Shown here: one piece after another, positions 1 to 64,000 of the stretch | How the letters are laid out: every line of letters starts with the position of its first letter | Position numbering within the stretch: the stretch's first letter is position 1 | NCBI RefSeq assembly: GCF_018860825.1 | Contig: NZ_JAHKPZ010000034.1 | Coordinates: 248,001-312,000 of the forward strand | Length of the DNA: 64,000 bases | Reading direction: 5' to 3' | Origin: Lacinutrix sp. C3R15 | Lineage (GTDB): Bacteria; Bacteroidota; Bacteroidia; Flavobacteriales; Flavobacteriaceae | Position numbers and translations under genes: made by a program | The notes under the pieces: generated by a model | Told to the model about the DNA's origin: nothing | Seen by the model: only the letters and a program-made list of their open reading frames with translations | The model's database searches: none

Positions 1-391
1 TTAAACTTGCAGATTGAATTTTTCTTGGCCAAGCGTTATTTAATACCCAGGTTATTACTGGAACATGATTTTCATTAAGCAGTTTAATAGTTACCGTTCT
101 TCTATACATAGAACCGGTTTCATTTCCTTCTTGAAAAAAATAGGTTTTTTTCCATTCTTTAAAAAAGTCAAAATCGCCTAAATAGGTTCCTCTTTTTAAG
201 GTTACATCACTATACTTTGTAAGTCCTGGTTGTTTTGTTTTATAATAACTTTTACTGTTTCCAGAACGATATTCAATAACTTCTGTTTCAAAATCTAATC
301 CACTAACTTCAGAAAATTCTATTCTAAAACTATCTCCCCATTCTACAGAGAAATGGAATTTTACTAAAGGGTAATCTGCAACTGTAGCCAT
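1..391 (-). CDS. Contractile injection system / phage tail tube protein, partial (runs off left edge)
   Basis: An open frame starts at ATG 391-389 and runs through base 1 without a stop, giving 130 codons. The protein begins MATVADYPLVKFHF and contains EVSGLDFETEVIEYR (about residues 28-42), LKRGTYLGDFDFF near 75 and NNAWPRKIQS near 119. This is the layout of the T4 gp19-like tube family (PF06841) found as inner tube in R-type pyocins, Afp/PVC-like extracellular injection systems and phage tails. Family members are about 145 residues, so only the last few codons are missing. Because dsbD lies upstream behind a terminator, this looks like the first gene of a leftward operon; sheath genes would be expected next. 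Family assignment is strong. Whether it is an injection system or a prophage cannot be decided from this window. Confidence 0.88.
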   Translation of the reverse strand, partial: MATVADYPLVKFHFSVEWGDSFRIEFSEVSGLDFETEVIEYRSGNSKSYYKTKQPGLTKYSDVTLKRGTYLGDFDFFKEWKKTYFFQEGNETGSMYRRTVTIKLLNENHVPVITWVLNNAWPRKIQSASL

Positions 392-454
392 AACTTTATA
401 TTTAAAATCAACAAACCAAAAAAAAAGCATAAAAACCTAAAAACCAGTTTTTTA

Positions 455-488
455 CAAACATAAATATACGTATTTTACTGAAATTCAA
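455..488 (-). promoter_or_regulatory. Putative promoter of the tube gene
   Basis: Read on the minus strand, TATGTTTG (462-455) matches the Bacteroidota -7 element TAnnTTTG, and a TTG at 488-486 sits 23 bases upstream as a -33 element. It lies between the dsbD terminator and the tube start, leaving a leader of about 60 bases. Spacing is at the long end of the usual range. Confidence 0.45.
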
Positions 489-544
489 CACTATGCTTTT
501 TTATTGATCTTATAATAATTTTTAAAAACTATTAAATATGGTTC

Positions 545-580
545 AAAAAAAAACCTTCCAGAAACGGAAGGTTTTAAAAT
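545..580 (-). terminator. Intrinsic terminator after dsbD
   Basis: A 9-bp perfect stem (551-559 with 566-574, core AAACCTTCC) with a 6-base loop is followed on the minus strand by a run of T. It lies 40 bases past the dsbD stop and separates dsbD from the tube gene. Confidence 0.85.
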
Positions 581-620
581 ATATTTTAATTATTAAGGTT
601 TTTACCTTTTTAGAAATTGG

Positions 621-2588
621 TTATTTCTTAAAATTTGCTACTCCTTTTATTAACCAATCATAATACTCTTCGGCATTTGGCGTATATGCTGTGGTATGAT
701 TTAAAAGTTCCATATCATGGTTTAATAACACATAAAAAGGTTGCGAGTTGTTCTGGAAGTTTAGCGTTTGTAAGGTTGCCCATTTATCGCCAATGGTTTT
801 AATATTTTTAATGCTTCCGTTGTGTTTTAAGAATTGAAATTGCTCCTCTTTTTCAAGTTCTTTTCTATCATCTACATATAAAGAAATGATTACATATTCA
901 TCATTTAACACATTATAAATCTTGTCTTTACTCCAAACCTGTTCTTCCATTTTTCGGCAGTTTACGCACGCCCAACCCGTAAAATCTAACATGATTGGTT
1001 TGTTTTGTTCTTTTGCTGCTGCAACGCCTTCTTCTAAATCTTTATAGCAATTTAAACCTAAAGGACAGTCGGATTCTTTTTCATATAAACTATAAGGTAA
1101 TGGTGGCGGAAAACCACTTAACATTTTTAAGTTTGCGTGTTCTGTATTGGTTAAACCAGGAATTAAATACACTACAAATGCACCTACTAATACTGCAAAA
1201 GAGATTCTACCAAAGCTTAATTTTTTTAGCGGACTATCATGCGGAAATTTAATTTTTCCTAAAAGATATAGTAATAAACCAATACCTAAAACAATCCAGA
1301 TAGCAATAAATACTTCACGTTTTAAAAGTCCCCAATGTTTTACTAAATCTGCATTAGACAAGAATTTAAAAGCCATTCCTAATTCTAAAAATCCTAGAAC
1401 TACTTTTACTGTATTTAACCAACCTCCAGATTTTGGTAAGGCGTTTAACCATTTTGGAAACATAGCAAATAAGGTAAATGGTAAGGCTAAAGCTAAACCA
1501 AAACCAGACATTCCCATAGTAAGTTGCATGGCTCCACCATCACTAGTTAGTGATCCTGCTAGTAAAGAACCTAAAATTGGTCCTGTACAAGAAAACGAAA
1601 CAATAGCAAGAGTTAATGCCATAAAGAAAATACCAATAATACCTCCTACGTTAGATGCCGAATCCATTTTATTTCCCCAAGAAGCTGGCAAAGTAATTTC
1701 GTAATAGCCAAAGAAGGAAAATGCAAAAAAAGCAAGTATGATAAAAAAGATAATATTTAGCCACACATTGGTTGAAATAGTATTTAATATCTCTGGATTT
1801 AACGAATCTAAGAAGTGAAAAGGTAAACTTAAAAGCACATAAATAACTAGTATAAATAATCCGTAAAGCATGGCATTTGCTAATCCTTTTTGTGAGTTGC
1901 TAGCACTTTTTGTAAAAAAGGAAACCGTTAACGGAATCATAGGAAATACACATGGTGTTAATAAGGCTATTAAACCACCAAGAAAACCAAGAATAAAAAT
2001 ACCTAGATTGGTTTTTTCTTTAACTTCTTCTTTTTCGTATTTCTCCCAACCGGTTATGTTAAGTTGCAGTTTATTAGAGAGCTCTTTACTCTTAGCATCA
2101 ACAGTTGCAGAAGCTGCTGTGTTTGTAGCACCAGAATTGCTTAAGTTAAAGTTTAGCACTTCACTTTCAAAAATACATTTTTCATCATCACAAGCTTGAA
2201 AATACACTTCACTAGTAATGATACTAACGTCTGAGTTTAGTAATTCTACTTTTTGCGTAAAGGTTGCTGTACCATCAAAATAGGTTAAATCCATTTGAAA
2301 CACCTTATCAAACTTAGTGATACTCTGGCTTTCTAAAACCTCACCAATACGCTTAAAGTCTTTTGTTTGTGCTATAGAATCAAATTCAAACTCGGTTGGT
2401 AAAGCTCCTCCTTCAGGAAGGTGTTGCGAGTATAAATGCCAATGGTCTTGAATTTGTGCTTGGTAAATCAAGTTATATTCTGTTTCTGAAAGTTTTTCAA
2501 CTTCTGTGGACCATTTTACGGGTTGCAATTGCGAAAAGGAAGTACTAATGGAAAAAAGAGTAATAACTACTAATAAGAACTGTTTCAT
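621..2588 (-). CDS. dsbD: Thiol:disulfide interchange protein DsbD family
   Basis: DsbD moves electrons from cytoplasmic thioredoxin across the inner membrane to periplasmic thiol proteins. Residues 1-19 are a signal peptide. Residues 20-150 form a DsbD-N/DsbC-like periplasmic domain with a cysteine pair at about 133 and 138. From about 195 a CcdA-type multi-span membrane core begins, with TPCVFPMIPLTVSFF near 211 and SCTGPILGSL near 335. A C-terminal thioredoxin-like domain carries CVNC near 541. At 655 residues it has all three domains of the family. Its ATG overlaps the tilS stop by one base (TAATG), so the two are probably translationally coupled. It ends in a clear terminator. Confidence 0.93.
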   Translation of the reverse strand: MKQFLLVVITLFSISTSFSQLQPVKWSTEVEKLSETEYNLIYQAQIQDHWHLYSQHLPEGGALPTEFEFDSIAQTKDFKRIGEVLESQSITKFDKVFQMDLTYFDGTATFTQKVELLNSDVSIITSEVYFQACDDEKCIFESEVLNFNLSNSGATNTAASATVDAKSKELSNKLQLNITGWEKYEKEEVKEKTNLGIFILGFLGGLIALLTPCVFPMIPLTVSFFTKSASNSQKGLANAMLYGLFILVIYVLLSLPFHFLDSLNPEILNTISTNVWLNIIFFIILAFFAFSFFGYYEITLPASWGNKMDSASNVGGIIGIFFMALTLAIVSFSCTGPILGSLLAGSLTSDGGAMQLTMGMSGFGLALALPFTLFAMFPKWLNALPKSGGWLNTVKVVLGFLELGMAFKFLSNADLVKHWGLLKREVFIAIWIVLGIGLLLYLLGKIKFPHDSPLKKLSFGRISFAVLVGAFVVYLIPGLTNTEHANLKMLSGFPPPLPYSLYEKESDCPLGLNCYKDLEEGVAAAKEQNKPIMLDFTGWACVNCRKMEEQVWSKDKIYNVLNDEYVIISLYVDDRKELEKEEQFQFLKHNGSIKNIKTIGDKWATLQTLNFQNNSQPFYVLLNHDMELLNHTTAYTPNAEEYYDWLIKGVANFKK

Positions 2589-3907
2589 TATTGTAATGTA
2601 ATTTTTAATATGTTTTTTGTTTTTTCTGTGACTTTATAACGATTGTCACCACGTTTATTAATAACCCAAATAACATCTTCACCTGAGTACAGAATTAAGG
2701 CTTTTTCTTTTTCTAACAAGGAGTATTTTTCGTCTTTAAAAAACTTACTTAACTTCTTTTTACCATGCATGCCTAAAGGGTAAAAGTAGTCGCCTTTTTG
2801 CCATTTTCTTACCGTTAACGGAAACTTTAACAAATCTTTATCTAAATATAATGTAGATGTGTTAGACTCTTGAATTTTTTGTGTGGTTTCAAAAGATAAT
2901 ACTCCAAAAGGTATTTCTATACTTTTTACATCTTCTGCTATAGAAATAGATACATCACTAGTACTATTATTAGCATCACTAACTCCTGTTACCAACAAAT
3001 AATCTCTGTCTTTTACTAATCTATGCGTCGCTGAGAAAACCTGTTTTCCAGATTGTGCTTCTAATAGATTGTAAACATCTTTCCATGCTGTAAAATTAAA
3101 ATCTTTCAGCAATTCAAAAACATAGGCATTGGTATTAGGTAACTCTTGTAGCTTTTTAGTATGTAATTTAATTACAGCATCTTCTATAGAAACTACATCC
3201 TTATATATTCTTTTTACAGCATCTTTAATAATACTTTTAGAGTATTTTAAATTGCTTTGTGTGGTTTCAAAATTATGAAGCAATTCGGTATTCATTTCCT
3301 TTAACACAGGAATAACGTCATGACGCAATTTATTTCTTAAATATTTGGTAGATGCATTACTACTATCTTCACGCCATTTAAAATTATTGACTTTTGCAAA
3401 ACTTACAATTTCTTCTCTTGAAAATTTTAACAAAGGTCTTATAATGTTGTCGTTTACTTCTGGTATGCCTGTAAGTCCATCTAAACCTGTTCCACGCGTA
3501 AGATTTATTAAAAACGTTTCTAGATTATCATCTGCATGATGTGCTGTTAAAACATAATCAAATTGCTGTTGCGTGCATAACACATCAAACCAACTATACC
3601 TTAAATCTCTTGCAGCCATTTGCGTAGAAATCTTTAGTTTTTCTGCAACTGCATTGGTATCAAAACTTTTGGTATAGATTTCTACACGTAAGTCTTTTGC
3701 CAGTTGTACAACAAAATCTTGGTCTGCATCGCTTTCTTTTCCGCGTAAATTAAAATTACAATGAGCAAGTGCTAAATGAAGTTTTGCTTGGCTGCACAAA
3801 TGCGCCAAGATAACAGAATCAATTCCGCCAGAAATGGTAACAAGAAGTTTTCCTTTGTTTAAAAAAGGGAGATTTTGGTTTATATGTTTTTGAAATTTTT
3901 TAAGCAT
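2588..3907 (-). CDS. tilS: tRNA(Ile)-lysidine synthetase TilS
   Basis: TilS uses ATP and lysine to convert the wobble cytidine of the AUA-reading tRNA-Ile to lysidine, an essential step. The PP-loop motif SGGIDS is near residue 26, followed by AHCNFNLRG and LTAHHADDNLETFL, the usual N-type ATP-pyrophosphatase landmarks. The C-terminal part has the TilS_C pattern, with VRKWQKGDYFYPLGM and KKLSKFFKDEK. The length of 439 residues is normal. It is followed directly by dsbD through a one-base stop/start overlap; that pairing has no obvious functional logic. Confidence 0.95.
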   Translation of the reverse strand: MLKKFQKHINQNLPFLNKGKLLVTISGGIDSVILAHLCSQAKLHLALAHCNFNLRGKESDADQDFVVQLAKDLRVEIYTKSFDTNAVAEKLKISTQMAARDLRYSWFDVLCTQQQFDYVLTAHHADDNLETFLINLTRGTGLDGLTGIPEVNDNIIRPLLKFSREEIVSFAKVNNFKWREDSSNASTKYLRNKLRHDVIPVLKEMNTELLHNFETTQSNLKYSKSIIKDAVKRIYKDVVSIEDAVIKLHTKKLQELPNTNAYVFELLKDFNFTAWKDVYNLLEAQSGKQVFSATHRLVKDRDYLLVTGVSDANNSTSDVSISIAEDVKSIEIPFGVLSFETTQKIQESNTSTLYLDKDLLKFPLTVRKWQKGDYFYPLGMHGKKKLSKFFKDEKYSLLEKEKALILYSGEDVIWVINKRGDNRYKVTEKTKNILKITLQ

Positions 3908-3970
3908 TTTTCAAATTTAATATTAATTTTTAATACAAGCTAAAAATACTACTTTGTAAAGTACGGCAAA

Positions 3971-5263
3971 CTAATTTTCAAGAACCTCACGCATTGCCTT
4001 GGCTTTTACCAAACATTCTTCATATTCATTTAAAGGTTTGCTTTTTGCTGTTATTGCACCACCAACAGAATACGAAACATATTTATTAGTTGCATTGTAT
4101 AAAATACTGCGTATAACCACATTAAAATCAAAATTTCCTTTTGGCGAAAAGTAACCAATAGCTCCAGAATACACACCTCGTTTGGTTTCTTCTAAATCTT
4201 CAATAATTTGCATTGCCGAAACTTTAGGTGCTCCTGTCATGCTTCCCATAGGGAACGTGGTTTGTATAATATCTACTGGATGTGTTGTTTTTTTAACTTT
4301 AGAAACTACTGTAGAAATCATTTGATGCACTTGCTCAAAGGAATATATTTTACACAACTCTTTTACTTTTACACTTCCTTTTTTAGCTGTTTTAGACAAG
4401 TCATTTCTTACTAAATCTACAATCATAATGTTTTCGCTTCGCTCTTTATCATCATGTTTTAGCTGGTATTTTAAGGCTTGATCTTCATGGTGATTGGCAC
4501 TTCGTTTTGCAGTTCCTTTTATGGGTTGCGAAACAATTTTAGTCTCTTTTTTTTGTATATAACGTTCTGGCGAAGCAGACAACACATATTTATTGTTTAG
4601 TTTTATAAAAGAGGTAAAAGGTGCTTGTGAAATTGTGTTTAGCTTCTTGTAAGTATCTAATGGATTAATCTCTGCATCTTCAGCATAAAATTCTTGACAA
4701 AAATTAGCTTCGTAAATATCACCTCTATGAATATGTGCAAGCATTTTGTCTAGCTTACTAAAATATTCGTCTTTATGAATTCTTAATTTAATCTTGATAT
4801 CATTTGGCAGATTGTTTGGTTGTTCCTCCTTACAATAACCAATTGCTTTTAAATCTTGTTCTAACTCATCATCAACAGCTTTTAAGTATTTAATTTTAAC
4901 TGTTTTTCCTTTTATTAAAAAAAGTTTTTTAGGTTGAAAAAAACACAAATCAGGAAACCCTAAACCATCAAAATTATTAGATTTTAACTGTTCTACATCG
5001 TTTTTAAGATCATAAGAGAGGTAACCAAAAATCCAATCGTTGGTAATGCTTTGGTATTCTTTTAGCTTTGCAAAACCATTGGTATAATCGGTTTGTATAC
5101 CTGTAAAAGCATCTACAGCTAAAACAGCATCATAACTCGTGTATTTAGATTTATGCTTGTTAGAGTCTAACCAAACCACTTCATGAAACTGCTGGCTCCA
5201 AATCAATAATTGATTTTTAAAAGCTTGAATAGATTTTGGTATATGTGTAGATGTTGTTCTCAA
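3971..5263 (-). CDS. pabB: Aminodeoxychorismate synthase component I (para-aminobenzoate synthase)
   Basis: It converts chorismate to 4-amino-4-deoxychorismate for folate synthesis, working with a PabA glutaminase. Chorismate-binding landmarks are GDIYEANFCQEF, SASPERYIQ, GSMTGAPKVSAMQIIE and GAIGYFSPKGNFDFNVVIRS. The motif PIKGTAKR has lysine where anthranilate synthase TrpE has alanine (PIAGT); that lysine is characteristic of PabB, which forms a covalent intermediate through it. Length is 430 residues. PabA is not in the window. It is a minus-strand neighbour of tilS, 63 bases upstream. Confidence 0.9.
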   Translation of the reverse strand: MRTTSTHIPKSIQAFKNQLLIWSQQFHEVVWLDSNKHKSKYTSYDAVLAVDAFTGIQTDYTNGFAKLKEYQSITNDWIFGYLSYDLKNDVEQLKSNNFDGLGFPDLCFFQPKKLFLIKGKTVKIKYLKAVDDELEQDLKAIGYCKEEQPNNLPNDIKIKLRIHKDEYFSKLDKMLAHIHRGDIYEANFCQEFYAEDAEINPLDTYKKLNTISQAPFTSFIKLNNKYVLSASPERYIQKKETKIVSQPIKGTAKRSANHHEDQALKYQLKHDDKERSENIMIVDLVRNDLSKTAKKGSVKVKELCKIYSFEQVHQMISTVVSKVKKTTHPVDIIQTTFPMGSMTGAPKVSAMQIIEDLEETKRGVYSGAIGYFSPKGNFDFNVVIRSILYNATNKYVSYSVGGAITAKSKPLNEYEECLVKAKAMREVLEN

Positions 5264-5343
5264 TGAAAAAAATTACGCGTAAAGTTAATGAGAATAGTTA
5301 AAAAATAATATCTTTTGCCTATTAGATTAAATCCTTATTTTAG

Positions 5344-6234
5344 ATGTATCAGATATCCAATGAATTAGTTAAAATTGCAGTAAAAAAAATTGGTGCAGAA
5401 CTTTGCGAAATTTCTTCGGTAAAAAACAACACACAATTTATGTGGCATGCAGATCCATCTATTTGGGGAAGCTTTGCTCCTAACCTTTTTCCTGTAATAG
5501 GAGCTTTAAAAAACAATACTTATATTTTTGAAAATAAAACGTACAACATGCCTAAACATGGTTTTATTAGACATAATCAAGATGTTGAGTTAGTAAAAAA
5601 AACCAAAAACAGTGTAACTTTTAAGCTTACGTACAACAAAGAGTTATTAAAAATATATCCTTTTAAATGCAGTTACCAAATAAGCTATACGCTAGAAAAT
5701 AATTTTTTAATTGTTAGTCATGAAATTATAAATCTTGATAAAAAACCAATGTATTTTAGCCTTGGTGGCCATCCTGCTTTTAAATGTCCTGTGTATACAG
5801 ATGAAAAATACACCGACTATTCATTAGTTTTTGAACAGCAAGAAACTGCTGAAACCTATTTGCTAAATACAGCTAACGGTTTGCTAACAGATAAAACGGA
5901 ACCTGTATTTAACACTCCAGATAAAATTGAATTAAACTACAATTTATTTAATAAAGACGCATTGATTTTTAAAGATTTAAAGTCTAGAAAAGTTACGCTA
6001 ACCAGTAAAACAAAAGGAGCAATAATAACGGTTACACACACCAATTTTTCGCATTTAGGTGTTTGGGCAAAACCAAATGCTAACTATGTTTGCATAGAAC
6101 CCTGGATTGGTTATGCAGATGTAGAAACTACCAACCAAGACATTACCAATAAAGAAGGGATTATAAAATTAGCGCCAAACAGTGATTTTAAAGCAAGCTA
6201 TAGTATAGAAATACATAAGGCGCATTTAGTGTAA
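5344..6234 (+). CDS. Aldose 1-epimerase family protein (LacX-like)
   Basis: This is a galactose-mutarotase-fold protein of 296 residues. Recognisable pieces are GSFAPNLFPVIGAL near residue 40, MPKHGFIRH near 70, LGGHPAFKCP near 142 and a late CIEPWIGYAD. The histidines in the HGF and GGHPAF motifs are those used for sugar ring opening in the family. The substrate is not predictable: LacX-type members act on unknown sugars or hexose phosphates. It stands alone, transcribed away from pabB. No signal peptide is seen, so it is cytoplasmic. Confidence 0.85.
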   Translation: MYQISNELVKIAVKKIGAELCEISSVKNNTQFMWHADPSIWGSFAPNLFPVIGALKNNTYIFENKTYNMPKHGFIRHNQDVELVKKTKNSVTFKLTYNKELLKIYPFKCSYQISYTLENNFLIVSHEIINLDKKPMYFSLGGHPAFKCPVYTDEKYTDYSLVFEQQETAETYLLNTANGLLTDKTEPVFNTPDKIELNYNLFNKDALIFKDLKSRKVTLTSKTKGAIITVTHTNFSHLGVWAKPNANYVCIEPWIGYADVETTNQDITNKEGIIKLAPNSDFKASYSIEIHKAHLV

Positions 6235-6257
6235 TTAATATATAAGTAGTAGCTTTG
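6226..6257 (+). promoter_or_regulatory. Putative promoter of the helicase gene
   Basis: TAGCTTTG (6250-6257) is an exact TAnnTTTG -7 element, with TTA at 6226-6228 as a weak -33 element 21 bases upstream. A start near 6263 would give a very short leader before ATG 6275. Confidence 0.45.
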
Positions 6258-6274
6258 CAGCTTATAACAAAACC

Positions 6275-7633
6275 ATGAGTACTTTTCAAGACCTTAATTT
6301 AAATACACCTTTATATAACGCTTTAGACGATTTAGGGTTTACTACACCAACTCCTATTCAAGCTGAAGCATTTAATGTGGTTGCTAGCGGAAAAGATATG
6401 GTTGGTATTGCACAAACAGGAACAGGTAAGACTTTTGCTTACATGCTACCAATTTTAAGAAACCTAAAATTTTCAAAACAAGAAAATCCTAGAGTTTTAA
6501 TTTTAGTGCCAACAAGAGAGCTTGTAGTACAAGTGGTTGATGAGATTGAAAAACTTAGCAAATACATAAACAATCGTGTTTTAGGTGTTTACGGAGGAAC
6601 AAATATTAACACCCAAAAGCAAGCTATTGCTCAAGGTATTGATATTTTGGTTGCTACTCCTGGAAGAATGTATGATTTGGCTTTAACTAGAGTTTTACAA
6701 TTAAAATCTATTCAAAAACTTGTGATTGATGAAGTAGATGTCATGCTAGACCTTGGTTTTAGACATCAGCTAATTAATATATTTGATATTCTGCCAGAAA
6801 AAAGACAGAACATCATGTTTTCTGCAACCATGACACAGGATGTAAGCGAATTAATTAATGATTTCTTTATTACTCCAGAACGCGTATCTATTGCTGTTTC
6901 TGGTACTCCTTTAGATAATATTGCGCAAACAAAATATACGGTTCCTAATTTTTATACCAAACTGAACTTGTTAAAGCATTTGCTACAAGACACAGAAACG
7001 TATAATAAAGTTTTAATTTTTGTAGCATACAAAAAAATGGCTGACAGGCTATTTGAAGCCTTAGACCAAGAGTTTCATGAAGAACTCTGTGTAATACATT
7101 CTAACAAAACACAAAACTACAGATTGCGTAGTATTGAGCAATTTAGAGAAGGTGCAAATAGAATTTTAGTAGCTACAGATGTTATGGCTCGTGGTTTAGA
7201 TATTGATAACGTAAGTCATGTTATTAATTTTGACACACCAGATTTTGCAGAGAATTACATGCACAGAATTGGTAGAACAGGTCGTGCAGAACGTGAAGGA
7301 CAATCTATTATATTCTCTACCGAAAAAGAACAAGAGGCTTTACAAAATATTGAAAGCTTAATGCAAATGGAAATTCCGTTACTTACTATTCCTGACGAAG
7401 TACAAATTTCTGATGAGTTAATAGAAGAAGAAAGACCACAAATAAAAGAACGTAACAATCCGCATAAACGTTTAAAAGACGAGGATGCTCCAGGACCAGC
7501 TTTTCATGAAAAGTCGGCAAAAAATTCTAAAGAAAATTTAGGAGGTTCCTACAAGTTTAAAATTGCTGCCAAATATAAAAAGCCAAAAACACGAGGCGAT
7601 AAAAATTATAACAAACGCAATAAGAGGAAGTAG
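6275..7633 (+). CDS. DEAD-box-family RNA helicase with DEVD motif II
   Basis: It is an ATP-dependent RNA helicase of the RhlE/DEAD group, probably used in ribosome assembly or RNA turnover. The Q motif TPTPIQAEAF is near residue 24, Walker A AQTGTGKT near 46, PTRELVVQ near 79, motif II VIDEVDVMLDLGF near 150, SATM near 183, ATDVMARGLDI near 297 and HRIGRTGR near 330. The C-terminal 70 residues are lysine/arginine-rich, ending KNYNKRNKRK, and probably bind RNA. Motif II reads DEVD instead of DEAD; the catalytic D-E and final D are kept. All other motifs are intact, so it should be active. Confidence 0.93.
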   Translation: MSTFQDLNLNTPLYNALDDLGFTTPTPIQAEAFNVVASGKDMVGIAQTGTGKTFAYMLPILRNLKFSKQENPRVLILVPTRELVVQVVDEIEKLSKYINNRVLGVYGGTNINTQKQAIAQGIDILVATPGRMYDLALTRVLQLKSIQKLVIDEVDVMLDLGFRHQLINIFDILPEKRQNIMFSATMTQDVSELINDFFITPERVSIAVSGTPLDNIAQTKYTVPNFYTKLNLLKHLLQDTETYNKVLIFVAYKKMADRLFEALDQEFHEELCVIHSNKTQNYRLRSIEQFREGANRILVATDVMARGLDIDNVSHVINFDTPDFAENYMHRIGRTGRAEREGQSIIFSTEKEQEALQNIESLMQMEIPLLTIPDEVQISDELIEEERPQIKERNNPHKRLKDEDAPGPAFHEKSAKNSKENLGGSYKFKIAAKYKKPKTRGDKNYNKRNKRK

Positions 7634-7747
7634 CGCTCAAAGTTCAATCTTCTTAAAATATATGTAACTCATCGAAAAATACTCTATTTCAGAATAAACA
7701 ATTATTTTTTTCGTTAGATTTATTGAAGTACTCTAAACAAACTAACG

Positions 7748-8338
7748 ATGTCTACTGCTATTTTTAACTTACTTCCTAATTTAAAACCGTTTCATCACGA
7801 CACGCATTATAAAAGCCTTTTTTTAAATCAGAATTGGGTTTTAGTAAATGGCATCAATAACAAAAAAGCAGTTTATGTGTTTAAAGACGAAAACACGCTT
7901 CATATTTCTGAAAACGAAATTACAACAGAAACATCTTGGTGTATTGCAACAAAAAACACTTTTTTAATTGAAACCGAAGACGGAAAAACCACAGTAAAAG
8001 CATATTTTAAAGATGATGACATCTTAGTTCTTAACCGATTAAAAACAGATGATTGTGCTGTATTTATTAACGAAAACAGCCATTGTAAAGAATTAAATAC
8101 TTTTGAAGATGTGCAACAATTTTTGCATAACAAATACAAAGAAAAAGCAAACAACATAATTGCTGTACACGAGTTTTATTATATAGAAAAATCTGAAGAA
8201 TTTGGGCCTTTTACTGTTGAAGAACTTACCGAAAAAGTAAATTCTGAAACTATTAGCGAATACTGTTTTGTAAGAGATGTTAATGAATACAATTACAATA
8301 AACGACTACGTATAAGAGACTTAATACGAGAATTGTAA
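7748..8338 (+). CDS. Hypothetical protein with C-terminal GYF_2-like (DUF4339) segment
   Basis: This is a 196-residue cytoplasmic protein without signal peptide or membrane spans. The last 55 residues contain YYIEKSEEFGPFTVEEL, resembling the GYF_2/DUF4339 module (a short fold usually written as 'Y-x-x-x-G...GP-F/Y-x-x-x-E-L'). The N-terminal 130 residues are not recognised. They alternate short beta-like segments and hold several cysteines and histidines. It follows the helicase by 114 bases on the same strand. GYF_2 modules are thought to bind peptides; the partner here is unknown. Confidence 0.65.
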   Translation: MSTAIFNLLPNLKPFHHDTHYKSLFLNQNWVLVNGINNKKAVYVFKDENTLHISENEITTETSWCIATKNTFLIETEDGKTTVKAYFKDDDILVLNRLKTDDCAVFINENSHCKELNTFEDVQQFLHNKYKEKANNIIAVHEFYYIEKSEEFGPFTVEELTEKVNSETISEYCFVRDVNEYNYNKRLRIRDLIREL

Positions 8339-8462
8339 TTAAAAAGCACACTGCAAATAGCTATTTCCCTATTTTAAGAAATATGTAACCCTTTAAAAGG
8401 ATTTGCTTATAAAGCTTTGCTTAGTTCTATACCAAGCCATTTATAATACCCATTATGCCTTT

Positions 8463-9068
8463 TTATGTTTTAAAGCGTTTACTATTTAATAATTGTTGTG
8501 CTTTATTTTTAACACCTTTACTTGCTCCAGATAGCAGCAGCTTTTCAATAATAGTTTTAGAAACATCTTTGTGATTTAAAAGTAAATCTTGAAGCACTTT
8601 ATGCTTAGATTCTATAATTTTACGTACCACATTAGTTGTTACACCTGTAAGTAATTTTTGCCTAAGGGCTTCATTATCTTTATCTACAACACCTGGTTTT
8701 AATAATATACGAGTATCTTTATAAGGTTTTAAAGTAAAAAGTAATTGGTTTATTTTTTCTACTAACTCTAAACGACTTTTAGTGTTAAATGCTAATTCTG
8801 GTATTTCCCACAAACCTTCATACTCCATTATATTGGTTTTTTCATTAAACTTTGGAAGTAAACAAATAACCTGTAATTGGTAAGCGCCATGTATATCGCC
8901 TTCTGGCCTCCAAGAAACAGCTATAGCTTTTAATCTTATTGAAGAGTTTATTAGCAATAATGAACTACCTGTAAATTCATGAATAGTTTCTAAAGTAGGA
9001 TCTGTTTCTGTAAGTAAATTCCACTCTACAGTCCATCCAGATGGTATTTTTAAGGGTTGAAGATTCAT
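8463..9068 (-). CDS. Conserved hypothetical protein, no known function
   Basis: A 201-residue protein from the start MNLQPLKIPSGWTVEWN. A start four codons earlier (9080) is possible, but the family-like opening and the A/T-rich leader favour 9068. The first 110 residues include WRPEGDIHGAYQL and look beta-rich. The last 60 are helical with repeated LL and LLL pairs (VLQDLLLNHKDVSKTIIEKL), suggesting a short helical-repeat tail. It begins 28 bases after the WG-repeat gene stop, so the two probably share a transcript. I do not recognise a function. Confidence 0.6.
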   Translation of the reverse strand: MNLQPLKIPSGWTVEWNLLTETDPTLETIHEFTGSSLLLINSSIRLKAIAVSWRPEGDIHGAYQLQVICLLPKFNEKTNIMEYEGLWEIPELAFNTKSRLELVEKINQLLFTLKPYKDTRILLKPGVVDKDNEALRQKLLTGVTTNVVRKIIESKHKVLQDLLLNHKDVSKTIIEKLLLSGASKGVKNKAQQLLNSKRFKT

Positions 9069-9096
9069 GTTAATTATCACTGCAAGTAACTATTTA

Positions 9097-10107
9097 TTAC
9101 TCTTCTATCCAAGTTTCTTGCTTATAGTATGGATATGGAAGATCATTTGGTTTATCATATTTAAATTCAGATTTTTCTTCACCTGTTAACCAATCTACCC
9201 ATCCCCATTTTTCATTTTTTTTAACCGCTAACTTTGGGATACCCGCTGCTTCATATCTTTTATAATCTTCATATATACAAGGAACGCTTTGTTTAGCTTT
9301 TTCGCCATAACTCCAATAAGACAAATAAAAACCTACTTTTTCATTTTTATATACTGCTGTATACTTACCATTAAATGGAAAAAATGCAATGCTATCATAA
9401 TTTGCAGGAACAAGCGTTGTTAATTTTTCTGAATCTAAAGACTGATACATTCCCCATTTTTTAGTTTTTTTAATTCGGGCTTTAAATACACCATCACCAT
9501 TGCCTGCATCAAAAGTTAAAATATCTGCTTTTAATTTTTTCTTAGACGCTTTAAAGGTGTCTATTGCCCAAGATTCTACCCATAGTAACGGAACATCTTC
9601 TGGATTTTCAAACGAAGGATCTACCAAATAGATACCTTCAAACCAATCTACCAATCCCCAAAGATTTTCTTCTTTTACAAGTGCATAATAGCGCTCATCT
9701 GCTTCTTTAATTGTAATAGCATCGTATTTGCATTGTACTTTTTCTGAAGCATCATGAATCTCATAAGGATTTATAAGAATACCATACTTTTTCTTATTCT
9801 TAACAATTGTAAAAGGTTGCATGTTTTTAAACCAACCTATAGAATCAAATTTTGCGGGTACTATTTCCTCAAAATGTATTGCAACTTCTTCAAAATCGTT
9901 ATAGGCATTAATTTCATAAACTCCCCATTTTTTAGTAGACTTCATGTAGACTTTAGCTAAATTGTTTTCTCCAGCTATCCATTCTAGTTTTTTAGCCTTT
10001 AGGTACTTTATAATTTGCTTATCTGACACTTCACTTTGAGCAGTTGCTACACTAGAAAACAAGAAATAAAACAAGAGCAACAGACTGATTTTAAATAGCT
10101 TTTTCAT
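9097..10107 (-). CDS. Secreted WG-repeat protein
   Basis: This 336-residue protein has a signal peptide (about residues 1-23, ending VATAQ). WG-repeat units (PF14903) are visible as KKWGVYE, KKYGILI, NLWGLVDW, KKWGMYQ, EKVGFYL and EKWGWVDW, spaced about 45-60 residues apart. Each has the 'kWG-hydrophobic' core followed by acidic and aromatic residues. WG-repeat proteins are abundant in Bacteroidota, and their role is mostly unknown. It precedes the unknown gene at 8463-9068 on the same strand with a 28-base gap. Confidence 0.82.
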   Translation of the reverse strand: MKKLFKISLLLLFYFLFSSVATAQSEVSDKQIIKYLKAKKLEWIAGENNLAKVYMKSTKKWGVYEINAYNDFEEVAIHFEEIVPAKFDSIGWFKNMQPFTIVKNKKKYGILINPYEIHDASEKVQCKYDAITIKEADERYYALVKEENLWGLVDWFEGIYLVDPSFENPEDVPLLWVESWAIDTFKASKKKLKADILTFDAGNGDGVFKARIKKTKKWGMYQSLDSEKLTTLVPANYDSIAFFPFNGKYTAVYKNEKVGFYLSYWSYGEKAKQSVPCIYEDYKRYEAAGIPKLAVKKNEKWGWVDWLTGEEKSEFKYDKPNDLPYPYYKQETWIEE

Positions 10108-10218
10108 TTATAAAATTTAATTTGGGATAGCAAATTAAACTTTTTTATAAAAAATTCTAATACTTAATTTGAGTATTTTCTTCTTTTAATTCTGATAAAA
10201 AGTAAGATTAGCATGAAT

Positions 10219-10250
10219 AAAAAAAGCGAACCAAATGGTTCGCTTTTTTT
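10219..10250 (-). terminator. Terminator after lpdA
   Basis: A near-perfect hairpin (stem 10219-10232 with 10237-10250, core AGCGAACC, 4-base loop) is flanked by A and T runs, so it can act on both strands. It lies 36 bases past the lpdA stop. Confidence 0.85.
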
Positions 10251-10285
10251 ACTCTTTGTTTTTTCTAAAAAAAAGAATAGCATAT

Positions 10286-11686
10286 TTATACATGTAATGC
10301 TCTATCTCCTGTTGCAGCAAGTGCTGCTTCTTTTATAGCTTCTGTAAATGTTGGGTGTGCATGAGACATACGCGAAACATCTTCTGCAGATGCTCTATAC
10401 TCCATAGCTACAACTGCTTCTGCTATCATATCTGCTGCACGAGCACCAACCATGTGTACTCCTAATATTTCGTCTGTAGTTTTATCTGCAAGAATTTTTA
10501 CAAATCCGTCTAAATCCATACTTGCTCTACTTCTACCTAAAGCACGCATAGGAAATTGCCCTGTTTTATAAGCCACACCAGCTTCTTTTAATTGTTCTTC
10601 GGTTTTACCAACAGAAGCAACTTCTGGCCAAGTATAAACAATACCAGGAATTAGATTATAATCTATATGTGGTTTTTGTCCTGCTAAAGTTTCTGCAACA
10701 AAAACACCTTCTTCTTCAGATTTATGTGCAAGCATTGCTCCTTTAATAACATCTCCAATAGCATAAATATTAGATGTGCTAGTTTGTAGATGCTCATTTA
10801 CTTCAACCTTACCTCTTTCGGTTACTTTTACTCCTGCAGCTTCTAAATTTAAGCCTTCAGTATATGCGTGACGACCAACAGAAACTAAAACATAATCTCC
10901 TGTAAAGCTTACTTCTTCTCCTTTTTTATTATCTGCCTTTACAATAACTTCATCACCAACTCGCTCTACAGATTTTACTTTGTGAGAGGTATTAATTTTA
11001 AATTTCTGTTTCTTTAAAACTTTATTTAATTCTTTAGAAACTCCAGCATCCATTGTTGGTAAAATTCTATCCATATATTCTACAACAGAAACTTCTGCAC
11101 CAAGTCTTTTATATACTTGACCAAGTTCTAAACCTATAACTCCTCCTCCAATAACAATTAAGTGTTTAGGAATTTCTTTAAGTTTTAAAGCTTCGGTAGA
11201 AGTGATTACGCGTTCTTTATCTAATTTAATAAATGGTAAGGTAGACGGTTTAGATCCTGTAGCAATAATGGTGTTTTTTGCTTCAATTTCTGTAGTTTCT
11301 TCTCCTGAAATTAAAATATGAGTTGCGTCTTTAAAGCTTCCTAAACCTTGATACACATCAATGTTATTTTTTTTCATTAAATAATCAATTCCTCCAGTGG
11401 TTTGATCTACAACAGACTGCTTTCTAGCAATCATCTGCTCTAAATTTACTTTAATATCACCAGGAATATCAATACCATGTTCTTCAAAATGTTTAACAGC
11501 GTCTTCGTAATGATGTGAAGAGTCTAAAAGGGCTTTACTAGGTATACAACCAACATTTAAACAGGTTCCTCCTAGTGTAGAATATTTTTCAATAATAGCA
11601 GTTTTCATGCCTAATTGCGCGCAACGTATTGCTGCTACATATCCTCCAGGTCCTGAACCTATTATTGCTACATCGTATGAATTCAT
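10286..11686 (-). CDS. lpdA: Dihydrolipoyl dehydrogenase (E3)
   Basis: It reoxidises dihydrolipoamide in the pyruvate, 2-oxoglutarate and branched-chain dehydrogenase complexes and the glycine cleavage system. The FAD-binding GSGPGGYVAAIR is near residue 10, and the redox-active disulfide GGTCLNVGCIPSK lies near 39-51. The NAD-binding GGGVIGLELG is near 179, and the dimer-interface catalytic pair sits in HAHPTFTEA near 446. The length of 466 residues is normal. It is encoded alone, as is common in this phylum, and serves several complexes. A minus-strand -7 element is seen upstream at 11763-11756. Confidence 0.96.
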   Translation of the reverse strand: MNSYDVAIIGSGPGGYVAAIRCAQLGMKTAIIEKYSTLGGTCLNVGCIPSKALLDSSHHYEDAVKHFEEHGIDIPGDIKVNLEQMIARKQSVVDQTTGGIDYLMKKNNIDVYQGLGSFKDATHILISGEETTEIEAKNTIIATGSKPSTLPFIKLDKERVITSTEALKLKEIPKHLIVIGGGVIGLELGQVYKRLGAEVSVVEYMDRILPTMDAGVSKELNKVLKKQKFKINTSHKVKSVERVGDEVIVKADNKKGEEVSFTGDYVLVSVGRHAYTEGLNLEAAGVKVTERGKVEVNEHLQTSTSNIYAIGDVIKGAMLAHKSEEEGVFVAETLAGQKPHIDYNLIPGIVYTWPEVASVGKTEEQLKEAGVAYKTGQFPMRALGRSRASMDLDGFVKILADKTTDEILGVHMVGARAADMIAEAVVAMEYRASAEDVSRMSHAHPTFTEAIKEAALAATGDRALHV

Positions 11687-11755
11687 ATTTTTATTTTTCT
11701 TAATTAAAAAAGATGCTTTACCAACCTAAGGCAGACAAAGCGTTAAAATTTAAAA

Positions 11756-11763
11756 CAAAAGTA
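11756..11763 (-). promoter_or_regulatory. Putative -7 element of lpdA
   Basis: On the minus strand TACTTTTG fits TAnnTTTG, 70 bases upstream of the lpdA ATG. I see no good TTG at the expected -33 distance. Confidence 0.4.
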
Positions 11764-11830
11764 CAACATTGATTTATGAATTGCGAATTACAATTAATGA
11801 AATTTGAAAGAATACTTTAAATTATGAAGA

Positions 11831-11890
11831 AAAAAAAAGCCTATTCAAAATATTTCAAAACTGGTTACTTTTTGAAACAGAACAGGCTTA
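11831..11890 (-). terminator. Terminator after the PAS-LuxR regulator gene
   Basis: A long two-part hairpin: outer arms AGCCT/AGGCT (11838-11842 with 11884-11888) and an inner TTTCAAAA/TTTTGAAA stem. On the minus strand it is followed by about nine T. It sits 86 bases past the regulator stop. Confidence 0.65.
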
Positions 11891-11975
11891 TATGTAACTG
11901 ATTAATAGCTCTACAAATTACTAGGTTTTATAAAACACACACAATACTCAATTTGAGTAATTTGTAAAAAATCTT

Positions 11976-12746
11976 TTAAATTAAATTTTTATTTGTTTTT
12001 AACATTCCTATTAATTCTCCTGTAGATGAAATATTTAATTTTTTAAGAATATTTCTTCTATGTGTATCTACAGTATGTGAGCTAATATTTAATTTATCTG
12101 AAATATCTTTACTGGTCTTATTTAAAACCAACAACCTTACAACATCACGCTCTCTATTACTTAATCCGCCTTCTAATAATTTTTGCGAATGGTTATTAAA
12201 ATAGATGGTTTCATATTCATTATTAGGGTTTAGTAATTTAGCTGAAGCTGTTATTTGCATTTTTATATTAGGATCTAAAACAGTGTAATGTGCTAAACCT
12301 ATAATAGGTTTCATTTCTGAATTGAAAGCTAATGGTGTTGTATTTTGAATAATATTTACATATTCTCCTTTGGCATTTTTAAACCTGTAGTTCCAGGTAT
12401 AATTTGCTTTTTGTCTATTTTCAGACTCTATACCAGTAATAGTGAATTCCATTAAACTATTTAAAGCACTTAACCATATATCTATATCATCTGGATGTAT
12501 TCTACTCCAAAAATAACGCATTCCTTTTGCCTTTAACTCACTAGCATCTAACCCTATACAGGCATTAAAATTCTTACTTATATACTCAAAAGTAAGATCT
12601 TGTGTATTTGTAATACAAAAGAAGGTAGAACTATACGGAAGATAAAAATCTAAATCTATAATTTTTTTAATATGTGTCTCTAAAGATGGACAATCATAAG
12701 ATTCAAAAATAGATTTATAAAGTTGTTTTATTTGAGAGTATTTCAT
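11976..12746 (-). CDS. PAS-domain LuxR-type transcriptional regulator
   Basis: A 256-residue cytoplasmic regulator. I chose the start MKYSQIKQLYKS; an in-frame ATG nine codons earlier (12773) is possible. Residues about 45-150 look like a PAS/PAC sensor, with the FFCITNTQDLTFEYIS opening and WNYRFKNAKGEYVNI. The last 65 residues are a GerE/LuxR helix-turn-helix: LSNRERDVVRLL, then KDISDKLNISSHTVDTHRR. No receiver domain or membrane span is present, so the signal is probably a small ligand or redox cue sensed by the PAS domain. Its target genes are unknown. Confidence 0.85.
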   Translation of the reverse strand: MKYSQIKQLYKSIFESYDCPSLETHIKKIIDLDFYLPYSSTFFCITNTQDLTFEYISKNFNACIGLDASELKAKGMRYFWSRIHPDDIDIWLSALNSLMEFTITGIESENRQKANYTWNYRFKNAKGEYVNIIQNTTPLAFNSEMKPIIGLAHYTVLDPNIKMQITASAKLLNPNNEYETIYFNNHSQKLLEGGLSNRERDVVRLLVLNKTSKDISDKLNISSHTVDTHRRNILKKLNISSTGELIGMLKTNKNLI

Positions 12747-12795
12747 AAAATAGTTTATAATAATAAACGACAAGCAGCAATTTATGAAATTATTT

Positions 12796-13458
12796 TTACG
12801 TAGGAAAACCTAACATTTCTCCCATACCAACAGTAAATAACCAGCAACCATAAATAGCATGCTCAATAGTTACTAAAATGGTTGACCTAGACTTGCTATA
12901 GGTAAATGCAAATAACAAACCACCCAGAAAAGTTAATACAATTACCAACCCATTTTTAAAAAACAAATGTGCCATAGCAAAAACAATAGCGTTTACCAGC
13001 ATTAGCCAATTGGTATTGTAAAATAAATTTTTATATCGTTGAAAATAAAAAGTTCTATATATAAGTTCTTGCGGATATACAGAAAAAATGCTGTAAGCAA
13101 ATAAAATTACCAACCACAAAAGTGGTTTATGTAACACCACACTAAAAAGACTGTCCTTGCTTGTAAACCACACAAAAAGTATGGTTAAAAATGCGATAAG
13201 TAACATTTTTAATAAGGTCATTTTCCAAAAACGCTGCCAGTTTAGGTTTTGGCTTATTTTAAATGTGTTTTTTTCTACTTTAAGTAAAAAATAAACCACG
13301 TATACAAAACCAAGCAAGCCTAATGTTAGCTTTATTATAAAAGAATAATTAAATATAAAACTTACAGGAAGGATTATAAACAGGATAAAGAATTCTATGT
13401 ATCTATAGAGATTAGCTAGCATAATTAAATATACAAAAATTACTGCTATAGAAAACAA
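12796..13458 (-). CDS. CPBP family intramembrane glutamic endopeptidase
   Basis: A 220-residue integral membrane protein with about six hydrophobic spans. The CAAX-protease/bacteriocin-processing (CPBP, Abi) motifs are visible: PQELIYRTF (motif 1), FAMAHLFF (motif 2, FxxxH) and TIEHAIYGCW (motif 3). Motif 1 is QExxxR instead of the textbook EExxxR, so one of the two glutamates is glutamine; the second, catalytic-type glutamate is kept. The substrate is unknown. It lies just downstream of the S41 protease gene on the same strand (24-base gap), so the two may be co-transcribed. Confidence 0.82.
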   Translation of the reverse strand: MFSIAVIFVYLIMLANLYRYIEFFILFIILPVSFIFNYSFIIKLTLGLLGFVYVVYFLLKVEKNTFKISQNLNWQRFWKMTLLKMLLIAFLTILFVWFTSKDSLFSVVLHKPLLWLVILFAYSIFSVYPQELIYRTFYFQRYKNLFYNTNWLMLVNAIVFAMAHLFFKNGLVIVLTFLGGLLFAFTYSKSRSTILVTIEHAIYGCWLFTVGMGEMLGFPT

Positions 13459-13482
13459 TTAGAAATATTAGCTTAAAAAAAA

Positions 13483-15078
13483 CTATTGCTTGTTTTTGTT
13501 TGCTATAGTTTGTAAAATAAAACTTAATTCTGGATCCTTGTTCTGTTTTCTATCTTGAATAGTTGGCAAAATTTTGTAATCTGGCTTTACACCATAACCC
13601 GCTGGTTCTTGTTTAAAAGGTGTTTCAATCTGCATTAAACCTATTCGCATTTTTAATTTGGTTTCTGGCAACTCATATATTTTAAATATACCTGCTACTG
13701 TAGAGTTGTATGCACCTCCTGTTTCTTCGCCAACAAAAACAGCCCTTTTATTTGCTTGTAATTGGTTAGATAATATAGAAGACGCAGAAAAAGAATGCCC
13801 ATTAATTAATACATAAACGTCACCTTTAAAACCAGTACTTTTTGGTTCTGCTTCTTTTATTTGTTTAAATGTGTAGTACAACTTACCATCTTCTTTTTTG
13901 GTTTTAATCAAATTATGTGTAGCAATAATTGGCGAAAATACACCAAGAAAAATTTTAAACCCTGTAGATGATGTATTAGACATAAATGCCTTTAAGTAAG
14001 GAATTCTACTATTTACTTCTGCTGGTTCTAAAAACTGAAATGGTTTTTCTGCTAAATACGAATATAACTCTGCAATTTCAGCAAGACTTCCGCCTCCATT
14101 ATTTCTTATATCAATGATTAAATTTTCTGTTTTTGAAGAATCTATTTTTTTAAAAACTTCCTTGTAAAAGGTTTTATATTTTCCGCCCATAAACCCTCTT
14201 ATTTTCATGTAAGCAACAGCGCTGTCTTTGCCTATAAAGGTTATATTTCTAGTATATTCTTTTCTAGATTTGTTATAACCATATATTTGGTTATGTTTTC
14301 GTTTTAATTTTGCTTTTTGTTTGTTTTCCTTACGTTCTGCCTTCGTTAGTTTAACTTTTACTGGCTTATTTAAAGTATCGTTTGTTATAGTATCTTTCTT
14401 TTTTTTATCTTTTTCTCTATACTTAAACTTTCTATTAAATATAGAGTCTTCTTTTTTAAAAGTAACCTGTAAGCTATCTATAAAATATTTATCGCTATTG
14501 TAATAAGAAGCAAATCTATTTCCTAAAACCCTATCATACAAAGTGGTATTATAGCCATCTGAAGTTATTAAGTTTTTGTATTTATTTATTACTTCTGCAA
14601 TAGGTTCCTCTTCTATTTTAACAACCTCACTTCCAACAAGAAAAGAGTCTTTAGATCTTGTATTGATTACCAAAAGTTTATTTTCTAAATAATCAAAATC
14701 TAAATCGTTAAACGTAAATTCTTTTTTTGTATAGGCCTTATACTCCTTTCTTGTAAAATGTTTTTTTGGTGCATAAACACCTATATGACCTTGTTTTACA
14801 GTGCCTATAACCGGATAAATTTTAGCATAAAATTGATAACTTGTAAGTGGCTTATCTATACTTTTTTTAAGGCTATCAAATTTATAATCTAAGCGTTCTT
14901 TACTAATGTATAAATTAAGATTAGGATGCTGCTTTTTAAGTTGTATATATGCTTTATCTACGTCTTTATGTAAAGATGCTACACTATGTAATGATTGTAT
15001 TTGTTGATTAAATTTTTCTGCACTAGAACAAGAAGTTATAAGTATTGTAATTAATATAAGAAAGGAAAAAATTTTCAT
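13483..15078 (-). CDS. S41 family peptidase lipoprotein (C-terminal processing protease-like)
   Basis: A 531-residue predicted lipoprotein; the lipobox is LITSC, with cysteine near residue 17. The tail-specific protease core lies in the C-terminal half: LIIDIRNNGGGSLAE near 317, then INGHSFSASSIL near 428 holding the likely catalytic serine, and VFVGEETGGAYNST. A very basic, low-complexity stretch (about residues 225-265, rich in K and E) sits between the N-terminal region and the catalytic core. A PDZ is not obvious. It is likely periplasmic or outer-membrane anchored, with an unknown substrate. Confidence 0.85.
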   Translation of the reverse strand: MKIFSFLILITILITSCSSAEKFNQQIQSLHSVASLHKDVDKAYIQLKKQHPNLNLYISKERLDYKFDSLKKSIDKPLTSYQFYAKIYPVIGTVKQGHIGVYAPKKHFTRKEYKAYTKKEFTFNDLDFDYLENKLLVINTRSKDSFLVGSEVVKIEEEPIAEVINKYKNLITSDGYNTTLYDRVLGNRFASYYNSDKYFIDSLQVTFKKEDSIFNRKFKYREKDKKKKDTITNDTLNKPVKVKLTKAERKENKQKAKLKRKHNQIYGYNKSRKEYTRNITFIGKDSAVAYMKIRGFMGGKYKTFYKEVFKKIDSSKTENLIIDIRNNGGGSLAEIAELYSYLAEKPFQFLEPAEVNSRIPYLKAFMSNTSSTGFKIFLGVFSPIIATHNLIKTKKEDGKLYYTFKQIKEAEPKSTGFKGDVYVLINGHSFSASSILSNQLQANKRAVFVGEETGGAYNSTVAGIFKIYELPETKLKMRIGLMQIETPFKQEPAGYGVKPDYKILPTIQDRKQNKDPELSFILQTIANKNKQ

Positions 15079-15188
15079 TAAAATAAGATAGGTTTTTTTA
15101 TTCTGTTTTTAAATATAGTGCAATTTTAATTTTAGCTCCTTTTCTTTTTGATAATTTTATAAAACACTGTAATCTTTAGGTTTTAATT

Positions 15189-15647
15189 TTACACCTTTAT
15201 TGCTGTAGTATGTTTTACTTCATTTATAACAAACATACTATGTGTACTACCAATATGATTAATTTTAGTTAATCTATTTACCATAAACTCCCTAAAAGCT
15301 TCCATATCTTTCACCAATACTTTTAAAAGGTAATCGTAGTCGCCACTAATATGATAACACTCTAAAACTTCTTGTAAACTGGTGACTTCCTTTTCAAACT
15401 TTATTACATACTCTTGTGAATGCTGTATTAGCTTTACGTGGCAAAAAGCTACAAAAGATTTATTTACTTTTTCTTTATTAACCAAAGCCACGTACTTATT
15501 TATAACGCCTTGATTTTCCAGCTTTTTAATTCTTTCATAAACCGCTGTTACAGAAAGATGAAGCTTATTAGATAGTTCTTTATTGGTTTGTTTGCTATCT
15601 TGTTGTAAAAGTTGCATTAGTTTTTGGTCTATGGCATCAAAAGTCAT
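15189..15647 (-). CDS. Lrp/AsnC family transcriptional regulator
   Basis: A 152-residue protein of normal Lrp length. The N-terminal winged helix (DAIDQKLMQLLQQDSKQTNKEL, described by its parts: DQKLMQLL near 5 and LHLSVTAVYERIKKLE near 29) is followed by the AsnC/RAM effector domain from about 62. YHISGDYDYLLKV lies near 98. Such proteins sense amino acids. It is divergent from the PLP lyase at 15813, with a 165-base shared region that holds a palindrome resembling an Lrp site (15721-15735). That arrangement suggests local control of amino-acid breakdown. Confidence 0.92.
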   Translation of the reverse strand: MTFDAIDQKLMQLLQQDSKQTNKELSNKLHLSVTAVYERIKKLENQGVINKYVALVNKEKVNKSFVAFCHVKLIQHSQEYVIKFEKEVTSLQEVLECYHISGDYDYLLKVLVKDMEAFREFMVNRLTKINHIGSTHSMFVINEVKHTTAIKV

Positions 15648-15720
15648 ATTGAAAAATTTTCAGTAAAAACAGAAATAACTCTATCCTTTATTGTTTTAAA
15701 ACTGTAAAAATAACTATTTA

Positions 15721-15735
15721 TAGATTTAAAATCTA
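15721..15735. promoter_or_regulatory. Candidate Lrp-type operator
   Basis: TAGATTTAAAATCTA is a perfect 7+1+7 palindrome between the divergent Lrp gene and the PLP lyase. Its ends match the outer bases of the E. coli Lrp consensus (YAGH...DCTR) around an all-A/T centre. Role inferred from position and form. Confidence 0.5.
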
Positions 15736-15812
15736 AATAAAATCACATCTATTGATTATTAATCTAATAATAATGAATTTTACAAGCATATAAACTAAAT
15801 CGTTTTTTAATT

Positions 15813-17015
15813 ATGACTTTTAAACCAGCAAATAACATACAAGATTTACAATATTTCGGGGAATTTGGAGGTGTTAATCCTTCTATTTCAGACTCTTCTA
15901 CCTATACATTTTTATCGGCAAAAACCATGTTTGACACCTTTGAGGGTAATGCAGATGGTTGCTACTTATACTCCAGACACTCAACACCTTCTAATTTATA
16001 TTTAGGCGAAGCACTTGCTGCTATGGAAGGTACAGAAACTGCCAACGTTACTGCTTCAGGAATGGGAGCAATTACTCCTGTAATTATGCAACTTTGTGGT
16101 TCTGGAGATCATATTGTTTCAAGCAGAACTATTTATGGAGGTACTTACGCTTTCTTAAAAAACTTTACACCACGTTTTAACGTTGCAACTACTTTTGTAG
16201 ATATCACAAAATTAGATGTAGTTGAAGCTGCAATTACAGCAAATACTAAAATAATATACTGTGAATCTGTGAGTAACCCTTTATTAGAAGTTGCAGATAT
16301 TGCAGGCTTAGCCAAGCTAGCAAAAAAACACAACCTTAAATTAGTTGTTGATAATACGTTTTCACCATTATCTATTTCTCCTGCAGAGTTAGGTGCAGAT
16401 GTGGTAATACACAGTTTAACCAAATTTATTAACGGTTCTAGTGATACCGTTGGAGGCGTTGTTTGTGGCACACAAGAATTTATAAACGATTTACGAAACG
16501 TAAACGATGGCGCATGTATGTTATTAGGCTCCACTATGGATAGCCTAAGAGCTGCTTCTATTTTAAAAAACTTAAGAACTTTACATATAAGAATGCAGCA
16601 GCATAGTTTAAACGCTAGCTACTTAGCGGAAAAGTTTGAAAATTTAGGGCTTAAAACAGTGTATCCTGGTTTAGCTTCACATCCTTCACACGAATTATTT
16701 AAGTCTATGATGAATGACAAATACGGATTTGGGGGCATGCTTACCATAGATGTTGGCTCTTTAGATAAAGCCAATGCATTAATGGAAATGATGCAAGAAA
16801 AAAACCTTGGTTACTTAGCGGTAAGTTTAGGCTTTTATAAAACACTATTCTCTGCTCCAGGTAGTTCTACTTCTTCAGAAATACCAGAAAACGAACAAAA
16901 AGAAATGGGCTTAAGTGATGGCTTAATTCGTTTTTCTATAGGATTAGATGCCGATATAGAACGTACATTTAATAACATAAAAACATGCATGTTAGCATTA
17001 CATATTCTAAAATAA
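15813..17015 (+). CDS. Cys/Met metabolism PLP-dependent lyase (methionine gamma-lyase-like)
   Basis: A 400-residue enzyme of the trans-sulfuration family (gamma-lyase, cystathionine synthase/lyase). YSRHSTPSNLYLGEALAAME near residue 50 and TASGMGAI near 79 bind the cofactor phosphate. CESVSNPLLEVADI is near 150 and DNTFSPL near 181. HSLTKFINGSSDTVGG near 205 holds the PLP lysine. The divergent Lrp regulator and the downstream NhaC-type transporter suggest catabolism of methionine or another sulfur amino acid, but the exact substrate cannot be told from sequence alone. Confidence 0.83.
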   Translation: MTFKPANNIQDLQYFGEFGGVNPSISDSSTYTFLSAKTMFDTFEGNADGCYLYSRHSTPSNLYLGEALAAMEGTETANVTASGMGAITPVIMQLCGSGDHIVSSRTIYGGTYAFLKNFTPRFNVATTFVDITKLDVVEAAITANTKIIYCESVSNPLLEVADIAGLAKLAKKHNLKLVVDNTFSPLSISPAELGADVVIHSLTKFINGSSDTVGGVVCGTQEFINDLRNVNDGACMLLGSTMDSLRAASILKNLRTLHIRMQQHSLNASYLAEKFENLGLKTVYPGLASHPSHELFKSMMNDKYGFGGMLTIDVGSLDKANALMEMMQEKNLGYLAVSLGFYKTLFSAPGSSTSSEIPENEQKEMGLSDGLIRFSIGLDADIERTFNNIKTCMLALHILK

Positions 17016-17040
17016 TACAATTTTATTTTTAAGAAAAGAA

Positions 17041-17068
17041 AAAGGTTTGAATTGCTTCAAACCTTTTT
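17041..17068 (+). terminator. Terminator after the PLP lyase
   Basis: Stem AAAGGTTTGAA (17041-17051) pairs with 17056-17066 around a 4-base loop and ends in six T. It separates the lyase from the antiporter gene, so the latter needs its own promoter or read-through. Confidence 0.85.
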
Positions 17069-17127
17069 TGCATTTGCATACTTTATACTAAAATCGTAAC
17101 ATTACACTTCTTAAACCAACAATATAC

Positions 17128-18594
17128 ATGCACAAAGACGATAATCTTTCAGAAATTGATATTCAAGACCAAAAAATAATAGATAATAAAGAGCTTAATA
17201 TTTGGGAAGCACTTATTCCTGTTGTAATACTAATGAGCTTATTGGCTTATAATATCTTTTTTGCTGATGGCGAAATGTTTGGAGAATACTCTAACCAAAT
17301 TATATTATTAGTTGGTGGTTTTGTTGCTTTTATTGATGGTTTATACAATAAAGTTTCTCCTTTAGTAATGGTTAAAGAAATTAAAGAAAACCTTAAAAGT
17401 GTCTTTGTTCCTATTATGATTCTTTTTCTTGTTGGTGCATTAGCAGGAACGTGGCTAATTAGCGGTGTAATTCCTGCCATGGTGTATTATGGCTTACAAG
17501 TTTTAAGTCCTGCCATATTTTTACCTGCTTCGGTAATTATTTGTGCTATAATCTCTATTGCAACAGGTAGTTCCTGGACCACCTCTGCAACCGTTGGCAT
17601 TGCACTTATTGGTATAGGCTCTGCATTAGGGATTCACCCTGGAATGATTGCTGGTGCAGTAATTTCTGGCGCATATTTTGGCGATAAAATGTCTCCTCTA
17701 AGTGATACCACAAACCTTGCTCCTGCTATGGCTGGAACAGATTTGTTTACCCACATTAGATATATGACCATAACAACAGTACCTACGCTTATTATTACCT
17801 TGATTGCATTCTCTATTATGAGTGCTAATATAGAAACAACAGGAAGTGCAGATATTAGCGGCTTATTAAACAGTATAAAAACCACTTTTAATATTACTCC
17901 TTTATTATTTCTTGTTCCTGTAGCTGTAATTGTTTTAATATTGTTAAAAACGAAACCTTTAATAGCATTAACTTCTGGTGTTTTACTTGCTGCAGTTTTT
18001 GCGTTTATTTTTCAAACAGAGGTGCTTAACGCATTATCAGATTCTAATTTTACAGCTGTAATTAATTCCGTTTTCACAGACACCCAAATTGCTACAGATA
18101 ATGAAAAACTAAACGATTTGTTTAGTGCTGGCGGAATGCAAGGTATGCTATGGACCATCTACTTAATTTGTTGTGCCATGATATTTGGTGGTATTATGGA
18201 TGCCATTGGTGCTTTATCAAGAATAACAAAAGAACTTTTAAAACTAGCAAACTCTGTATTTGGTTTATTTGCCAGTACAGTAATTAGCTGTTTAGGATTA
18301 AATGCCATAGCATCAGACCAATATTTAGCCATTGTTATTCCGGGAAAAATGTTTAAAAAAGCTTATGAAGATAAAGGTCTAGCTCCAGAAAACTTAAGTA
18401 GAACTTTAGAAGACTCAGGTACAGTAACCTCTGTTCTTATCCCATGGAATACTTGTGGAGCTTACCAATCTAGTGTTCTAGGTGTTGGAGTTGGAGAGTA
18501 TTTTTTCTATGCCATATTTAACTGGCTAAGTCCATTTACAACCTTATTTTTTGCAGCACTTAACATTAAAATAAGACAACTTAAATCTAAATAA
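17128..18594 (+). CDS. NhaC family Na+/H+ antiporter-like transporter
   Basis: A 488-residue inner-membrane protein with about 11-12 hydrophobic spans after a 30-residue acidic cytoplasmic N-terminus. The NhaC-family signature GDKMSPLSDTTNLAPAMAG lies near 187, preceded by ATGSSWTTSATVG near 147. NhaC relatives exchange sodium for protons, or sodium plus an organic acid for protons (malate/lactate type). The place next to the lyase raises the possibility that it carries an amino acid or 2-oxo acid. That is inference; the family motif itself is clear. Confidence 0.85.
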   Translation: MHKDDNLSEIDIQDQKIIDNKELNIWEALIPVVILMSLLAYNIFFADGEMFGEYSNQIILLVGGFVAFIDGLYNKVSPLVMVKEIKENLKSVFVPIMILFLVGALAGTWLISGVIPAMVYYGLQVLSPAIFLPASVIICAIISIATGSSWTTSATVGIALIGIGSALGIHPGMIAGAVISGAYFGDKMSPLSDTTNLAPAMAGTDLFTHIRYMTITTVPTLIITLIAFSIMSANIETTGSADISGLLNSIKTTFNITPLLFLVPVAVIVLILLKTKPLIALTSGVLLAAVFAFIFQTEVLNALSDSNFTAVINSVFTDTQIATDNEKLNDLFSAGGMQGMLWTIYLICCAMIFGGIMDAIGALSRITKELLKLANSVFGLFASTVISCLGLNAIASDQYLAIVIPGKMFKKAYEDKGLAPENLSRTLEDSGTVTSVLIPWNTCGAYQSSVLGVGVGEYFFYAIFNWLSPFTTLFFAALNIKIRQLKSK

Positions 18595-18637
18595 TTGTAA
18601 ATTATCACATTTACATTTTACTATAATAAAAATTTAT

Positions 18638-18680
18638 AGCCTAATAAGATTTTAAAATTTTATTAGGCTTGTTTTTTTAT
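18638..18680 (+). terminator. Terminator after the NhaC gene
   Basis: A 10-bp perfect stem (AGCCTAATAA, 18638-18647 with 18660-18669) is followed by a T-rich tract. The end of the tail overlaps the -33 element of the next promoter. Confidence 0.85.
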
Positions 18681-18698
18681 GCTTCAACTGTATATTTG
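18669..18698 (+). promoter_or_regulatory. Peroxiredoxin promoter
   Basis: TTG (18669-18671), a 19-base spacer and TATATTTG (18691-18698) match the Bacteroidota promoter consensus exactly. Transcription would start near 18704, leaving a leader of about 40 bases. Confidence 0.75.
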
Positions 18699-18742
18699 TC
18701 TACTGAAAAAACAAAGTATTAATTATAAAAAATTTAAAACAA

Positions 18743-19381
18743 ATGGCTATAGTAGGAAAACAATTTCCAGATTTAAATGTAGACGCAATGAACGAAATGG
18801 GAGACACTTTTAAAGTGAACGTTCTTGAAGAAGCAAAAAACAACAAAAAAAAAGTGTTATTATTCTGGTACCCAAAAGATTTTACTTTTGTTTGCCCAAC
18901 AGAATTACATGCTTTTGAAGCAGCCAAAGCAGAATTTGAAAAAAGAAACACTATTGTTATTGGTGCTTCTTGTGATACTCCAGAAGTACACTTCGCATGG
19001 TTAAACACACCAAAAGACAATGGAGGTATTGAAGGTGTTACTTACCCAATTTTAGCAGATTCAAACCGTAATCTTGCTTCTACTTTAGGTATTTTAGATA
19101 TCACTAATGAAAAATATAACGAAGAAACAGGAGTAGTAACTGTAGAAGGTGACAATGTAACTTATAGAGCTACTTACGTAATTGATGAAGATGGAATTGT
19201 ACAACACGAAGGTGTAAACAACATGCCTATTGGTAGAAACGTAAATGAGTTTTTACGTATTATCGATGCTTTAACACACGTTCAAGAAAAAGGAGAAGTT
19301 TGTCCTGCAAACTGGGAAGAAGGAAAAGACGCAATGTCTGCTGACGCCAAAGCAACAGCAGCATATTTAGCCACTCACTAA
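18743..19381 (+). CDS. Typical 2-Cys peroxiredoxin (AhpC/Prx type)
   Basis: It reduces hydrogen peroxide and organic peroxides using thiols. The peroxidatic cysteine is in FVCPTELHAF near residue 52, and the resolving cysteine is in GEVCPANWEEGKDAM near 184. At 212 residues this is the AhpC/Prx1 architecture. The next gene is a thioredoxin, which could recycle it. It starts a probable three-gene unit (Prx, thioredoxin, small protein) from a consensus promoter. Confidence 0.94.
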   Translation: MAIVGKQFPDLNVDAMNEMGDTFKVNVLEEAKNNKKKVLLFWYPKDFTFVCPTELHAFEAAKAEFEKRNTIVIGASCDTPEVHFAWLNTPKDNGGIEGVTYPILADSNRNLASTLGILDITNEKYNEETGVVTVEGDNVTYRATYVIDEDGIVQHEGVNNMPIGRNVNEFLRIIDALTHVQEKGEVCPANWEEGKDAMSADAKATAAYLATH

Positions 19382-19396
19382 AAAAAAGCAAATATC

Positions 19397-19705
19397 ATGG
19401 TTCAAGAATTAAGTCAAGATAACTTAAATGAAATTATTACTACTAACAAAACCGTTGTAGTACAATACTCTGCAACTTGGTGTGGTAACTGTCGTATAAT
19501 GAAACCAAAGGTTAAAAAATTAGCTGGTGAGTTAGAAGATATTACGTTTGTTATCGCTGACGCGGAAAAATTTCCGGAATCAAGAAAATTAGCTACAGTA
19601 GATAATTTACCAACGTTTGCCACTTTTAAAGACGGAAAATTTGTAAATCAAACACAGACGAACAAATTTGATGTTTTAAAAGAATTAGTAAACGAAGTAG
19701 CATAA
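19397..19705 (+). CDS. Thioredoxin family protein
   Basis: A 102-residue cytoplasmic thioredoxin-fold protein. The active site is ATWCGNCRIMKPKV near residue 28, so WCGNC replaces the WCGPC of classical thioredoxin. The cis-proline TLP-type loop is present as DNLPTFATF near 74. It begins 15 bases after the peroxiredoxin gene and is probably its reductant or a related disulfide reductase. The asparagine between the cysteines should shift the redox potential relative to CGPC thioredoxin; the size of that shift cannot be read from sequence. Confidence 0.9.
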   Translation: MVQELSQDNLNEIITTNKTVVVQYSATWCGNCRIMKPKVKKLAGELEDITFVIADAEKFPESRKLATVDNLPTFATFKDGKFVNQTQTNKFDVLKELVNEVA

Positions 19706-19753
19706 TATGAAAACACATTTCTGTATTTGCAGAAATAAAAAACTAAACTATTT

Positions 19754-20011
19754 ATGAAATTACCAGTAATAAAACACCTAACACAATTTATTGAAGACAA
19801 TGATGAAGACTATATTGTTGAAACCATTGAAACCTTAGAAGCCTTAACCGAAGTTTCCTCATTAAAAGATGAAGAACTAGATGTTATTGGAGAATTAATC
19901 TCTAATATGTATGGTGCTATTGAAGTAAATAAAATGATTAAAGAAGGTGCCTCTAAAAAAGATGCAGCAAATACCTTTATGAAGCGTGTTTTAGGTTCTA
20001 TTGATAAATAG
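19754..20011 (+). CDS. Small acidic conserved protein (possibly DUF6952)
   Basis: An 85-residue soluble, acidic protein opening MKLPVIKHLTQFIEDNDEDY. It looks all-helical and has no cysteine. I recall similar small proteins next to thioredoxin genes in Flavobacteriaceae (listed as DUF6952 in some annotations, from memory). It follows the thioredoxin by 48 bases on the same strand and precedes the terminator of the unit. Function unknown; its position suggests a link to the peroxiredoxin/thioredoxin pair. Confidence 0.7.
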   Translation: MKLPVIKHLTQFIEDNDEDYIVETIETLEALTEVSSLKDEELDVIGELISNMYGAIEVNKMIKEGASKKDAANTFMKRVLGSIDK

Positions 20012-20040
20012 AAAAACGAAAAAGGAAAATTAGTAGTTAA

Positions 20041-20071
20041 ACCACTTTGCGTAAGCAAGGTGGTTTTTTTA
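20041..20071 (+). terminator. Terminator of the peroxiredoxin-thioredoxin unit
   Basis: A 10-bp stem with one G-T pair (20041-20050 with 20055-20064), a 4-base loop and a following T run. Confidence 0.85.
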
Positions 20072-20084
20072 TTTAAATGAAAAT

Positions 20085-20114
20085 TTGTGCTTGTAAATCT
20101 TTCTACTATCTTCG
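20085..20114 (+). promoter_or_regulatory. Putative promoter of the Crp-type regulator
   Basis: TTG (20085-20087), a 19-base spacer and TATCTTCG (20107-20114), a one-base variant of TAnnTTTG. The same TATCTTCG octamer occurs at the PfpI gene promoter. Confidence 0.5.
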
Positions 20115-20184
20115 TTTTACTCGATTACAATACTTTAAACCGTATTCTATCATATACATACTCTAGAACTGTTAATGCGCTATT

Positions 20185-20754
20185 ATGAAAAATCTACTAA
20201 ACTATATTCAATCTCGATTTACCTTAACTAATGAAGATATTGGTTTGGCTGAAAACTATTTTATTACCGAAAATGTACCTGCACAAACCCTACTTTTAGA
20301 AGCTGGAAAAACAGAACGCTATATTTATTTTTTAAGTGAAGGTATTGTAAAAGGATATGAAAATATAAACGGAAAAATAGTTGTGCAACATTTAGTAGCA
20401 GCACACGATTTCTTTACCTCTTTAGATAGTTTTATGAGCGAAACTGCAGCGCTTGACTACTACGAAACGATTACTAACTGTAAGTTGCTAAAAATAGCAA
20501 AACCAGATTTTGATTTACTACAAGCACAATCTACCTTTTGGAGTAACTTTATAAAAACGGTTACTAACGAGCATCTTAGCTGCAAACTAGAACGCGTTAA
20601 AGATTTTCAAGTTTTAACTGCAAAAGAGCGGTATTTAAAATTTATTAAACAACACCCTAATCTAGCTTTAAACGTGTCTATAGATAATATTGCTTCCTTT
20701 TTAGGCATAGAACCACAATCTTTAAGTCGTATTAGAAAACAAATTGCTTTCTAA
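20185..20754 (+). CDS. Crp/Fnr family transcriptional regulator
   Basis: A 189-residue protein with a cyclic-nucleotide-binding-type beta barrel (residues about 20-115, including ERYIYFLSEGIVKGYE). A short C-terminal helix-turn-helix reads NIASFLGIEPQSLSRIRKQ. The classical cAMP-contacting GE...R-S/T signature is not seen, and there is no Fnr-type cysteine cluster, so the ligand is unknown. It lies 59 bases upstream of the SDR reductase gene and may control it. Confidence 0.87.
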   Translation: MKNLLNYIQSRFTLTNEDIGLAENYFITENVPAQTLLLEAGKTERYIYFLSEGIVKGYENINGKIVVQHLVAAHDFFTSLDSFMSETAALDYYETITNCKLLKIAKPDFDLLQAQSTFWSNFIKTVTNEHLSCKLERVKDFQVLTAKERYLKFIKQHPNLALNVSIDNIASFLGIEPQSLSRIRKQIAF

Positions 20755-20813
20755 CAAATGTTATTTTTAAACCCTCTATTACTGTATACCTTTACACCAA
20801 CAAAAACAAAAAC

Positions 20814-21821
20814 ATGAGTAAAGAAATTGCATTAGTAACAGGTGGAAATGGACATTTAGGAAACAATTTAATACGTTTATTACTTTCTAAAAATTTAAAA
20901 GTAAGAACAACCGTTAGAGATATACATAACAGAACTCCATTTAAAGGATTAGATTGCGAGGTTATGCAAGCAGATCTTTTAGATAAAGCATCCCTAAAAA
21001 AAGCATTTAAAAATGTTACACATCTTTATGCAGTAGCTGCTAACTTTAGTATGTGGGCAAAAAATCCAAAAGTAGAAATTTATGATAATAACCTAAAAGG
21101 CACACAAAACCTGTTTGAAACAGCAAATGCATGTGGTATTAAAAATATAGTATATGTAAGTTCTGTTGCTTCTTTAGATTTTACATCCTTACCAGCTAAT
21201 GTAGATAATGGGTACAATAAAGACCGAAGAAACTGGTATTATAATTCTAAAAATGATTCAGATAAATTAGCTTTAAAATTAGGTGAAAAACACAATATAA
21301 GAACCGTTTTAATTCTGCCATCTGCAATGATTGGTAGCTATGCACACAAGCTTAGCTATTCTAACAATTTGGTGTATCAAATTTTAAAAGGTAAAATCCC
21401 TGTAGATACCCATGTTACTTTAAATTGGGTCGATGTAAAAGATGTTGCATTTGGAACCTACCAAGCCATGTTAAAAGGTAAAAATAGAGCGCGTTATATT
21501 CTCTCTAATCCAACACATACCACATTACAAGAAAGTGTAAAAATAGCAGCAGATTTATATCCTGAACTAAAACTAAAAACCCCAAAAAAAGTACCTAAAT
21601 ACCTATTATATGCTGTTGCTTCTTTAATGGAATATAGTAGTAAGCTAACCGGAAAAGAACCCTTAATGCAACGTCACTATCTAGATATGTTTTACGGATT
21701 AAAACAGGACTATAATATTAGTAAATCAATTGACGAATTAGGTTATAATCCTAAACCATCAAAACAAGCCTTACAGGATGCACTTAGCTATTTAAAAAAC
21801 GATTGGAAAACACAACAATAG
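20814..21821 (+). CDS. NAD(P)-dependent epimerase/reductase, extended SDR (dihydroflavonol 4-reductase-like)
   Basis: A 335-residue Rossmann-fold protein. The cofactor motif TGGNGHLGNNLIR is near residue 9. YVSSVASLDF near 113 provides the catalytic serine, and the YxxxK pair is in WYYNSKND near 142. The overall shape, with LPSAMIGSY near 166 and NWVDVKDVAFG near 205, matches the DFR/cinnamoyl-CoA reductase-like group. Bacterial members reduce assorted aldehydes and ketones; the natural substrate is unknown. It is downstream of the Crp-type regulator on the same strand. Confidence 0.82.
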   Translation: MSKEIALVTGGNGHLGNNLIRLLLSKNLKVRTTVRDIHNRTPFKGLDCEVMQADLLDKASLKKAFKNVTHLYAVAANFSMWAKNPKVEIYDNNLKGTQNLFETANACGIKNIVYVSSVASLDFTSLPANVDNGYNKDRRNWYYNSKNDSDKLALKLGEKHNIRTVLILPSAMIGSYAHKLSYSNNLVYQILKGKIPVDTHVTLNWVDVKDVAFGTYQAMLKGKNRARYILSNPTHTTLQESVKIAADLYPELKLKTPKKVPKYLLYAVASLMEYSSKLTGKEPLMQRHYLDMFYGLKQDYNISKSIDELGYNPKPSKQALQDALSYLKNDWKTQQ

Positions 21822-21867
21822 CAATAAACAGTAATTTAACTTTGCTTCAATAAGGTTTTTTTTTGTT

Positions 21868-21895
21868 AAAAATAATTGGTTAACCAATTATTTTT
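21868..21895. promoter_or_regulatory. 28-bp perfect palindrome, candidate operator of the alginate lyase gene
   Basis: A gapless perfect palindrome of 28 bases centred between 21881 and 21882, with core TTGGTTAACCAA. The core TGGT-TA-ACCA has the form favoured by FadR-subgroup GntR regulators. It covers the TTG (21876-21878) that is the best -33 element for the downstream gene. It could also fold as a hairpin at the end of the SDR transcript, but no GC-rich stem is present. Confidence 0.65.
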
Positions 21896-21904
21896 CTAAC
21901 TTAG
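21876..21904 (+). promoter_or_regulatory. Putative promoter of the PL7 alginate lyase
   Basis: TTG (21876-21878), an 18-base spacer and TAACTTAG (21897-21904), a one-base variant of TAnnTTTG. The -33 element is inside the palindrome, so a bound protein would block it. Confidence 0.4.
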
Positions 21905-21980
21905 TTCAAGCATTACTATTGTATTTCTACAATAATTCCTTCTAATGCTTTAACTATTATTAAACAAAAACTAACTAATA

Positions 21981-23078
21981 ATGACTAAACAACCTATTAC
22001 AGCACTGACAACATGTGTGCTACTAAGTATTTTTACAACACTAAATAGCTGTAAAAAAGAAACCAAACCAACCGAAACAACAAAAGAAGTAACAACAGAA
22101 AAAACAGTATACGCAAGTGATGTGATTCCGTTTTTTGACGATTGGAAACTAATTTTAGGAGATGGCTCTAACGCAGGAATTGCAAATAATTTTGAAAACA
22201 AAGATTATTTTTACACCGTAAACGAAGACAATACAAACTGGGTTGTTTTTAAAGCTCCTAATGGAGGAGATACACACGGAACCTCAAACAATACCAGAAC
22301 AGAACTAGCACAAATAAAAAAATGGTATCCAAAAACAGCTAATGATAAGCTAACGGCAACCTTAAAAGTAATGCAAGTTTCTGCAACAGGTGATGCTCGT
22401 GTAGCAGCAACACACGCAGTGGTTGTAGGGCAAATTCACAGTGCAGATGCCTTTGAAAACGAACCTCTAAAAATATTTTATAAAAAGTTTCCTGGGCACA
22501 CCAAAGGATCTGTATTTTGGCATTATGAAATCAATACAGCAGGAGATGATAACTCAAAAAGATGGGATTACTCTTCTGCTGTTTGGGGAAATGATTTTTC
22601 TGTAGTTGGTACAGAAGCAAACACCTATCCAGAAGAACCTAAAGATGGTATTGCTTTAGGTGAAGAGTTTAGCTATGAAGTAGAAGTTAAAGATGGTGTC
22701 ATGCACCTAACCTTTACCAGTGAAGGTCATGAAACCAAAACCTTTACCAAAAACCTTATTGAATCTGAATTTACAACAAAAGCAGACATACCAGAACAAA
22801 CACAAAAACTATTTGTACCCATTGGTCAAGATGGTGTAGAACGTAAAGAAGCTTATACTGGTGAAGGATGTTTCTTTAAACTTGGTGCTTACAACCAAAC
22901 CAACGGCAAATCTCCAGAAGTAAATAAAAACTGGTGTTCTGGTGCAGAAACACATGATGGTGATGTACAAAAACAATATGCAGATGGTAACTACGCCGAA
23001 GTTTGGTTTAAAACTGCAAGCATATCTGTAAGTGAAGCTGCTGTATCTAATGAAGAATATTTTACTAAAAACGATTAA
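21981..23078 (+). CDS. Polysaccharide lyase family 7 (alginate lyase) lipoprotein
   Basis: A 365-residue predicted lipoprotein (lipobox cysteine near residue 24, in LNSCKK) with a PL7 jelly-roll catalytic domain. The three family motifs are present: NNTRTELAQ (RTEL, near 107), GQIHSAD (QIH, near 150) and FFKLGAYNQTNG (near 300). They supply the substrate-binding arginine and glutamine and the catalytic histidine and tyrosine for cleavage of alginate by beta-elimination. QIH rather than QVH is usually linked to activity on guluronate-containing blocks. No SusC/SusD pair or other alginate gene is nearby, so it is a lone surface lyase with its own palindrome-marked promoter. Confidence 0.87.
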   Translation: MTKQPITALTTCVLLSIFTTLNSCKKETKPTETTKEVTTEKTVYASDVIPFFDDWKLILGDGSNAGIANNFENKDYFYTVNEDNTNWVVFKAPNGGDTHGTSNNTRTELAQIKKWYPKTANDKLTATLKVMQVSATGDARVAATHAVVVGQIHSADAFENEPLKIFYKKFPGHTKGSVFWHYEINTAGDDNSKRWDYSSAVWGNDFSVVGTEANTYPEEPKDGIALGEEFSYEVEVKDGVMHLTFTSEGHETKTFTKNLIESEFTTKADIPEQTQKLFVPIGQDGVERKEAYTGEGCFFKLGAYNQTNGKSPEVNKNWCSGAETHDGDVQKQYADGNYAEVWFKTASISVSEAAVSNEEYFTKND

Positions 23079-23100
23079 TAATACAGTTAATTTATAAAAA

Positions 23101-23131
23101 AACCACCATGCTTTTACATGGTGGTTTTTTG
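23101..23131 (+). terminator. Terminator after the alginate lyase
   Basis: A perfect 10-bp stem (AACCACCATG, 23101-23110 with 23117-23126) is preceded by A and followed by T. Confidence 0.88.
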
Positions 23132-23144
23132 TTTAAATAAGCAC

Positions 23145-23175
23145 TTGAAATTATAAGATTTTTCTCCTATCTTCG
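23145..23175 (+). promoter_or_regulatory. Putative promoter of the PfpI-like gene
   Basis: TTG (23145-23147), a 20-base spacer and TATCTTCG (23168-23175). It has the same -7 variant as the Crp-type regulator gene. Confidence 0.5.
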
Positions 23176-23249
23176 TTCAACAACACAGTAAGTGTTTTAA
23201 AATCAAAATTGAACTACACAAACAACACAATTAACAAATACAAAACACC

Positions 23250-23825
23250 ATGAAAAAAGTACTATTCTTAACAGGAGATTTTACAGAAGATTATGAAACT
23301 ATGGTTCCGTTTCAAATGCTTGAAATGGTAGGCTATCAAGTGCATACCGTTTGTCCTGATAAAAAGAAAGGAGACAGCATTAAAACCGCAATCCACGATT
23401 TTGAAGGAGACCAAACTTATACCGAAAAACCAGGACATAATTTTGTATTAAACTACAGTTTTGACCAAGTTGAAGTTGCAGATTATGATGGTTTAGTAAT
23501 TGCTGGAGGAAGAGCGCCAGAATATTTAAGATTAAACAAAAAAATCATTGAAATAGTAAAATACTTTTTTGAAGCAAATAAGCCTGTAGCTGCTATTTGT
23601 CACGGAATTCAAATACTAACTGCTGCAGATGTTGTTAAAGGAAGAAAACTTACTGCATATCCTGCTGTTGGTCCAGAAGTAACATTAGCAGGCGGTGAAT
23701 TTCAAGATATTCCTGCAGATGGTGTATTTGTAGATGGTAACCTGGTTACCTCTCCTGCCTGGCCAGCACACCCAAGTTTTATTAGAGAATTCTTAAAAAT
23801 TATGGGAGCAACAATTACAATTTAA
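23250..23825 (+). CDS. DJ-1/PfpI family protein
   Basis: A 191-residue cytoplasmic protein of the class-I-glutamine-amidotransferase-like fold. The nucleophile elbow [10 protein letters not shown] near residue 117 carries the reactive cysteine and its adjacent histidine. [15 protein letters not shown] near 83 is the oxyanion-side loop. Relatives include PfpI/YhbO-type stress proteins proposed as proteases, glyoxalases or deglycases. The exact activity is disputed for the family and cannot be assigned here. It is monocistronic, with its own promoter and a downstream terminator. Confidence 0.88.
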
Positions 23826-23909
23826 TACACCTTTTAACTACTGTATCAACATATTTTAGTTTCTCTTTTTAGCTGCCTTTAAGAAGCTTAAAATTGAAAA
23901 GAATTTTAA

Positions 23910-23942
23910 AAAATCACTTTGCCAAATCAAGGTGGTTTTTTA
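23910..23942 (+). terminator. Terminator after the PfpI-like gene
   Basis: Stem AATCACTTTG (23912-23921) pairs with 23928-23937 using two G-T pairs around a 6-base loop and is followed by T. The stem resembles the terminator at 20041, but both are simple hairpins. Confidence 0.75.
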
Positions 23943-24078
23943 GCTTAGGGTTTACCATAAAACAAACACACTAATACACCTTAGCCTTGTTAACTAAAAT
24001 ACGTAGAGTTACGTATTTTTTACCCAACAAATAAAAGCTAATTTCGTTGCTTCCCGTATTAACAAGAAAAAACAAAAC

Positions 24079-24861
24079 ATGCATAAAATAACACGTATCG
24101 TTATACTACTTCTCTTAACTATTAACGGTGCATTTGCACAATCGGATAAAATAAAAATAAAATCAGATAAGCTTAAGGAAATCAACTATCTAAAAATGGA
24201 TGATTTCTACACCACGCATCATTTATATATTGATTTATTTTTAAGAGAAAATTTATTTCCTACTGCTACAACAGCAGATGTTAGTGCCATACTAAAAGCA
24301 ATAAAAAAATATGTTTCGGTAGACACTCCTTTAGAAATAGAGATAGAAAAACCTGGAAAAAGAAACTATTTAATAAAAATGTCTGTTTTAAAAAAAGAAG
24401 ATGGAACAGAACTTTTAATTGCTTTTACCAATTGGAATTCCAGAGAAAGAAAATTTGAAAAAGAAATAAAACTTGAAAATGATTCGTACACCAGATGGTA
24501 TTTTCTAAAGGATAACAAAATGACGTATAGAAAAGATATGTCTGACGAAAAAGCGTATTCAAAGATGACCAAGACCGATCTAGCAAATGCGTATTTATTT
24601 GATGAACTTTATGAAAACGATAGCAAGATAAAAGACATTCTTAATGCAAATTTAAAAGAAAGCGACTTAAGTACTTCAGATACTATTGCAACGAATCTTA
24701 TTCTTTTAAAATATCTAATTTTTAAGAGAGACACCTATAATATTTTAAAACAAAAAGAACATTTACATCAATTATTTGAAGCCAACAAAAATGATATGAC
24801 GCTTAAAGGTTTAGAAATGGCATTTCATGCAACAAAATTTCAGATTGCATTAATGCAATAA
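24079..24861 (+). CDS. Secreted hypothetical protein
   Basis: A 260-residue protein with a clear signal peptide (about residues 1-20, ending GAFAQ), then a mostly helical, charged region. No domain is recognised. Features seen: ILKAIKKYVSVDTPLEIEIE near 74, a lysine/glutamate-rich middle, and a C-terminal stretch of alternating leucines. No cysteines, lipobox or membrane span follow the signal peptide, so it is periplasmic or exported. It converges with the ankyrin gene and is monocistronic. Confidence 0.65.
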   Translation: MHKITRIVILLLLTINGAFAQSDKIKIKSDKLKEINYLKMDDFYTTHHLYIDLFLRENLFPTATTADVSAILKAIKKYVSVDTPLEIEIEKPGKRNYLIKMSVLKKEDGTELLIAFTNWNSRERKFEKEIKLENDSYTRWYFLKDNKMTYRKDMSDEKAYSKMTKTDLANAYLFDELYENDSKIKDILNANLKESDLSTSDTIATNLILLKYLIFKRDTYNILKQKEHLHQLFEANKNDMTLKGLEMAFHATKFQIALMQ

Positions 24862-24892
24862 ATACAACTTGAAAACAAACATACCTTTAATA

Positions 24893-24940
24893 AAAAAAGC
24901 GCTTAAAGAAAACCTTTAAAAGCTTACTTTAAACGCTATT
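24893..24940 (-). terminator. Terminator after the ankyrin gene
   Basis: Arms 24898-24908 and 24927-24937 pair (AGCGCTTAAAG with one mismatch) around an 18-base loop. On the minus strand a run of seven T follows. Confidence 0.65.
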
Positions 24941-24955
24941 ATTATAATGCTTTTA

Positions 24956-25426
24956 TTATTTTAAAAGTGCCACAATCTCTGTAAAACCTTTATCTTCGGC
25001 ATAGTTTAAAGCGGTTTTACCTTCGTTATCTTTTATTGTAGTATCTGCTTTATGTGCTAACAACAATTTTACAATAGCCACTTGATTGTATTGTGTAGCA
25101 AAAGTTAACGCTGTTGTACCATTATTATTTACGGCATTTACATCTGCTCCATTTTCAATTAAATAGGTTGCAAAGGCAACGTTTCCTTTAAAACTAACAC
25201 CAATTAAGGCAGTGTTTCCAGAAGCATCTTTATCGTTTATTGGTGCTTTGTGCTCTACTAAAATTTTGGTAGCAGTCTCGTTATCAAAATACGTTGCTAA
25301 GATTAGTGGTGTAAAACCACGTTGGTCTTTTGCTTCCGCTAATCTTGGATTTTCTAACAATAGTGTTCTTAAAGTAGCATGATCTTGGTTACGTATACTT
25401 TCAAAAACTGTATCTATTTTTTCCAT
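24956..25426 (-). CDS. Ankyrin-repeat protein downstream of katG
   Basis: A 156-residue protein made almost entirely of ankyrin repeats: RGFTPLILATYFDN, SGNTALIGVSFKGN, NGTTALTFATQYNQ and EGKTALNYAEDKG mark four units at about 33-residue spacing. I use the start MEKIDTVFES at 25426. The frame stays open to 25480, but that extension is the translation of the hairpin lying between the genes. No signal peptide is seen. The katG-ankyrin order recalls Pseudomonas katB-ankB, where the ankyrin protein (periplasmic there) supports catalase activity, so a helper role for KatG is plausible. Confidence 0.85.
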   Translation of the reverse strand: MEKIDTVFESIRNQDHATLRTLLLENPRLAEAKDQRGFTPLILATYFDNETATKILVEHKAPINDKDASGNTALIGVSFKGNVAFATYLIENGADVNAVNNNGTTALTFATQYNQVAIVKLLLAHKADTTIKDNEGKTALNYAEDKGFTEIVALLK

Positions 25427-25452
25427 TTTTTTTTTAAATTTTTCTTTTCCAT

Positions 25453-25487
25453 AAAAAAGGAATGAATTATCTAAATCCATTCCTTTT
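25453..25487 (-). terminator. Hairpin terminator/attenuator between katG and the ankyrin gene
   Basis: Stem AAAGGAATG (25456-25464) pairs with 25478-25486, and on the minus strand a T run follows. It sits 20 bases past the katG stop, so the ankyrin gene would be reached only by read-through or from its own promoter. Confidence 0.75.
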
Positions 25488-25506
25488 AAAATAACTTTAC
25501 TTTTTT

Positions 25507-28158
<2,652 letters not shown>

Positions 28159-28656
28159 ATGGCAACAGTAACCTTAAAAGGAAACCCAATAAATACTTCA
28201 GGAGAATTACCAAAAGTAGGCACAAAAGCACCTGACTTTACCTTAACAACAACAGACTTAGGAGCAAAATCACTAGCTGATTTTGCAGGAAGCAAAGTGG
28301 TTTTAAATATTTTTCCTAGTATTGATACAGGAACTTGTGCGCAATCTGTAAGAACCTTTAACGAAAAAGCTAGTAGCTTAGAAAATACTAAGGTATTATG
28401 TATTTCACACGATTTACCATTTGCTCAAGCACGTTTTTGTGGTGCAGAAGGTTTAGAAAATGTAATAAACCTTTCTGATTATAAGGATGGAAGTTTTGGT
28501 AAAGCATACGGTTTAAACTTTACAACTGGTCCTTTAGAGACTTTACATTCACGTAGTGTAGTTGTAATAGATGAAAAAGGAGTAGTTACCTATACAGAAC
28601 AAGTACAAGAAACAACTGAAGAACCTAATTACGAGGCTGCACTTAAAGCTTTATAA
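28159..28656 (+). CDS. tpx: Thiol peroxidase Tpx
   Basis: An atypical 2-Cys peroxiredoxin that reduces lipid and other hydroperoxides with thioredoxin. The peroxidatic cysteine lies in FPSIDTGTCAQSVRTF near residue 60, and the resolving cysteine in FAQARFCGAEGLEN near 94. The family-specific spacing is intact, and the length of 165 residues is normal. The next gene, dgkA, starts at its last base (TAATG overlap), so the two are translationally coupled. It is divergent from katG. Confidence 0.95.
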   Translation: MATVTLKGNPINTSGELPKVGTKAPDFTLTTTDLGAKSLADFAGSKVVLNIFPSIDTGTCAQSVRTFNEKASSLENTKVLCISHDLPFAQARFCGAEGLENVINLSDYKDGSFGKAYGLNFTTGPLETLHSRSVVVIDEKGVVTYTEQVQETTEEPNYEAALKAL

Positions 28657-29024
28657 TGCATAAAAAAGATTCCTTTTTAATAAATAGGCTTAAAAGTGTA
28701 AAGTATGCTTTTAAAGGAGCTTTTTTATTAATCACAACAGAAAGCAGTATTAAAATTCAATTTTGTATTGGCATTATCATGACCATACTTGGGTTTTACT
28801 ACCAGCTTTCTGCTATGGAATGGATTGTTCAAATTTTATGTATCTCGCTTATCATGGCAATAGAAGGCATAAATACTGCCATAGAAGAAATAGCCGATTT
28901 TATTCACCCAGAACATCATACCAAAATTGGACTTATTAAAGACCTTGCTGCAGGCGCTGTCTTTATTTTTGCTATTGCAGCCTCTATAATTGGTTGTATT
29001 ATATATTTTCCAAAAATTTTTTAA
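28656..29024 (+). CDS. dgkA: Diacylglycerol/undecaprenol kinase family protein
   Basis: A 122-residue inner-membrane enzyme with three hydrophobic spans and a basic, amphipathic N-terminus (RLKSVKYAFKGAFLLITTES). The catalytic motif of DgkA-type kinases is seen as MAIEGINTAIEEIADFI near residue 68. Family members phosphorylate diacylglycerol or undecaprenol to recycle lipid carriers. The start overlaps the tpx stop by one base. No link between the two functions is evident beyond co-expression. Confidence 0.9.
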   Translation: MHKKDSFLINRLKSVKYAFKGAFLLITTESSIKIQFCIGIIMTILGFYYQLSAMEWIVQILCISLIMAIEGINTAIEEIADFIHPEHHTKIGLIKDLAAGAVFIFAIAASIIGCIIYFPKIF

Positions 29025-29081
29025 TAAATTAACTTCCTTTTATTATAGTAAAAACATTGTTTACAATTTTTTAGAATAAAG

Positions 29082-29111
29082 TTTCGTTACCATTTGTAAT
29101 TTGTATTTTTG
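29082..29111 (+). promoter_or_regulatory. Putative ftsK promoter
   Basis: TATTTTTG (29104-29111) is an exact TAnnTTTG; TTT at 29082-29084 stands in for TTG with a 19-base spacer. Confidence 0.5.
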
Positions 29112-29196
29112 CCTATAAAAAATTAAGCAAATTACACCTAAACTAGATTCTAATAGGATTAGAAATTAAAGATTTTCACTAATGTGGAAAATAAAT

Positions 29197-31623
29197 ATGG
29201 CTAAAAAGAAAACAAAGACAACAACAAAAAAAACAAAAACAATTAAAGCGCCAAGTTTTAATTTTAAGCTAACTAGCCAGCAAAAACTAGTTGTAGGAAG
29301 CCTTTTTATTATACTTGGCTTATTACTTTTTATATCCTTACTATCTTTCTTTTTCACAGGAAAAGCAGACCAAAGTACATTGTCTGAATTTACCTCTAGA
29401 AACGTAAAAACACAAAACTGGCTAAGCAAAACTGGTGCTTGGTTAAGTGACTTTTTTATACAACGTGGTTTTGGTGTTTCCTCTTTTATATTTTCTGGTT
29501 TAATATTTCTTTCTGGTGTGTATGTGTTACTTAATTTAAAAAAAGAAAAACTACGTAAACATTGGTTTTGGGGAACATTAATTATTATTTGGTTATCCAT
29601 ATTTTTTGGCTTTTTTGCCCATAAAAACGACTTATTAGGTGGTGTTATAGGCTTTGAAATAAATTCTTTTCTACAAGATTATATTGGCAAAACAGGAATC
29701 GTACTATTACTCCTTTTTGGGTTAATAACTTATTTAGCAATACGCTTTGAAATGACTGTAGAAACCTTTAAAAATATCTTTAAAAAAGCGAAAAAAGGAA
29801 TTAACGAAGAAATTGACGATATAAAAGAAGAATTTATCCCAATAGATAACGACTTAACAGCGGAAGCGGAAGAAATTAAAGCGGCACATCAAGTTACTAC
29901 ACCTAAAGAAGAACCTATTGTAGTTAAACAAGAGCTAAACACCGAAATAAAAAAGGAAGCTAAAACAGAAATAGCAACCGATGACTTTAAAATAGAAATA
30001 GCAAAAGAAGAGGAAGAAGTTGTTGCAGAAGATGCGCTTGCTATGAAAGTAGAAAAAGTTGCAGAAGAAGTCTCTGAAACCGATAACCTAGCCAACAAAC
30101 TAGTTGCTGATTTTGGGTTGTTTGATCCTACTTTAGAATTAGGAAATTACCAATTTCCGCCTTTAGATTTATTAAAAAAATATGATAACGAAGGCATTTC
30201 TATAAACCAGGAAGAACTTGAAGAAAATAAAAACAGAATTGTTGAAACCTTAAACAATTACAAAATTGGTATTGCAAGCATAAAAGCTACTATTGGACCT
30301 ACAGTTACATTATATGAAATTGTTCCAGAAGCAGGAGTACGTATTTCTAAAATTAAAAACCTGGAAGATGATATTGCCTTATCACTTTCTGCTTTAGGTA
30401 TTCGTATTATTGCTCCAATTCCAGGAAAAGGAACTATTGGTATTGAGGTACCTAATAAAAGTTCTACCATTGTTTCTATGCGCTCTGTTATTGCATCGCA
30501 AAAGTTTCAAAAATCAGAAATGCAACTGCCTATTGCTTTTGGTAAAACCATTAGCAACGAAACCTTTGTAGTAGATTTAGCCAAAATGCCACACATGCTT
30601 ATGGCTGGAGCAACTGGTCAAGGTAAATCTGTAGGGTTAAACGCTGTACTTACCTCACTACTCTACAAAAAACATCCTGCAGAAGTGAAGTTTGTTCTAG
30701 TAGACCCTAAGAAAGTAGAGCTTACATTATTTAATAAAATAGAACGCCATTATTTAGCAAAACTACCAGACGAAGCAGAAGCTATTATTACAGACAATAC
30801 TAAAGTAATTAATACTCTTAACTCGTTATGTATTGAAATGGATAATCGTTACGAAATGCTTAAAAACGCATTATGCCGTAACATTGTAGAATATAACACC
30901 AAATTTAAAGCACGTAAACTAAACCCTAATGATGGTCATGCTTTTTTACCATATATCGTTTTGGTGGTAGATGAGTTTGCCGATTTAATTATGACTGCTG
31001 GTAAAGAAGTAGAAACACCAGTTGCACGTTTAGCACAATTGGCTCGTGCTATTGGTATTCATTTAATTATTGCAACCCAAAGACCATCTGTAAATGTAAT
31101 TACAGGTATTATTAAGGCCAATTTCCCTGCACGTATTGCTTTTAGAGTAACAAGTAAAATTGATTCTCGAACTATTTTAGATGGCTCTGGAGCAGACCAG
31201 CTTATTGGTCGTGGAGACATGCTTTACACCCAAGGAAATGACCTAGTGCGTATACAGTGTGCTTTTGTTGATACACCAGAAGTAGAGAAAATAGTAGATT
31301 TTATTGGTGCGCAAAAAGCATATCCTGATGCACATTTACTTCCGGAGTATGTTGGAGAAGAAAGTGGCACAAGTCTTGATATAGATATAAGTGATAGAGA
31401 TAAACTATTTAGAGAAGCTGCAGAAATAATTGTTACAGCACAACAAGGATCTGCATCTTTACTACAACGTAAGCTAAAATTAGGTTACAATCGGGCAGGA
31501 AGACTAATAGATCAATTAGAAGCTGCGGGTATTGTTGGAGGCTTTGAAGGTAGTAAAGCAAGACAAGTTCTGGTTCCCGATTTAGTTGCTCTAGATCAAT
31601 TATTAGCAAACGAAAGTTTATAA
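29197..31623 (+). CDS. ftsK: DNA translocase FtsK/SpoIIIE
   Basis: An ATP-driven DNA pump at the division septum that clears and aligns chromosome termini. Start MAKKKTKTTTKK at 29197 is preferred over an ATG five codons earlier. Four N-terminal spans lie within about residues 25-190. A short acidic linker (about 210-300) is followed by the RecA-like motor: Walker A AGATGQGKSVGLN near 468 and Walker B IVLVVDEFADLI near 590. The C-terminal winged helix (gamma domain, TAQQGSASLLQRKLKLGYNR) reads orientation sequences. The linker is much shorter than in E. coli, which is usual in this phylum. Confidence 0.95.
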   Translation: MAKKKTKTTTKKTKTIKAPSFNFKLTSQQKLVVGSLFIILGLLLFISLLSFFFTGKADQSTLSEFTSRNVKTQNWLSKTGAWLSDFFIQRGFGVSSFIFSGLIFLSGVYVLLNLKKEKLRKHWFWGTLIIIWLSIFFGFFAHKNDLLGGVIGFEINSFLQDYIGKTGIVLLLLFGLITYLAIRFEMTVETFKNIFKKAKKGINEEIDDIKEEFIPIDNDLTAEAEEIKAAHQVTTPKEEPIVVKQELNTEIKKEAKTEIATDDFKIEIAKEEEEVVAEDALAMKVEKVAEEVSETDNLANKLVADFGLFDPTLELGNYQFPPLDLLKKYDNEGISINQEELEENKNRIVETLNNYKIGIASIKATIGPTVTLYEIVPEAGVRISKIKNLEDDIALSLSALGIRIIAPIPGKGTIGIEVPNKSSTIVSMRSVIASQKFQKSEMQLPIAFGKTISNETFVVDLAKMPHMLMAGATGQGKSVGLNAVLTSLLYKKHPAEVKFVLVDPKKVELTLFNKIERHYLAKLPDEAEAIITDNTKVINTLNSLCIEMDNRYEMLKNALCRNIVEYNTKFKARKLNPNDGHAFLPYIVLVVDEFADLIMTAGKEVETPVARLAQLARAIGIHLIIATQRPSVNVITGIIKANFPARIAFRVTSKIDSRTILDGSGADQLIGRGDMLYTQGNDLVRIQCAFVDTPEVEKIVDFIGAQKAYPDAHLLPEYVGEESGTSLDIDISDRDKLFREAAEIIVTAQQGSASLLQRKLKLGYNRAGRLIDQLEAAGIVGGFEGSKARQVLVPDLVALDQLLANESL

Positions 31624-31689
31624 CAAAAAAAACAAACAATATTTCTGCTCCTTAAGTTTTTAGGACAAGGAAATAAAAAAAAATCATTC

Positions 31690-32325
31690 ATGAAGAAGTT
31701 AATTTTCTTATTTACCATTTTATTAAGCATTTCAAGCGTTGCACAAGAAGATGCAAAAACGCTATTAGATGAAGTTTCTCAAAAAGTAAAAAGCTATAAC
31801 AATATTACTATAGATTTTAAATATATGTTGCATAATACAGCAGAAAACATCAAACAAGAAACTCGAGGTGATGTAGTTATGCAAGGCGAAAAATTTAAAC
31901 TTAATATCCTTGGTATTACAAGAATTTATGATGGTAAAACCTTATACAGCATCAGTCCAGAAGACGAGCAGGTAACTATCTCTTCTGAAAGTATGGAAGA
32001 CGAAGGTAGTATTACACCAAGTAAAATGCTTTCTTTTTACGAAGAAGGCTTTACGTACAAAATGGATATTACTCAAAATGTACAAGGAAGAAAAATACAA
32101 TACGTACAATTAATTCCTATAGATTCTAATTCTGAAATTAAATCGGTTCTTTTAGGAATAGATGCCCAAACAAAACACATTTACAATTTAATTGAAACAG
32201 GAAAAAACGGAACAAAAACCACTTTAACTGTTAATTCTTTTCAAACTAATGAGACTTTATCAAAAAGCTTATTTACCTTTGACAAAAGTAAGTTTAAAGA
32301 CTACTACATAGAAAAATTAGATTAA
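31690..32325 (+). CDS. lolA: LolA-like outer-membrane lipoprotein carrier
   Basis: A 211-residue periplasmic protein with a signal peptide ending SSVAQ (about residue 19). The LolA/LolB-type half-barrel follows, with TLLDEVSQKVKSYNNITIDF near 24 and GDVVMQGEKFKLNI near 60. It is expected to ferry lipoproteins from the inner to the outer membrane. Its place between ftsK and an LptF/G-type permease is an envelope-biogenesis setting. Identification rests on fold pattern and context, since LolA sequences diverge strongly. Confidence 0.83.
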   Translation: MKKLIFLFTILLSISSVAQEDAKTLLDEVSQKVKSYNNITIDFKYMLHNTAENIKQETRGDVVMQGEKFKLNILGITRIYDGKTLYSISPEDEQVTISSESMEDEGSITPSKMLSFYEEGFTYKMDITQNVQGRKIQYVQLIPIDSNSEIKSVLLGIDAQTKHIYNLIETGKNGTKTTLTVNSFQTNETLSKSLFTFDKSKFKDYYIEKLD

Positions 32326-32419
32326 TAAAAAACAAGTTATCTCGGCATTGCGTTATTCATTCAGTAAAAAAATAACTCTATTACCTTATAACAAAACAAT
32401 AAGCTACAAATATTAAAGT

Positions 32420-34249
32420 GTGAAAATTTTAGATCGATACATTTTAAAAACGTACCTAAAAACTTTTATCAGCGTGTTTTTAATACTCATGCTGATTTTT
32501 GTTTTACAAACCATTTGGCTATTTATAAAAGAATTAGCAGGTAAAGACTTAGATTTAGTTGTCGTTTTAAAATTCTTACTGTATTACTCACCAAAGTTAA
32601 TTCCGTTAGTATTGCCATTAACCATACTATTAGCATCTATTATGGTATTTGGTAGTTTTGCCGAAAACTATGAGTTTGCTGCCATGAAATCTACAGGTAC
32701 TTCATTACAACGTGCCATGGCAGGACTAGGTATATTTATAGGTATACTAGGTATTACCACTTTCTTTTTTAGTAATAGTGTGATACCTTGGGGTGAATAC
32801 AATTCATACAACTTACGTAATAATATAAAAAAATTAAAGCCTGCAATGGCAATTGCAGAAGGACAATTTAATGATGTTGGTAATATTAACATCAAAGTTG
32901 AAGAAAAAAGTGGTTTAAATGGTAAAGATCTAAAAGGTGTTGTTATACATGAAAAAAGTAACAGCGCAAAAGGAAATAAAAACTATAGAACCATTGTATC
33001 TAAAACAGGTGAACTTGTAGGTGATGAAAACTCTAGTGTATTAAAACTTATATTACACGATGGTTATTTTTATGATGACACTCCTCCTAGTGATTATAAA
33101 GCAAGAGAAAAAAACCCATTAGTTAAAAGTTCTTTTAAAACATACACCTTTAACTTAGATTTATCTGAAGAAAACAGTCAAGATCTAGACGAAAAAAACA
33201 TTTCAGATAAATACAGCATGCTTAATGTTAGTGATTTAAATTATACTATTGACTCACTTGCTGTTGAAAGCAAAAAAGAATATGATGTTTTTGCTGAAAA
33301 TTTATATAACAGATCTCAAATTGCGGTATTAAATACTGGATTAATACCCAAAAAAGAAACTACTTTTACTGGTGATATTTTAGACTTGTTTGATACTAAA
33401 AAGAAAATTCAATTGTTAGATTTAGCAATAAACACTACCAATAGTACAAAACAAGTAATAACTACTAAAGAAAAGTTTTTAAACAACAAACAAACCAACT
33501 ACAACAAACACGTAGTAGCATTACATGAAAAATTTGCTTTAGGTTTTGCTTGTATTATCTTATTTTTTGTTGGTGCTCCTCTTGGTGCTTTAATTAGAAA
33601 AGGAGGAATTGGCTTACCAATGGTAATTGCTATTTTATTGTTTTTAACATACCACTTTATTGGTATTTTTGCAAAAAACAGTGCTAGTAACGGAAGTGTA
33701 AACCCTGTAATAGCACCATGGATTTCTACCATAGTCATGCTTCCTTTAGGTATTTTTCTAACCCAGAGAGCCACAGCAGATAGAGGGTTATTTGAATTTG
33801 ATCACATTATAGAACCTTTAAAAAAACTATTTAAAACCAAAGCCAAATCTAAAACAGAAATAGCGAAAACAACAGAAAACAGTTTAATAAAACCCGAAAA
33901 CCTAGATAAAGCAAAATCTATTTACAAAAATTATACTTTTCATTCTAACACCGCATTTACGTTTTATATAACAGGATTAATTTTAACAATTTTATTCTTT
34001 GTATTTAACAACAATAAACTTCCTAATTTTGCAACAGCTTCAATACAATTAAGTATAATTTCATTTGTAATGTTGCTTATTTATTATATAAAATCGTTTT
34101 TAAACTTACATGCTCTTTATGCGTTAATAGATAAAAAAGCAAACCTTAAAAAACCTATAGAACTTCTATTGGGTTGGGTTGTTTACCCTTTAACTTATTT
34201 TTTAAAACGAAATAAAATTACGGAAGACTTTTCTAATACATTAAAATAA
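32420..34249 (+). CDS. LptF/LptG family permease with C-terminal extension
   Basis: A YjgP/YjgQ-type membrane component of the lipopolysaccharide export ABC transporter, starting with GTG (MKILDRYILKTYLK). The usual parts are present: an N-terminal block of three spans, a periplasmic region of about 200 residues, and a second block of three spans (LGFACIILFFVGAPLGALIRKGG near 375). At 609 residues it is far longer than the roughly 360-residue family norm. About 150 extra residues at the end carry a charged linker and two more hydrophobic spans. It ends 15 bases before ribB. Confidence 0.87.
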   Translation: MKILDRYILKTYLKTFISVFLILMLIFVLQTIWLFIKELAGKDLDLVVVLKFLLYYSPKLIPLVLPLTILLASIMVFGSFAENYEFAAMKSTGTSLQRAMAGLGIFIGILGITTFFFSNSVIPWGEYNSYNLRNNIKKLKPAMAIAEGQFNDVGNINIKVEEKSGLNGKDLKGVVIHEKSNSAKGNKNYRTIVSKTGELVGDENSSVLKLILHDGYFYDDTPPSDYKAREKNPLVKSSFKTYTFNLDLSEENSQDLDEKNISDKYSMLNVSDLNYTIDSLAVESKKEYDVFAENLYNRSQIAVLNTGLIPKKETTFTGDILDLFDTKKKIQLLDLAINTTNSTKQVITTKEKFLNNKQTNYNKHVVALHEKFALGFACIILFFVGAPLGALIRKGGIGLPMVIAILLFLTYHFIGIFAKNSASNGSVNPVIAPWISTIVMLPLGIFLTQRATADRGLFEFDHIIEPLKKLFKTKAKSKTEIAKTTENSLIKPENLDKAKSIYKNYTFHSNTAFTFYITGLILTILFFVFNNNKLPNFATASIQLSIISFVMLLIYYIKSFLNLHALYALIDKKANLKKPIELLLGWVVYPLTYFLKRNKITEDFSNTLK

Positions 34250-34264
34250 GAATACCTTTGTAAC

Positions 34265-35422
34265 ATGATAACACCAACAAAAGAAAGCAATAAAAAAGAG
34301 TATACTCTAGATACTATTGAAGCAGCCATAACCGATATTAAAAACGGTAAAGTTATTATTGTTGTAGATGATGAAGACAGAGAAAACGAAGGTGATTTTA
34401 TTGCTGCCGCAGAAAAAGTAACTCCAGAGATGATTAATTTCATGGCTACACATGGTCGTGGATTAATTTGTGCACCACTAACCGAAGATCGTTGTGAAGA
34501 ATTAAATTTAAATTTAATGGTACAAAACAACACTGTTTTACACCACACACCATTTACAGTGTCTGTAGATTTAATAGGTCATGGTTGCACCACAGGAATA
34601 TCTGTACATGATAGAGCTAAAACTATTGAATTTTTAGTAAAAGAAGATACTAAACCACAAGATTTGGGTCGTCCTGGGCATATTTTTCCTTTACGCGCCA
34701 AAAACGGAGGTGTGCTACGTAGAACAGGACATACCGAAGCTTCTGTAGATTTAGCACGTTTAGCCGGTTTAAAACCTGCAGGAATTCTAGTTGAAATCTT
34801 AAATGAAGACGGAACCATGGCACGTTTACCACAATTGGTTGAAGTTGCTAAAAAATTCGATTTAAAAATTATTTCTATTGAAGACTTAGTTGCTTATAGA
34901 ATGGAGCACGATTCTTTAATTGAGAAAAAAGAAGATTTTAATATTGAAACGCGTTTTGGAAACTTCCGTTTAAGAGCATACCATCAAACTACAAACGATC
35001 AAATTCATATTGCATTAACAAAAGGGAGTTGGTCTGCAAACGAAATTGTTTTAACTCGTGTTAATGCAACACTTGTTAACAATGACATTCTTGGTACATT
35101 AACCAATAATGCAGATGAAAAACTAGACGATATGTTTAAAGTTATTAATGACGCAGGAAAAGGAGCCGTTATTTTTATAAATCAGCAATCACAATCTATG
35201 AATCTTTTAAAACGATTAAACATTTTAAAAGAAACACAGGTAGAAGGTCAAATAGTAAAAGCACCACGTATTAAAATGGACAGTAAAGATTTTGGTATTG
35301 GCGCGCAAATATTACATGACTTAAACATACATAAGCTAAAACTAATATCTAACTCTGCACAAAGCAAACGTGTTGGTATGATTGGTTATGGTTTAGAAAT
35401 TGTAGAGTATGTAAATTATTAA
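34265..35422 (+). CDS. ribB: 3,4-dihydroxy-2-butanone 4-phosphate synthase with degenerate GTP cyclohydrolase II domain
   Basis: It makes dihydroxybutanone phosphate from ribulose 5-phosphate for riboflavin. The RibB half (residues 1-220) is intact: VDDEDRENEGDFIAAAEK near 34, ATHGRGLICAPL near 59, HTPFTVSVD near 96 and RRTGHTEASVDLARLAG near 157. The C-terminal half follows the RibA/GCH II fold, but the zinc-binding cysteine cluster (typically ...C...LRCDC) is absent. It is replaced by VNATLVNNDILGTLTNNADE, so it should lack cyclohydrolase activity. Start ATG at 34265 is 15 bases after the LptF/G stop. Confidence 0.9.
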   Translation: MITPTKESNKKEYTLDTIEAAITDIKNGKVIIVVDDEDRENEGDFIAAAEKVTPEMINFMATHGRGLICAPLTEDRCEELNLNLMVQNNTVLHHTPFTVSVDLIGHGCTTGISVHDRAKTIEFLVKEDTKPQDLGRPGHIFPLRAKNGGVLRRTGHTEASVDLARLAGLKPAGILVEILNEDGTMARLPQLVEVAKKFDLKIISIEDLVAYRMEHDSLIEKKEDFNIETRFGNFRLRAYHQTTNDQIHIALTKGSWSANEIVLTRVNATLVNNDILGTLTNNADEKLDDMFKVINDAGKGAVIFINQQSQSMNLLKRLNILKETQVEGQIVKAPRIKMDSKDFGIGAQILHDLNIHKLKLISNSAQSKRVGMIGYGLEIVEYVNY

Positions 35423-35438
35423 ATGAAATACATACTAA

Positions 35439-35484
35439 AACAAAGAAAAACCTATTTACTAAACTAAATAGGTTTTTCTTTGTT
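35439..35484. terminator. Strong bidirectional terminator between ribB and the duplicated-domain lipoprotein
   Basis: A 20-bp perfect stem (35439-35458 with 35465-35484, core AAAAACCTATTTA) with a 6-base loop lies between convergent genes and serves both. Confidence 0.9.
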
Positions 35485-35522
35485 ACTAGCTATAGTGTCT
35501 TTTACTATCTATATTTTAACAA

Positions 35523-36281
35523 TTACTGTCTTACCCATTTTTGAATATTACCAGTACCATTGTGGTTTACCGAAATTCTTAAGGTATCTGCTACACCTAT
35601 TTCCATTTCTGCAGTATAGTAATTATAATCACTACCTAACTCTTCATAGATAAAACTATTAGCATCAATAGCGTAAATATCTTTCCACTTAATATCTCCA
35701 TTACTAAAGCCTGATAAAGCAGCATCTGTTATAGTACCATTGGTATTTAAAACCTCTACTACAACGTCATTATTTACTGGGTTGTTGCCTCCTACTCTAA
35801 TCCAGCTTCCTTCTAATTCTTGAAGAAAAACACTTTGAGGAGTAAAATTAGCTTCACGAACCCATTTTTGTATGTTTCCTAACCCAGAATGGTTAACATC
35901 TACACGCAAAGTATCATCTACACCATACTGTATAGTTGCTGAATAATAATTGTAATCGCTTCCTAACTCGTCATGCGTATATGCACCATTACCAAGACCT
36001 ACAATGTTTTTCCATTTAATATCTCCTTCTACAAAACCAGATTGTTGTGCATCTGTTAATATTCCTAAGTCATTTTGTACATTTACTTTAAGTCCATTAT
36101 TAACAGGATTATTTCCTCCAACTCTAATCCAGTCTCCTTGTAAATCATCTAAAGCGAAGGTTTGTTCTTGCTCTTGCTCATTATCCATAGGTTCAAAATC
36201 ATCAATATTACAGGAAACCATAAATATTGTTAGTATAGTTAAAAGTAAAATAGATGAATTAAATTGTTTACATAATTTCAT
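35523..36281 (-). CDS. Lipoprotein made of two copies of one about 100-residue domain
   Basis: A 252-residue predicted lipoprotein (MVSC lipobox near residue 24). The mature part is two direct repeats, about residues 45-145 and 152-252. Each starts with DWIRVGGNNPVNN or SWIRVGGNNPVNN, passes through DIKWK, EELGSDYNYY-type and DTLRV/DTLRIS segments, and ends GNIQKWVR. The copies are about two-thirds identical by eye, so the duplication is fairly recent or the domain is tightly constrained. I do not recognise the domain. It is likely a surface or periplasmic beta-rich protein and is monocistronic. Confidence 0.8.
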   Translation of the reverse strand: MKLCKQFNSSILLLTILTIFMVSCNIDDFEPMDNEQEQEQTFALDDLQGDWIRVGGNNPVNNGLKVNVQNDLGILTDAQQSGFVEGDIKWKNIVGLGNGAYTHDELGSDYNYYSATIQYGVDDTLRVDVNHSGLGNIQKWVREANFTPQSVFLQELEGSWIRVGGNNPVNNDVVVEVLNTNGTITDAALSGFSNGDIKWKDIYAIDANSFIYEELGSDYNYYTAEMEIGVADTLRISVNHNGTGNIQKWVRQ

Positions 36282-36365
36282 GATAAATAGTTTTAAATGT
36301 TTTTACTTTTATGTCACTATTACAGTAAAGGTTAACATGTTTTGGTAAAAAATTTAGAACTAAAA

Positions 36366-36395
36366 AAATCCCTTAAAAAAACTTTTAAGGGATTT
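36366..36395 (-). terminator. Terminator after the DUF3857/transglutaminase gene
   Basis: Stem AAATCCCTTAAAA (36366-36378) pairs with 36383-36395 around a 4-base loop. On the minus strand it is followed by T. Confidence 0.85.
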
Positions 36396-36417
36396 AATAA
36401 TTTTAATAAAGAGCAAT

Positions 36418-39400
36418 CTATTTAAACCCAATCAGTTCTTTTTCTGCATCTAAAATAGTTTTTACAAACGTTTTAAACGCTTCATAATCTTCAGGCTGAA
36501 TAGGTTTTAAAGAAGGAATAGCATGAATATTGACTTGTAATACATTGTTTTTTTCTAATGTATAGGTTATTTCATACACATGCTCTTTAAAAGAAAGTTT
36601 ATGGTTTTGTGGAATTTCAATAAAGGACTTTTCTTCATCAATAGTAATGGTATACGCTGTTTTGTATTCGTCTACATTTTCATAATCTGCGTAATTAATA
36701 GGATAGTTTCTAGTTTCATGACTAATAATTCCGCTAGTATACGGGTTTGCTACTATTGGTAATTGTATAATTTGAATAGATCCTATTTTTTTAATTTTAT
36801 TGGTAATAGTAATATCTGCAATGTAATTTACAGCTTTAGCATCTGCTACTCTTTTAACACTTGTAAGATTGTTTAGCACAAAGTCTTCTTCTATTCTGGA
36901 GTTATAATCATCATAAATAGAATTTTTAAGTACTTCTTGGTTTGGTTCTGCAAAAAGACTTTCGTAATACGATGCTACATGACCTGTAAACTCTGTATTT
37001 ACTACTAAAGCTAAGTTATCTGGATTGACCTTTACATCTACTGTATTAGAAAAAACAGCAGGAGTTCTTTGTACATCTTTTAACTGAAATAACTCGTGTT
37101 TTTTAGTGGTATTAGTAGTTTCATAAGGTATTTCTAGTCCTGTTGCTAAATACAAAGAGCGAGGTAATGCCTTAAACGGCATATATTTATCTGTTAATTC
37201 TAAAAATTGATCTTTACCATCTAATTTTACTTTAGCAATACAATGGTTAAAATCTTGACTAGGTAATACTAAAGATTGCTCACCATAATCTGATGTTAAA
37301 ATAAGCACCAAATTAGCATCTAAATCTGCCATTCTTGCCAGTGTAACAAATAAGGTTGAAAAATCTTTGCAGTCACCAAGCGCTGTATTTATAGTTTTTG
37401 AAGGTTTTTGTGGCACATAACCACTTTGCCTGAAACTTACATAACTATAGGTAAAATTATCTGTTATATACTTATAAATAGTTTCAGCTCTTTCGGTTTC
37501 GCTCAGTGTTGTATAGCCATTAGGAAAAAGGGTATCAAAAACTTTTTGTACAGTAGCGTTAATTTCTATTCTAGAACGTACAAGGTCTGAATACCAAACT
37601 GCAATATCATTCCAACTGTCAATAGTACTAACATGAATACCTCTTGCTACATCTACAGTAGCTGGCATATAGTTTTCATCTTGTGTTAAACCTTCGCTAT
37701 CATTTAAATTCCAGGTATATAAAGTATAGCCATCTACATCTTTTGTACTAAAATCTAAAGTTCCATTAATTACCTGTTGTTTAAAGTGTAACGATTTAGG
37801 CACTAGTATTTGCACACTAGACTGTTTTATAGGATGAAAGCTATCCATTTGAAAATAATCTATATAGTCTTTATAAAACCTTCCTACGTTAGAAAATGTA
37901 TTTTGGTAGTCTAAATGAATAACATCTCCTACAGTTAAACCGTTAAAAACTAAACTAGAACCACTTCTATCTGCAGGAACTACGCTACCATTATCTTTTA
38001 CAATTTCAGATTTAATAATATTATAATTACCCGAAAGACCTAAATCATATTCTTTAAAACGCTCTACACCATTATCTGAAGTAATTTCATATACCAAAAT
38101 AAATCTATATTTACCTCCTCCTTCTTGATACAATTCAATATTACCATCATCTAACAACACATTATACCCATAATTGTTTGAAGGTATTGTTCCTTTATTT
38201 TCAGCAATAAAATGGTATACTTTTTCTGGAACCAAATCATCAATTCTATTTTTTTCTTCTTTTAAATCGCTAATTTTTTTACGCAAAGCAGTATGTGCAC
38301 TATTGTATTTTAAAGAAGCTTCATAGGCTGCAATAGCTTCTTTCTTTTTGTTTAATTGCAGTAATGCATCACCTTTATACTCTAGCATGGTAAAAGAATG
38401 TGGAAAATTTTTTAAACCTTCTGCTATATACGCAATAGACTCTTTATACTTATCATAGCTTTGTAGTTTTTCAATAATAGATTGTAAGTAATAATTGTCG
38501 TTTTTTAGATTGTCATAATCTTGATACAGCACGTTAATAGCATCTTCTTTTCTTCCGTTTTTATCATAATAATAAGAAAGCGATTTTGACGCTTGAGTAA
38601 TAGAATAGTTTTTATTTATGTCTTCTAATATTTTAATAGTGGTATCATCATCATCATAAAGTACAGCATACAAAGGCGCATAACGCAAAAGTAACCTTGT
38701 ATTTCCTTCTGCTTCATCAATTAAATCATCTAAATTCTTTTTCAGTCCTTTTTTGTTTTCTTTTCTTGCATTTAGGTAAAAATCTGCAGTTAGATTAAAT
38801 AAGTTTAAATCGACAGAATTTTTAAATTTATTTAAAAACGTTTCAAACTCACTCATTGTCATTCTACTTAAAGCATCTGTATCAATAATTTTTAAAACCA
38901 AAGGCAAATAGTAGTCTTCATCATCCCTTTCCATGTTTTCTGTAATCTCATTAATAGAGGTATAATCTTCTTCTACACCATAAATTTCTATAAGAATTTT
39001 ACGAATAAAAGAGCTTTTAGGATATTTTTCAGACCAAGGAAGTATTATCTTTTTAGCTTCTTTATATTTTGAGTTTCTTAAATAGGTATTGATTAAACAA
39101 TAGTCATAAAAGAAATTATTAGGATTTTCTTCTTTCTTTTTTATGAAGAATTCTTCAAAAGAATTAGGTACTATTTCCGGATTAATTTGTGCTAAAGTAC
39201 TTTTATTATATGCCTTATATTCTGAAGAATAGGTAAACCCTTCTACAGCTTTACCGTTTTCTATTAACGAAACCATAAAGTAGCTAACTGCAGAATTTTC
39301 AGCATTTTTAATTAATAATCTATTTTCTCCAGCAGGAACGGTAATAGTAACCTGATAAGCATCTAACTCTGTGGTTTGGTCTTCTGCATTTTCATAAACT

Positions 39401-40167
39401 AAAACGTCATTTAACCATACTTTAAAGGCAGAGCCATTACCAATACGCATTAACACACGTTTTTCTTGTTCTGCTTTTATAAAGGTTTGAGCATAATGAA
39501 CTCCTGCTCCAAACTCTGCATGATTTGTAAAAAACTGATAAGGTTCTTTTTCTGTATTTGCGGTATACCAATTTACAAGTCCGTTACTTCCTGCATCAAA
39601 AGGGGTTGTGCTTTGTGCTATTTTTTCTGGGTCGTAAATTTTGTCTAAACCACTATCATTAAGGTTTTCAAAAACACCACAATATTGCCAATTGGTAATG
39701 GCATTAATTTTATTATTTAGCTTAAAGTAGGCATCCCAATCTCCTTGGTGTCTTTTTTCTACAGACTTAAGGTAATGCATAGCGTCTTTAATGGTTAAAT
39801 TTTTAAGATTGCTTGCATATACTTGCTCTATATGATTTATGTTTTTTGGACTAAAACCTGTTTCTAAATAGGCATCAAAAATAAAAGGCTCATTCCATAG
39901 AGCATATAAATAATTTTCAAATTCTGGCTGTTCTAAAAAAGCTCCTAAAAAAGCCTTATTAGTTGTAAGTTTCCCTTGTTCTACTCGCAATAACTCATTT
40001 AAAACTAGCGCTTCTATATTCGATTTTACATTTATTTTTTTTAATTGGCTAGCAGCTTCTGTACGCTTATTACTAAGTAATAAATCCCAAAACTTGTCTT
40101 GTTTAACTTGAGAAAAGGTAGAAAAAATGCATAAAAATAATAAGGTAATTGTAAGTACTTTTTTCAT
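36418..40167 (-). CDS. DUF3857 and transglutaminase-like protein with TPR region
   Basis: A 1249-residue exported protein with a signal peptide of about 20 residues (ending STFSQ). The first 600 residues include TPR-like helices (YKGDALLQLNKKKEAIAAYE near 603). DUF3857 follows from about 640-800. A transglutaminase-like core comes next, with TALGDCKDFSTLFVTLARMA near 930 giving the catalytic cysteine and SQDFNHCIAKVKL near 975 giving the histidine. A DUF3858-like C-terminal region follows. Such proteins are widespread in Bacteroidota; the substrate is unknown. It lies 9 bases downstream of the DegT aminotransferase gene, so it is probably co-transcribed with it. Confidence 0.85.
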   Translation of the reverse strand: MKKVLTITLLFLCIFSTFSQVKQDKFWDLLLSNKRTEAASQLKKINVKSNIEALVLNELLRVEQGKLTTNKAFLGAFLEQPEFENYLYALWNEPFIFDAYLETGFSPKNINHIEQVYASNLKNLTIKDAMHYLKSVEKRHQGDWDAYFKLNNKINAITNWQYCGVFENLNDSGLDKIYDPEKIAQSTTPFDAGSNGLVNWYTANTEKEPYQFFTNHAEFGAGVHYAQTFIKAEQEKRVLMRIGNGSAFKVWLNDVLVYENAEDQTTELDAYQVTITVPAGENRLLIKNAENSAVSYFMVSLIENGKAVEGFTYSSEYKAYNKSTLAQINPEIVPNSFEEFFIKKKEENPNNFFYDYCLINTYLRNSKYKEAKKIILPWSEKYPKSSFIRKILIEIYGVEEDYTSINEITENMERDDEDYYLPLVLKIIDTDALSRMTMSEFETFLNKFKNSVDLNLFNLTADFYLNARKENKKGLKKNLDDLIDEAEGNTRLLLRYAPLYAVLYDDDDTTIKILEDINKNYSITQASKSLSYYYDKNGRKEDAINVLYQDYDNLKNDNYYLQSIIEKLQSYDKYKESIAYIAEGLKNFPHSFTMLEYKGDALLQLNKKKEAIAAYEASLKYNSAHTALRKKISDLKEEKNRIDDLVPEKVYHFIAENKGTIPSNNYGYNVLLDDGNIELYQEGGGKYRFILVYEITSDNGVERFKEYDLGLSGNYNIIKSEIVKDNGSVVPADRSGSSLVFNGLTVGDVIHLDYQNTFSNVGRFYKDYIDYFQMDSFHPIKQSSVQILVPKSLHFKQQVINGTLDFSTKDVDGYTLYTWNLNDSEGLTQDENYMPATVDVARGIHVSTIDSWNDIAVWYSDLVRSRIEINATVQKVFDTLFPNGYTTLSETERAETIYKYITDNFTYSYVSFRQSGYVPQKPSKTINTALGDCKDFSTLFVTLARMADLDANLVLILTSDYGEQSLVLPSQDFNHCIAKVKLDGKDQFLELTDKYMPFKALPRSLYLATGLEIPYETTNTTKKHELFQLKDVQRTPAVFSNTVDVKVNPDNLALVVNTEFTGHVASYYESLFAEPNQEVLKNSIYDDYNSRIEEDFVLNNLTSVKRVADAKAVNYIADITITNKIKKIGSIQIIQLPIVANPYTSGIISHETRNYPINYADYENVDEYKTAYTITIDEEKSFIEIPQNHKLSFKEHVYEITYTLEKNNVLQVNIHAIPSLKPIQPEDYEAFKTFVKTILDAEKELIGFK

Positions 40168-40176
40168 ATTTGGGTT

Positions 40177-41370
40177 TTATAGTATGGATTGAATAGCTGC
40201 AACCATTTTTTCTGCACGCGTTTTTACTTCTTCTTCTGTCCAGGAAAGTTTTATTAAACAAGAAATGTTTCTAGCAATTAGTGCATCGGATTTTGAATAA
40301 TCTGCTGTTTCTAGATATTTTAAACCATTTTTTACTTCTTGAGAAACCGGATACAACGTTTTTAACTCTTTAAGGTGTTGCCATTTTCTTATGTAATGCC
40401 ATTGGTTATCATAGTAATGAAAACAAGCATCTATACCATTTTCTTTACATGCAGTAGCAGCCTTTCTGGTAGTTTCTAAATCAGGTAAAAAGAAACTTAA
40501 AAACGAATAACTTTCTACACCACCATCAGGAACTGTTCTAAAAGTAAGTGCTGGTATTTTTGCTAAAGCTTCACGAAGTATGGTATAGTTTTTTTTCTGA
40601 ATAGCTACAAACTCATCTAACCTATTGATTTGTGCCAAACCAACAGCAGCATGTAGTTCTGAAATTCTAAAGTTATACCCTAAAAAAGGGTGTGTTTCTG
40701 CACCTCTATCATTTCCTTTATGGTCATGACCATGATCACTATAATGATCTGCATGCATTGCATATTTAGGGTTATTGGTAAGTACAGCACCACCTTCACC
40801 TGCTGTAATTATTTTTACAAAATCTAAAGACAGACAGCCAAAATCACCAATACTACCAAGAGGTTTTCCTTTATAGGTTGCACCTGTTGCTTGTGAAGAA
40901 TCTTCAATTAAAATTAAATCATTAGCAATACAAATGCTTTTTAATGCATCTAAATTAGCCATACTACCACACATGTGTACAGGCATAATTGCTTTTGTTT
41001 TAGGTGAAATTGCTTTTTTTACCGCTTCTGGGTTAAGGGTAAGTGTATCATCTATATCTACCAAAACCGGAACAGCACCAAGCATCATGATTGCTTCAAA
41101 ACTAGCAACAAATGTAAATGTAGGCATGATTACCTCATCTCCTGCTCCAATTCCTGCAGCTGCTAATGCAATAGAAACAGCAGCTGTACCACTTGATACT
41201 AATTGTGCGTGTTGTACTTGAAGCTTTTCTTCTAATGCTTTTTCCAGCTCTTTTGCTTTCCAGTGGCCATTTCGCATGGCATCAAAACCATAGCGCATAA
41301 GCACGCCGCTTTCTAATACATCGTTTACTTCTTTACGTTCTTTATCTCCAAAGAGTTCAAATCCTGGCAT
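40177..41370 (-). CDS. DegT/DnrJ/EryC1/StrS family aminotransferase
   Basis: A 397-residue PLP enzyme of the sugar aminotransferase group. SSGTAAVSIALAAAGIGAGDEV near 61 (read as its parts SSGTAAVSIAL and GAGDEVIMPTFTF) and ILIEDSSQATGATYKGK near 153 are cofactor-binding pieces. The PLP lysine lies in SLDFVKIITAGEGG near 185. A histidine-rich stretch, HADHYSDHGHDHKGNDRG (near 207), is unusual for the family. Relatives aminate keto-sugars for surface glycans, but no glycan genes surround it, and the substrate is unknown. Confidence 0.83.
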   Translation of the reverse strand: MPGFELFGDKERKEVNDVLESGVLMRYGFDAMRNGHWKAKELEKALEEKLQVQHAQLVSSGTAAVSIALAAAGIGAGDEVIMPTFTFVASFEAIMMLGAVPVLVDIDDTLTLNPEAVKKAISPKTKAIMPVHMCGSMANLDALKSICIANDLILIEDSSQATGATYKGKPLGSIGDFGCLSLDFVKIITAGEGGAVLTNNPKYAMHADHYSDHGHDHKGNDRGAETHPFLGYNFRISELHAAVGLAQINRLDEFVAIQKKNYTILREALAKIPALTFRTVPDGGVESYSFLSFFLPDLETTRKAATACKENGIDACFHYYDNQWHYIRKWQHLKELKTLYPVSQEVKNGLKYLETADYSKSDALIARNISCLIKLSWTEEEVKTRAEKMVAAIQSIL

Positions 41371-41412
41371 ATTTTAATAAGGTTAGTTTTCAAATTTACA
41401 ATTAATCTTACG

Positions 41413-41450
41413 AATAAAAAAAGCGTCAAAATCGATAGTTTTGACGCTTT
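41413..41450 (-). terminator. Terminator after the thioredoxin-like gene
   Basis: Stem AAAAGCGTCAAAA pairs with TTTTGACGCTTTT (about 41419-41451) around a 7-base loop. On the minus strand it ends in T. Confidence 0.85.
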
Positions 41451-41468
41451 TATATTCTATTTATTTTA

Positions 41469-41930
41469 TTAATAATTCTCTAATACAGAATCTATAAAAG
41501 CATAATGTCTATCGGTTTCACGTAAAAAGGTATAACCCGAAAGTTCTCCTATGATTTTTCCTTTTTCGTTAAGCGCTACTAAATTAGGGTAACCTCCTTT
41601 TTTATTATACTTTTTTACTAATGCTTCATTTTTCACCTTTTGTTCTGCCGAAATAATATCTATTCGTCTTGGTATATCTACCATTAAAAGCACCATACTT
41701 TTTGCTTTTTCTTCAAACTTTGAAGTATTAAAAAAATCTTCTTTTAACATTTTACAAGGCGAACACCAATCACTACCCGTAAAATATACCAAAATAGGTT
41801 TTTTTTCTTTTGATGAAATAGATTTTGCTTGCTCTATATCTGTTAACCAATTAAGGTTAGAAACGGCTTCTTCTTGTGCAAAAACGTTACTTATTAATGC
41901 AAAAGCAAATATAAAAATTAGATTTTTCAT
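41469..41930 (-). CDS. Secreted thioredoxin-like protein
   Basis: A 153-residue periplasmic protein. Start MKNLIFIFAFALIS at 41930 is preferred because it begins a standard signal peptide (to about residue 19, NVFAQ). A frame open to 41960 adds ten atypical residues. The thioredoxin active site is TGSDWCSPCKMLKEDFF near 57 (CSPC). KKGGYPNLVALNEKG near 112 supplies the cis-proline loop. It could reduce or assemble periplasmic proteins using electrons from the DsbD-type protein encoded near the left end. That link is inference. Confidence 0.85.
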   Translation of the reverse strand: MKNLIFIFAFALISNVFAQEEAVSNLNWLTDIEQAKSISSKEKKPILVYFTGSDWCSPCKMLKEDFFNTSKFEEKAKSMVLLMVDIPRRIDIISAEQKVKNEALVKKYNKKGGYPNLVALNEKGKIIGELSGYTFLRETDRHYAFIDSVLENY

Positions 41931-42001
41931 TATTTTAATATGGTATTGTGAATGATACAAATGTATCTGTTTATTTATGGAACAAGAATCTTGCCAATTT
42001 A

Positions 42002-42640
42002 TTACTTATGCATGATTACAGAATCTGCTACTTCTTTTCTTACTTTTTTTAAATCTGCAAACATATCGTCTTTATCTCTGTAACCTATAGGCATAATTAA
42101 TACCGATTTTAATCCTTTCTCTTTTAAATGTAAAATCTCATCATATTTTGCAGCATCAAAACCTTCCATAGGGCAAGCGTCAATGCCTTCAATAGCGCAA
42201 ACCGTCATTAAGTTTCCTAGTGCTAAATACGCTTGATTAGTAGCCCAAGCTTCAATGTCTTTTTGAGATTTATTTTCAAAATCATCAATTAAAAAACTCT
42301 CAAATGGTTTTAGAATATCTTTTGGTGTTTTTCTAATAGCATAAACGCGATCAAAATATGCTTTTACAAAATGTTTATTAATTTCTGTTTGAATACAAAA
42401 TACCAAGAGGTGTGATGCTTGCCCTACTTGTTTTTGGTTCATAGCATGAACGGTTAACTCTTGTTGCAATTCTTTATCTTCAATAACCATTAATTTAATG
42501 GGCTGCAACCCATAAGAAGTGGCTGTTAAATTAAATGCATGTATTAAGATATTTATTTTATCTTCGGAAAGAATAGTTGTACTATCAAACAATTTGGTAG
42601 CATAACGCCAATTCAATTTTTCTATTATTTTCAACTTCAT
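42002..42640 (-). CDS. Nitroreductase family NAD(P)H-dependent oxidoreductase
   Basis: A 212-residue FMN flavoprotein of the NfsB/FRase I type. The opening LNWRYATKLFD matches the family's FMN-binding arginine region. TATSYGLQPIKLMVIED near 35 and GIDACPMEGFD near 158 are further landmarks. It would reduce quinones, nitroaromatics or similar acceptors. It lies between the AraC gene and the thioredoxin-like gene on the same strand, with gaps of about 40-70 bases, so partial co-transcription is possible. Confidence 0.87.
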   Translation of the reverse strand: MKLKIIEKLNWRYATKLFDSTTILSEDKINILIHAFNLTATSYGLQPIKLMVIEDKELQQELTVHAMNQKQVGQASHLLVFCIQTEINKHFVKAYFDRVYAIRKTPKDILKPFESFLIDDFENKSQKDIEAWATNQAYLALGNLMTVCAIEGIDACPMEGFDAAKYDEILHLKEKGLKSVLIMPIGYRDKDDMFADLKKVRKEVADSVIMHK

Positions 42641-42682
42641 TTATTTATATCTGCAAAGATACAGTTTTAAGAGAACTCTCTT

Positions 42683-43489
42683 TTAAGCTTCTAAGTAAAT
42701 TTCATTTGTTTTTCTATATTCTGAAGGTCTTTTTCCCATAACCTTAGTAAAGGTATTACTAAATGTAGGCAAGCTACTATAGCCAACCATATTTGCAATT
42801 TCTGAAATATTGTAGTCTGAATTCATTAAATATTCTAAAGATTTAAAGACGCGCAATTGCGTATAATATTTAATGAATGACATGCCTAAATCTTTTTTAA
42901 ATAATCGGTATAATGATTTATCTGTCATACTAAAATTAGAAGCCAGCTTAGGTAGCAAATGCTCTTGTTGAATATTATCTGTAAGGTATTTAATTATATT
43001 TATTAATCTACCATCTGTAGGATGTGGCAGTTCTAAATGTAAAGATTTTGAAACCGTTTGCTCTATAAGTGCTTTAAAAGCATACACAATAGCATATTTG
43101 TTTTTTTGAGACTTTATTAAATCTCCATTCCAGTTTTTAGTATATAATAACAGTTCCATTAATAAATTATTAATAGGATATATACCTTCTTTTTTATAAA
43201 ACCCTGAAGGATTTACAGCCATTGGGAAATATAAATTTTTCATAATCACTTTTGGAGAACTTGGGTAAATAGCATGCCTTACTCCTGGCGGAATCCACAT
43301 ATAATGTCTTGCTGGCAAATAATACATCCTGCTATCTGTTTTAACATGTACCACGCCACCTTCGGTATATAAAAATTGTCCTTTGTTATGACTATGAGGT
43401 TCAATAAAGGTTTCTCCCATTAAATTATGGTAACAAAAAATACTTTGCGGGTTTTTATCTACTTCGGTTAAATAATACTTACTATTCAT
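42683..43489 (-). CDS. AraC family transcriptional regulator
   Basis: A 268-residue regulator with an N-terminal cupin-like sensor (residues about 15-100, including EPHSHNKGQFLYTEGG and RHYMWIPPGVRHAIY). The C-terminal double helix-turn-helix lies at about 165-262, with LASNFSMTDKSLYRLFKKD and ISEIANMVGYSSLPTFSNTF. The ligand is unknown. It is divergent from the CoA-transferase gene at 43669, with a 179-base shared region, and upstream of the nitroreductase. Either could be its target. Confidence 0.9.
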   Translation of the reverse strand: MNSKYYLTEVDKNPQSIFCYHNLMGETFIEPHSHNKGQFLYTEGGVVHVKTDSRMYYLPARHYMWIPPGVRHAIYPSSPKVIMKNLYFPMAVNPSGFYKKEGIYPINNLLMELLLYTKNWNGDLIKSQKNKYAIVYAFKALIEQTVSKSLHLELPHPTDGRLINIIKYLTDNIQQEHLLPKLASNFSMTDKSLYRLFKKDLGMSFIKYYTQLRVFKSLEYLMNSDYNISEIANMVGYSSLPTFSNTFTKVMGKRPSEYRKTNEIYLEA

Positions 43490-43668
43490 TATATTTACTA
43501 GGATAAGGCCTAATGCACTAAATTAATAAAATATTGTCTTACTTTAATAAATAGACATTAAATATCTTGCATAAATTGCCAATCTATTTTATCAATAACA
43601 CAATTAGACTACAAATATTAATGAAATAGAAAATTTTTTAACCCTAATATTACAAAATAGATATTAAA

Positions 43669-45177
43669 ATGCATAGAATTAAATACGCTCCTTATATAGA
43701 CAGAGTACAGTCTGCAGAAAAAGCCTCTTTACTAATTAAAAATCATCATATTTTAGGTGTTAGCGGTTTTACCAAAGCAGGAGACAGTAAAGCGGTATTA
43801 CCTAAAGTTGCAGAAAGAGCACTACATGAAGAATTAAAAGTAACGGTATTGAGTGGTGCGTCTTTAGGGTATGATACAGATGCTAATTTAGCCAAAAACG
43901 GTGCTTTACAAAAAAGAATGCCGTTTCAAGCAGATGCAACTTTAAGAAAATGTATTAATAACCATGAGGTATTATATGTAGATCAACATTTAGGGCAAAC
44001 GGCAGATATGCTTCAAAAAATAGATAGCTTTAAAATTGATGTTGCTATTATTGAAGCGGTATCAATTACCGAAGAAGGTTATATTGTACCTACTACCTCT
44101 GTTGGAAACTCTCCAATATTTGTTGAAAAAGCAGATAAAATAATCATTGAAGTGAACACCAGTTTTCCTGAGAGTCTTGCTGGTATTCATGACATTAAGC
44201 TTTTAAAAAAGCAACCACATAGAGAAATCATTCCTGTTGTAAATTCTGATACAAGAATAGGAGATTCTTACATAAAAGTGAATCCTGAAAAAGTAGCAGC
44301 TATTGTATATACAGAAATACCAGATAGTCCTGCTGTTATTTCTGCTCCTGATGAAAAAACCGAAGCGATTTCTAAACACATTCTTAACTTTTTAGAAAAA
44401 GAAGTTGATGAAGGAAGGCTAACAGAATCACTTTTACCTTTGCAAGCAGGAATAGGAAAAACGGCCAATGCTATTTTATCTGGTTTTACCAATAGTAGAT
44501 TTAAAAACCTAACGATGTATTCTGAAGTGCTTCAAGATAGTACTTTTGATCTTATTGACTCTGGAAAACTATTATTTGCTTCTGCCTCTTCTATAACAGT
44601 TACCCAATCCTGTTCTGACAAGATTTTTAATAATTTTGATAAATACAAGAATAAATTAGTATTAAGGCCACAAAATATTAGTAATGCAGCAGAAGTTATT
44701 AGTCGTTTAGGAGTTATTGGTATCAATACTGCTATTGAGTTTGATATTTACGGCAATGTAAACTCTACACATATTACAGGTACAAAAATGATGAATGGTA
44801 TTGGAGGTTCTGGTGATTTTGCAAGAAACGGCTACCTGAGTATTTTTGCTTGCCCTTCTATGTCTAAAGAAGGTTGTATTTCGCATATTGTTCCTATGGT
44901 ATCACATACAGACCATACCGAACACGATGTTGACGTTTTAGTTACCGAACAAGGCTTAGCTGATATTAGAGGCTTAGCTCCAGTAGAAAGAGCCAGAGTG
45001 ATAATTAAAAACTGTGTACATCCTGAATATAGAGAGCAACTACTTCAATATTTTGAAGAAGCATACCAATTAGGAGGACATACACCACATATTCTTAAAA
45101 ATGCTTTTAGTTGGCACACGCAATTTAAAACACACGGAACAATGAAAATGGAAACATTTGCTAATAACCCTATTTAA
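43669..45177 (+). CDS. Acetyl-CoA hydrolase/transferase family protein (succinate CoA-transferase-like)
   Basis: A 502-residue enzyme of the Cat1/Ach1 CoA-transferase family. The N-terminal domain has VSGFTKAGDSKAVLPKVAE near residue 31. The C-terminal domain has QAGIGKTANAILSGF near 258 and YSEVLQDSTFDLIDSGK near 283, where the glutamate of SEV is the expected CoA-thioester nucleophile. GIGGSGDFARNGYLSIF near 376 binds CoA. Family members move CoA between acetate, succinate and other short acids. It is divergent from the AraC regulator and monocistronic. Confidence 0.88.
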   Translation: MHRIKYAPYIDRVQSAEKASLLIKNHHILGVSGFTKAGDSKAVLPKVAERALHEELKVTVLSGASLGYDTDANLAKNGALQKRMPFQADATLRKCINNHEVLYVDQHLGQTADMLQKIDSFKIDVAIIEAVSITEEGYIVPTTSVGNSPIFVEKADKIIIEVNTSFPESLAGIHDIKLLKKQPHREIIPVVNSDTRIGDSYIKVNPEKVAAIVYTEIPDSPAVISAPDEKTEAISKHILNFLEKEVDEGRLTESLLPLQAGIGKTANAILSGFTNSRFKNLTMYSEVLQDSTFDLIDSGKLLFASASSITVTQSCSDKIFNNFDKYKNKLVLRPQNISNAAEVISRLGVIGINTAIEFDIYGNVNSTHITGTKMMNGIGGSGDFARNGYLSIFACPSMSKEGCISHIVPMVSHTDHTEHDVDVLVTEQGLADIRGLAPVERARVIIKNCVHPEYREQLLQYFEEAYQLGGHTPHILKNAFSWHTQFKTHGTMKMETFANNPI

Positions 45178-45275
45178 ACAAAAAAATAAAAACGTGTTAA
45201 TCAAGGCTTTAAAAATAAAACAAAAATATTCTCATATTTTTTTTCAAAAATCATTTTTTTTTAAAGAATAGTTTA

Positions 45276-45283
45276 TATATTTG
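45276..45283 (+). promoter_or_regulatory. tRNA-Ser promoter -7 element
   Basis: TATATTTG is an exact TAnnTTTG and continues as TATATTTGCACTCGCATT. The ATTTGCACTCGCATT part is shared with the tRNA-His promoter (61212-61198, minus strand). The upstream -33 region is T-rich without a clear TTG. Confidence 0.65.
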
Positions 45284-45319
45284 CACTCGCATTTGGGGAA
45301 TACCCAATGAGACACTCCA

Positions 45320-45404
45320 GGAGAAATGGCAGAGTGGTCGAATGCGGCAGTCTTGAAAACTGTTGAGGGTCACACCTCCGGGGGTTCGAATCCCTCTTTC
45401 TCCG
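45320..45404 (+). tRNA. tRNA-Ser (anticodon UGA)
   Basis: The sequence folds as a class II tRNA. The acceptor GGAGAAA pairs with TTTCTCC, discriminator G at 45404. The anticodon stem GCAGT/ACTGT carries the loop CTTGAAA with anticodon TGA. A long variable arm (GAGG...CCTC) and a T loop TTCGAAT are present. CCA is not encoded. A terminator follows at once. Decayed accessory sequence begins just downstream, as often happens at tRNA genes. Confidence 0.97.
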
Positions 45405-45405
45405 C

Positions 45406-45445
45406 AAAACCCTTATAATCTTTTGATTGTAAGGGTTTATTTTTT
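45406..45445 (+). terminator. Terminator after tRNA-Ser
   Basis: AAACCCTTA (45407-45415) pairs with TAAGGGTTT (45430-45438), with further A/T pairs inside, then a run of T. Confidence 0.85.
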
Positions 45446-45598
45446 ATATAAAAAAGGAAACGCTACTTTTCTATTTACATACACACGAACTTAACTAAAT
45501 TCCGCATCTATTAGACATGAAGTATCTATGGAGTATCTATGGACAATAAACGCTACATCTATTGGATAACAACTAATTATACACACCTTAACGCTATC

Positions 45599-45718
45599 AT
45601 GGCACGACAGCAAAGTTTATTTAAAGTTACAGATACTTTAGGTAAGGTTAATTTTTATGTTATTAATGGGTTTGGCTGCTCGTGAAAGGATTATGAATGT
45701 GTCGGAATAGCAAGTGCT
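45599..45718 (+). pseudogene. Truncated remnant of a small conserved Bacteroidota protein
   Basis: ATG 45599 opens a 28-codon frame reading MARQQSLFKVTDTLGKVNFY before a TGA at 45683-45685. A shifted frame then reads AARERIMNVSE to a TAG. Both pieces resemble a small family of Bacteroidota proteins that begin MARQ...G.L..V.FY and later carry a KERIMND-type motif; this is from memory, not a search. Frameshift and deletion make it a remnant. The rest of the 45446-45775 stretch shows only a short tandem repeat (AGTATCTATGG twice, near 45527) and no gene. Confidence 0.5.
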
Positions 45719-45775
45719 ATGGTGATTTGGGGTTTCATATTTTTTTTTCGTTACTTTTAATAAAAAGCTTAAGAC

Positions 45776-46135
45776 TTAATTAACCACCTCTCTTTGTGTT
45801 CCTACTCTAAAACAACGCTCTTCACCCAGATATAATGGGTTACCATGTTTTTCTGACCAAAAGCCTTCTAAAATATCTTTTGTAATGCATTTATACACCA
45901 CAACGCCTTTATATATTTTGCCATCCTCTCCTTGATAATTAAAATTAATCACCAATATATTATTTTTGAAAAAGCCAGCACCTAATTGCTCTTGGTTATT
46001 GTTGATTGTCCATTTGGCAAGGATTCGGTTGTTTTCATCTAAGGTTAAATCCATTGTACCTTTGTAGGTTACAGCTGCTTCGTCTTGGTTGCTACCTGTG
46101 ATATTGTAGGTTCCTGGCAATTCGTTTATAGTCAT
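45776..46135 (-). CDS. Hypothetical small beta-rich protein
   Basis: A 119-residue cytoplasmic protein with no signal peptide. It begins ELPGTYNITGSNQDE and continues with alternating hydrophobic/polar segments (MDLTLDENNRILAKWTI, GVVVYKCITKDILEGFW). These suggest a small beta barrel of lipocalin or avidin-like type. No family is assigned. It stands alone between tRNA-Ser flanking debris and the cytochrome peroxidase, with long non-coding flanks on both sides. It may be accessory. Confidence 0.55.
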   Translation of the reverse strand: MTINELPGTYNITGSNQDEAAVTYKGTMDLTLDENNRILAKWTINNNQEQLGAGFFKNNILVINFNYQGEDGKIYKGVVVYKCITKDILEGFWSEKHGNPLYLGEERCFRVGTQREVVN

Positions 46136-46316
46136 ATAATCTTTAGTATGTATTCCTTTATGAGTTAGCCTTTCTATATCACTAGCAAAAGTAATTAATC
46201 TGTAAAAATTACCAACTCCAAAACCACTACAGTCTTAAAATTAAATCGCTTCACACCATTTATATAAAGTAACATGAAGCGATAACGTATTCTTAGTAAA
46301 CATTAATAATTACAAT

Positions 46317-48143
46317 TTATTTTTCTATAAAATCAGCATCGGTTAAGGTTTTCATAAATGCCACTATACTCTCTTGTTCAGCCTTAGTAAGATTTAACGC
46401 ATCAAAAGGCAGGGTTTGAAATTCTTCATGAATACCTATTCCTTTTCCTCCACCACGATTATAGAAATCAACCACCTCTTCTAAAGTCTTATAAACACCA
46501 TTATGCATGTAAGGTCCTGTTACATTAGTATTTCTAACTGTAGGGGTTTTAAAAAAATGTTTTCTTTGATCGGTACCAAACACATTATAACGTCCTAAAT
46601 CATCACTAATAACCGCGTTAATAGTATCATTTGTTTCTGGTACACCAAGCAGTTCTACTTCTGTATCCTTATAATTAGGAGGAACCGTACCATTAAATAA
46701 AGGTGGAAAATGACAAGTGGCACAAGCAGCCTTACCCATAAACAGATTAAACCCTTGTTTTTCTTCTGCTGTTAAAGAAGACTCGACTCCTTCTATATTT
46801 TTATCAAATTTAGAATTAAAATCATTTAGACTTCGAACATAACTAGCAATAGCATGTCTGATATTAAAATCAATACGCTTGTTGCCATATAAACTATCTA
46901 TAGCAACTTTGTATGCTGGATTTTTTAGTACACGACGTACTATAGAATCCATTGGTAAATTAAATTCATCATGATTTTCAGCTACACCAACAATTTGCCC
47001 TTCTAAACTTGCTGCGCGTCCATCCATAAAAAAAGATTGTTGATACGCACTATAAGTAAGCGTTGGTGAATTTCGAACTTGTCGTGCATCAAAAGTTTTT
47101 CTACCATCGGTAAAAGCTTTTTCTTCAATATGACAACTTGCGCAAGCCATATCTTTACTTCTAGATAGAGCCTGGTCATTAAAAAGTGCCTTTCCAAAGG
47201 CTTCCTTCTGTTTTAAATGAAGCGTATCACTCTTATAGTCTGAAAAATACAATACATTTACCGTATTAGCACCAAAAAAGGAGGAAGCGTTATTAGATAT
47301 AGCCATTTCAAAAGGAAAGTTTACCTTCCAATCTTCCTGAGTTTTTAGTAATAACTTTAATTGAGCATCGGTGTAATTTTTTATAAAATTAAAGCGATCA
47401 AAAGTATCAAAATCCGAATCCAAAGCCGCAATACCTTCTTTAAAAGAAGCTCTCAAGTCTTTATAAATTTCTATAGTACTAAACTTATCTTTACAAATAT
47501 CTATCAATGCTATAAGCGTCTGGGTGGTATATTGACTTTCGGTTAATGCTTGCCCTAAAACAGGCGAATCAAATCCTGTGATACCAGTGGCTGCAGTTCG
47601 CATAATTTGATCTCTAAACAACCAAATAAGATGGTAATCTTTTAATTTAATATGTGTATTACGCTGCAACAACTTCAATCGATCAGAGGTAATTGTTAAT
47701 GCATTATGTAATGAAGCTTCCTCTCCTTCTTCCTCGTGCAATAACTCTTCTATCACTTGAAAACCAAATGGATTTCTAATTTTTATATCTGTTAAATCCT
47801 CTTCCTGCACCTGTAAGATATTTGGAGCATTTAAAGATTTAAAATTATTTTTATCTATAGCAGCCAACACAGGCTCCATTGCCTTAAAATGCTTACGTGC
47901 TTTTTTATAATAAGCAATACGCTGCTCTGGATTTTTGGATATAGAGATGGAATCTAAAAAAGTAATACAACGTTTTAATTCTGAATTATAAAATGAAGCT
48001 ATTTTTTTATTGGTAGCACCCATATTTTTGGTAGCATCCATATTTACGAATTCCGTCTGCTTTTTACACGACACTGTAATGAAAAGCAAAAGACATATAC
48101 AAAACGTATATGTCTTAGCTTTCATAAATATTTTATTATTCAT
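46317..48143 (-). CDS. Di-haem cytochrome-c peroxidase family lipoprotein
   Basis: A 608-residue predicted lipoprotein (VSCKK lipobox); an alternative start is MKAKTYTF at 48125. The C-terminal 330 residues are a CcpA/MauG-type peroxidase. Two haem-binding CxxCH motifs are visible, CASCHIEEKAFTDG near 335 and CATCHFPPLFNG near 475, with MHNGVYKTLEEVVDFYNRGG near 552. The N-terminal 270 residues are helical with no haem motif and resemble imelysin-like regions (NPFGFQVIEELLHEEE). The gene starts 12 bases after the PhoX-like lipoprotein gene and is surely co-transcribed with it. Confidence 0.85.
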   Translation of the reverse strand: MNNKIFMKAKTYTFCICLLLFITVSCKKQTEFVNMDATKNMGATNKKIASFYNSELKRCITFLDSISISKNPEQRIAYYKKARKHFKAMEPVLAAIDKNNFKSLNAPNILQVQEEDLTDIKIRNPFGFQVIEELLHEEEGEEASLHNALTITSDRLKLLQRNTHIKLKDYHLIWLFRDQIMRTAATGITGFDSPVLGQALTESQYTTQTLIALIDICKDKFSTIEIYKDLRASFKEGIAALDSDFDTFDRFNFIKNYTDAQLKLLLKTQEDWKVNFPFEMAISNNASSFFGANTVNVLYFSDYKSDTLHLKQKEAFGKALFNDQALSRSKDMACASCHIEEKAFTDGRKTFDARQVRNSPTLTYSAYQQSFFMDGRAASLEGQIVGVAENHDEFNLPMDSIVRRVLKNPAYKVAIDSLYGNKRIDFNIRHAIASYVRSLNDFNSKFDKNIEGVESSLTAEEKQGFNLFMGKAACATCHFPPLFNGTVPPNYKDTEVELLGVPETNDTINAVISDDLGRYNVFGTDQRKHFFKTPTVRNTNVTGPYMHNGVYKTLEEVVDFYNRGGGKGIGIHEEFQTLPFDALNLTKAEQESIVAFMKTLTDADFIEK

Positions 48144-48155
48144 GCTTATATTTTA

Positions 48156-49649
48156 TTATCTATCTAAACCTTTAATAACGTAAAGCATTGAACCTTCTTT
48201 AGCATTAGACAAGTTAGGATTAGCTAATGGATCTGTAAAAGATGTTCCGTCAGCAGGATTCCAACCATGATTTTGTGTCATCACTAAAAAGGTATTCTCT
48301 CCATTGTTTACAACCTCAGTAACATCAATCATACCTGTAATTTCCCAAGTACTTGAAGTTGTACCATACCCTAAACTCTCTGCTCTGCTTTGGTCTGCTT
48401 CTAAAACTGTTTTCAATTCCCCTGTATTTAAGTTGTATTGGTAAAGCTTAGCATAACCATTTACTGAAGTATCTAAATATCCATTAGGATCTTCTTGAAT
48501 GTACGCATAGTTTTCAGTCACTAAAATATTATCTGGTGAATGAAATCCTTCTGCCACACCACCAACAATATCACCATCTAAAACACAAGTAATTGTTGCA
48601 GGACCTGTTGGATCGGTTTCATTTAATGTTACTTTGTACACACGACCTAAAGCAGATCCTTTTCCTGTTAAACTAGCAGAAACACGCCCTGTAACACAAA
48701 AATAAATTTCTCTTTGGTTTGCTGCAGAACCTCTTCTCCAATCAATATCTTCTAGTCTAGAGAATCCCATAACCCCTTTGGTTTTTGCCTCAGCATCTAA
48801 AGCATCTATTTCTGTTTCATCTAATGGAACAAATTCAGCACTATACGATGTTCCTTCTACCATATCCATTTCAAAATCGATACCATCAGCTGTCACTTTT
48901 AATCCGTATAATTGACCTCCATATAAATCTCCACGATTACCAACATACATTCCTAATTGACCAGAAGGAACAGAGTTGTCTGCATGATCATCTCCAATAA
49001 AAACAACCGTTTTATCTGCATAAGCATCTTTTCCTATTGGAACCGCATTTTCTGTAGACCATTGCCCTAAAGCTGCTAAAGTCTCTCCTACACTAGCATC
49101 CTCTACACTTTTATTAGGATCTACTGCAAATACTCCTTTTGAAGCTCCTCCCCATTCTCCTCCTGAAAGGTATAATGGTCCAAACCCATGCTCTTCTGGT
49201 GTTACTAAAGTACCTGAACACATTGCTGTTTCTGCAGTTGCTGTAGCATTTAATATATATTCACCATGATATGGTCTTAAGTTTTCGTTTAACAAAATTC
49301 TAGCTATAGAATAATCTGCTTCAATATTATTAATTAAAGTAAAAGTATTATCGCCATTATTAATTAATCCAGCGCCATCTGCCATAGACCCATAAATAAA
49401 ATTTGGTGTATTTGGAATAATATCTTCTGAAGTTAAAAGCGTAGAAATTCTAAGGTTGATAAACTGATCTGTAACCTTTAATAAGGTAGGTGTTTGTGAT
49501 GCTGTTAAGTAATCTGAAATATCGTCTCCATCTTCTCCGTCTACACCGTCGATTCCGTCCTTTCCATCTTCAATGTCACAACTCACAACAAGTGCACCTG
49601 ATGCTGTGATAACAAATGCTAATAAAAATAGTTTAAAAATTTTGTTCAT
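48156..49649 (-). CDS. Lipoprotein with collagen-like stretch and PhoX/DUF839-like domain
   Basis: A 497-residue predicted lipoprotein (VVSCD lipobox near residue 24). Directly after it lies a short Gly-x-x run (GKDGIDGVDGEDGDD, residues about 29-43) resembling collagen. The main domain contains MCSGTLVTPEEHGFGP near 145, GRVYKVTLNETDP near 345 and HSPDNILVTENYAYIQED near 372. This pattern recalls PhoX/DUF839 beta-propeller proteins, some of which are calcium-dependent phosphatases. The match is by eye and moderate. It is first gene of a two-gene unit with the cytochrome-c peroxidase. Confidence 0.65.
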   Translation of the reverse strand: MNKIFKLFLLAFVITASGALVVSCDIEDGKDGIDGVDGEDGDDISDYLTASQTPTLLKVTDQFINLRISTLLTSEDIIPNTPNFIYGSMADGAGLINNGDNTFTLINNIEADYSIARILLNENLRPYHGEYILNATATAETAMCSGTLVTPEEHGFGPLYLSGGEWGGASKGVFAVDPNKSVEDASVGETLAALGQWSTENAVPIGKDAYADKTVVFIGDDHADNSVPSGQLGMYVGNRGDLYGGQLYGLKVTADGIDFEMDMVEGTSYSAEFVPLDETEIDALDAEAKTKGVMGFSRLEDIDWRRGSAANQREIYFCVTGRVSASLTGKGSALGRVYKVTLNETDPTGPATITCVLDGDIVGGVAEGFHSPDNILVTENYAYIQEDPNGYLDTSVNGYAKLYQYNLNTGELKTVLEADQSRAESLGYGTTSSTWEITGMIDVTEVVNNGENTFLVMTQNHGWNPADGTSFTDPLANPNLSNAKEGSMLYVIKGLDR

Positions 49650-49682
49650 AATTTAAGGTTTTAAGTGGTTATAATGTGAACA

Positions 49683-49710
49683 CAAAACTACTTTTAGCCT
49701 CTTATAAACT
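49683..49710 (-). promoter_or_regulatory. Putative promoter of the PhoX-like/peroxidase unit
   Basis: On the minus strand TAGTTTTG (49690-49683) is an exact TAnnTTTG. The -33 position holds TTT rather than TTG. Just upstream are an inverted repeat AAGTTA-CCGC-TAACTT (49737-49752) and the palindrome TTAACGTTAA (49751-49760), possible operator sites. Confidence 0.4.
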
Positions 49711-49760
49711 TGTTAATTAATAAAGATAGTTTGATTAAGTTACCGCTAACTTAACGTTAA

Positions 49761-50036
49761 TGACATTACCACACTATTACCAACACCTACCATTTTAAAA
49801 TCTAATGTTATGTAAAAATTAAGGAGGATTTAAAATATCCATGCCGTATTACATTATAAAAAAGCAAATTTCACCTTTTCTCATAATGTAAATCATTAAA
49901 CCTCAACGCTTACTAAAAACAAACTTCAACTATGTAAATTATAATACACATCCTTATGTGTTGATTTACATATCTAGCTTGCACAAAAATGTCGGAGTTG
50001 GTTACATTGGGTTGATTTGTTTCGTTTGGAAGTAAT
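49761..50036. other. Non-coding, probably decayed sequence
   Basis: A/T-rich sequence upstream of the PhoX-like gene and before the WG-like remnant. I see no open frame, RNA fold or clear repeat. Confidence 0.4.
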
Positions 50037-50370
50037 TTACATTTCTAATATAATTATTCCTTTTTCATTAATGATTTGTTTTGTGCCTTCGAAAGTATAT
50101 ACTACAGCAAATCCATTATAAAAAGGTTCAATCATAGTATATCTTTCTTTATATAGCTCCTTTCCTATCCTATAAATACAATATGATGGTCTACTAATTT
50201 ACTACAAAGTTATTGTTTTTAAATCTTCATTAATTTCAAAGTCTTCTCCCAATTCTACTTCTATAAAATCCATATCGAAGTCCTTGCTGAAACAATACAT
50301 TATATGAGTTATAATCTTCATTTTCTAAAAACCCCATATTATCTCTAGTAGAACTAAAGCTTGATTTCAT
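50037..50370 (-). pseudogene. Remnant of a WG-repeat-like protein, frameshifted
   Basis: On the minus strand ATG 50370 opens MKSSFSSTRDNMGFLEN. The plausible coding frame then shifts by one to CFSKDFDMDFIEVELGEDF and meets TAG-TAA at 50204-50199. The same frame continues to a stop at 50039, including MIEPFYNGFAVVYTFEG and QIINEKG, which look like WG-repeat units. One shift plus two stops argue for a decayed gene. The two halves could also come from two different genes. Confidence 0.45.
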
Positions 50371-50414
50371 TAAAGTTCTATTCCTGCCCTATTATTTTAT
50401 TTATAACTTATATT

Positions 50415-50780
50415 CTATGCTTGTTTGATAAGTAAAAAAGCTGCTTCAAAAACATCTTTTACGCCTTCACCTGATAAGGCATCATCTTCAATTTGCTTAA
50501 TGGCGGTTTCTACTTCAAAGTCAGATTTTGTGCTTGTTCCTATAAACTTATTAATGCGTGCTTTTACTGCTTGAAAAAAGGCAACCTGATCTTTTATGTT
50601 ATCTGCTTGTGGACTAGGAATAGACATGGTAAACAGCTTAGGTAAAAGGGTAACTTCTTTTAAAAATCTATTTTTTAAATCTTCACTTTAGAATATAAAA
50701 TTCTGTGCAGATAGTAGTATTTGTAGTTTTATATTGGTTTCTGATGAAAAGTTCCTTTTATAATCATAGCCATGTAATTC
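50415..50780 (-). pseudogene. C-terminal remnant of a type I restriction enzyme HsdR subunit
   Basis: The frame from GAA 50780 reads ELHGYDYKRNF, then KLQILLSAQNFIF and a TAA at 50690-50688. In the same frame it continues SEDLKNRFLKEVTLLPKLF and MSIPSPQADNIKDQVAFFQ. It then reads AVKARINKF and FEVETAIKQIEDDAL, and ends abnormally at FLLIKQA (stop 50415-50417). This string of motifs fits the C-terminal region of HsdR (the DUF3387 area), by recall of family sequences. The helicase and nuclease parts are gone, with an internal stop and an aberrant end. No hsdM or hsdS is present. Confidence 0.7.
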
Positions 50781-51087
50781 TTAGTATTGTTTGTTTAAGT
50801 ACTACTAATTAGTTTTAAAAAGGGAGAAGCTAAACATATAAACTTTTTAAAAACTAGGTAGTTATTATATCAAAAATATATAGTCTTATAAAAGTATAAT
50901 ACTTAGGTAATAGTGCCTTACGGAAAACCTAAACAGCAGCTTTTTTTAATTGTACAGCTTCTTTTCTGGAAAGCATGGTTCAAAACGTTTTGTGTTTTCA
51001 TTATTTTTGGTAAGTTTTTTTAGCTAAAGGCGTCTAAACCTTTATCTTTAAAAGCATATTTAACAATTTAACAAAGAAAGGAACTAT
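50781..51087. other. Non-coding region upstream of msrB, likely part of a decayed locus
   Basis: About 300 A/T-rich bases between the HsdR remnant and msrB. Short minus-strand open stretches exist (for example MLSRKEAVQLKKAA) but stop quickly and match nothing I know. The msrB promoter must be here; no consensus -7 is evident. Confidence 0.4.
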
Positions 51088-51549
51088 ATGATGCTTACTT
51101 GGAAAAATGTAATAGATTACACGGTTAATGGCAACCCTACTCCAGATAAAAGAGTAGAAAAAACCGAAAAAGAATGGCAAGCACTACTCACTCCAGAACA
51201 GTTTAGAGTGACCAGACTTAAAGGAACCGAAGCTCCTCATAGTGGTGCACTTTGTACTATTTATGATGAAGGTCAATATAATTGTATTTGTTGCAATACG
51301 CCTTTGTTTGACTCTAGCATAAAATTTAGCTCTGGAACTGGTTGGCCTAGTTTTACGCAACCCATTAAAGAAAATGCTATTAAGTATATAAAAGACACTA
51401 CGCATGGAATGATTCGTGTAGAAGTACTTTGCAATACCTGCGATGCGCATTTAGGACATATTTTTCCCGATGGTCCAGAACCTAGTGGATTACGTTATTG
51501 TATAAACTCTGCTTCAATGCAATTGAATACCGATACTAATAATGAATAA
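51088..51549 (+). CDS. msrB: Peptide-methionine (R)-S-oxide reductase MsrB
   Basis: It repairs R-methionine sulfoxide in proteins. Two zinc-binding pairs are present, CICC near residue 69 and CNTC near 115. The substrate-binding SSGTGWPSFTQPI lies near 81, and the catalytic cysteine is in GLRYCINSASM near 138. Length 153 residues, no signal peptide, so it is cytoplasmic. Its 3' end overlaps the msrA start by 8 bases, which fixes the two as one unit. It is the first of five same-strand genes devoted to oxidised-protein repair and related redox work. Confidence 0.96.
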   Translation: MMLTWKNVIDYTVNGNPTPDKRVEKTEKEWQALLTPEQFRVTRLKGTEAPHSGALCTIYDEGQYNCICCNTPLFDSSIKFSSGTGWPSFTQPIKENAIKYIKDTTHGMIRVEVLCNTCDAHLGHIFPDGPEPSGLRYCINSASMQLNTDTNNE

Positions 51550-52078
51550 AAACGTACAATTAGCCACAGTTGGCGGTGGTTGCTTTTGGTGTACCGAAGC
51601 GGTATTTCAAGAAGTAAAAGGCGTAGAAAAAGTAATTTCTGGCTATGCTGGCGGAACAGTTCCTGGACACCCAACCTATAGAGAAATATGTTCTGGGTTA
51701 ACAGGGCATGCCGAAGTTGTTCAAGTTACTTTTGATGCCAATGTAATTTCTTACCAGGACATTTTAGTTATTTTTATGACTACGCATGATCCTACTACTT
51801 TAAATCGTCAAGGTGCAGATAGAGGCACGCAATATCGTTCGGTAATTTTTTACCACAACCAAACACAAAAGGAAATTGCAGAAACGGTTGTTAAAGAAAT
51901 TGCTGTTTATTATAATAACCCTATTGTAACCCAAATTAGTGAGGCGCCTATTTTTTATGAAGCAGATGCCACACATCAGGATTATTACAAAAACAACCCA
52001 GAGCAAGGTTATTGCAGTTTTGTTATTCATCCTAAATTAGCTACATTAAGAAAACTGCATGCAGACAAATTAAAATAA
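51542..52078 (+). CDS. msrA: Peptide-methionine (S)-S-oxide reductase MsrA
   Basis: It repairs S-methionine sulfoxide. The catalytic site is GGGCFWCTEAVFQEVKG near residue 12, with the nucleophilic cysteine in GCFWC. GYAGG near 34, GHAEVVQVTFD near 60 and a late cysteine in EQGYCSFVIHPKL near 160 complete the family pattern. Length 178 residues, no signal peptide. It overlaps msrB by 8 bases. A second, divergent MsrA paralogue lies 2.6 kb downstream in the same cluster. Confidence 0.96.
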   Translation: MNKNVQLATVGGGCFWCTEAVFQEVKGVEKVISGYAGGTVPGHPTYREICSGLTGHAEVVQVTFDANVISYQDILVIFMTTHDPTTLNRQGADRGTQYRSVIFYHNQTQKEIAETVVKEIAVYYNNPIVTQISEAPIFYEADATHQDYYKNNPEQGYCSFVIHPKLATLRKLHADKLK

Positions 52079-52115
52079 GCATAGCAGGTATTCATAGCTT
52101 TAATGACAGAAAATA

Positions 52116-53678
52116 ATGAAACTAAATATAAAAGACCGGTTTAATAAAGAGTTACCTGCAGACCCTATTCTTGTACACAGCAGAAGACAGGTAGAAAAGG
52201 CATGTTTTTCTTATGCTACACCAAAAAAAACAGCAAAACCAAAACTATTACACGTGTCTCCAGAAATGCTAGATGCACTTGGCCTAACGGCAGAAGATGC
52301 TAAAAGCAAAACGTTTTTACAGGTATTTACTGGCAATGCCATTTTACCAGATACCAAACCATACGCCATGTGTTATGGTGGTCATCAATTTGGTAATTGG
52401 GCAGGACAATTAGGAGATGGTCGCGCTATTAATTTAGCCGAAATAGAACACCGCAACAAACACTGGTCCATACAATTAAAAGGTGCTGGCGAAACACCGT
52501 ATTCTCGTACTGCAGATGGTTTGGCTGTTTTGCGTTCTTCTGTTCGTGAGTATTTATGTAGCGAAGCTATGTATCATCTAGGTGTACCTACAACCAGAGC
52601 TTTATCTTTAGCTTTATCTGGTGATGAGGTATGGAGAGATATGCTGTATGACGGCAATCCTGCTTATGAAAAAGGTGCTATTGTTTCTCGTGTAGCTCCT
52701 AGTTTTTTACGCTTTGGTAACTATCAAATACTGGCTGCTAGACAAGACAGTAAAACCTTAAAAACACTAGTAGATTATACTATTAAACACCATTTTTCGC
52801 ACTTAGGAAACCCTTCTAAAGAAACCTATTTAAAGTTTTTTGAAAGCGTACTTAATAACACTTTAGAGATGCTTATTCATTGGCAGCGCGTTGGCTTTGT
52901 GCATGGCGTAATGAATACAGACAACATGTCTATTCTTGGGCTTACCATAGATTATGGTCCTTATGGCTGGCTAGAAGGTTATGATCCAAACTGGACACCA
53001 AACACTACAGACAGACAGTATAAACGCTATGCTTTTGGCGCACAATTAGAAATTGGTTTGTGGAATTTATTGCAACTTGCAAATGCATTATACCCTTTAA
53101 TTGAAGAAGCCGAAGGATTAGAAAATATTTTAAATACTTATAACGAAAAAGCTGCAGAGCAATACATAACCATGATGCGAAGCAAATTAGGATTGCTTTT
53201 AGAAGATGAAAAAGATGTAGCGCTAATTTTTACACTAGAAGAAATTTTAAAGCTATCGGAAACCGATATGACCATCTTTTTTAGAAATTTAAGTAATTTT
53301 TCTGCCGAAAACCCTTCGGAAGGATTACAAATTATAGAAGAAGCTTTTTATGTTCCTACGGAAATTTCTGAAGTAATAAAAGAAAAATGGAACACCTGGT
53401 TTACAGACTATGCTGCTCGTTTACAACAAGAAAGTATTAGTGACCAAGAAAGAAAACAAAAAATGAATCTGGTGAATCCTAAATATGTGCTCAGAAATTA
53501 TATGGCACAATTAGCCATAGACGATGCCAACAAAGGAGATTATAAACAAATAGATGTGCTATTCAAACTTCTAAAAAAACCTTATGACGAGCAGCCAGAA
53601 AATGAAAAATGGTTTGCGAAACGTCCCGAATGGGCAAGACATAAAGCAGGCTGTTCTATGTTATCTTGTAGTTCATAA
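52116..53678 (+). CDS. selO: SelO/YdiU family protein adenylyltransferase
   Basis: A pseudokinase-fold enzyme that transfers AMP to serine, threonine or tyrosine of target proteins, linked to redox control (glutaredoxin targets in E. coli). Landmarks are MCYGGHQFGNWAGQLGDGRA near 85, QLKGAGETPYSRTADG near 120, SSVREYLCSEAMYHLG near 141 and HGVMNTDNMSILGLTIDYG near 265. The protein ends in SCSS, with cysteine at the position of selenocysteine in animal SelO. Length 520 residues. Its place in the msr cluster fits a role under oxidative stress. Confidence 0.94.
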   Translation: MKLNIKDRFNKELPADPILVHSRRQVEKACFSYATPKKTAKPKLLHVSPEMLDALGLTAEDAKSKTFLQVFTGNAILPDTKPYAMCYGGHQFGNWAGQLGDGRAINLAEIEHRNKHWSIQLKGAGETPYSRTADGLAVLRSSVREYLCSEAMYHLGVPTTRALSLALSGDEVWRDMLYDGNPAYEKGAIVSRVAPSFLRFGNYQILAARQDSKTLKTLVDYTIKHHFSHLGNPSKETYLKFFESVLNNTLEMLIHWQRVGFVHGVMNTDNMSILGLTIDYGPYGWLEGYDPNWTPNTTDRQYKRYAFGAQLEIGLWNLLQLANALYPLIEEAEGLENILNTYNEKAAEQYITMMRSKLGLLLEDEKDVALIFTLEEILKLSETDMTIFFRNLSNFSAENPSEGLQIIEEAFYVPTEISEVIKEKWNTWFTDYAARLQQESISDQERKQKMNLVNPKYVLRNYMAQLAIDDANKGDYKQIDVLFKLLKKPYDEQPENEKWFAKRPEWARHKAGCSMLSCSS

Positions 53679-53750
53679 TACTTTAATAATATAAATACAT
53701 CAATTGCCTGTAATTTACAATTAAGCAATTAAAACACTAAAAAAAATAAT

Positions 53751-54692
53751 ATGTTAGGACTTGGAACCGCAGCATTAGGAAGACCACAATACATTAATAT
53801 ACGAAAGGATAAAACCTCACATCCTACTTTAGAAAAATTTAAACAAGAAAGCTTTAAGGTATTAGAAAAAGCGTATCAATTAGGCGTTCGGTATTTTGAT
53901 ACTGCTCCTGGTTATGGTTTAGCAGAAGATTTATTATTACAATGGTTACAAACTAAAAACGATCCAAGCCTTCAAATAGCTACAAAATGGGGTTATACCT
54001 ATGTAGCTAATTTTGATGCCAATGCAAAAGTGCATGAAGTAAAAGAACACAGTATTGAAAAACTAAAAGAACAATGGCAAGTATCTCAAGCATTTCTTCC
54101 GCATTTAAAAATATATCAAATACATTCGGCAACCTTAGAAACAGGTGTTTTAAATAACACTAAGGTTTTACAGCAATTAGCCTTTTTAAAAAAGGAACAC
54201 GGCTTACAAATTGGAATTACCACCACAGGAAGCAACCAATTAGAAGTACTAAAAAAAGCAGTAGACGTTTCGGTTGCTGGTGAACAGCTGTTTAATAGCT
54301 TTCAGATTACTTATAATATTTTAGATCAAAGCCTAGAAACTATGGCTAATACACTAATAAGACAAGACAAGAAAGTTATTATTAAAGAAGCTGTAGCCAA
54401 TGGCAGAATGTTTAGAAACAACAACTATAACCATTACTCTAAATTATACCATACGCTAGAAACCTTAGCTGCAAAACACCAGGTTGGATTAGACGCAATA
54501 GCCTTAAAGTTTTGTCAGCAAAACATTAAAAACAGCATGGTTTTAAGTGGCGCATCTACTATAGAGCAGTTACAATCTAATCTTCAAGCAGCTAAAATCA
54601 CCTTATCTGAAGAAGAAATAAACCTGCTTAAAAGCTTTAAAACAAGTCCTAATTTTTACTGGCAAGAAAGAAAAGAATTAGCGTGGAATTAA
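53751..54692 (+). CDS. Aldo/keto reductase family protein
   Basis: A 313-residue cytoplasmic NAD(P)H-dependent reductase with the AKR barrel. The catalytic aspartate and tyrosine lie in YFDTAPGYGLAEDLLL near 46, the lysine in IATKWGYTY near 75 and the histidine in YQIHSATLE near 119. The opening LGLGTAALGRPQYI is the usual cofactor-side strand. Substrate unknown. It sits between selO and the second msrA on the same strand with short gaps, so it is likely part of the same stress unit, perhaps clearing reactive aldehydes. Confidence 0.88.
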   Translation: MLGLGTAALGRPQYINIRKDKTSHPTLEKFKQESFKVLEKAYQLGVRYFDTAPGYGLAEDLLLQWLQTKNDPSLQIATKWGYTYVANFDANAKVHEVKEHSIEKLKEQWQVSQAFLPHLKIYQIHSATLETGVLNNTKVLQQLAFLKKEHGLQIGITTTGSNQLEVLKKAVDVSVAGEQLFNSFQITYNILDQSLETMANTLIRQDKKVIIKEAVANGRMFRNNNYNHYSKLYHTLETLAAKHQVGLDAIALKFCQQNIKNSMVLSGASTIEQLQSNLQAAKITLSEEEINLLKSFKTSPNFYWQERKELAWN

Positions 54693-54711
54693 ACACATAA
54701 CACCTTTTTTT

Positions 54712-55191
54712 ATGATTAAAATAGCATTTGGAGGAGGATGTCATTGGTGTACCGAAGCTGTATTTCAATCCCTAAAAGGTGTAAAAAAAGTAGCACAAGG
54801 TTTTGTGGCTTCTACAGATAAAAACGCTAGTTTTTCTGAAGCCGTTATGGTACATTTTAATCCGGAAGAAATAAGTTTAAAAATCCTAACAGAAATTCAC
54901 TTGCTAACACATAAAAGCACAAGTAATCATTCTATGCGTGAAAAATACCGTTCAGCAATCTACACGTTTTCTAAAATACAACAAGAAAAAGTTTTAGGCT
55001 TAATTGCTGATTTTCAGACAGCGTTTAACCACAAAATCATCACACAAGTATTGCCTTTTAGCGCCTTTAAAGCTTCGCGTGAAGCTATTCAGAATTACTA
55101 TATAAAAAACCCAGAAAAGCCTTTTTGTAAAAAGTATATTCATCCTAAATTAACATTACTTTCTAAAAAGTATGCAAAGCATATTAACTAA
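54712..55191 (+). CDS. Second, divergent MsrA-like protein
   Basis: A 159-residue MsrA-family protein. The active site reads FGGGCHWCTEAVFQSLKG near residue 6, so GCHWC replaces GCFWC; the nucleophile and second cysteine are kept. The GYAGG loop of ordinary MsrA is replaced by GFVASTD, and the glutamate-containing GHAE region by ASFSEAVMVHF. The late cysteine is present (KPFCKKYIHPKL). These changes surround the substrate pocket, so substrate preference may differ. It lies 19 bases after the aldo/keto reductase gene and ends the cluster. Confidence 0.88.
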   Translation: MIKIAFGGGCHWCTEAVFQSLKGVKKVAQGFVASTDKNASFSEAVMVHFNPEEISLKILTEIHLLTHKSTSNHSMREKYRSAIYTFSKIQQEKVLGLIADFQTAFNHKIITQVLPFSAFKASREAIQNYYIKNPEKPFCKKYIHPKLTLLSKKYAKHIN

Positions 55192-55361
55192 TAAAAGACG
55201 CTGTGTTACTAGAATCATCCAGTTTCATAATGATGAAAAAACAAAATTAACTAGAAAATTTACATCCTTCATTTAAAATAAAATTCACAAAAAGCTGTTA
55301 AGGTATTAGCTTCGGCATAATTAATGATACAATCTTGTATATTTGAAAAAATTTATAATTT

Positions 55362-56147
55362 ATGAAAAGAATACTCCTACTCCTTTTGCTTACCATAAGT
55401 GCAACATCATTTGGGCAAAACAATGCGTTTCAAGCTGGTGAGAAACTAAGTTTTACAGCATCATACAACATGTCTGGTTTACTAACAGACCTTGCTGAGG
55501 TACGCATGGAAACTAGTGAGGTAAGAACCTCTAAGTCTACCTTACTACGTCTTAAATGTACTGCTACAACATACAGTAAATGGGATAATTTTTTTAAAAT
55601 TCGCGATATTTATGAGAGTTATGTAAACCCAAACACACTTACTCCTTACTTATACCAAAGAGATATTGATGAAGGCGGACATTATAAATTTGTTAAATAC
55701 ACTTTTAACCATAAAACAAACACTGTTAAAAGTTTAAGAAGACAAAAAAGTAAAAATTTTGAATCTGGTTTTTGGGATAGAAATGATGTAGTTAGCATTA
55801 ACTACGGAACAAAAGATTTAGTAACTACCATTTACCATATTAGAAATTTAGATATACATAAAGCTCCTGTAGGAGCTACAGATTCTTTTACTGTACTATT
55901 TGATAATAAAGAACAAAAAGTCTCTTTTACCCTTTTAGGAAAAGAAACCATTAGCACAAATATTGGTAGTAAAGAATGCTACAAACTAGCAATTAGCATT
56001 AATGGTACTGATATTTTAAAAGGAAACAACGACAATATTCTTTGGTTAACTGCAGACGAAAACAAAATACCTGTTTATGCAAAATTTAGAGTTGCAGTTG
56101 GTAACGGAGAACTTAAAATAAAATCTGCTACAGGCTTAAAAAACTAA
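55362..56147 (+). CDS. DUF3108 domain protein, exported
   Basis: A 261-residue protein with a signal peptide (to about residue 18, TSFGQ). The DUF3108 pattern follows: FQAGEKLSFTASYNMSG near 22, DIYESYVNPNTLTPYLYQRD near 79 (parts DIYESYVNP and LTPYLYQ) and KIPVYAKFRVAVGNGELKIK near the end. Members are periplasmic beta-rich proteins of unknown role, possibly lipid or lipoprotein related. The next gene follows after 7 bases, so they are co-transcribed. Confidence 0.82.
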   Translation: MKRILLLLLLTISATSFGQNNAFQAGEKLSFTASYNMSGLLTDLAEVRMETSEVRTSKSTLLRLKCTATTYSKWDNFFKIRDIYESYVNPNTLTPYLYQRDIDEGGHYKFVKYTFNHKTNTVKSLRRQKSKNFESGFWDRNDVVSINYGTKDLVTTIYHIRNLDIHKAPVGATDSFTVLFDNKEQKVSFTLLGKETISTNIGSKECYKLAISINGTDILKGNNDNILWLTADENKIPVYAKFRVAVGNGELKIKSATGLKN

Positions 56148-56154
56148 CACTATT

Positions 56155-56484
56155 ATGAGAAAATTATTTATAACACTTGGTATTATCACAGCAGTAATTG
56201 CAGTAATTTTATCTGCATTACCACTTTTTAACGTAGCCATTATTCCTGCTATTGCAGCCTTAGTATTTGGCTTTATTGCTTTTTACTTATCTAAAAAAGA
56301 AAAACAATCTAAAAAAGCGGTACAATTAATATTTTTATTAACTATTGTTTCTTTATGTTTAACCACCTATAAATCTATTTTTAACAAAACCGAAGTAGGT
56401 GATACTGAAGCATTAGAATTACGCGTACAAGAAGCAGAAGACAATGCTATTGAAGAATTAGAAGGCTTAGATTTATCAGAGTAA
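56155..56484 (+). CDS. Small membrane protein, unknown function
   Basis: A 109-residue protein with three predicted hydrophobic spans (about residues 5-22, 26-46 and 57-75) and an acidic C-terminal tail (EALELRVQEAEDNAIEELE). The tail looks like a short coiled coil. It resembles small flavobacterial FUN14/DUF-type membrane proteins only in a general way. It is 7 bases after the DUF3108 gene and 48 before the M28 peptidase start, so it is part of the same transcript. Confidence 0.7.
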   Translation: MRKLFITLGIITAVIAVILSALPLFNVAIIPAIAALVFGFIAFYLSKKEKQSKKAVQLIFLLTIVSLCLTTYKSIFNKTEVGDTEALELRVQEAEDNAIEELEGLDLSE

Positions 56485-56532
56485 AACTAAGTCCATTTTA
56501 AGTATATGCAACGGTTAAAAAATACTGCTTTA

Positions 56533-57564
56533 ATGAAAATCTATTTGCTATTATTGGCTTTAATTACATTTGGTTCTTGCAAAAAGATTAAAAATATTAC
56601 TACCAACCAACAAGAACAAATACATCTTGTAGACAGTAGTTTGGTTGCAAAATATAGCGCAAGTATTACTGCCAGTTCATTAAAAGAAAACCTTTACCTA
56701 TTTGCTTCTCCTGCTTTTGCAGGTAGAGCAACAGGAGAAGAAGGTCAAAAAAAAGCAGTCCGCTTTTTAGCCAATTTTTACAAGTCACAAGGCATAGCTT
56801 CTCCCATAGCAGACACTTCCTATTTTCAACACATACCTAAAACGTTTTTACCAGAAAACATACAGGCTTCTGAAAACGTGTTAGCCTATATTAAAGGAAG
56901 CGAAAAACCCGAAGAAGTACTCATTATTTCAGGGCATTTAGATCATTTAGGCCTTAATGAAAAAGACATTTTTTTTGGCGCAGATGATAATGGTTCTGGT
57001 ACTGTAGCTATATTAGAAATAGCTAAAGCATTTAAAGCAGCCCAAGACCAAGGTATTTCTCCCAAAAGAAGCATTTTATTCTTACACCTTACTGCAGAAG
57101 AAATAGGACTTCAAGGCTCTTTGTACTACACAAAAAATCCAATATTTAAACTAGAAAACACCATTGCTAACCTCAATATTGATATGATAGGACGCGTAGA
57201 TCCCCTTCATAAAGAAAACCCTAACTATATCTACATCATTGGTGCAGACCGACTAAGTAAAGAATTACATTATATCAACGAAAAAGTAAACAAAAACAGC
57301 ACCAATTTACTTCTAGAATATAAATACAATGAAAAAGAAGACAGCAACAGGTACTACTACAGAAGCGACCATTACAATTTTGCAAAACAAAATATACCTG
57401 TAATCTTCTATTTTAACGGAGAGCATGAAGACTACCATAAACCAACAGATACTCCAGACAAAATAAATTATACACTTTTAAAAAAAAGAACCCAACTTAT
57501 TTTTGGTACTGCATGGCAACTTGCTAATCAAGAAAACAGACTCATCCTAAATAAAGACAACTAA
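56533..57564 (+). CDS. M28 family zinc aminopeptidase lipoprotein, short form
   Basis: A 343-residue predicted lipoprotein from MKIYLLLLALITFGSC (start 56533; a frame open from 56506 adds nine residues). The M28 zinc ligands are seen as SGHLDHLGL near 135, GADDNGSGTVAILE near 150, HLTAEEIGLQGS near 187 (with the catalytic glutamate), LNIDMIGRVD near 215 and YRSDHYNFAKQNIP near 280. It lacks the protease-associated insert of its neighbour. It is 130 bases upstream of the longer paralogue. Confidence 0.9.
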   Translation: MKIYLLLLALITFGSCKKIKNITTNQQEQIHLVDSSLVAKYSASITASSLKENLYLFASPAFAGRATGEEGQKKAVRFLANFYKSQGIASPIADTSYFQHIPKTFLPENIQASENVLAYIKGSEKPEEVLIISGHLDHLGLNEKDIFFGADDNGSGTVAILEIAKAFKAAQDQGISPKRSILFLHLTAEEIGLQGSLYYTKNPIFKLENTIANLNIDMIGRVDPLHKENPNYIYIIGADRLSKELHYINEKVNKNSTNLLLEYKYNEKEDSNRYYYRSDHYNFAKQNIPVIFYFNGEHEDYHKPTDTPDKINYTLLKKRTQLIFGTAWQLANQENRLILNKDN

Positions 57565-57695
57565 ATTTTAGTTGTTAAAATTTATATAAACCCTTGCTTT
57601 ATATTAACTATTATTTAGCTTTTTTGTAATATTATAGATTACTTATTTCATTTACAAACAACAAAACCAACTTATTTTAATAAAAACGAAATCTT

Positions 57696-59246
57696 ATGAA
57701 AAAATTGTTTTTACTTTCTAGTGTATCTGCAATGCTTTTTTCTTGTGGCACATCACAAAACCAAACAGCTACAAAAAACACTAAAAATGCAACAGTAACA
57801 ACCTACGCAAACAGTATTACCTCTGCAGAACTAAAAGAAGCACTTTACACCTATGCTTCTGATGAATTTGAAGGTAGAAACACAGGAGCTCCAGGACAAA
57901 AGAAAGCTGTGGAATATTTAAAAAACCACTATGTAAGTTTAGGTATTCCTTCGGCATTACCAAACAACAATTACTTTCAAGAAGTACCATTACAAACCCT
58001 TAAAACTCCAAGCATAGATTTATTGGTAAACGGAAAATCATTTACAAATATTGAAGACTATGTATCTGTAATTTCTAGTCCAGATGGTACTTTTGATGCA
58101 AAAGAAATTATTTATGTCGGTTATGGTATTGATGATGAAAAATTCTCAAGCTATGCCAATATCGATGTAAAGGGTAAAGTTGTTCTTTTTAAAGCTGGAG
58201 AGCCAAAAAACAGCGATGGAAACTATACTGTTTCAGGAACCAATGAAACTTCAAAATGGTCCAACCCAAGACAAGAGTTTGTTGCCAAACGAGAAGTGGC
58301 AGAAAAGAAAGGTGCAAAAGCAATCTTATTTTATAATGCAGATACTTACAATTATGTTGCAAAAAGATTTGGAGGAAGTCATGGTAGAATGTCTTTAGTT
58401 GAAGACCCAAAAGACCTATATTACTTCTTAATTAACACAGAATTAGCAAAAACAATTCATAGCACTATAGCAACTTCAGATAAAACAGAACCCCTAAATA
58501 GCACTATTGAATTTAATTACCAAAATGCTTCTAACACCTTTACATCAGAAAACGTAGTAGCAATAATTAAAGGAAGTGAAAAACCAGAAGAATACATAGT
58601 AGTATCTGCACATTTAGACCACGAAGGAATTAAAGAAGGCGAAATATACAATGGTGCCGATGATGACGGTTCTGGTACTGTAGCTATGCTAGAAATAGCT
58701 GAAGCTTTTCAAGAAGCAGCAAAAAACGGTCAAGGCCCAAAACGCTCTATCGTATTTTTACACGTAACAGGAGAAGAAAAAGGCCTATTAGGTTCTAGAT
58801 ACTACACAGACGTTTCCCCTATTTTTCCGTTAGCAAATACCGTTGCAGACCTTAATATAGATATGATTGGACGTACAGACCCAAAACGTGAAAAAACCAA
58901 CAGAAACTACCTATATTTAATTGGTAGCGATAAATTGAGTACAGAACTACACAACATTTCAGAAGAAATGAATAACAAATACTGTAATATAGATTTAGAC
59001 TATACTTTTAATGCAGACAACGACCCAAATCGTTTTTACTACAGAAGTGACCATTACAACTTTGCAAAAAACAACATACCAGTAATCTTTTACTTTAATG
59101 GTACACATGCAGATTACCACAAGCCAAGTGATACACCAGACAAGATACAATATGATTTATTAGAAAACAGAACGCGTTTAATTTTTTACACAGCCTGGGA
59201 GCTTGCTAATCGTGAAAACAGAATAACAGTAGATAAAGCAAACTAG
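57696..59246 (+). CDS. M28 family zinc aminopeptidase lipoprotein with PA domain
   Basis: A 516-residue predicted lipoprotein (LFSCG lipobox near residue 17). The zinc site is VSAHLDHEGIKEG near 300, NGADDDGSGTVAMLEIAEAF near 314, HVTGEEKGLLGSRYY near 352, NIDMIGRTDP near 382 and YRSDHYNFAKNNIP near 446. A protease-associated (PA) domain occupies about residues 130-275 (YVGYGIDDEKFSSYANIDVK onward). Outside that insert it aligns well by eye with the preceding short M28 protein, so the two are tandem paralogues. Confidence 0.92.
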   Translation: MKKLFLLSSVSAMLFSCGTSQNQTATKNTKNATVTTYANSITSAELKEALYTYASDEFEGRNTGAPGQKKAVEYLKNHYVSLGIPSALPNNNYFQEVPLQTLKTPSIDLLVNGKSFTNIEDYVSVISSPDGTFDAKEIIYVGYGIDDEKFSSYANIDVKGKVVLFKAGEPKNSDGNYTVSGTNETSKWSNPRQEFVAKREVAEKKGAKAILFYNADTYNYVAKRFGGSHGRMSLVEDPKDLYYFLINTELAKTIHSTIATSDKTEPLNSTIEFNYQNASNTFTSENVVAIIKGSEKPEEYIVVSAHLDHEGIKEGEIYNGADDDGSGTVAMLEIAEAFQEAAKNGQGPKRSIVFLHVTGEEKGLLGSRYYTDVSPIFPLANTVADLNIDMIGRTDPKREKTNRNYLYLIGSDKLSTELHNISEEMNNKYCNIDLDYTFNADNDPNRFYYRSDHYNFAKNNIPVIFYFNGTHADYHKPSDTPDKIQYDLLENRTRLIFYTAWELANRENRITVDKAN

Positions 59247-59327
59247 CATTAGAGCGTTGGCAATAATTTGAGGAAAAGCTGTAACAAATACTAGAATTGA
59301 AATACAAATCATTAAAACACAAATGAA

Positions 59328-59516
59328 ATGAAAAGAATAAATAAAAGAAAAGCTCTAACTTTATTATCTATCGGAATGTTTACAATTGCTACTTCACAAG
59401 TTTTTTCTTATTACTTTGAGTTACCTGATTTAGCAAAAGGTTCTTTTGTAGGAATTGGAATTGGATTATTACTTACATCCTTAATTTTTGGTAGTTTCAA
59501 AACTGCACGCAATTAA
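59328..59516 (+). CDS. Small membrane protein, unknown
   Basis: A 62-residue protein with a basic N-terminus (MKRINKRKAL) and two hydrophobic spans (about residues 11-28 and 38-55). The leader before it contains GCGTTGGCAATAATTTGAGG (59255-59274), a motif type I have seen before small orphan genes in this family. No function can be given. Confidence 0.55.
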   Translation: MKRINKRKALTLLSIGMFTIATSQVFSYYFELPDLAKGSFVGIGIGLLLTSLIFGSFKTARN

Positions 59517-59795
59517 TATTAACTAAATTAAAAACAGCTTATTTATAAAAGCAAGGTGATGTAAAACCAAAGCGTAAATAAAATTGGAATTGGATTACAT
59601 AATAGAAAATAATATTCTAATTCTATAATAAACCATAACGTAATTCAAAATCTGAATATACATTGTAACTAAAAAATTGTTGCTTACATTGTATAAAAAT
59701 AATGCCTAGCTTAGTACTTAATCAAGAGTTCGTTCATTTTAATTATACTTAAACGTTGTGTGCAAGCTGAACAAAACATTACACTGAGAAAATAA
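59517..59795. other. Intergenic region between two orphan small membrane genes
   Basis: 279 A/T-rich bases with no gene seen. It ends with AACGTTGTGTGCAAGCTGAA (about 59753-59772), sharing the CGTTG core with the motif before the 59328 gene. Confidence 0.4.
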
Positions 59796-60320
59796 ATGGA
59801 TAAAGCCTATTACGCTGAAAAAGGATTATTTGTCGGAATTACTTCTATTATCTGTGCTTTTTACTTTTTTGCACCAACCCTTTTCACCTTTAAAAGTTCT
59901 CTAATTGAACAAAGTGGGAAAATTGAAAACTTAAATACTCATTATACTGAGGTTGAAAGTTCACGAGGCTCAAAAAGTATTAAATCTGAACTGAAATTCT
60001 CTCTGAATTCAACTCATAACTATTATGTTCTTATGAAAAACATAGGACACAGTAGTTATAACGAAAGATTTGAAAAGTAAGAAAAACAATTAAAAAAATC
60101 AGAAATAGCGACTGTATGGATAAAAGAAAATCAAAAAGAAGAACATAAGCCAACCATTTTTCAAATAGCTGACAAAAATGGAAATGTACTTTATGATTTT
60201 AATGAATCAAAATCTCTTTCAAGATTCGGTTTTCTACTTAACTTTTCGCTAGGAGTTTTCGGAATTGGATTATATTTAAGACATAAATACTGGAAAAAGC
60301 CTGCACACAAAACAGTATAA
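59796..60320 (+). pseudogene. Two-span membrane protein gene broken by one in-frame stop
   Basis: ATG 59796 opens a frame that ends after 94 codons at TAA 60078-60080. The same frame continues without another stop to TAA 60318-60320, adding 79 residues, including VWIKENQKEEHKPTIFQIAD and a second membrane span (FGFLLNFSLGVFGIGLYL). The whole would be a coherent 174-residue protein with a span at about 10-28, an extracytoplasmic domain and a C-terminal span ending in basic residues. One substitution (for example GAA, CAA or AAA to TAA) explains the break. Family unknown. Confidence 0.75.
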
Positions 60321-60404
60321 AAATAATTACTGTATTAGTCCTTAAACAAAAGGCATTGCAATTTTGTTAGATCTGATTTTCCTTTGAAAATTTCTTGCAC
60401 GCAA

Positions 60405-60447
60405 AAAAAAAGAGTTATAAAATATTATTTTATAACTCTTTTTTTAT
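60405..60447. terminator. Bidirectional terminator before the 60471 gene end
   Basis: AGAGTTATAAAAT (60411-60423) pairs with ATTTTATAACTCT (60427-60439) around a 3-base loop, with A and T runs on the two sides. It serves the minus-strand gene. Confidence 0.85.
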
Positions 60448-60470
60448 CTTCTATTTTATTCTTCTTAAAA

Positions 60471-60950
60471 CTAAAAATACATAGCCAATCCAATACCATT
60501 GCCATTAGCTATAATTTTATATTGCGGTTTACACTCTTGAAAAGATGTTGCATGTAAAGTTGCATTATACAAACCTACCGCTTTTTCTGCATCCTTTTTA
60601 GCACTTGCTCCAACAGGAATTGCAACAATAGCCAATCCTGCTCCTATTCCTGCAAGTACCCAATTAGGATCCCCTCCACTAATAGCAGCTCCTATTGGCC
60701 ATCCTATTAAAGCTCCACCAGAAAAACTAATAACTGTAGCAAAAACACCTTTTGTTTTAGACATTTTTACCAAATGTAAAACTTCGGCATGAGGTGACAC
60801 TTTTTCAATCAACGCATTAAGCGGAATTTTATTTCCATCTTCATAAAACGTATAGCCAGTAAATGAATGTTTTTTAAAGGTCATTTCTTGTGCATTACAA
60901 AAAGAAACGGTAAAAAGAGTTACAAGTAAGCATACTATTATTTTCTTCAT
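60471..60950 (-). CDS. Exported glycine-rich hypothetical protein
   Basis: A 159-residue protein with a signal peptide ending FCNAQ (about residue 20). A soluble stretch with KIPLNALIEKVSPHAEVLHLVK follows. A glycine/alanine-rich hydrophobic hairpin lies at about 70-112 (ISFSGGALIGWPIGAAISGG and LAGIGAGLAIVAIPVG), like glycine-zipper membrane segments. The tail has a single cysteine (QECKPQYKIIANGNG). No family is recognised. It is monocistronic. Confidence 0.65.
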   Translation of the reverse strand: MKKIIVCLLVTLFTVSFCNAQEMTFKKHSFTGYTFYEDGNKIPLNALIEKVSPHAEVLHLVKMSKTKGVFATVISFSGGALIGWPIGAAISGGDPNWVLAGIGAGLAIVAIPVGASAKKDAEKAVGLYNATLHATSFQECKPQYKIIANGNGIGLAMYF

Positions 60951-61031
60951 TATATATGAATTTTAAAGGTTTATACAAGAGTTAGTGCAACAAAAAAAGC
61001 TCCTCTTAAAAAGAGAAGCTTTTGCTTTTTG

Positions 61032-61106
61032 GGTGGAAGACGGGATTCGAACCCGCGACCCTCGGTACCACAAACCGATGCTCTAACCAGCTGAGCTACA
61101 ACCACC
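61032..61106 (-). tRNA. tRNA-His (anticodon GUG)
   Basis: Minus strand. Anticodon stem TCGGT/ACCGA encloses TTGTGGT, giving anticodon GTG. The D stem GCTC/GAGC and T arm GCGGG-TTCGAAT-CCCGT are normal, and an extra 5' G (position -1) faces discriminator C, the histidine identity pair. In the acceptor stem GTGGTTG pairs with CTTCCAC, leaving two U-U oppositions at pairs 5-68 and 6-67. The 63-codon frame on the other strand is only a shadow. Confidence 0.95.
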
Positions 61107-61204
61107 ATATTACTAATTTTAATCCACTTAAAAAGTTTCTTAAAAAAGAGATTCTAAATCAATACTCTAGAAGCTCTGTAATACATTCCTTAAGAATGCG
61201 AGTG

Positions 61205-61234
61205 CAAATGTAAATCTTTTAGTAATTACTGCAA
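61205..61234 (-). promoter_or_regulatory. tRNA-His promoter
   Basis: On the minus strand TTG (61234-61232), a 19-base spacer and TACATTTG (61212-61205) match the Bacteroidota consensus. The sequence continues TACATTTGCACTCGCATT; from ATTTG onward it matches the tRNA-Ser promoter. Confidence 0.75.
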
Positions 61235-61254
61235 AGATTTTTTTGCAAAAATTT

Positions 61255-61971
61255 TTACTTTAAATCAAACAAACTAGAAACTGCTACGTAACGCTCTGTA
61301 GTATAACCTTCTGCATGTTCTACTCCAATTAACCTTCCTAGGTCTCTAGCTCTATAATCTACACTATCTGTAAAGTTTTTACTAGAAATAGGGGTTTCAG
61401 GCTCCTTACTATTAGCATCAAAAAACTGTGTACTATAGGCTAAGACAGATTCCATTTTAGTATCTATAAATCCTGAAATGTCTACTACAAAATCAGGTTC
61501 TATGTTTTTCCATTGTATATAATGGTACACCTGCTTTGGTCTCCATTGCTTTTGAAGTTTCCCCTCTACTTCGGTTTCAATTTTAATCAATCCGCTTAAA
61601 AAACAAGCATCACTAACCAATTTACTCCCTTTACCATGATCTATATGTCTATCATCAATAGCATTACAAAGCACAATTTCTGGTTGATACTTACGTATCA
61701 TTTTAATTATCTCTAGTTGGTGCTGTCTGTTGTTTATAAAAAAACCATCTGCAAAACCAAGATTTTCACGTACGCTCACTCCTAAAATTTTAGCTGCATT
61801 ACTTGCTTCTTGTTTTCTGGTAGCTGCAGTACCACGAGTTCCTAATTCACCTCGTGTTAAATCTATAATTCCAACTGTTTTTCCGTTTTTAATCTCTTTT
61901 GCTATTGTTCCGCCACAACCTAATTCTACATCATCTGGATGTGCTCCAAAAGCTAATATATCTAGTTTCAT
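61255..61971 (-). CDS. bshB1: Bacillithiol biosynthesis deacetylase BshB1
   Basis: It removes the acetyl group from GlcNAc-malate in the synthesis of bacillithiol, the main low-molecular thiol of many Bacteroidota and Firmicutes. This LmbE-type zinc enzyme shows AFGAHPDDVELGCGGT near residue 7 (zinc ligands), DLTRGELGTRGTAATR near 37, RENLGFADGFF near 67 and DDRHIDHGKGSKLV near 105 (third ligand region). Length 238 residues. BshA and BshC are not in the window. It fits the many thiol-redox genes encoded here. Confidence 0.94.
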   Translation of the reverse strand: MKLDILAFGAHPDDVELGCGGTIAKEIKNGKTVGIIDLTRGELGTRGTAATRKQEASNAAKILGVSVRENLGFADGFFINNRQHQLEIIKMIRKYQPEIVLCNAIDDRHIDHGKGSKLVSDACFLSGLIKIETEVEGKLQKQWRPKQVYHYIQWKNIEPDFVVDISGFIDTKMESVLAYSTQFFDANSKEPETPISSKNFTDSVDYRARDLGRLIGVEHAEGYTTERYVAVSSLFDLK

Positions 61972-62202
61972 ATCCTTTAATTCCTTTTCTAATCTTCAAA
62001 AATATTAAAAAGATAACAGATAATCCCTTTCTTTTTAACTATCCATCATTAAGACGGTAAAAAAATAAAGATATTACTAAAAACATGCACCTGAAATTTT
62101 AAAATATATAAAACGTGAAAAGTATGACATTAATCATAAATATACTTCTTAAATGCTCTTACCTTTATTATATAACAAAAACACAATCAACCCATTAGGC
62201 CT

Positions 62203-64000
62203 ATGTATATCATGCTAGCAATTTTAAGCATTACCATTATTTTATTTATATGGGGAAAATTTACACCAGATATTATAGCCTTAATGTCTATGTTAAGTTT
62301 ATTCCTTTTTGGTATTTTAAACGTAACAGAAACATTAAGCGGTTTTAGCAACCCAACCGTTATCATGATTGCTGCATTATTTATTATAGGCGAAGGGTTA
62401 TCACAAACAGGCTGGACAGCTTTAGCAGGTGAAAAGCTTATAAAAATGGCTGGTAAAAGTAAAACAAAACTTTTAGTATTAACCACTTTTGGCTCTGGCT
62501 TACTTTCTGGGTTTGTAAGCAATACTGGTACTGTAGCTACATTAATGCCTGTAACTATAGCTTCTGCCTGGAGCATTAACACATTACCATCAAAATTATT
62601 AATGCCTGTTGCCTTTGGGTCTAATACTGGTGGTTTATTAACTCTAACAGGAACACCACCAAATATTATAGTAAATAACACGATGTTAGAGAGTGGTCTT
62701 AAAGAGTTTTCTTTTTTTGAATTTGGCCTCATTGGTTTGCCTTTATTACTTTTAACACTGCTATACTTTAAATTTATTGGTTATAAACTTTTACCCGAAA
62801 ACAAAACAAACAACAAACCTATAGACATAAGCAAAACCTTGCATGCTTGGATTGAAGCCTATAAAGTAGATGGTGATTACTATAGATTAAGAGTACGATC
62901 TGTGTCTCCGCTATTAAACACAAAATTAGGAGACTGGAATTTTGAAAACTTACATGGCGTATCTATACTACGCATAAAAAGAAGGCACCCAAATCGTTTA
63001 AAAGGAAAAGACCCATTTATTGAGTTACCTACAGAAGACACAGAATTTTTATACCATGATATTATTACGGTTAAAGGAGAAACCCAAGCAATTAATGAAT
63101 TAATGATTAAGCTACGGTTAGGGCTTTTACCTTTAGAACCAATTGCAAATGAATTAAGAAACAACCTAATTAACAGAGAGGTTGGAATGACAGAAATATT
63201 AGTAACACCACAATCTACTCTAGTAGGGAAACAAATAAAATCTATTCCGTTTTTTAATAGATATAATGTGCAATTAATGGCTGCCTCACGTAACTCAAAA
63301 CCTTTAATCACAAGAGAAATTACCATTAAAGCAGGAGATTCTTTTTTAATTCGAGGAGAATGGAGTGCTATAGACGATTTAAAAAAGCATCATGAACATA
63401 TTGTAATATGCGGAAGCCCAGAAGGTATGGCTAAAACGGTAACCAACATTACAACCAAGTCTTATATTGCGCTGTTTTCCTTAGTATTAATGATTTTTTT
63501 ATTAGTATTTAAAATAGTACCAGGAGCTATTGCAGCATTAATTTCTGCTGGTATTGTTTTAATTACAGGATGCGTACCTATGGCAAAAGCATACAAAGGT
63601 ATTAGTTGGGTTAGCGTTGTCATGATTGCAGCAATGATACCCATGGGAATTGCTTTACAAAAAACAGGAGCAGCAAGCCTAATAGCAAACGGTCTTGTTA
63701 CTACTTTGGGTAACTTACACCCTATAGTATTATTGGCTGGTATCTTTTTATTAACTACAGCCTTTAGTCAGGTCATTAACAATTCGGCTACAGCAGTACT
63801 CATGGCACCAATAGTAATAATTGCTGCGAATACGTTAAGCATCTCTGCAGCACCTTTTATGATTGTTGTTGCTATTAGTGCTTCAACAGCATTTTTAACA
63901 CCAGTTGGCACCACAACAAACGCTATGGTTATGGCTGCTGGCGGATACAAATTTACAGACTACATAAAAGTAGGCGCACCACTGCTACTGCTATTTTTAA
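62203..64000 (+). CDS. SLC13/DASS family permease with TrkA-C domains, partial (runs off right edge)
   Basis: A frame opens at ATG 62203 (MYIMLAILSITIILFIWGKF) and stays open for 599 codons to the window end. The N-terminal membrane part includes SGFVSNTGTVATLMPV near 105 and FGSNTGGLLTLTGTPPNI near 145, the DASS/SLC13 substrate loop. Two TrkA-C (RCK_C) regulatory domains fill about residues 225-385 (LGDWNFENLHGVSILRIKR and VTPQSTLVGKQIKSIPFFN). A second membrane block carries NNSATAVLMAP and a TPVGTTTNAMVM motif. It is probably a sodium-coupled anion transporter (sulfate or dicarboxylate). Confidence 0.9.
   Translation, partial: MYIMLAILSITIILFIWGKFTPDIIALMSMLSLFLFGILNVTETLSGFSNPTVIMIAALFIIGEGLSQTGWTALAGEKLIKMAGKSKTKLLVLTTFGSGLLSGFVSNTGTVATLMPVTIASAWSINTLPSKLLMPVAFGSNTGGLLTLTGTPPNIIVNNTMLESGLKEFSFFEFGLIGLPLLLLTLLYFKFIGYKLLPENKTNNKPIDISKTLHAWIEAYKVDGDYYRLRVRSVSPLLNTKLGDWNFENLHGVSILRIKRRHPNRLKGKDPFIELPTEDTEFLYHDIITVKGETQAINELMIKLRLGLLPLEPIANELRNNLINREVGMTEILVTPQSTLVGKQIKSIPFFNRYNVQLMAASRNSKPLITREITIKAGDSFLIRGEWSAIDDLKKHHEHIVICGSPEGMAKTVTNITTKSYIALFSLVLMIFLLVFKIVPGAIAALISAGIVLITGCVPMAKAYKGISWVSVVMIAAMIPMGIALQKTGAASLIANGLVTTLGNLHPIVLLAGIFLLTTAFSQVINNSATAVLMAPIVIIAANTLSISAAPFMIVVAISASTAFLTPVGTTTNAMVMAAGGYKFTDYIKVGAPLLLLFL

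Follow-up and report, generated by a model that had tools for sequence, protein, structure and literature searches.

A sheathless three-gene cluster of Lacinutrix, probably derived from an eCIS, encodes a tail tube, an adaptor and a fusion of a hub barrel to an AAA+ core

In AlgoCIS, an eCIS of the Bacteroidota, Alg5 and Alg7 attach the tube to the spike, and Alg7 contacts the wedges through its LysM domain (PMC8894135, available text). Solved Cis7 baseplates are six-fold according to their structure titles, and the loader Pvc15 is reported to contain two AAA domains, of which D2 is active, and is predicted to be a hexamer (PMC11495950, available text). Removal of single spike, wedge, tube or sheath-initiator genes prevents PVC particles from forming (available text of PMC12210884, which cites earlier work); the gene set described here would therefore not be expected to build an ordinary injector. 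One eCIS survey required at least ten core genes together, as its accessible sections have it (PMC8213781), and another, in its available sections, excluded clusters without baseplate, tube or sheath-initiator genes (PMC12210884); under such criteria a three-gene cluster, like the one described here, is invisible to both.

The stretch of DNA that we analysed, referred to as the window, comprises 64,000 nucleotides (C23:248001-312000) of the 3.61 Mb genome of Lacinutrix sp. C3R15 (G000; 42 contigs), and L003 denotes a stretch that reaches left of it. An earlier note on the window had recognized a tail-tube protein in the open minus-strand frame at 1-391 and had suggested a PF06841 profile check; when run, the search matched the frame far beyond chance (E=2.4e-39; 134.7 bits, with a cut-off of 28.2). 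The complete gene occupies L003:17924-18391, its 3'-terminal 77 bases, including the stop codon, lying outside the window. The mechanical ORF starts at 430, and we take the ATG at window position 391 as the start because the tube relatives of two other genomes begin there. The best solved relatives of the tube protein are 7b5h_AN of the Anabaena CIS (1.6e-49), 7adz_1a of AlgoCIS (4.1e-47) and, in third place, 9r9h_B (3.1e-35). The note had also placed this gene at the head of a leftward cluster, and indeed an adaptor gene and a hub/AAA+ fusion gene follow it on the same strand:

L003:16174-17415, minus strand: fusion of a Cis7-type barrel to an AAA+ core, 413 aa (PF19266 and PF00004), outside the window
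L003:17464-17919, minus strand: Cis5-like tube adaptor, 151 aa (PF06841, E=6.8e-34), outside the window
Window 1..391, minus strand: Cis1-like inner tube gene, 155 aa (PF06841), which opens the cluster
Window 451..488, minus strand: candidate cluster promoter, TTG ... TATGTTTG, within a conserved upstream block
Window 550..575, minus strand: intrinsic terminator of dsbD, with a stem of 11 pairs ahead of a T run, separating dsbD from the tube gene

The three genes, encoding the 155-aa tube, the 151-aa Cis5-type adaptor and the 413-aa fusion, lie between dsbD and adenine deaminase. They are separated by 4 and 48 bases, and their close spacing on a shared strand suggests that they likely form one operon. 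The solved chains closest to the adaptor are 7aeb_Y of AlgoCIS (E=4.6e-29) and 7b5h_AM of the Anabaena system; 7aeb_Y is its best PDB match, but the depositors name that molecule otherwise, and the score of the adaptor against the NCBIfam CIS5 equivalog (57.4 bits) is far under the cut-off of 260. The fusion contains PF19266 (CIS_tube) at residues 6-160 (E=9.5e-30) and PF00004 (AAA) at residues 212-334 (E=1.4e-22), and corresponds to a Cis7 hub barrel without LysM joined to the AAA+ core of a Cis15 loader without its N-domain. Two PF06841 matches and one PF19266 match were found genome-wide, all three in the cluster. Adenine deaminase begins 153 bases beyond the fusion and is followed by an alpha/beta hydrolase and ComM/YifB, to the left of which are two ORFs without a Pfam family and then a histidine kinase. 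In Lacinutrix sp. WUR7 (G001), two large FG-GAP proteins with a type IX secretion tail domain are encoded upstream of the tube cluster (L044:12916-19952).

The terminator that the note had expected to part the tube gene from dsbD is present on the minus strand at window 575-550, and a similar sequence occurs upstream of the tube gene in an Oceanihabitans MAG (G004). The note had also given the tube gene a candidate promoter of its own. A promoter-like element at window 488-451, TTG followed by TATGTTTG and judged by the Bacteroidota consensus, lies in a block that is conserved in all three genomes compared (G000, G001 and G004), the gene upstream being a different one in G001. With 23 occurrences of the pattern TTG-N17-25-TANNTTTG over the two strands of the 64-kb window, the match by itself is weak. 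A sigma-70 scan of window positions 1-3000 found no site on the tube strand between dsbD and the tube gene, and its 7 sites in total were fewer than in shuffled sequence (mean 12.3); the promoter therefore stays a candidate only.

The note went on to place an injection system directly outside the window, and this part fails: the left flank has no sheath gene within about 10 kb, which the note itself had named as a refutation, and the only sheath match of the genome is on another contig. A search leftward for sheath, baseplate and spike genes found none at the site, where an AAA+ domain is present but fused to the hub barrel; PAAR, gp25, Baseplate_J and tape-measure genes are likewise missing from the cluster site. 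Profile searches of the whole genome, which is rated 99.98% complete, gave no match for the spike (PF04717, the profile that also covers the VgrG-type spike of the type VI secretion system), gp25 (Cis9, PF04965), Baseplate_J (Cis11, PF04865) or the tape measure CIS_TMP (PF19268), an absence that falls short of proof because diverged, fast-changing spike and wedge genes may escape profiles. All four genes were found in the positive control, a family member with an eCIS cluster (G033), and the spike is also present in five of the six other genus genomes. An eCIS to the left of the window is rejected by the flanking genes, and also by the sheath, spike, gp25, Baseplate_J and tape-measure searches of the whole genome. 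Signs of a phage origin did not turn up in what was scanned: of the ten ORFs to the left of the window, three are the tube, adaptor and fusion genes and the remaining seven carry no phage domain. When viral contigs were scanned by peptide pattern, the fusion had no relative among them and the tube only four distant ones, 34-45% identical over parts.

Full-length fusions occur in 3 of 60 related genomes, namely the window's genome, G001 and G004 (64 and 65% identity); the protein matches something in 58 of the 60, where partial coverage points mostly to other AAA proteins. Among 120 listed of 7998 protein relatives there are 8 fusions, each 413 aa in length and aligning without a gap, and 112 AAA-only proteins; the four named fusions are from Lacinutrix or Oceanihabitans. 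Two metagenome fusions are on contigs of 3362 and 3127 bases, the same sizes as contigs of close adaptor relatives, so the cluster probably stays together in those metagenomes.

All eight listed fusions retain Walker A, Walker B and the aromatic residue of the pore loop, whereas the sensor-1 Asn is kept in one, the first arginine finger in three and the second in three, and no fusion has all three residues. By comparison, 111 of the 112 listed AAA-only relatives have the sensor-1 Asn and both arginine fingers, although an alignment-free motif matched only 95 of the 112. Because the Walker motifs and pore loop are retained while sensor-1 and the arginine fingers, and with them most of the residues for inter-subunit hydrolysis, are eroded, we read the AAA+ ring as one that would bind ATP with weak or absent hydrolysis, holding rather than pumping. 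Any one fusion member may still hydrolyse ATP, since P0014 and P0015 retain both arginine fingers and P0013 the sensor-1 Asn (P0003 has only the first Arg), and the loss of catalytic residues may represent one event, as the eight fusions are close relatives. Two whole-protein models of the fusion have low pTM values, 0.62 and 0.39, and each renders at most one half well. Specifically, the model built from an alignment of all 120 listed proteins has a poor barrel, probably since AAA+ N-domains were aligned onto it, and the model built from the 8 fusions and 60 of 120 listed CIS_tube relatives has a better barrel and a poorer AAA+ part. The identity of the barrel is backed by PF19266 and the modelled fold; the SalCis Cis7 chain 9rce_H is a profile match, and its absence from the best 50 listed in the fold comparison to the PDB, where AAA+ chains fill most rows, does not count against it.

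The cluster is missing from four of the seven genus genomes and is hence dispensable. In G002, G003 and G006, dsbD lies directly beside adenine deaminase with nothing between them; in G005, a 1170-aa ORF is found there (L074:4686-8198). No eCIS lies between dsbD and adeC in any of the seven. Near the tube-cluster site, between the hydrolase and ComM, G002 (L070-L071) and G003 (L072-L073) carry another contractile cluster, which has a spike and a gp25 of its own. A second intact system at the cluster site in relatives was considered and rejected, as the second G002 and G003 spikes, 15-18 kb from adenine deaminase, belong to another cluster. Trees in which not every gene was included for every genome place G001 and G004 in one clade (support 98) and G000 outside a clade of G001, G004, G003 and G005 (support 100 in the nucleotide tree and 91 in the protein tree); they disagree on G000 itself, which branches before G002 in the nucleotide tree (84) and with G002 in the protein tree (54). 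Together with the scattered presence of the cluster, this topology suggests that it is likely old in the genus and was lost several times, unless it moved between species.

All three cluster genes are under purifying selection, with dN/dS values of 0.10-0.27. By NG86, with three genome pairs for each gene and fusion part, the values are 0.10-0.17 for the tube, 0.18-0.19 for the adaptor and 0.20-0.21 for the whole fusion, whose barrel and AAA+ part taken singly gave 0.19-0.27 and 0.16-0.22, and the bootstrap upper 95% limits range from 0.22 to 0.42. These values are rough where dS is near or above 1, as in some pairs; the G001-G004 pair is unsaturated and agrees. Three housekeeping neighbours have lower values (0.03-0.12, one pair). 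Genes of a separate sheath locus gave 0.20-0.39 for the sheath, similar to the cluster, 0.25-0.33 for the spike, and 0.09-0.88 for the tube, where three pairs have few changes; for the cap, the shortened gene of the window's genome gave 0.42-0.52 against two relatives, compared with 0.38 between those two.

This sheath locus lies on another contig. The sole sheath profile match of the window's genome, at C1:309366-309662, scores 30.7 bits, just below the cut-off of 31.4, and is backed as a sheath by PF17482 (E=7.9e-12) and by 9r9h_T (E=2.2e-100); the sheath protein used as a query finds only this site in the genome. The gene is intact and encodes 525 aa, with a dN/dS of 0.20-0.24 when compared with five relatives. 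It lies behind a 135-aa gene, with YqeY and a tRNA-Arg to one side and a gene for an M90 peptidase to the other. The 135-aa gene corresponds to the two ends of a gene that encodes 269-272 aa in relatives, about half of it, the middle, being missing, and the G002 copy resembles the cap 9r9n_C (E=6.8e-6). The locus in the window's genome (L005:3004-5016) has thus been cut down to the sheath and a shortened cap, its tube, spike, PAAR and tape-measure genes gone. Six of the seven genus genomes have the sheath, and in relatives the locus pairs cap and sheath with a tube, an adaptor, a spike, PAAR and a piece of a tape measure. The sheath-bearing loci are listed here; two of the stretches end at contig ends:

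L051:5751-11263, sheath-bearing locus
L050:4717-10230, sheath-bearing locus
L052:3956-9551, sheath-bearing locus
L047:2460-13407, sheath-bearing locus
L049:7702-18319, sheath-bearing locus

The sheath-bearing locus appears to be wedge-less in five of the seven genus genomes, with no linked gp25 and no Baseplate_J match genome-wide, and in five of the seven its tape measure is a C-terminal part only (about profile positions 291-463 of 463). A tRNA-Arg(tcg) (L005:2522-2596) flanks the locus in four of six stretches scanned (G000, G001, G002 and G005) and is a possible integration site for it. Between PAAR and the tape measure, the sheath locus of G002 (and of G003) has 546-, 268-, 316- and 176-aa genes around an AAA+ gene (L047:3026-8327). 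None of the four has a convincing Pfam family or an NCBIfam match, and a credible solved relative is lacking for those of 546, 268 and 316 aa (best E of 0.017, 0.37 and none, respectively).

The two parts of the fusion align with unfused proteins: residues 6-158 align to 4-159 of the Cis7 of G033, and residues 161-412 to 191-443 of the unfused AAA+ protein of G002. G033 likewise has its Cis7 gene and then its AAA+ gene, but 11 larger plus-strand ORFs separate the two, spike, PAAR, gp25, Baseplate_J and tape measure among them. If some 20 kb of this layout were lost (20,467 bases if cut at the assumed residues), the same joint would result, and an old eCIS likely lost about that much internally, an origin that is modelled on the distant eCIS of G033 rather than on an intact ancestor at the same site. 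The cluster tube is 54% identical to the eCIS tube of G033 but only 43% to that of the G002 sheath locus, which makes the cluster an unlikely duplicate of its own genus's sheath locus. The G033 eCIS cluster also encodes a 921-aa protein with eCIS_core, OmpA and M35-type peptidase domains (L054:2180-4945), perhaps a cargo.

Our preferred reading, to which we give about an even chance, is that the three-gene cluster is an eCIS remnant left by an internal deletion and that the proteins it encodes would build a short tube upon a hexameric hub/AAA+ ring. As in AlgoCIS, the ring of Cis7 barrels would seat the Cis5 adaptor, with the Cis1 tube following next. The AAA+ domain would take the place of the lost LysM arm, which contacts the wedges in AlgoCIS, wedges seemingly being absent here. 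The stacking of ring on ring is geometrically plausible, given six-fold Cis7 baseplates and a predicted Pvc15 hexamer. Placed at the mouth of the tube, the AAA+ ring would more likely hold a client or stabilise the ring than pump, and the product would be a short, probably intracellular tube and not a puncturing syringe. Related bacteria likely kept the remnant for another, putative use. More tentatively, and on balance somewhat doubtfully, the cluster could represent a class of tube-only nanomachines in the Flavobacteriaceae, in which a tail tube that has no spike, wedge, tape measure or sheath of its own arises from a hexameric hub joined to an ATP-locked AAA+ ring and serves as an intracellular tube-shaped dock or channel for a client protein.

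Other explanations account for some of these observations. One that we consider unlikely, though it deserves serious weight, holds that a contractile system has been split in two, the cluster being its second half and working with the sheath locus elsewhere in the genome. It would explain why the sheath locus of G001 has no Cis7 or AAA+ ORF, which the cluster would supply, and it is favoured by the lack of any other close match to the fusion protein in G001 and G004, by the sheath carried in six of the seven genus genomes, and by the state of the window's genome, whose sheath is intact though the tube, spike and tape measure are lost there and whose only two PF06841 genes are in the cluster. 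However, the two loci are 3.1 Mb apart in the single-contig G001 (0.9 Mb the other way if circular), a second tube pair is present at the sheath locus in G001 and G004, and G005 has a sheath locus without either the cluster or a close AAA+ relative. The greater identity of the cluster tube to the G033 eCIS tube (54%) than to the G002 sheath-locus tube (43%) and the absence of a spike match in the window's genome also argue against it, and the dN/dS of the shortened cap (0.42-0.52) hints at weaker constraint on the sheath locus. It is improbable, too, that the cluster is a functionless, decaying remnant before its final loss: the equal length and gap-free alignment of all eight listed fusions, the dN/dS of 0.10-0.27, low for the barrel and AAA+ parts separately as well, and the conserved upstream block speak against decay, even if internal losses have affected both loci (the LysM and AAA N-domain in the cluster, about half of the cap, from its middle, at the sheath locus of the window's genome), four of the seven genus genomes lack the cluster and the catalytic AAA+ residues are eroded.

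The resemblance of the AAA+ part, and of that part only, to the defence ATPase IetA (PADLOC profile, E=4.4e-33; NCBIfam IteA, E=1.1e-26) raises the idea of an anti-phage defence module whose tube proteins sense or block phage tails. We regard this as very improbable, as the IetA score of 93.9 bits compares with a curated cut-off of 510 for assignment to IetAS, the tube and adaptor have no PADLOC match, and all 112 listed unfused relatives are AAA proteins of about 250-465 aa of the eCIS-type family, with far better scores. The reading of the earlier note, in which the tube gene marks the edge of a complete eCIS or prophage, is favoured by the tube gene itself and is scarcely credible in view of the neighbouring genes, the genome-wide searches, and the direct adjacency of dsbD and adenine deaminase, with no gene between, in G002, G003 and G006.

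Read as an eCIS-derived tube on a hub/AAA+ ring, the cluster gives an idea of how much a contractile injection system can lose and yet be kept by selection. The fusion unites the tube base and the loading ATPase in one chain; no description of a contact between these two components in an ordinary eCIS was found in the accessible portions of the literature searched. If this reading is true, a three-gene tube without wedges makes the parts needed for tube initiation directly testable. The constituent domains are already known; the literature searched, as far as its available text extends, describes neither the joining of barrel and AAA+ nor a three-gene cluster without a sheath nor the erosion of the ATPase site. 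That search, whose scope left most subscription papers and all preprints outside, found no paper linking Lacinutrix to a contractile injection system and none on a SalCis-type system.

Compared with known systems, the cluster is most like the Bacteroidota eCIS, as represented by AlgoCIS and G033, in having a tube, a Cis5 adaptor and a Cis7 barrel in the order of G033, together with a Cis15-type AAA+, a likeness supported by sequence and by the modelled fold. It differs from an eCIS in that its Cis7 is without the LysM arm and is fused to an AAA+ core, and in that its site is without sheath, spike, PAAR, wedge and tape measure. Like Cis15/Pvc15 loaders, the fusion retains the Walker motifs and pore loop, and its nearest unfused relatives among those listed are ATPases of mostly about 440 aa, one of which is encoded in the G033 eCIS cluster; unlike these loaders, it is without the N-domain, is joined to a hub barrel and has eroded sensor-1 and arginine-finger residues. 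It shares the barrel domain, by PF19266 and modelled fold, with the Cis7 hubs (Alg7, Pvc7, Afp7 and All3321), whereas the G033 protein and Alg7 (PMC8894135, available text) bear a C-terminal LysM arm where the fusion has its AAA+ part. The SalCis-type structures (PDB 9r9h, 9r9n and 9rce; the name is taken from the PDB molecule field) include the closest solved sheath to the lone sheath of the genome and a relative of the G002 cap; this likeness concerns the separate sheath locus, and the cluster tube matches 9r9h_B only third best. We class the cluster as derived from an eCIS and not as an eCIS itself.
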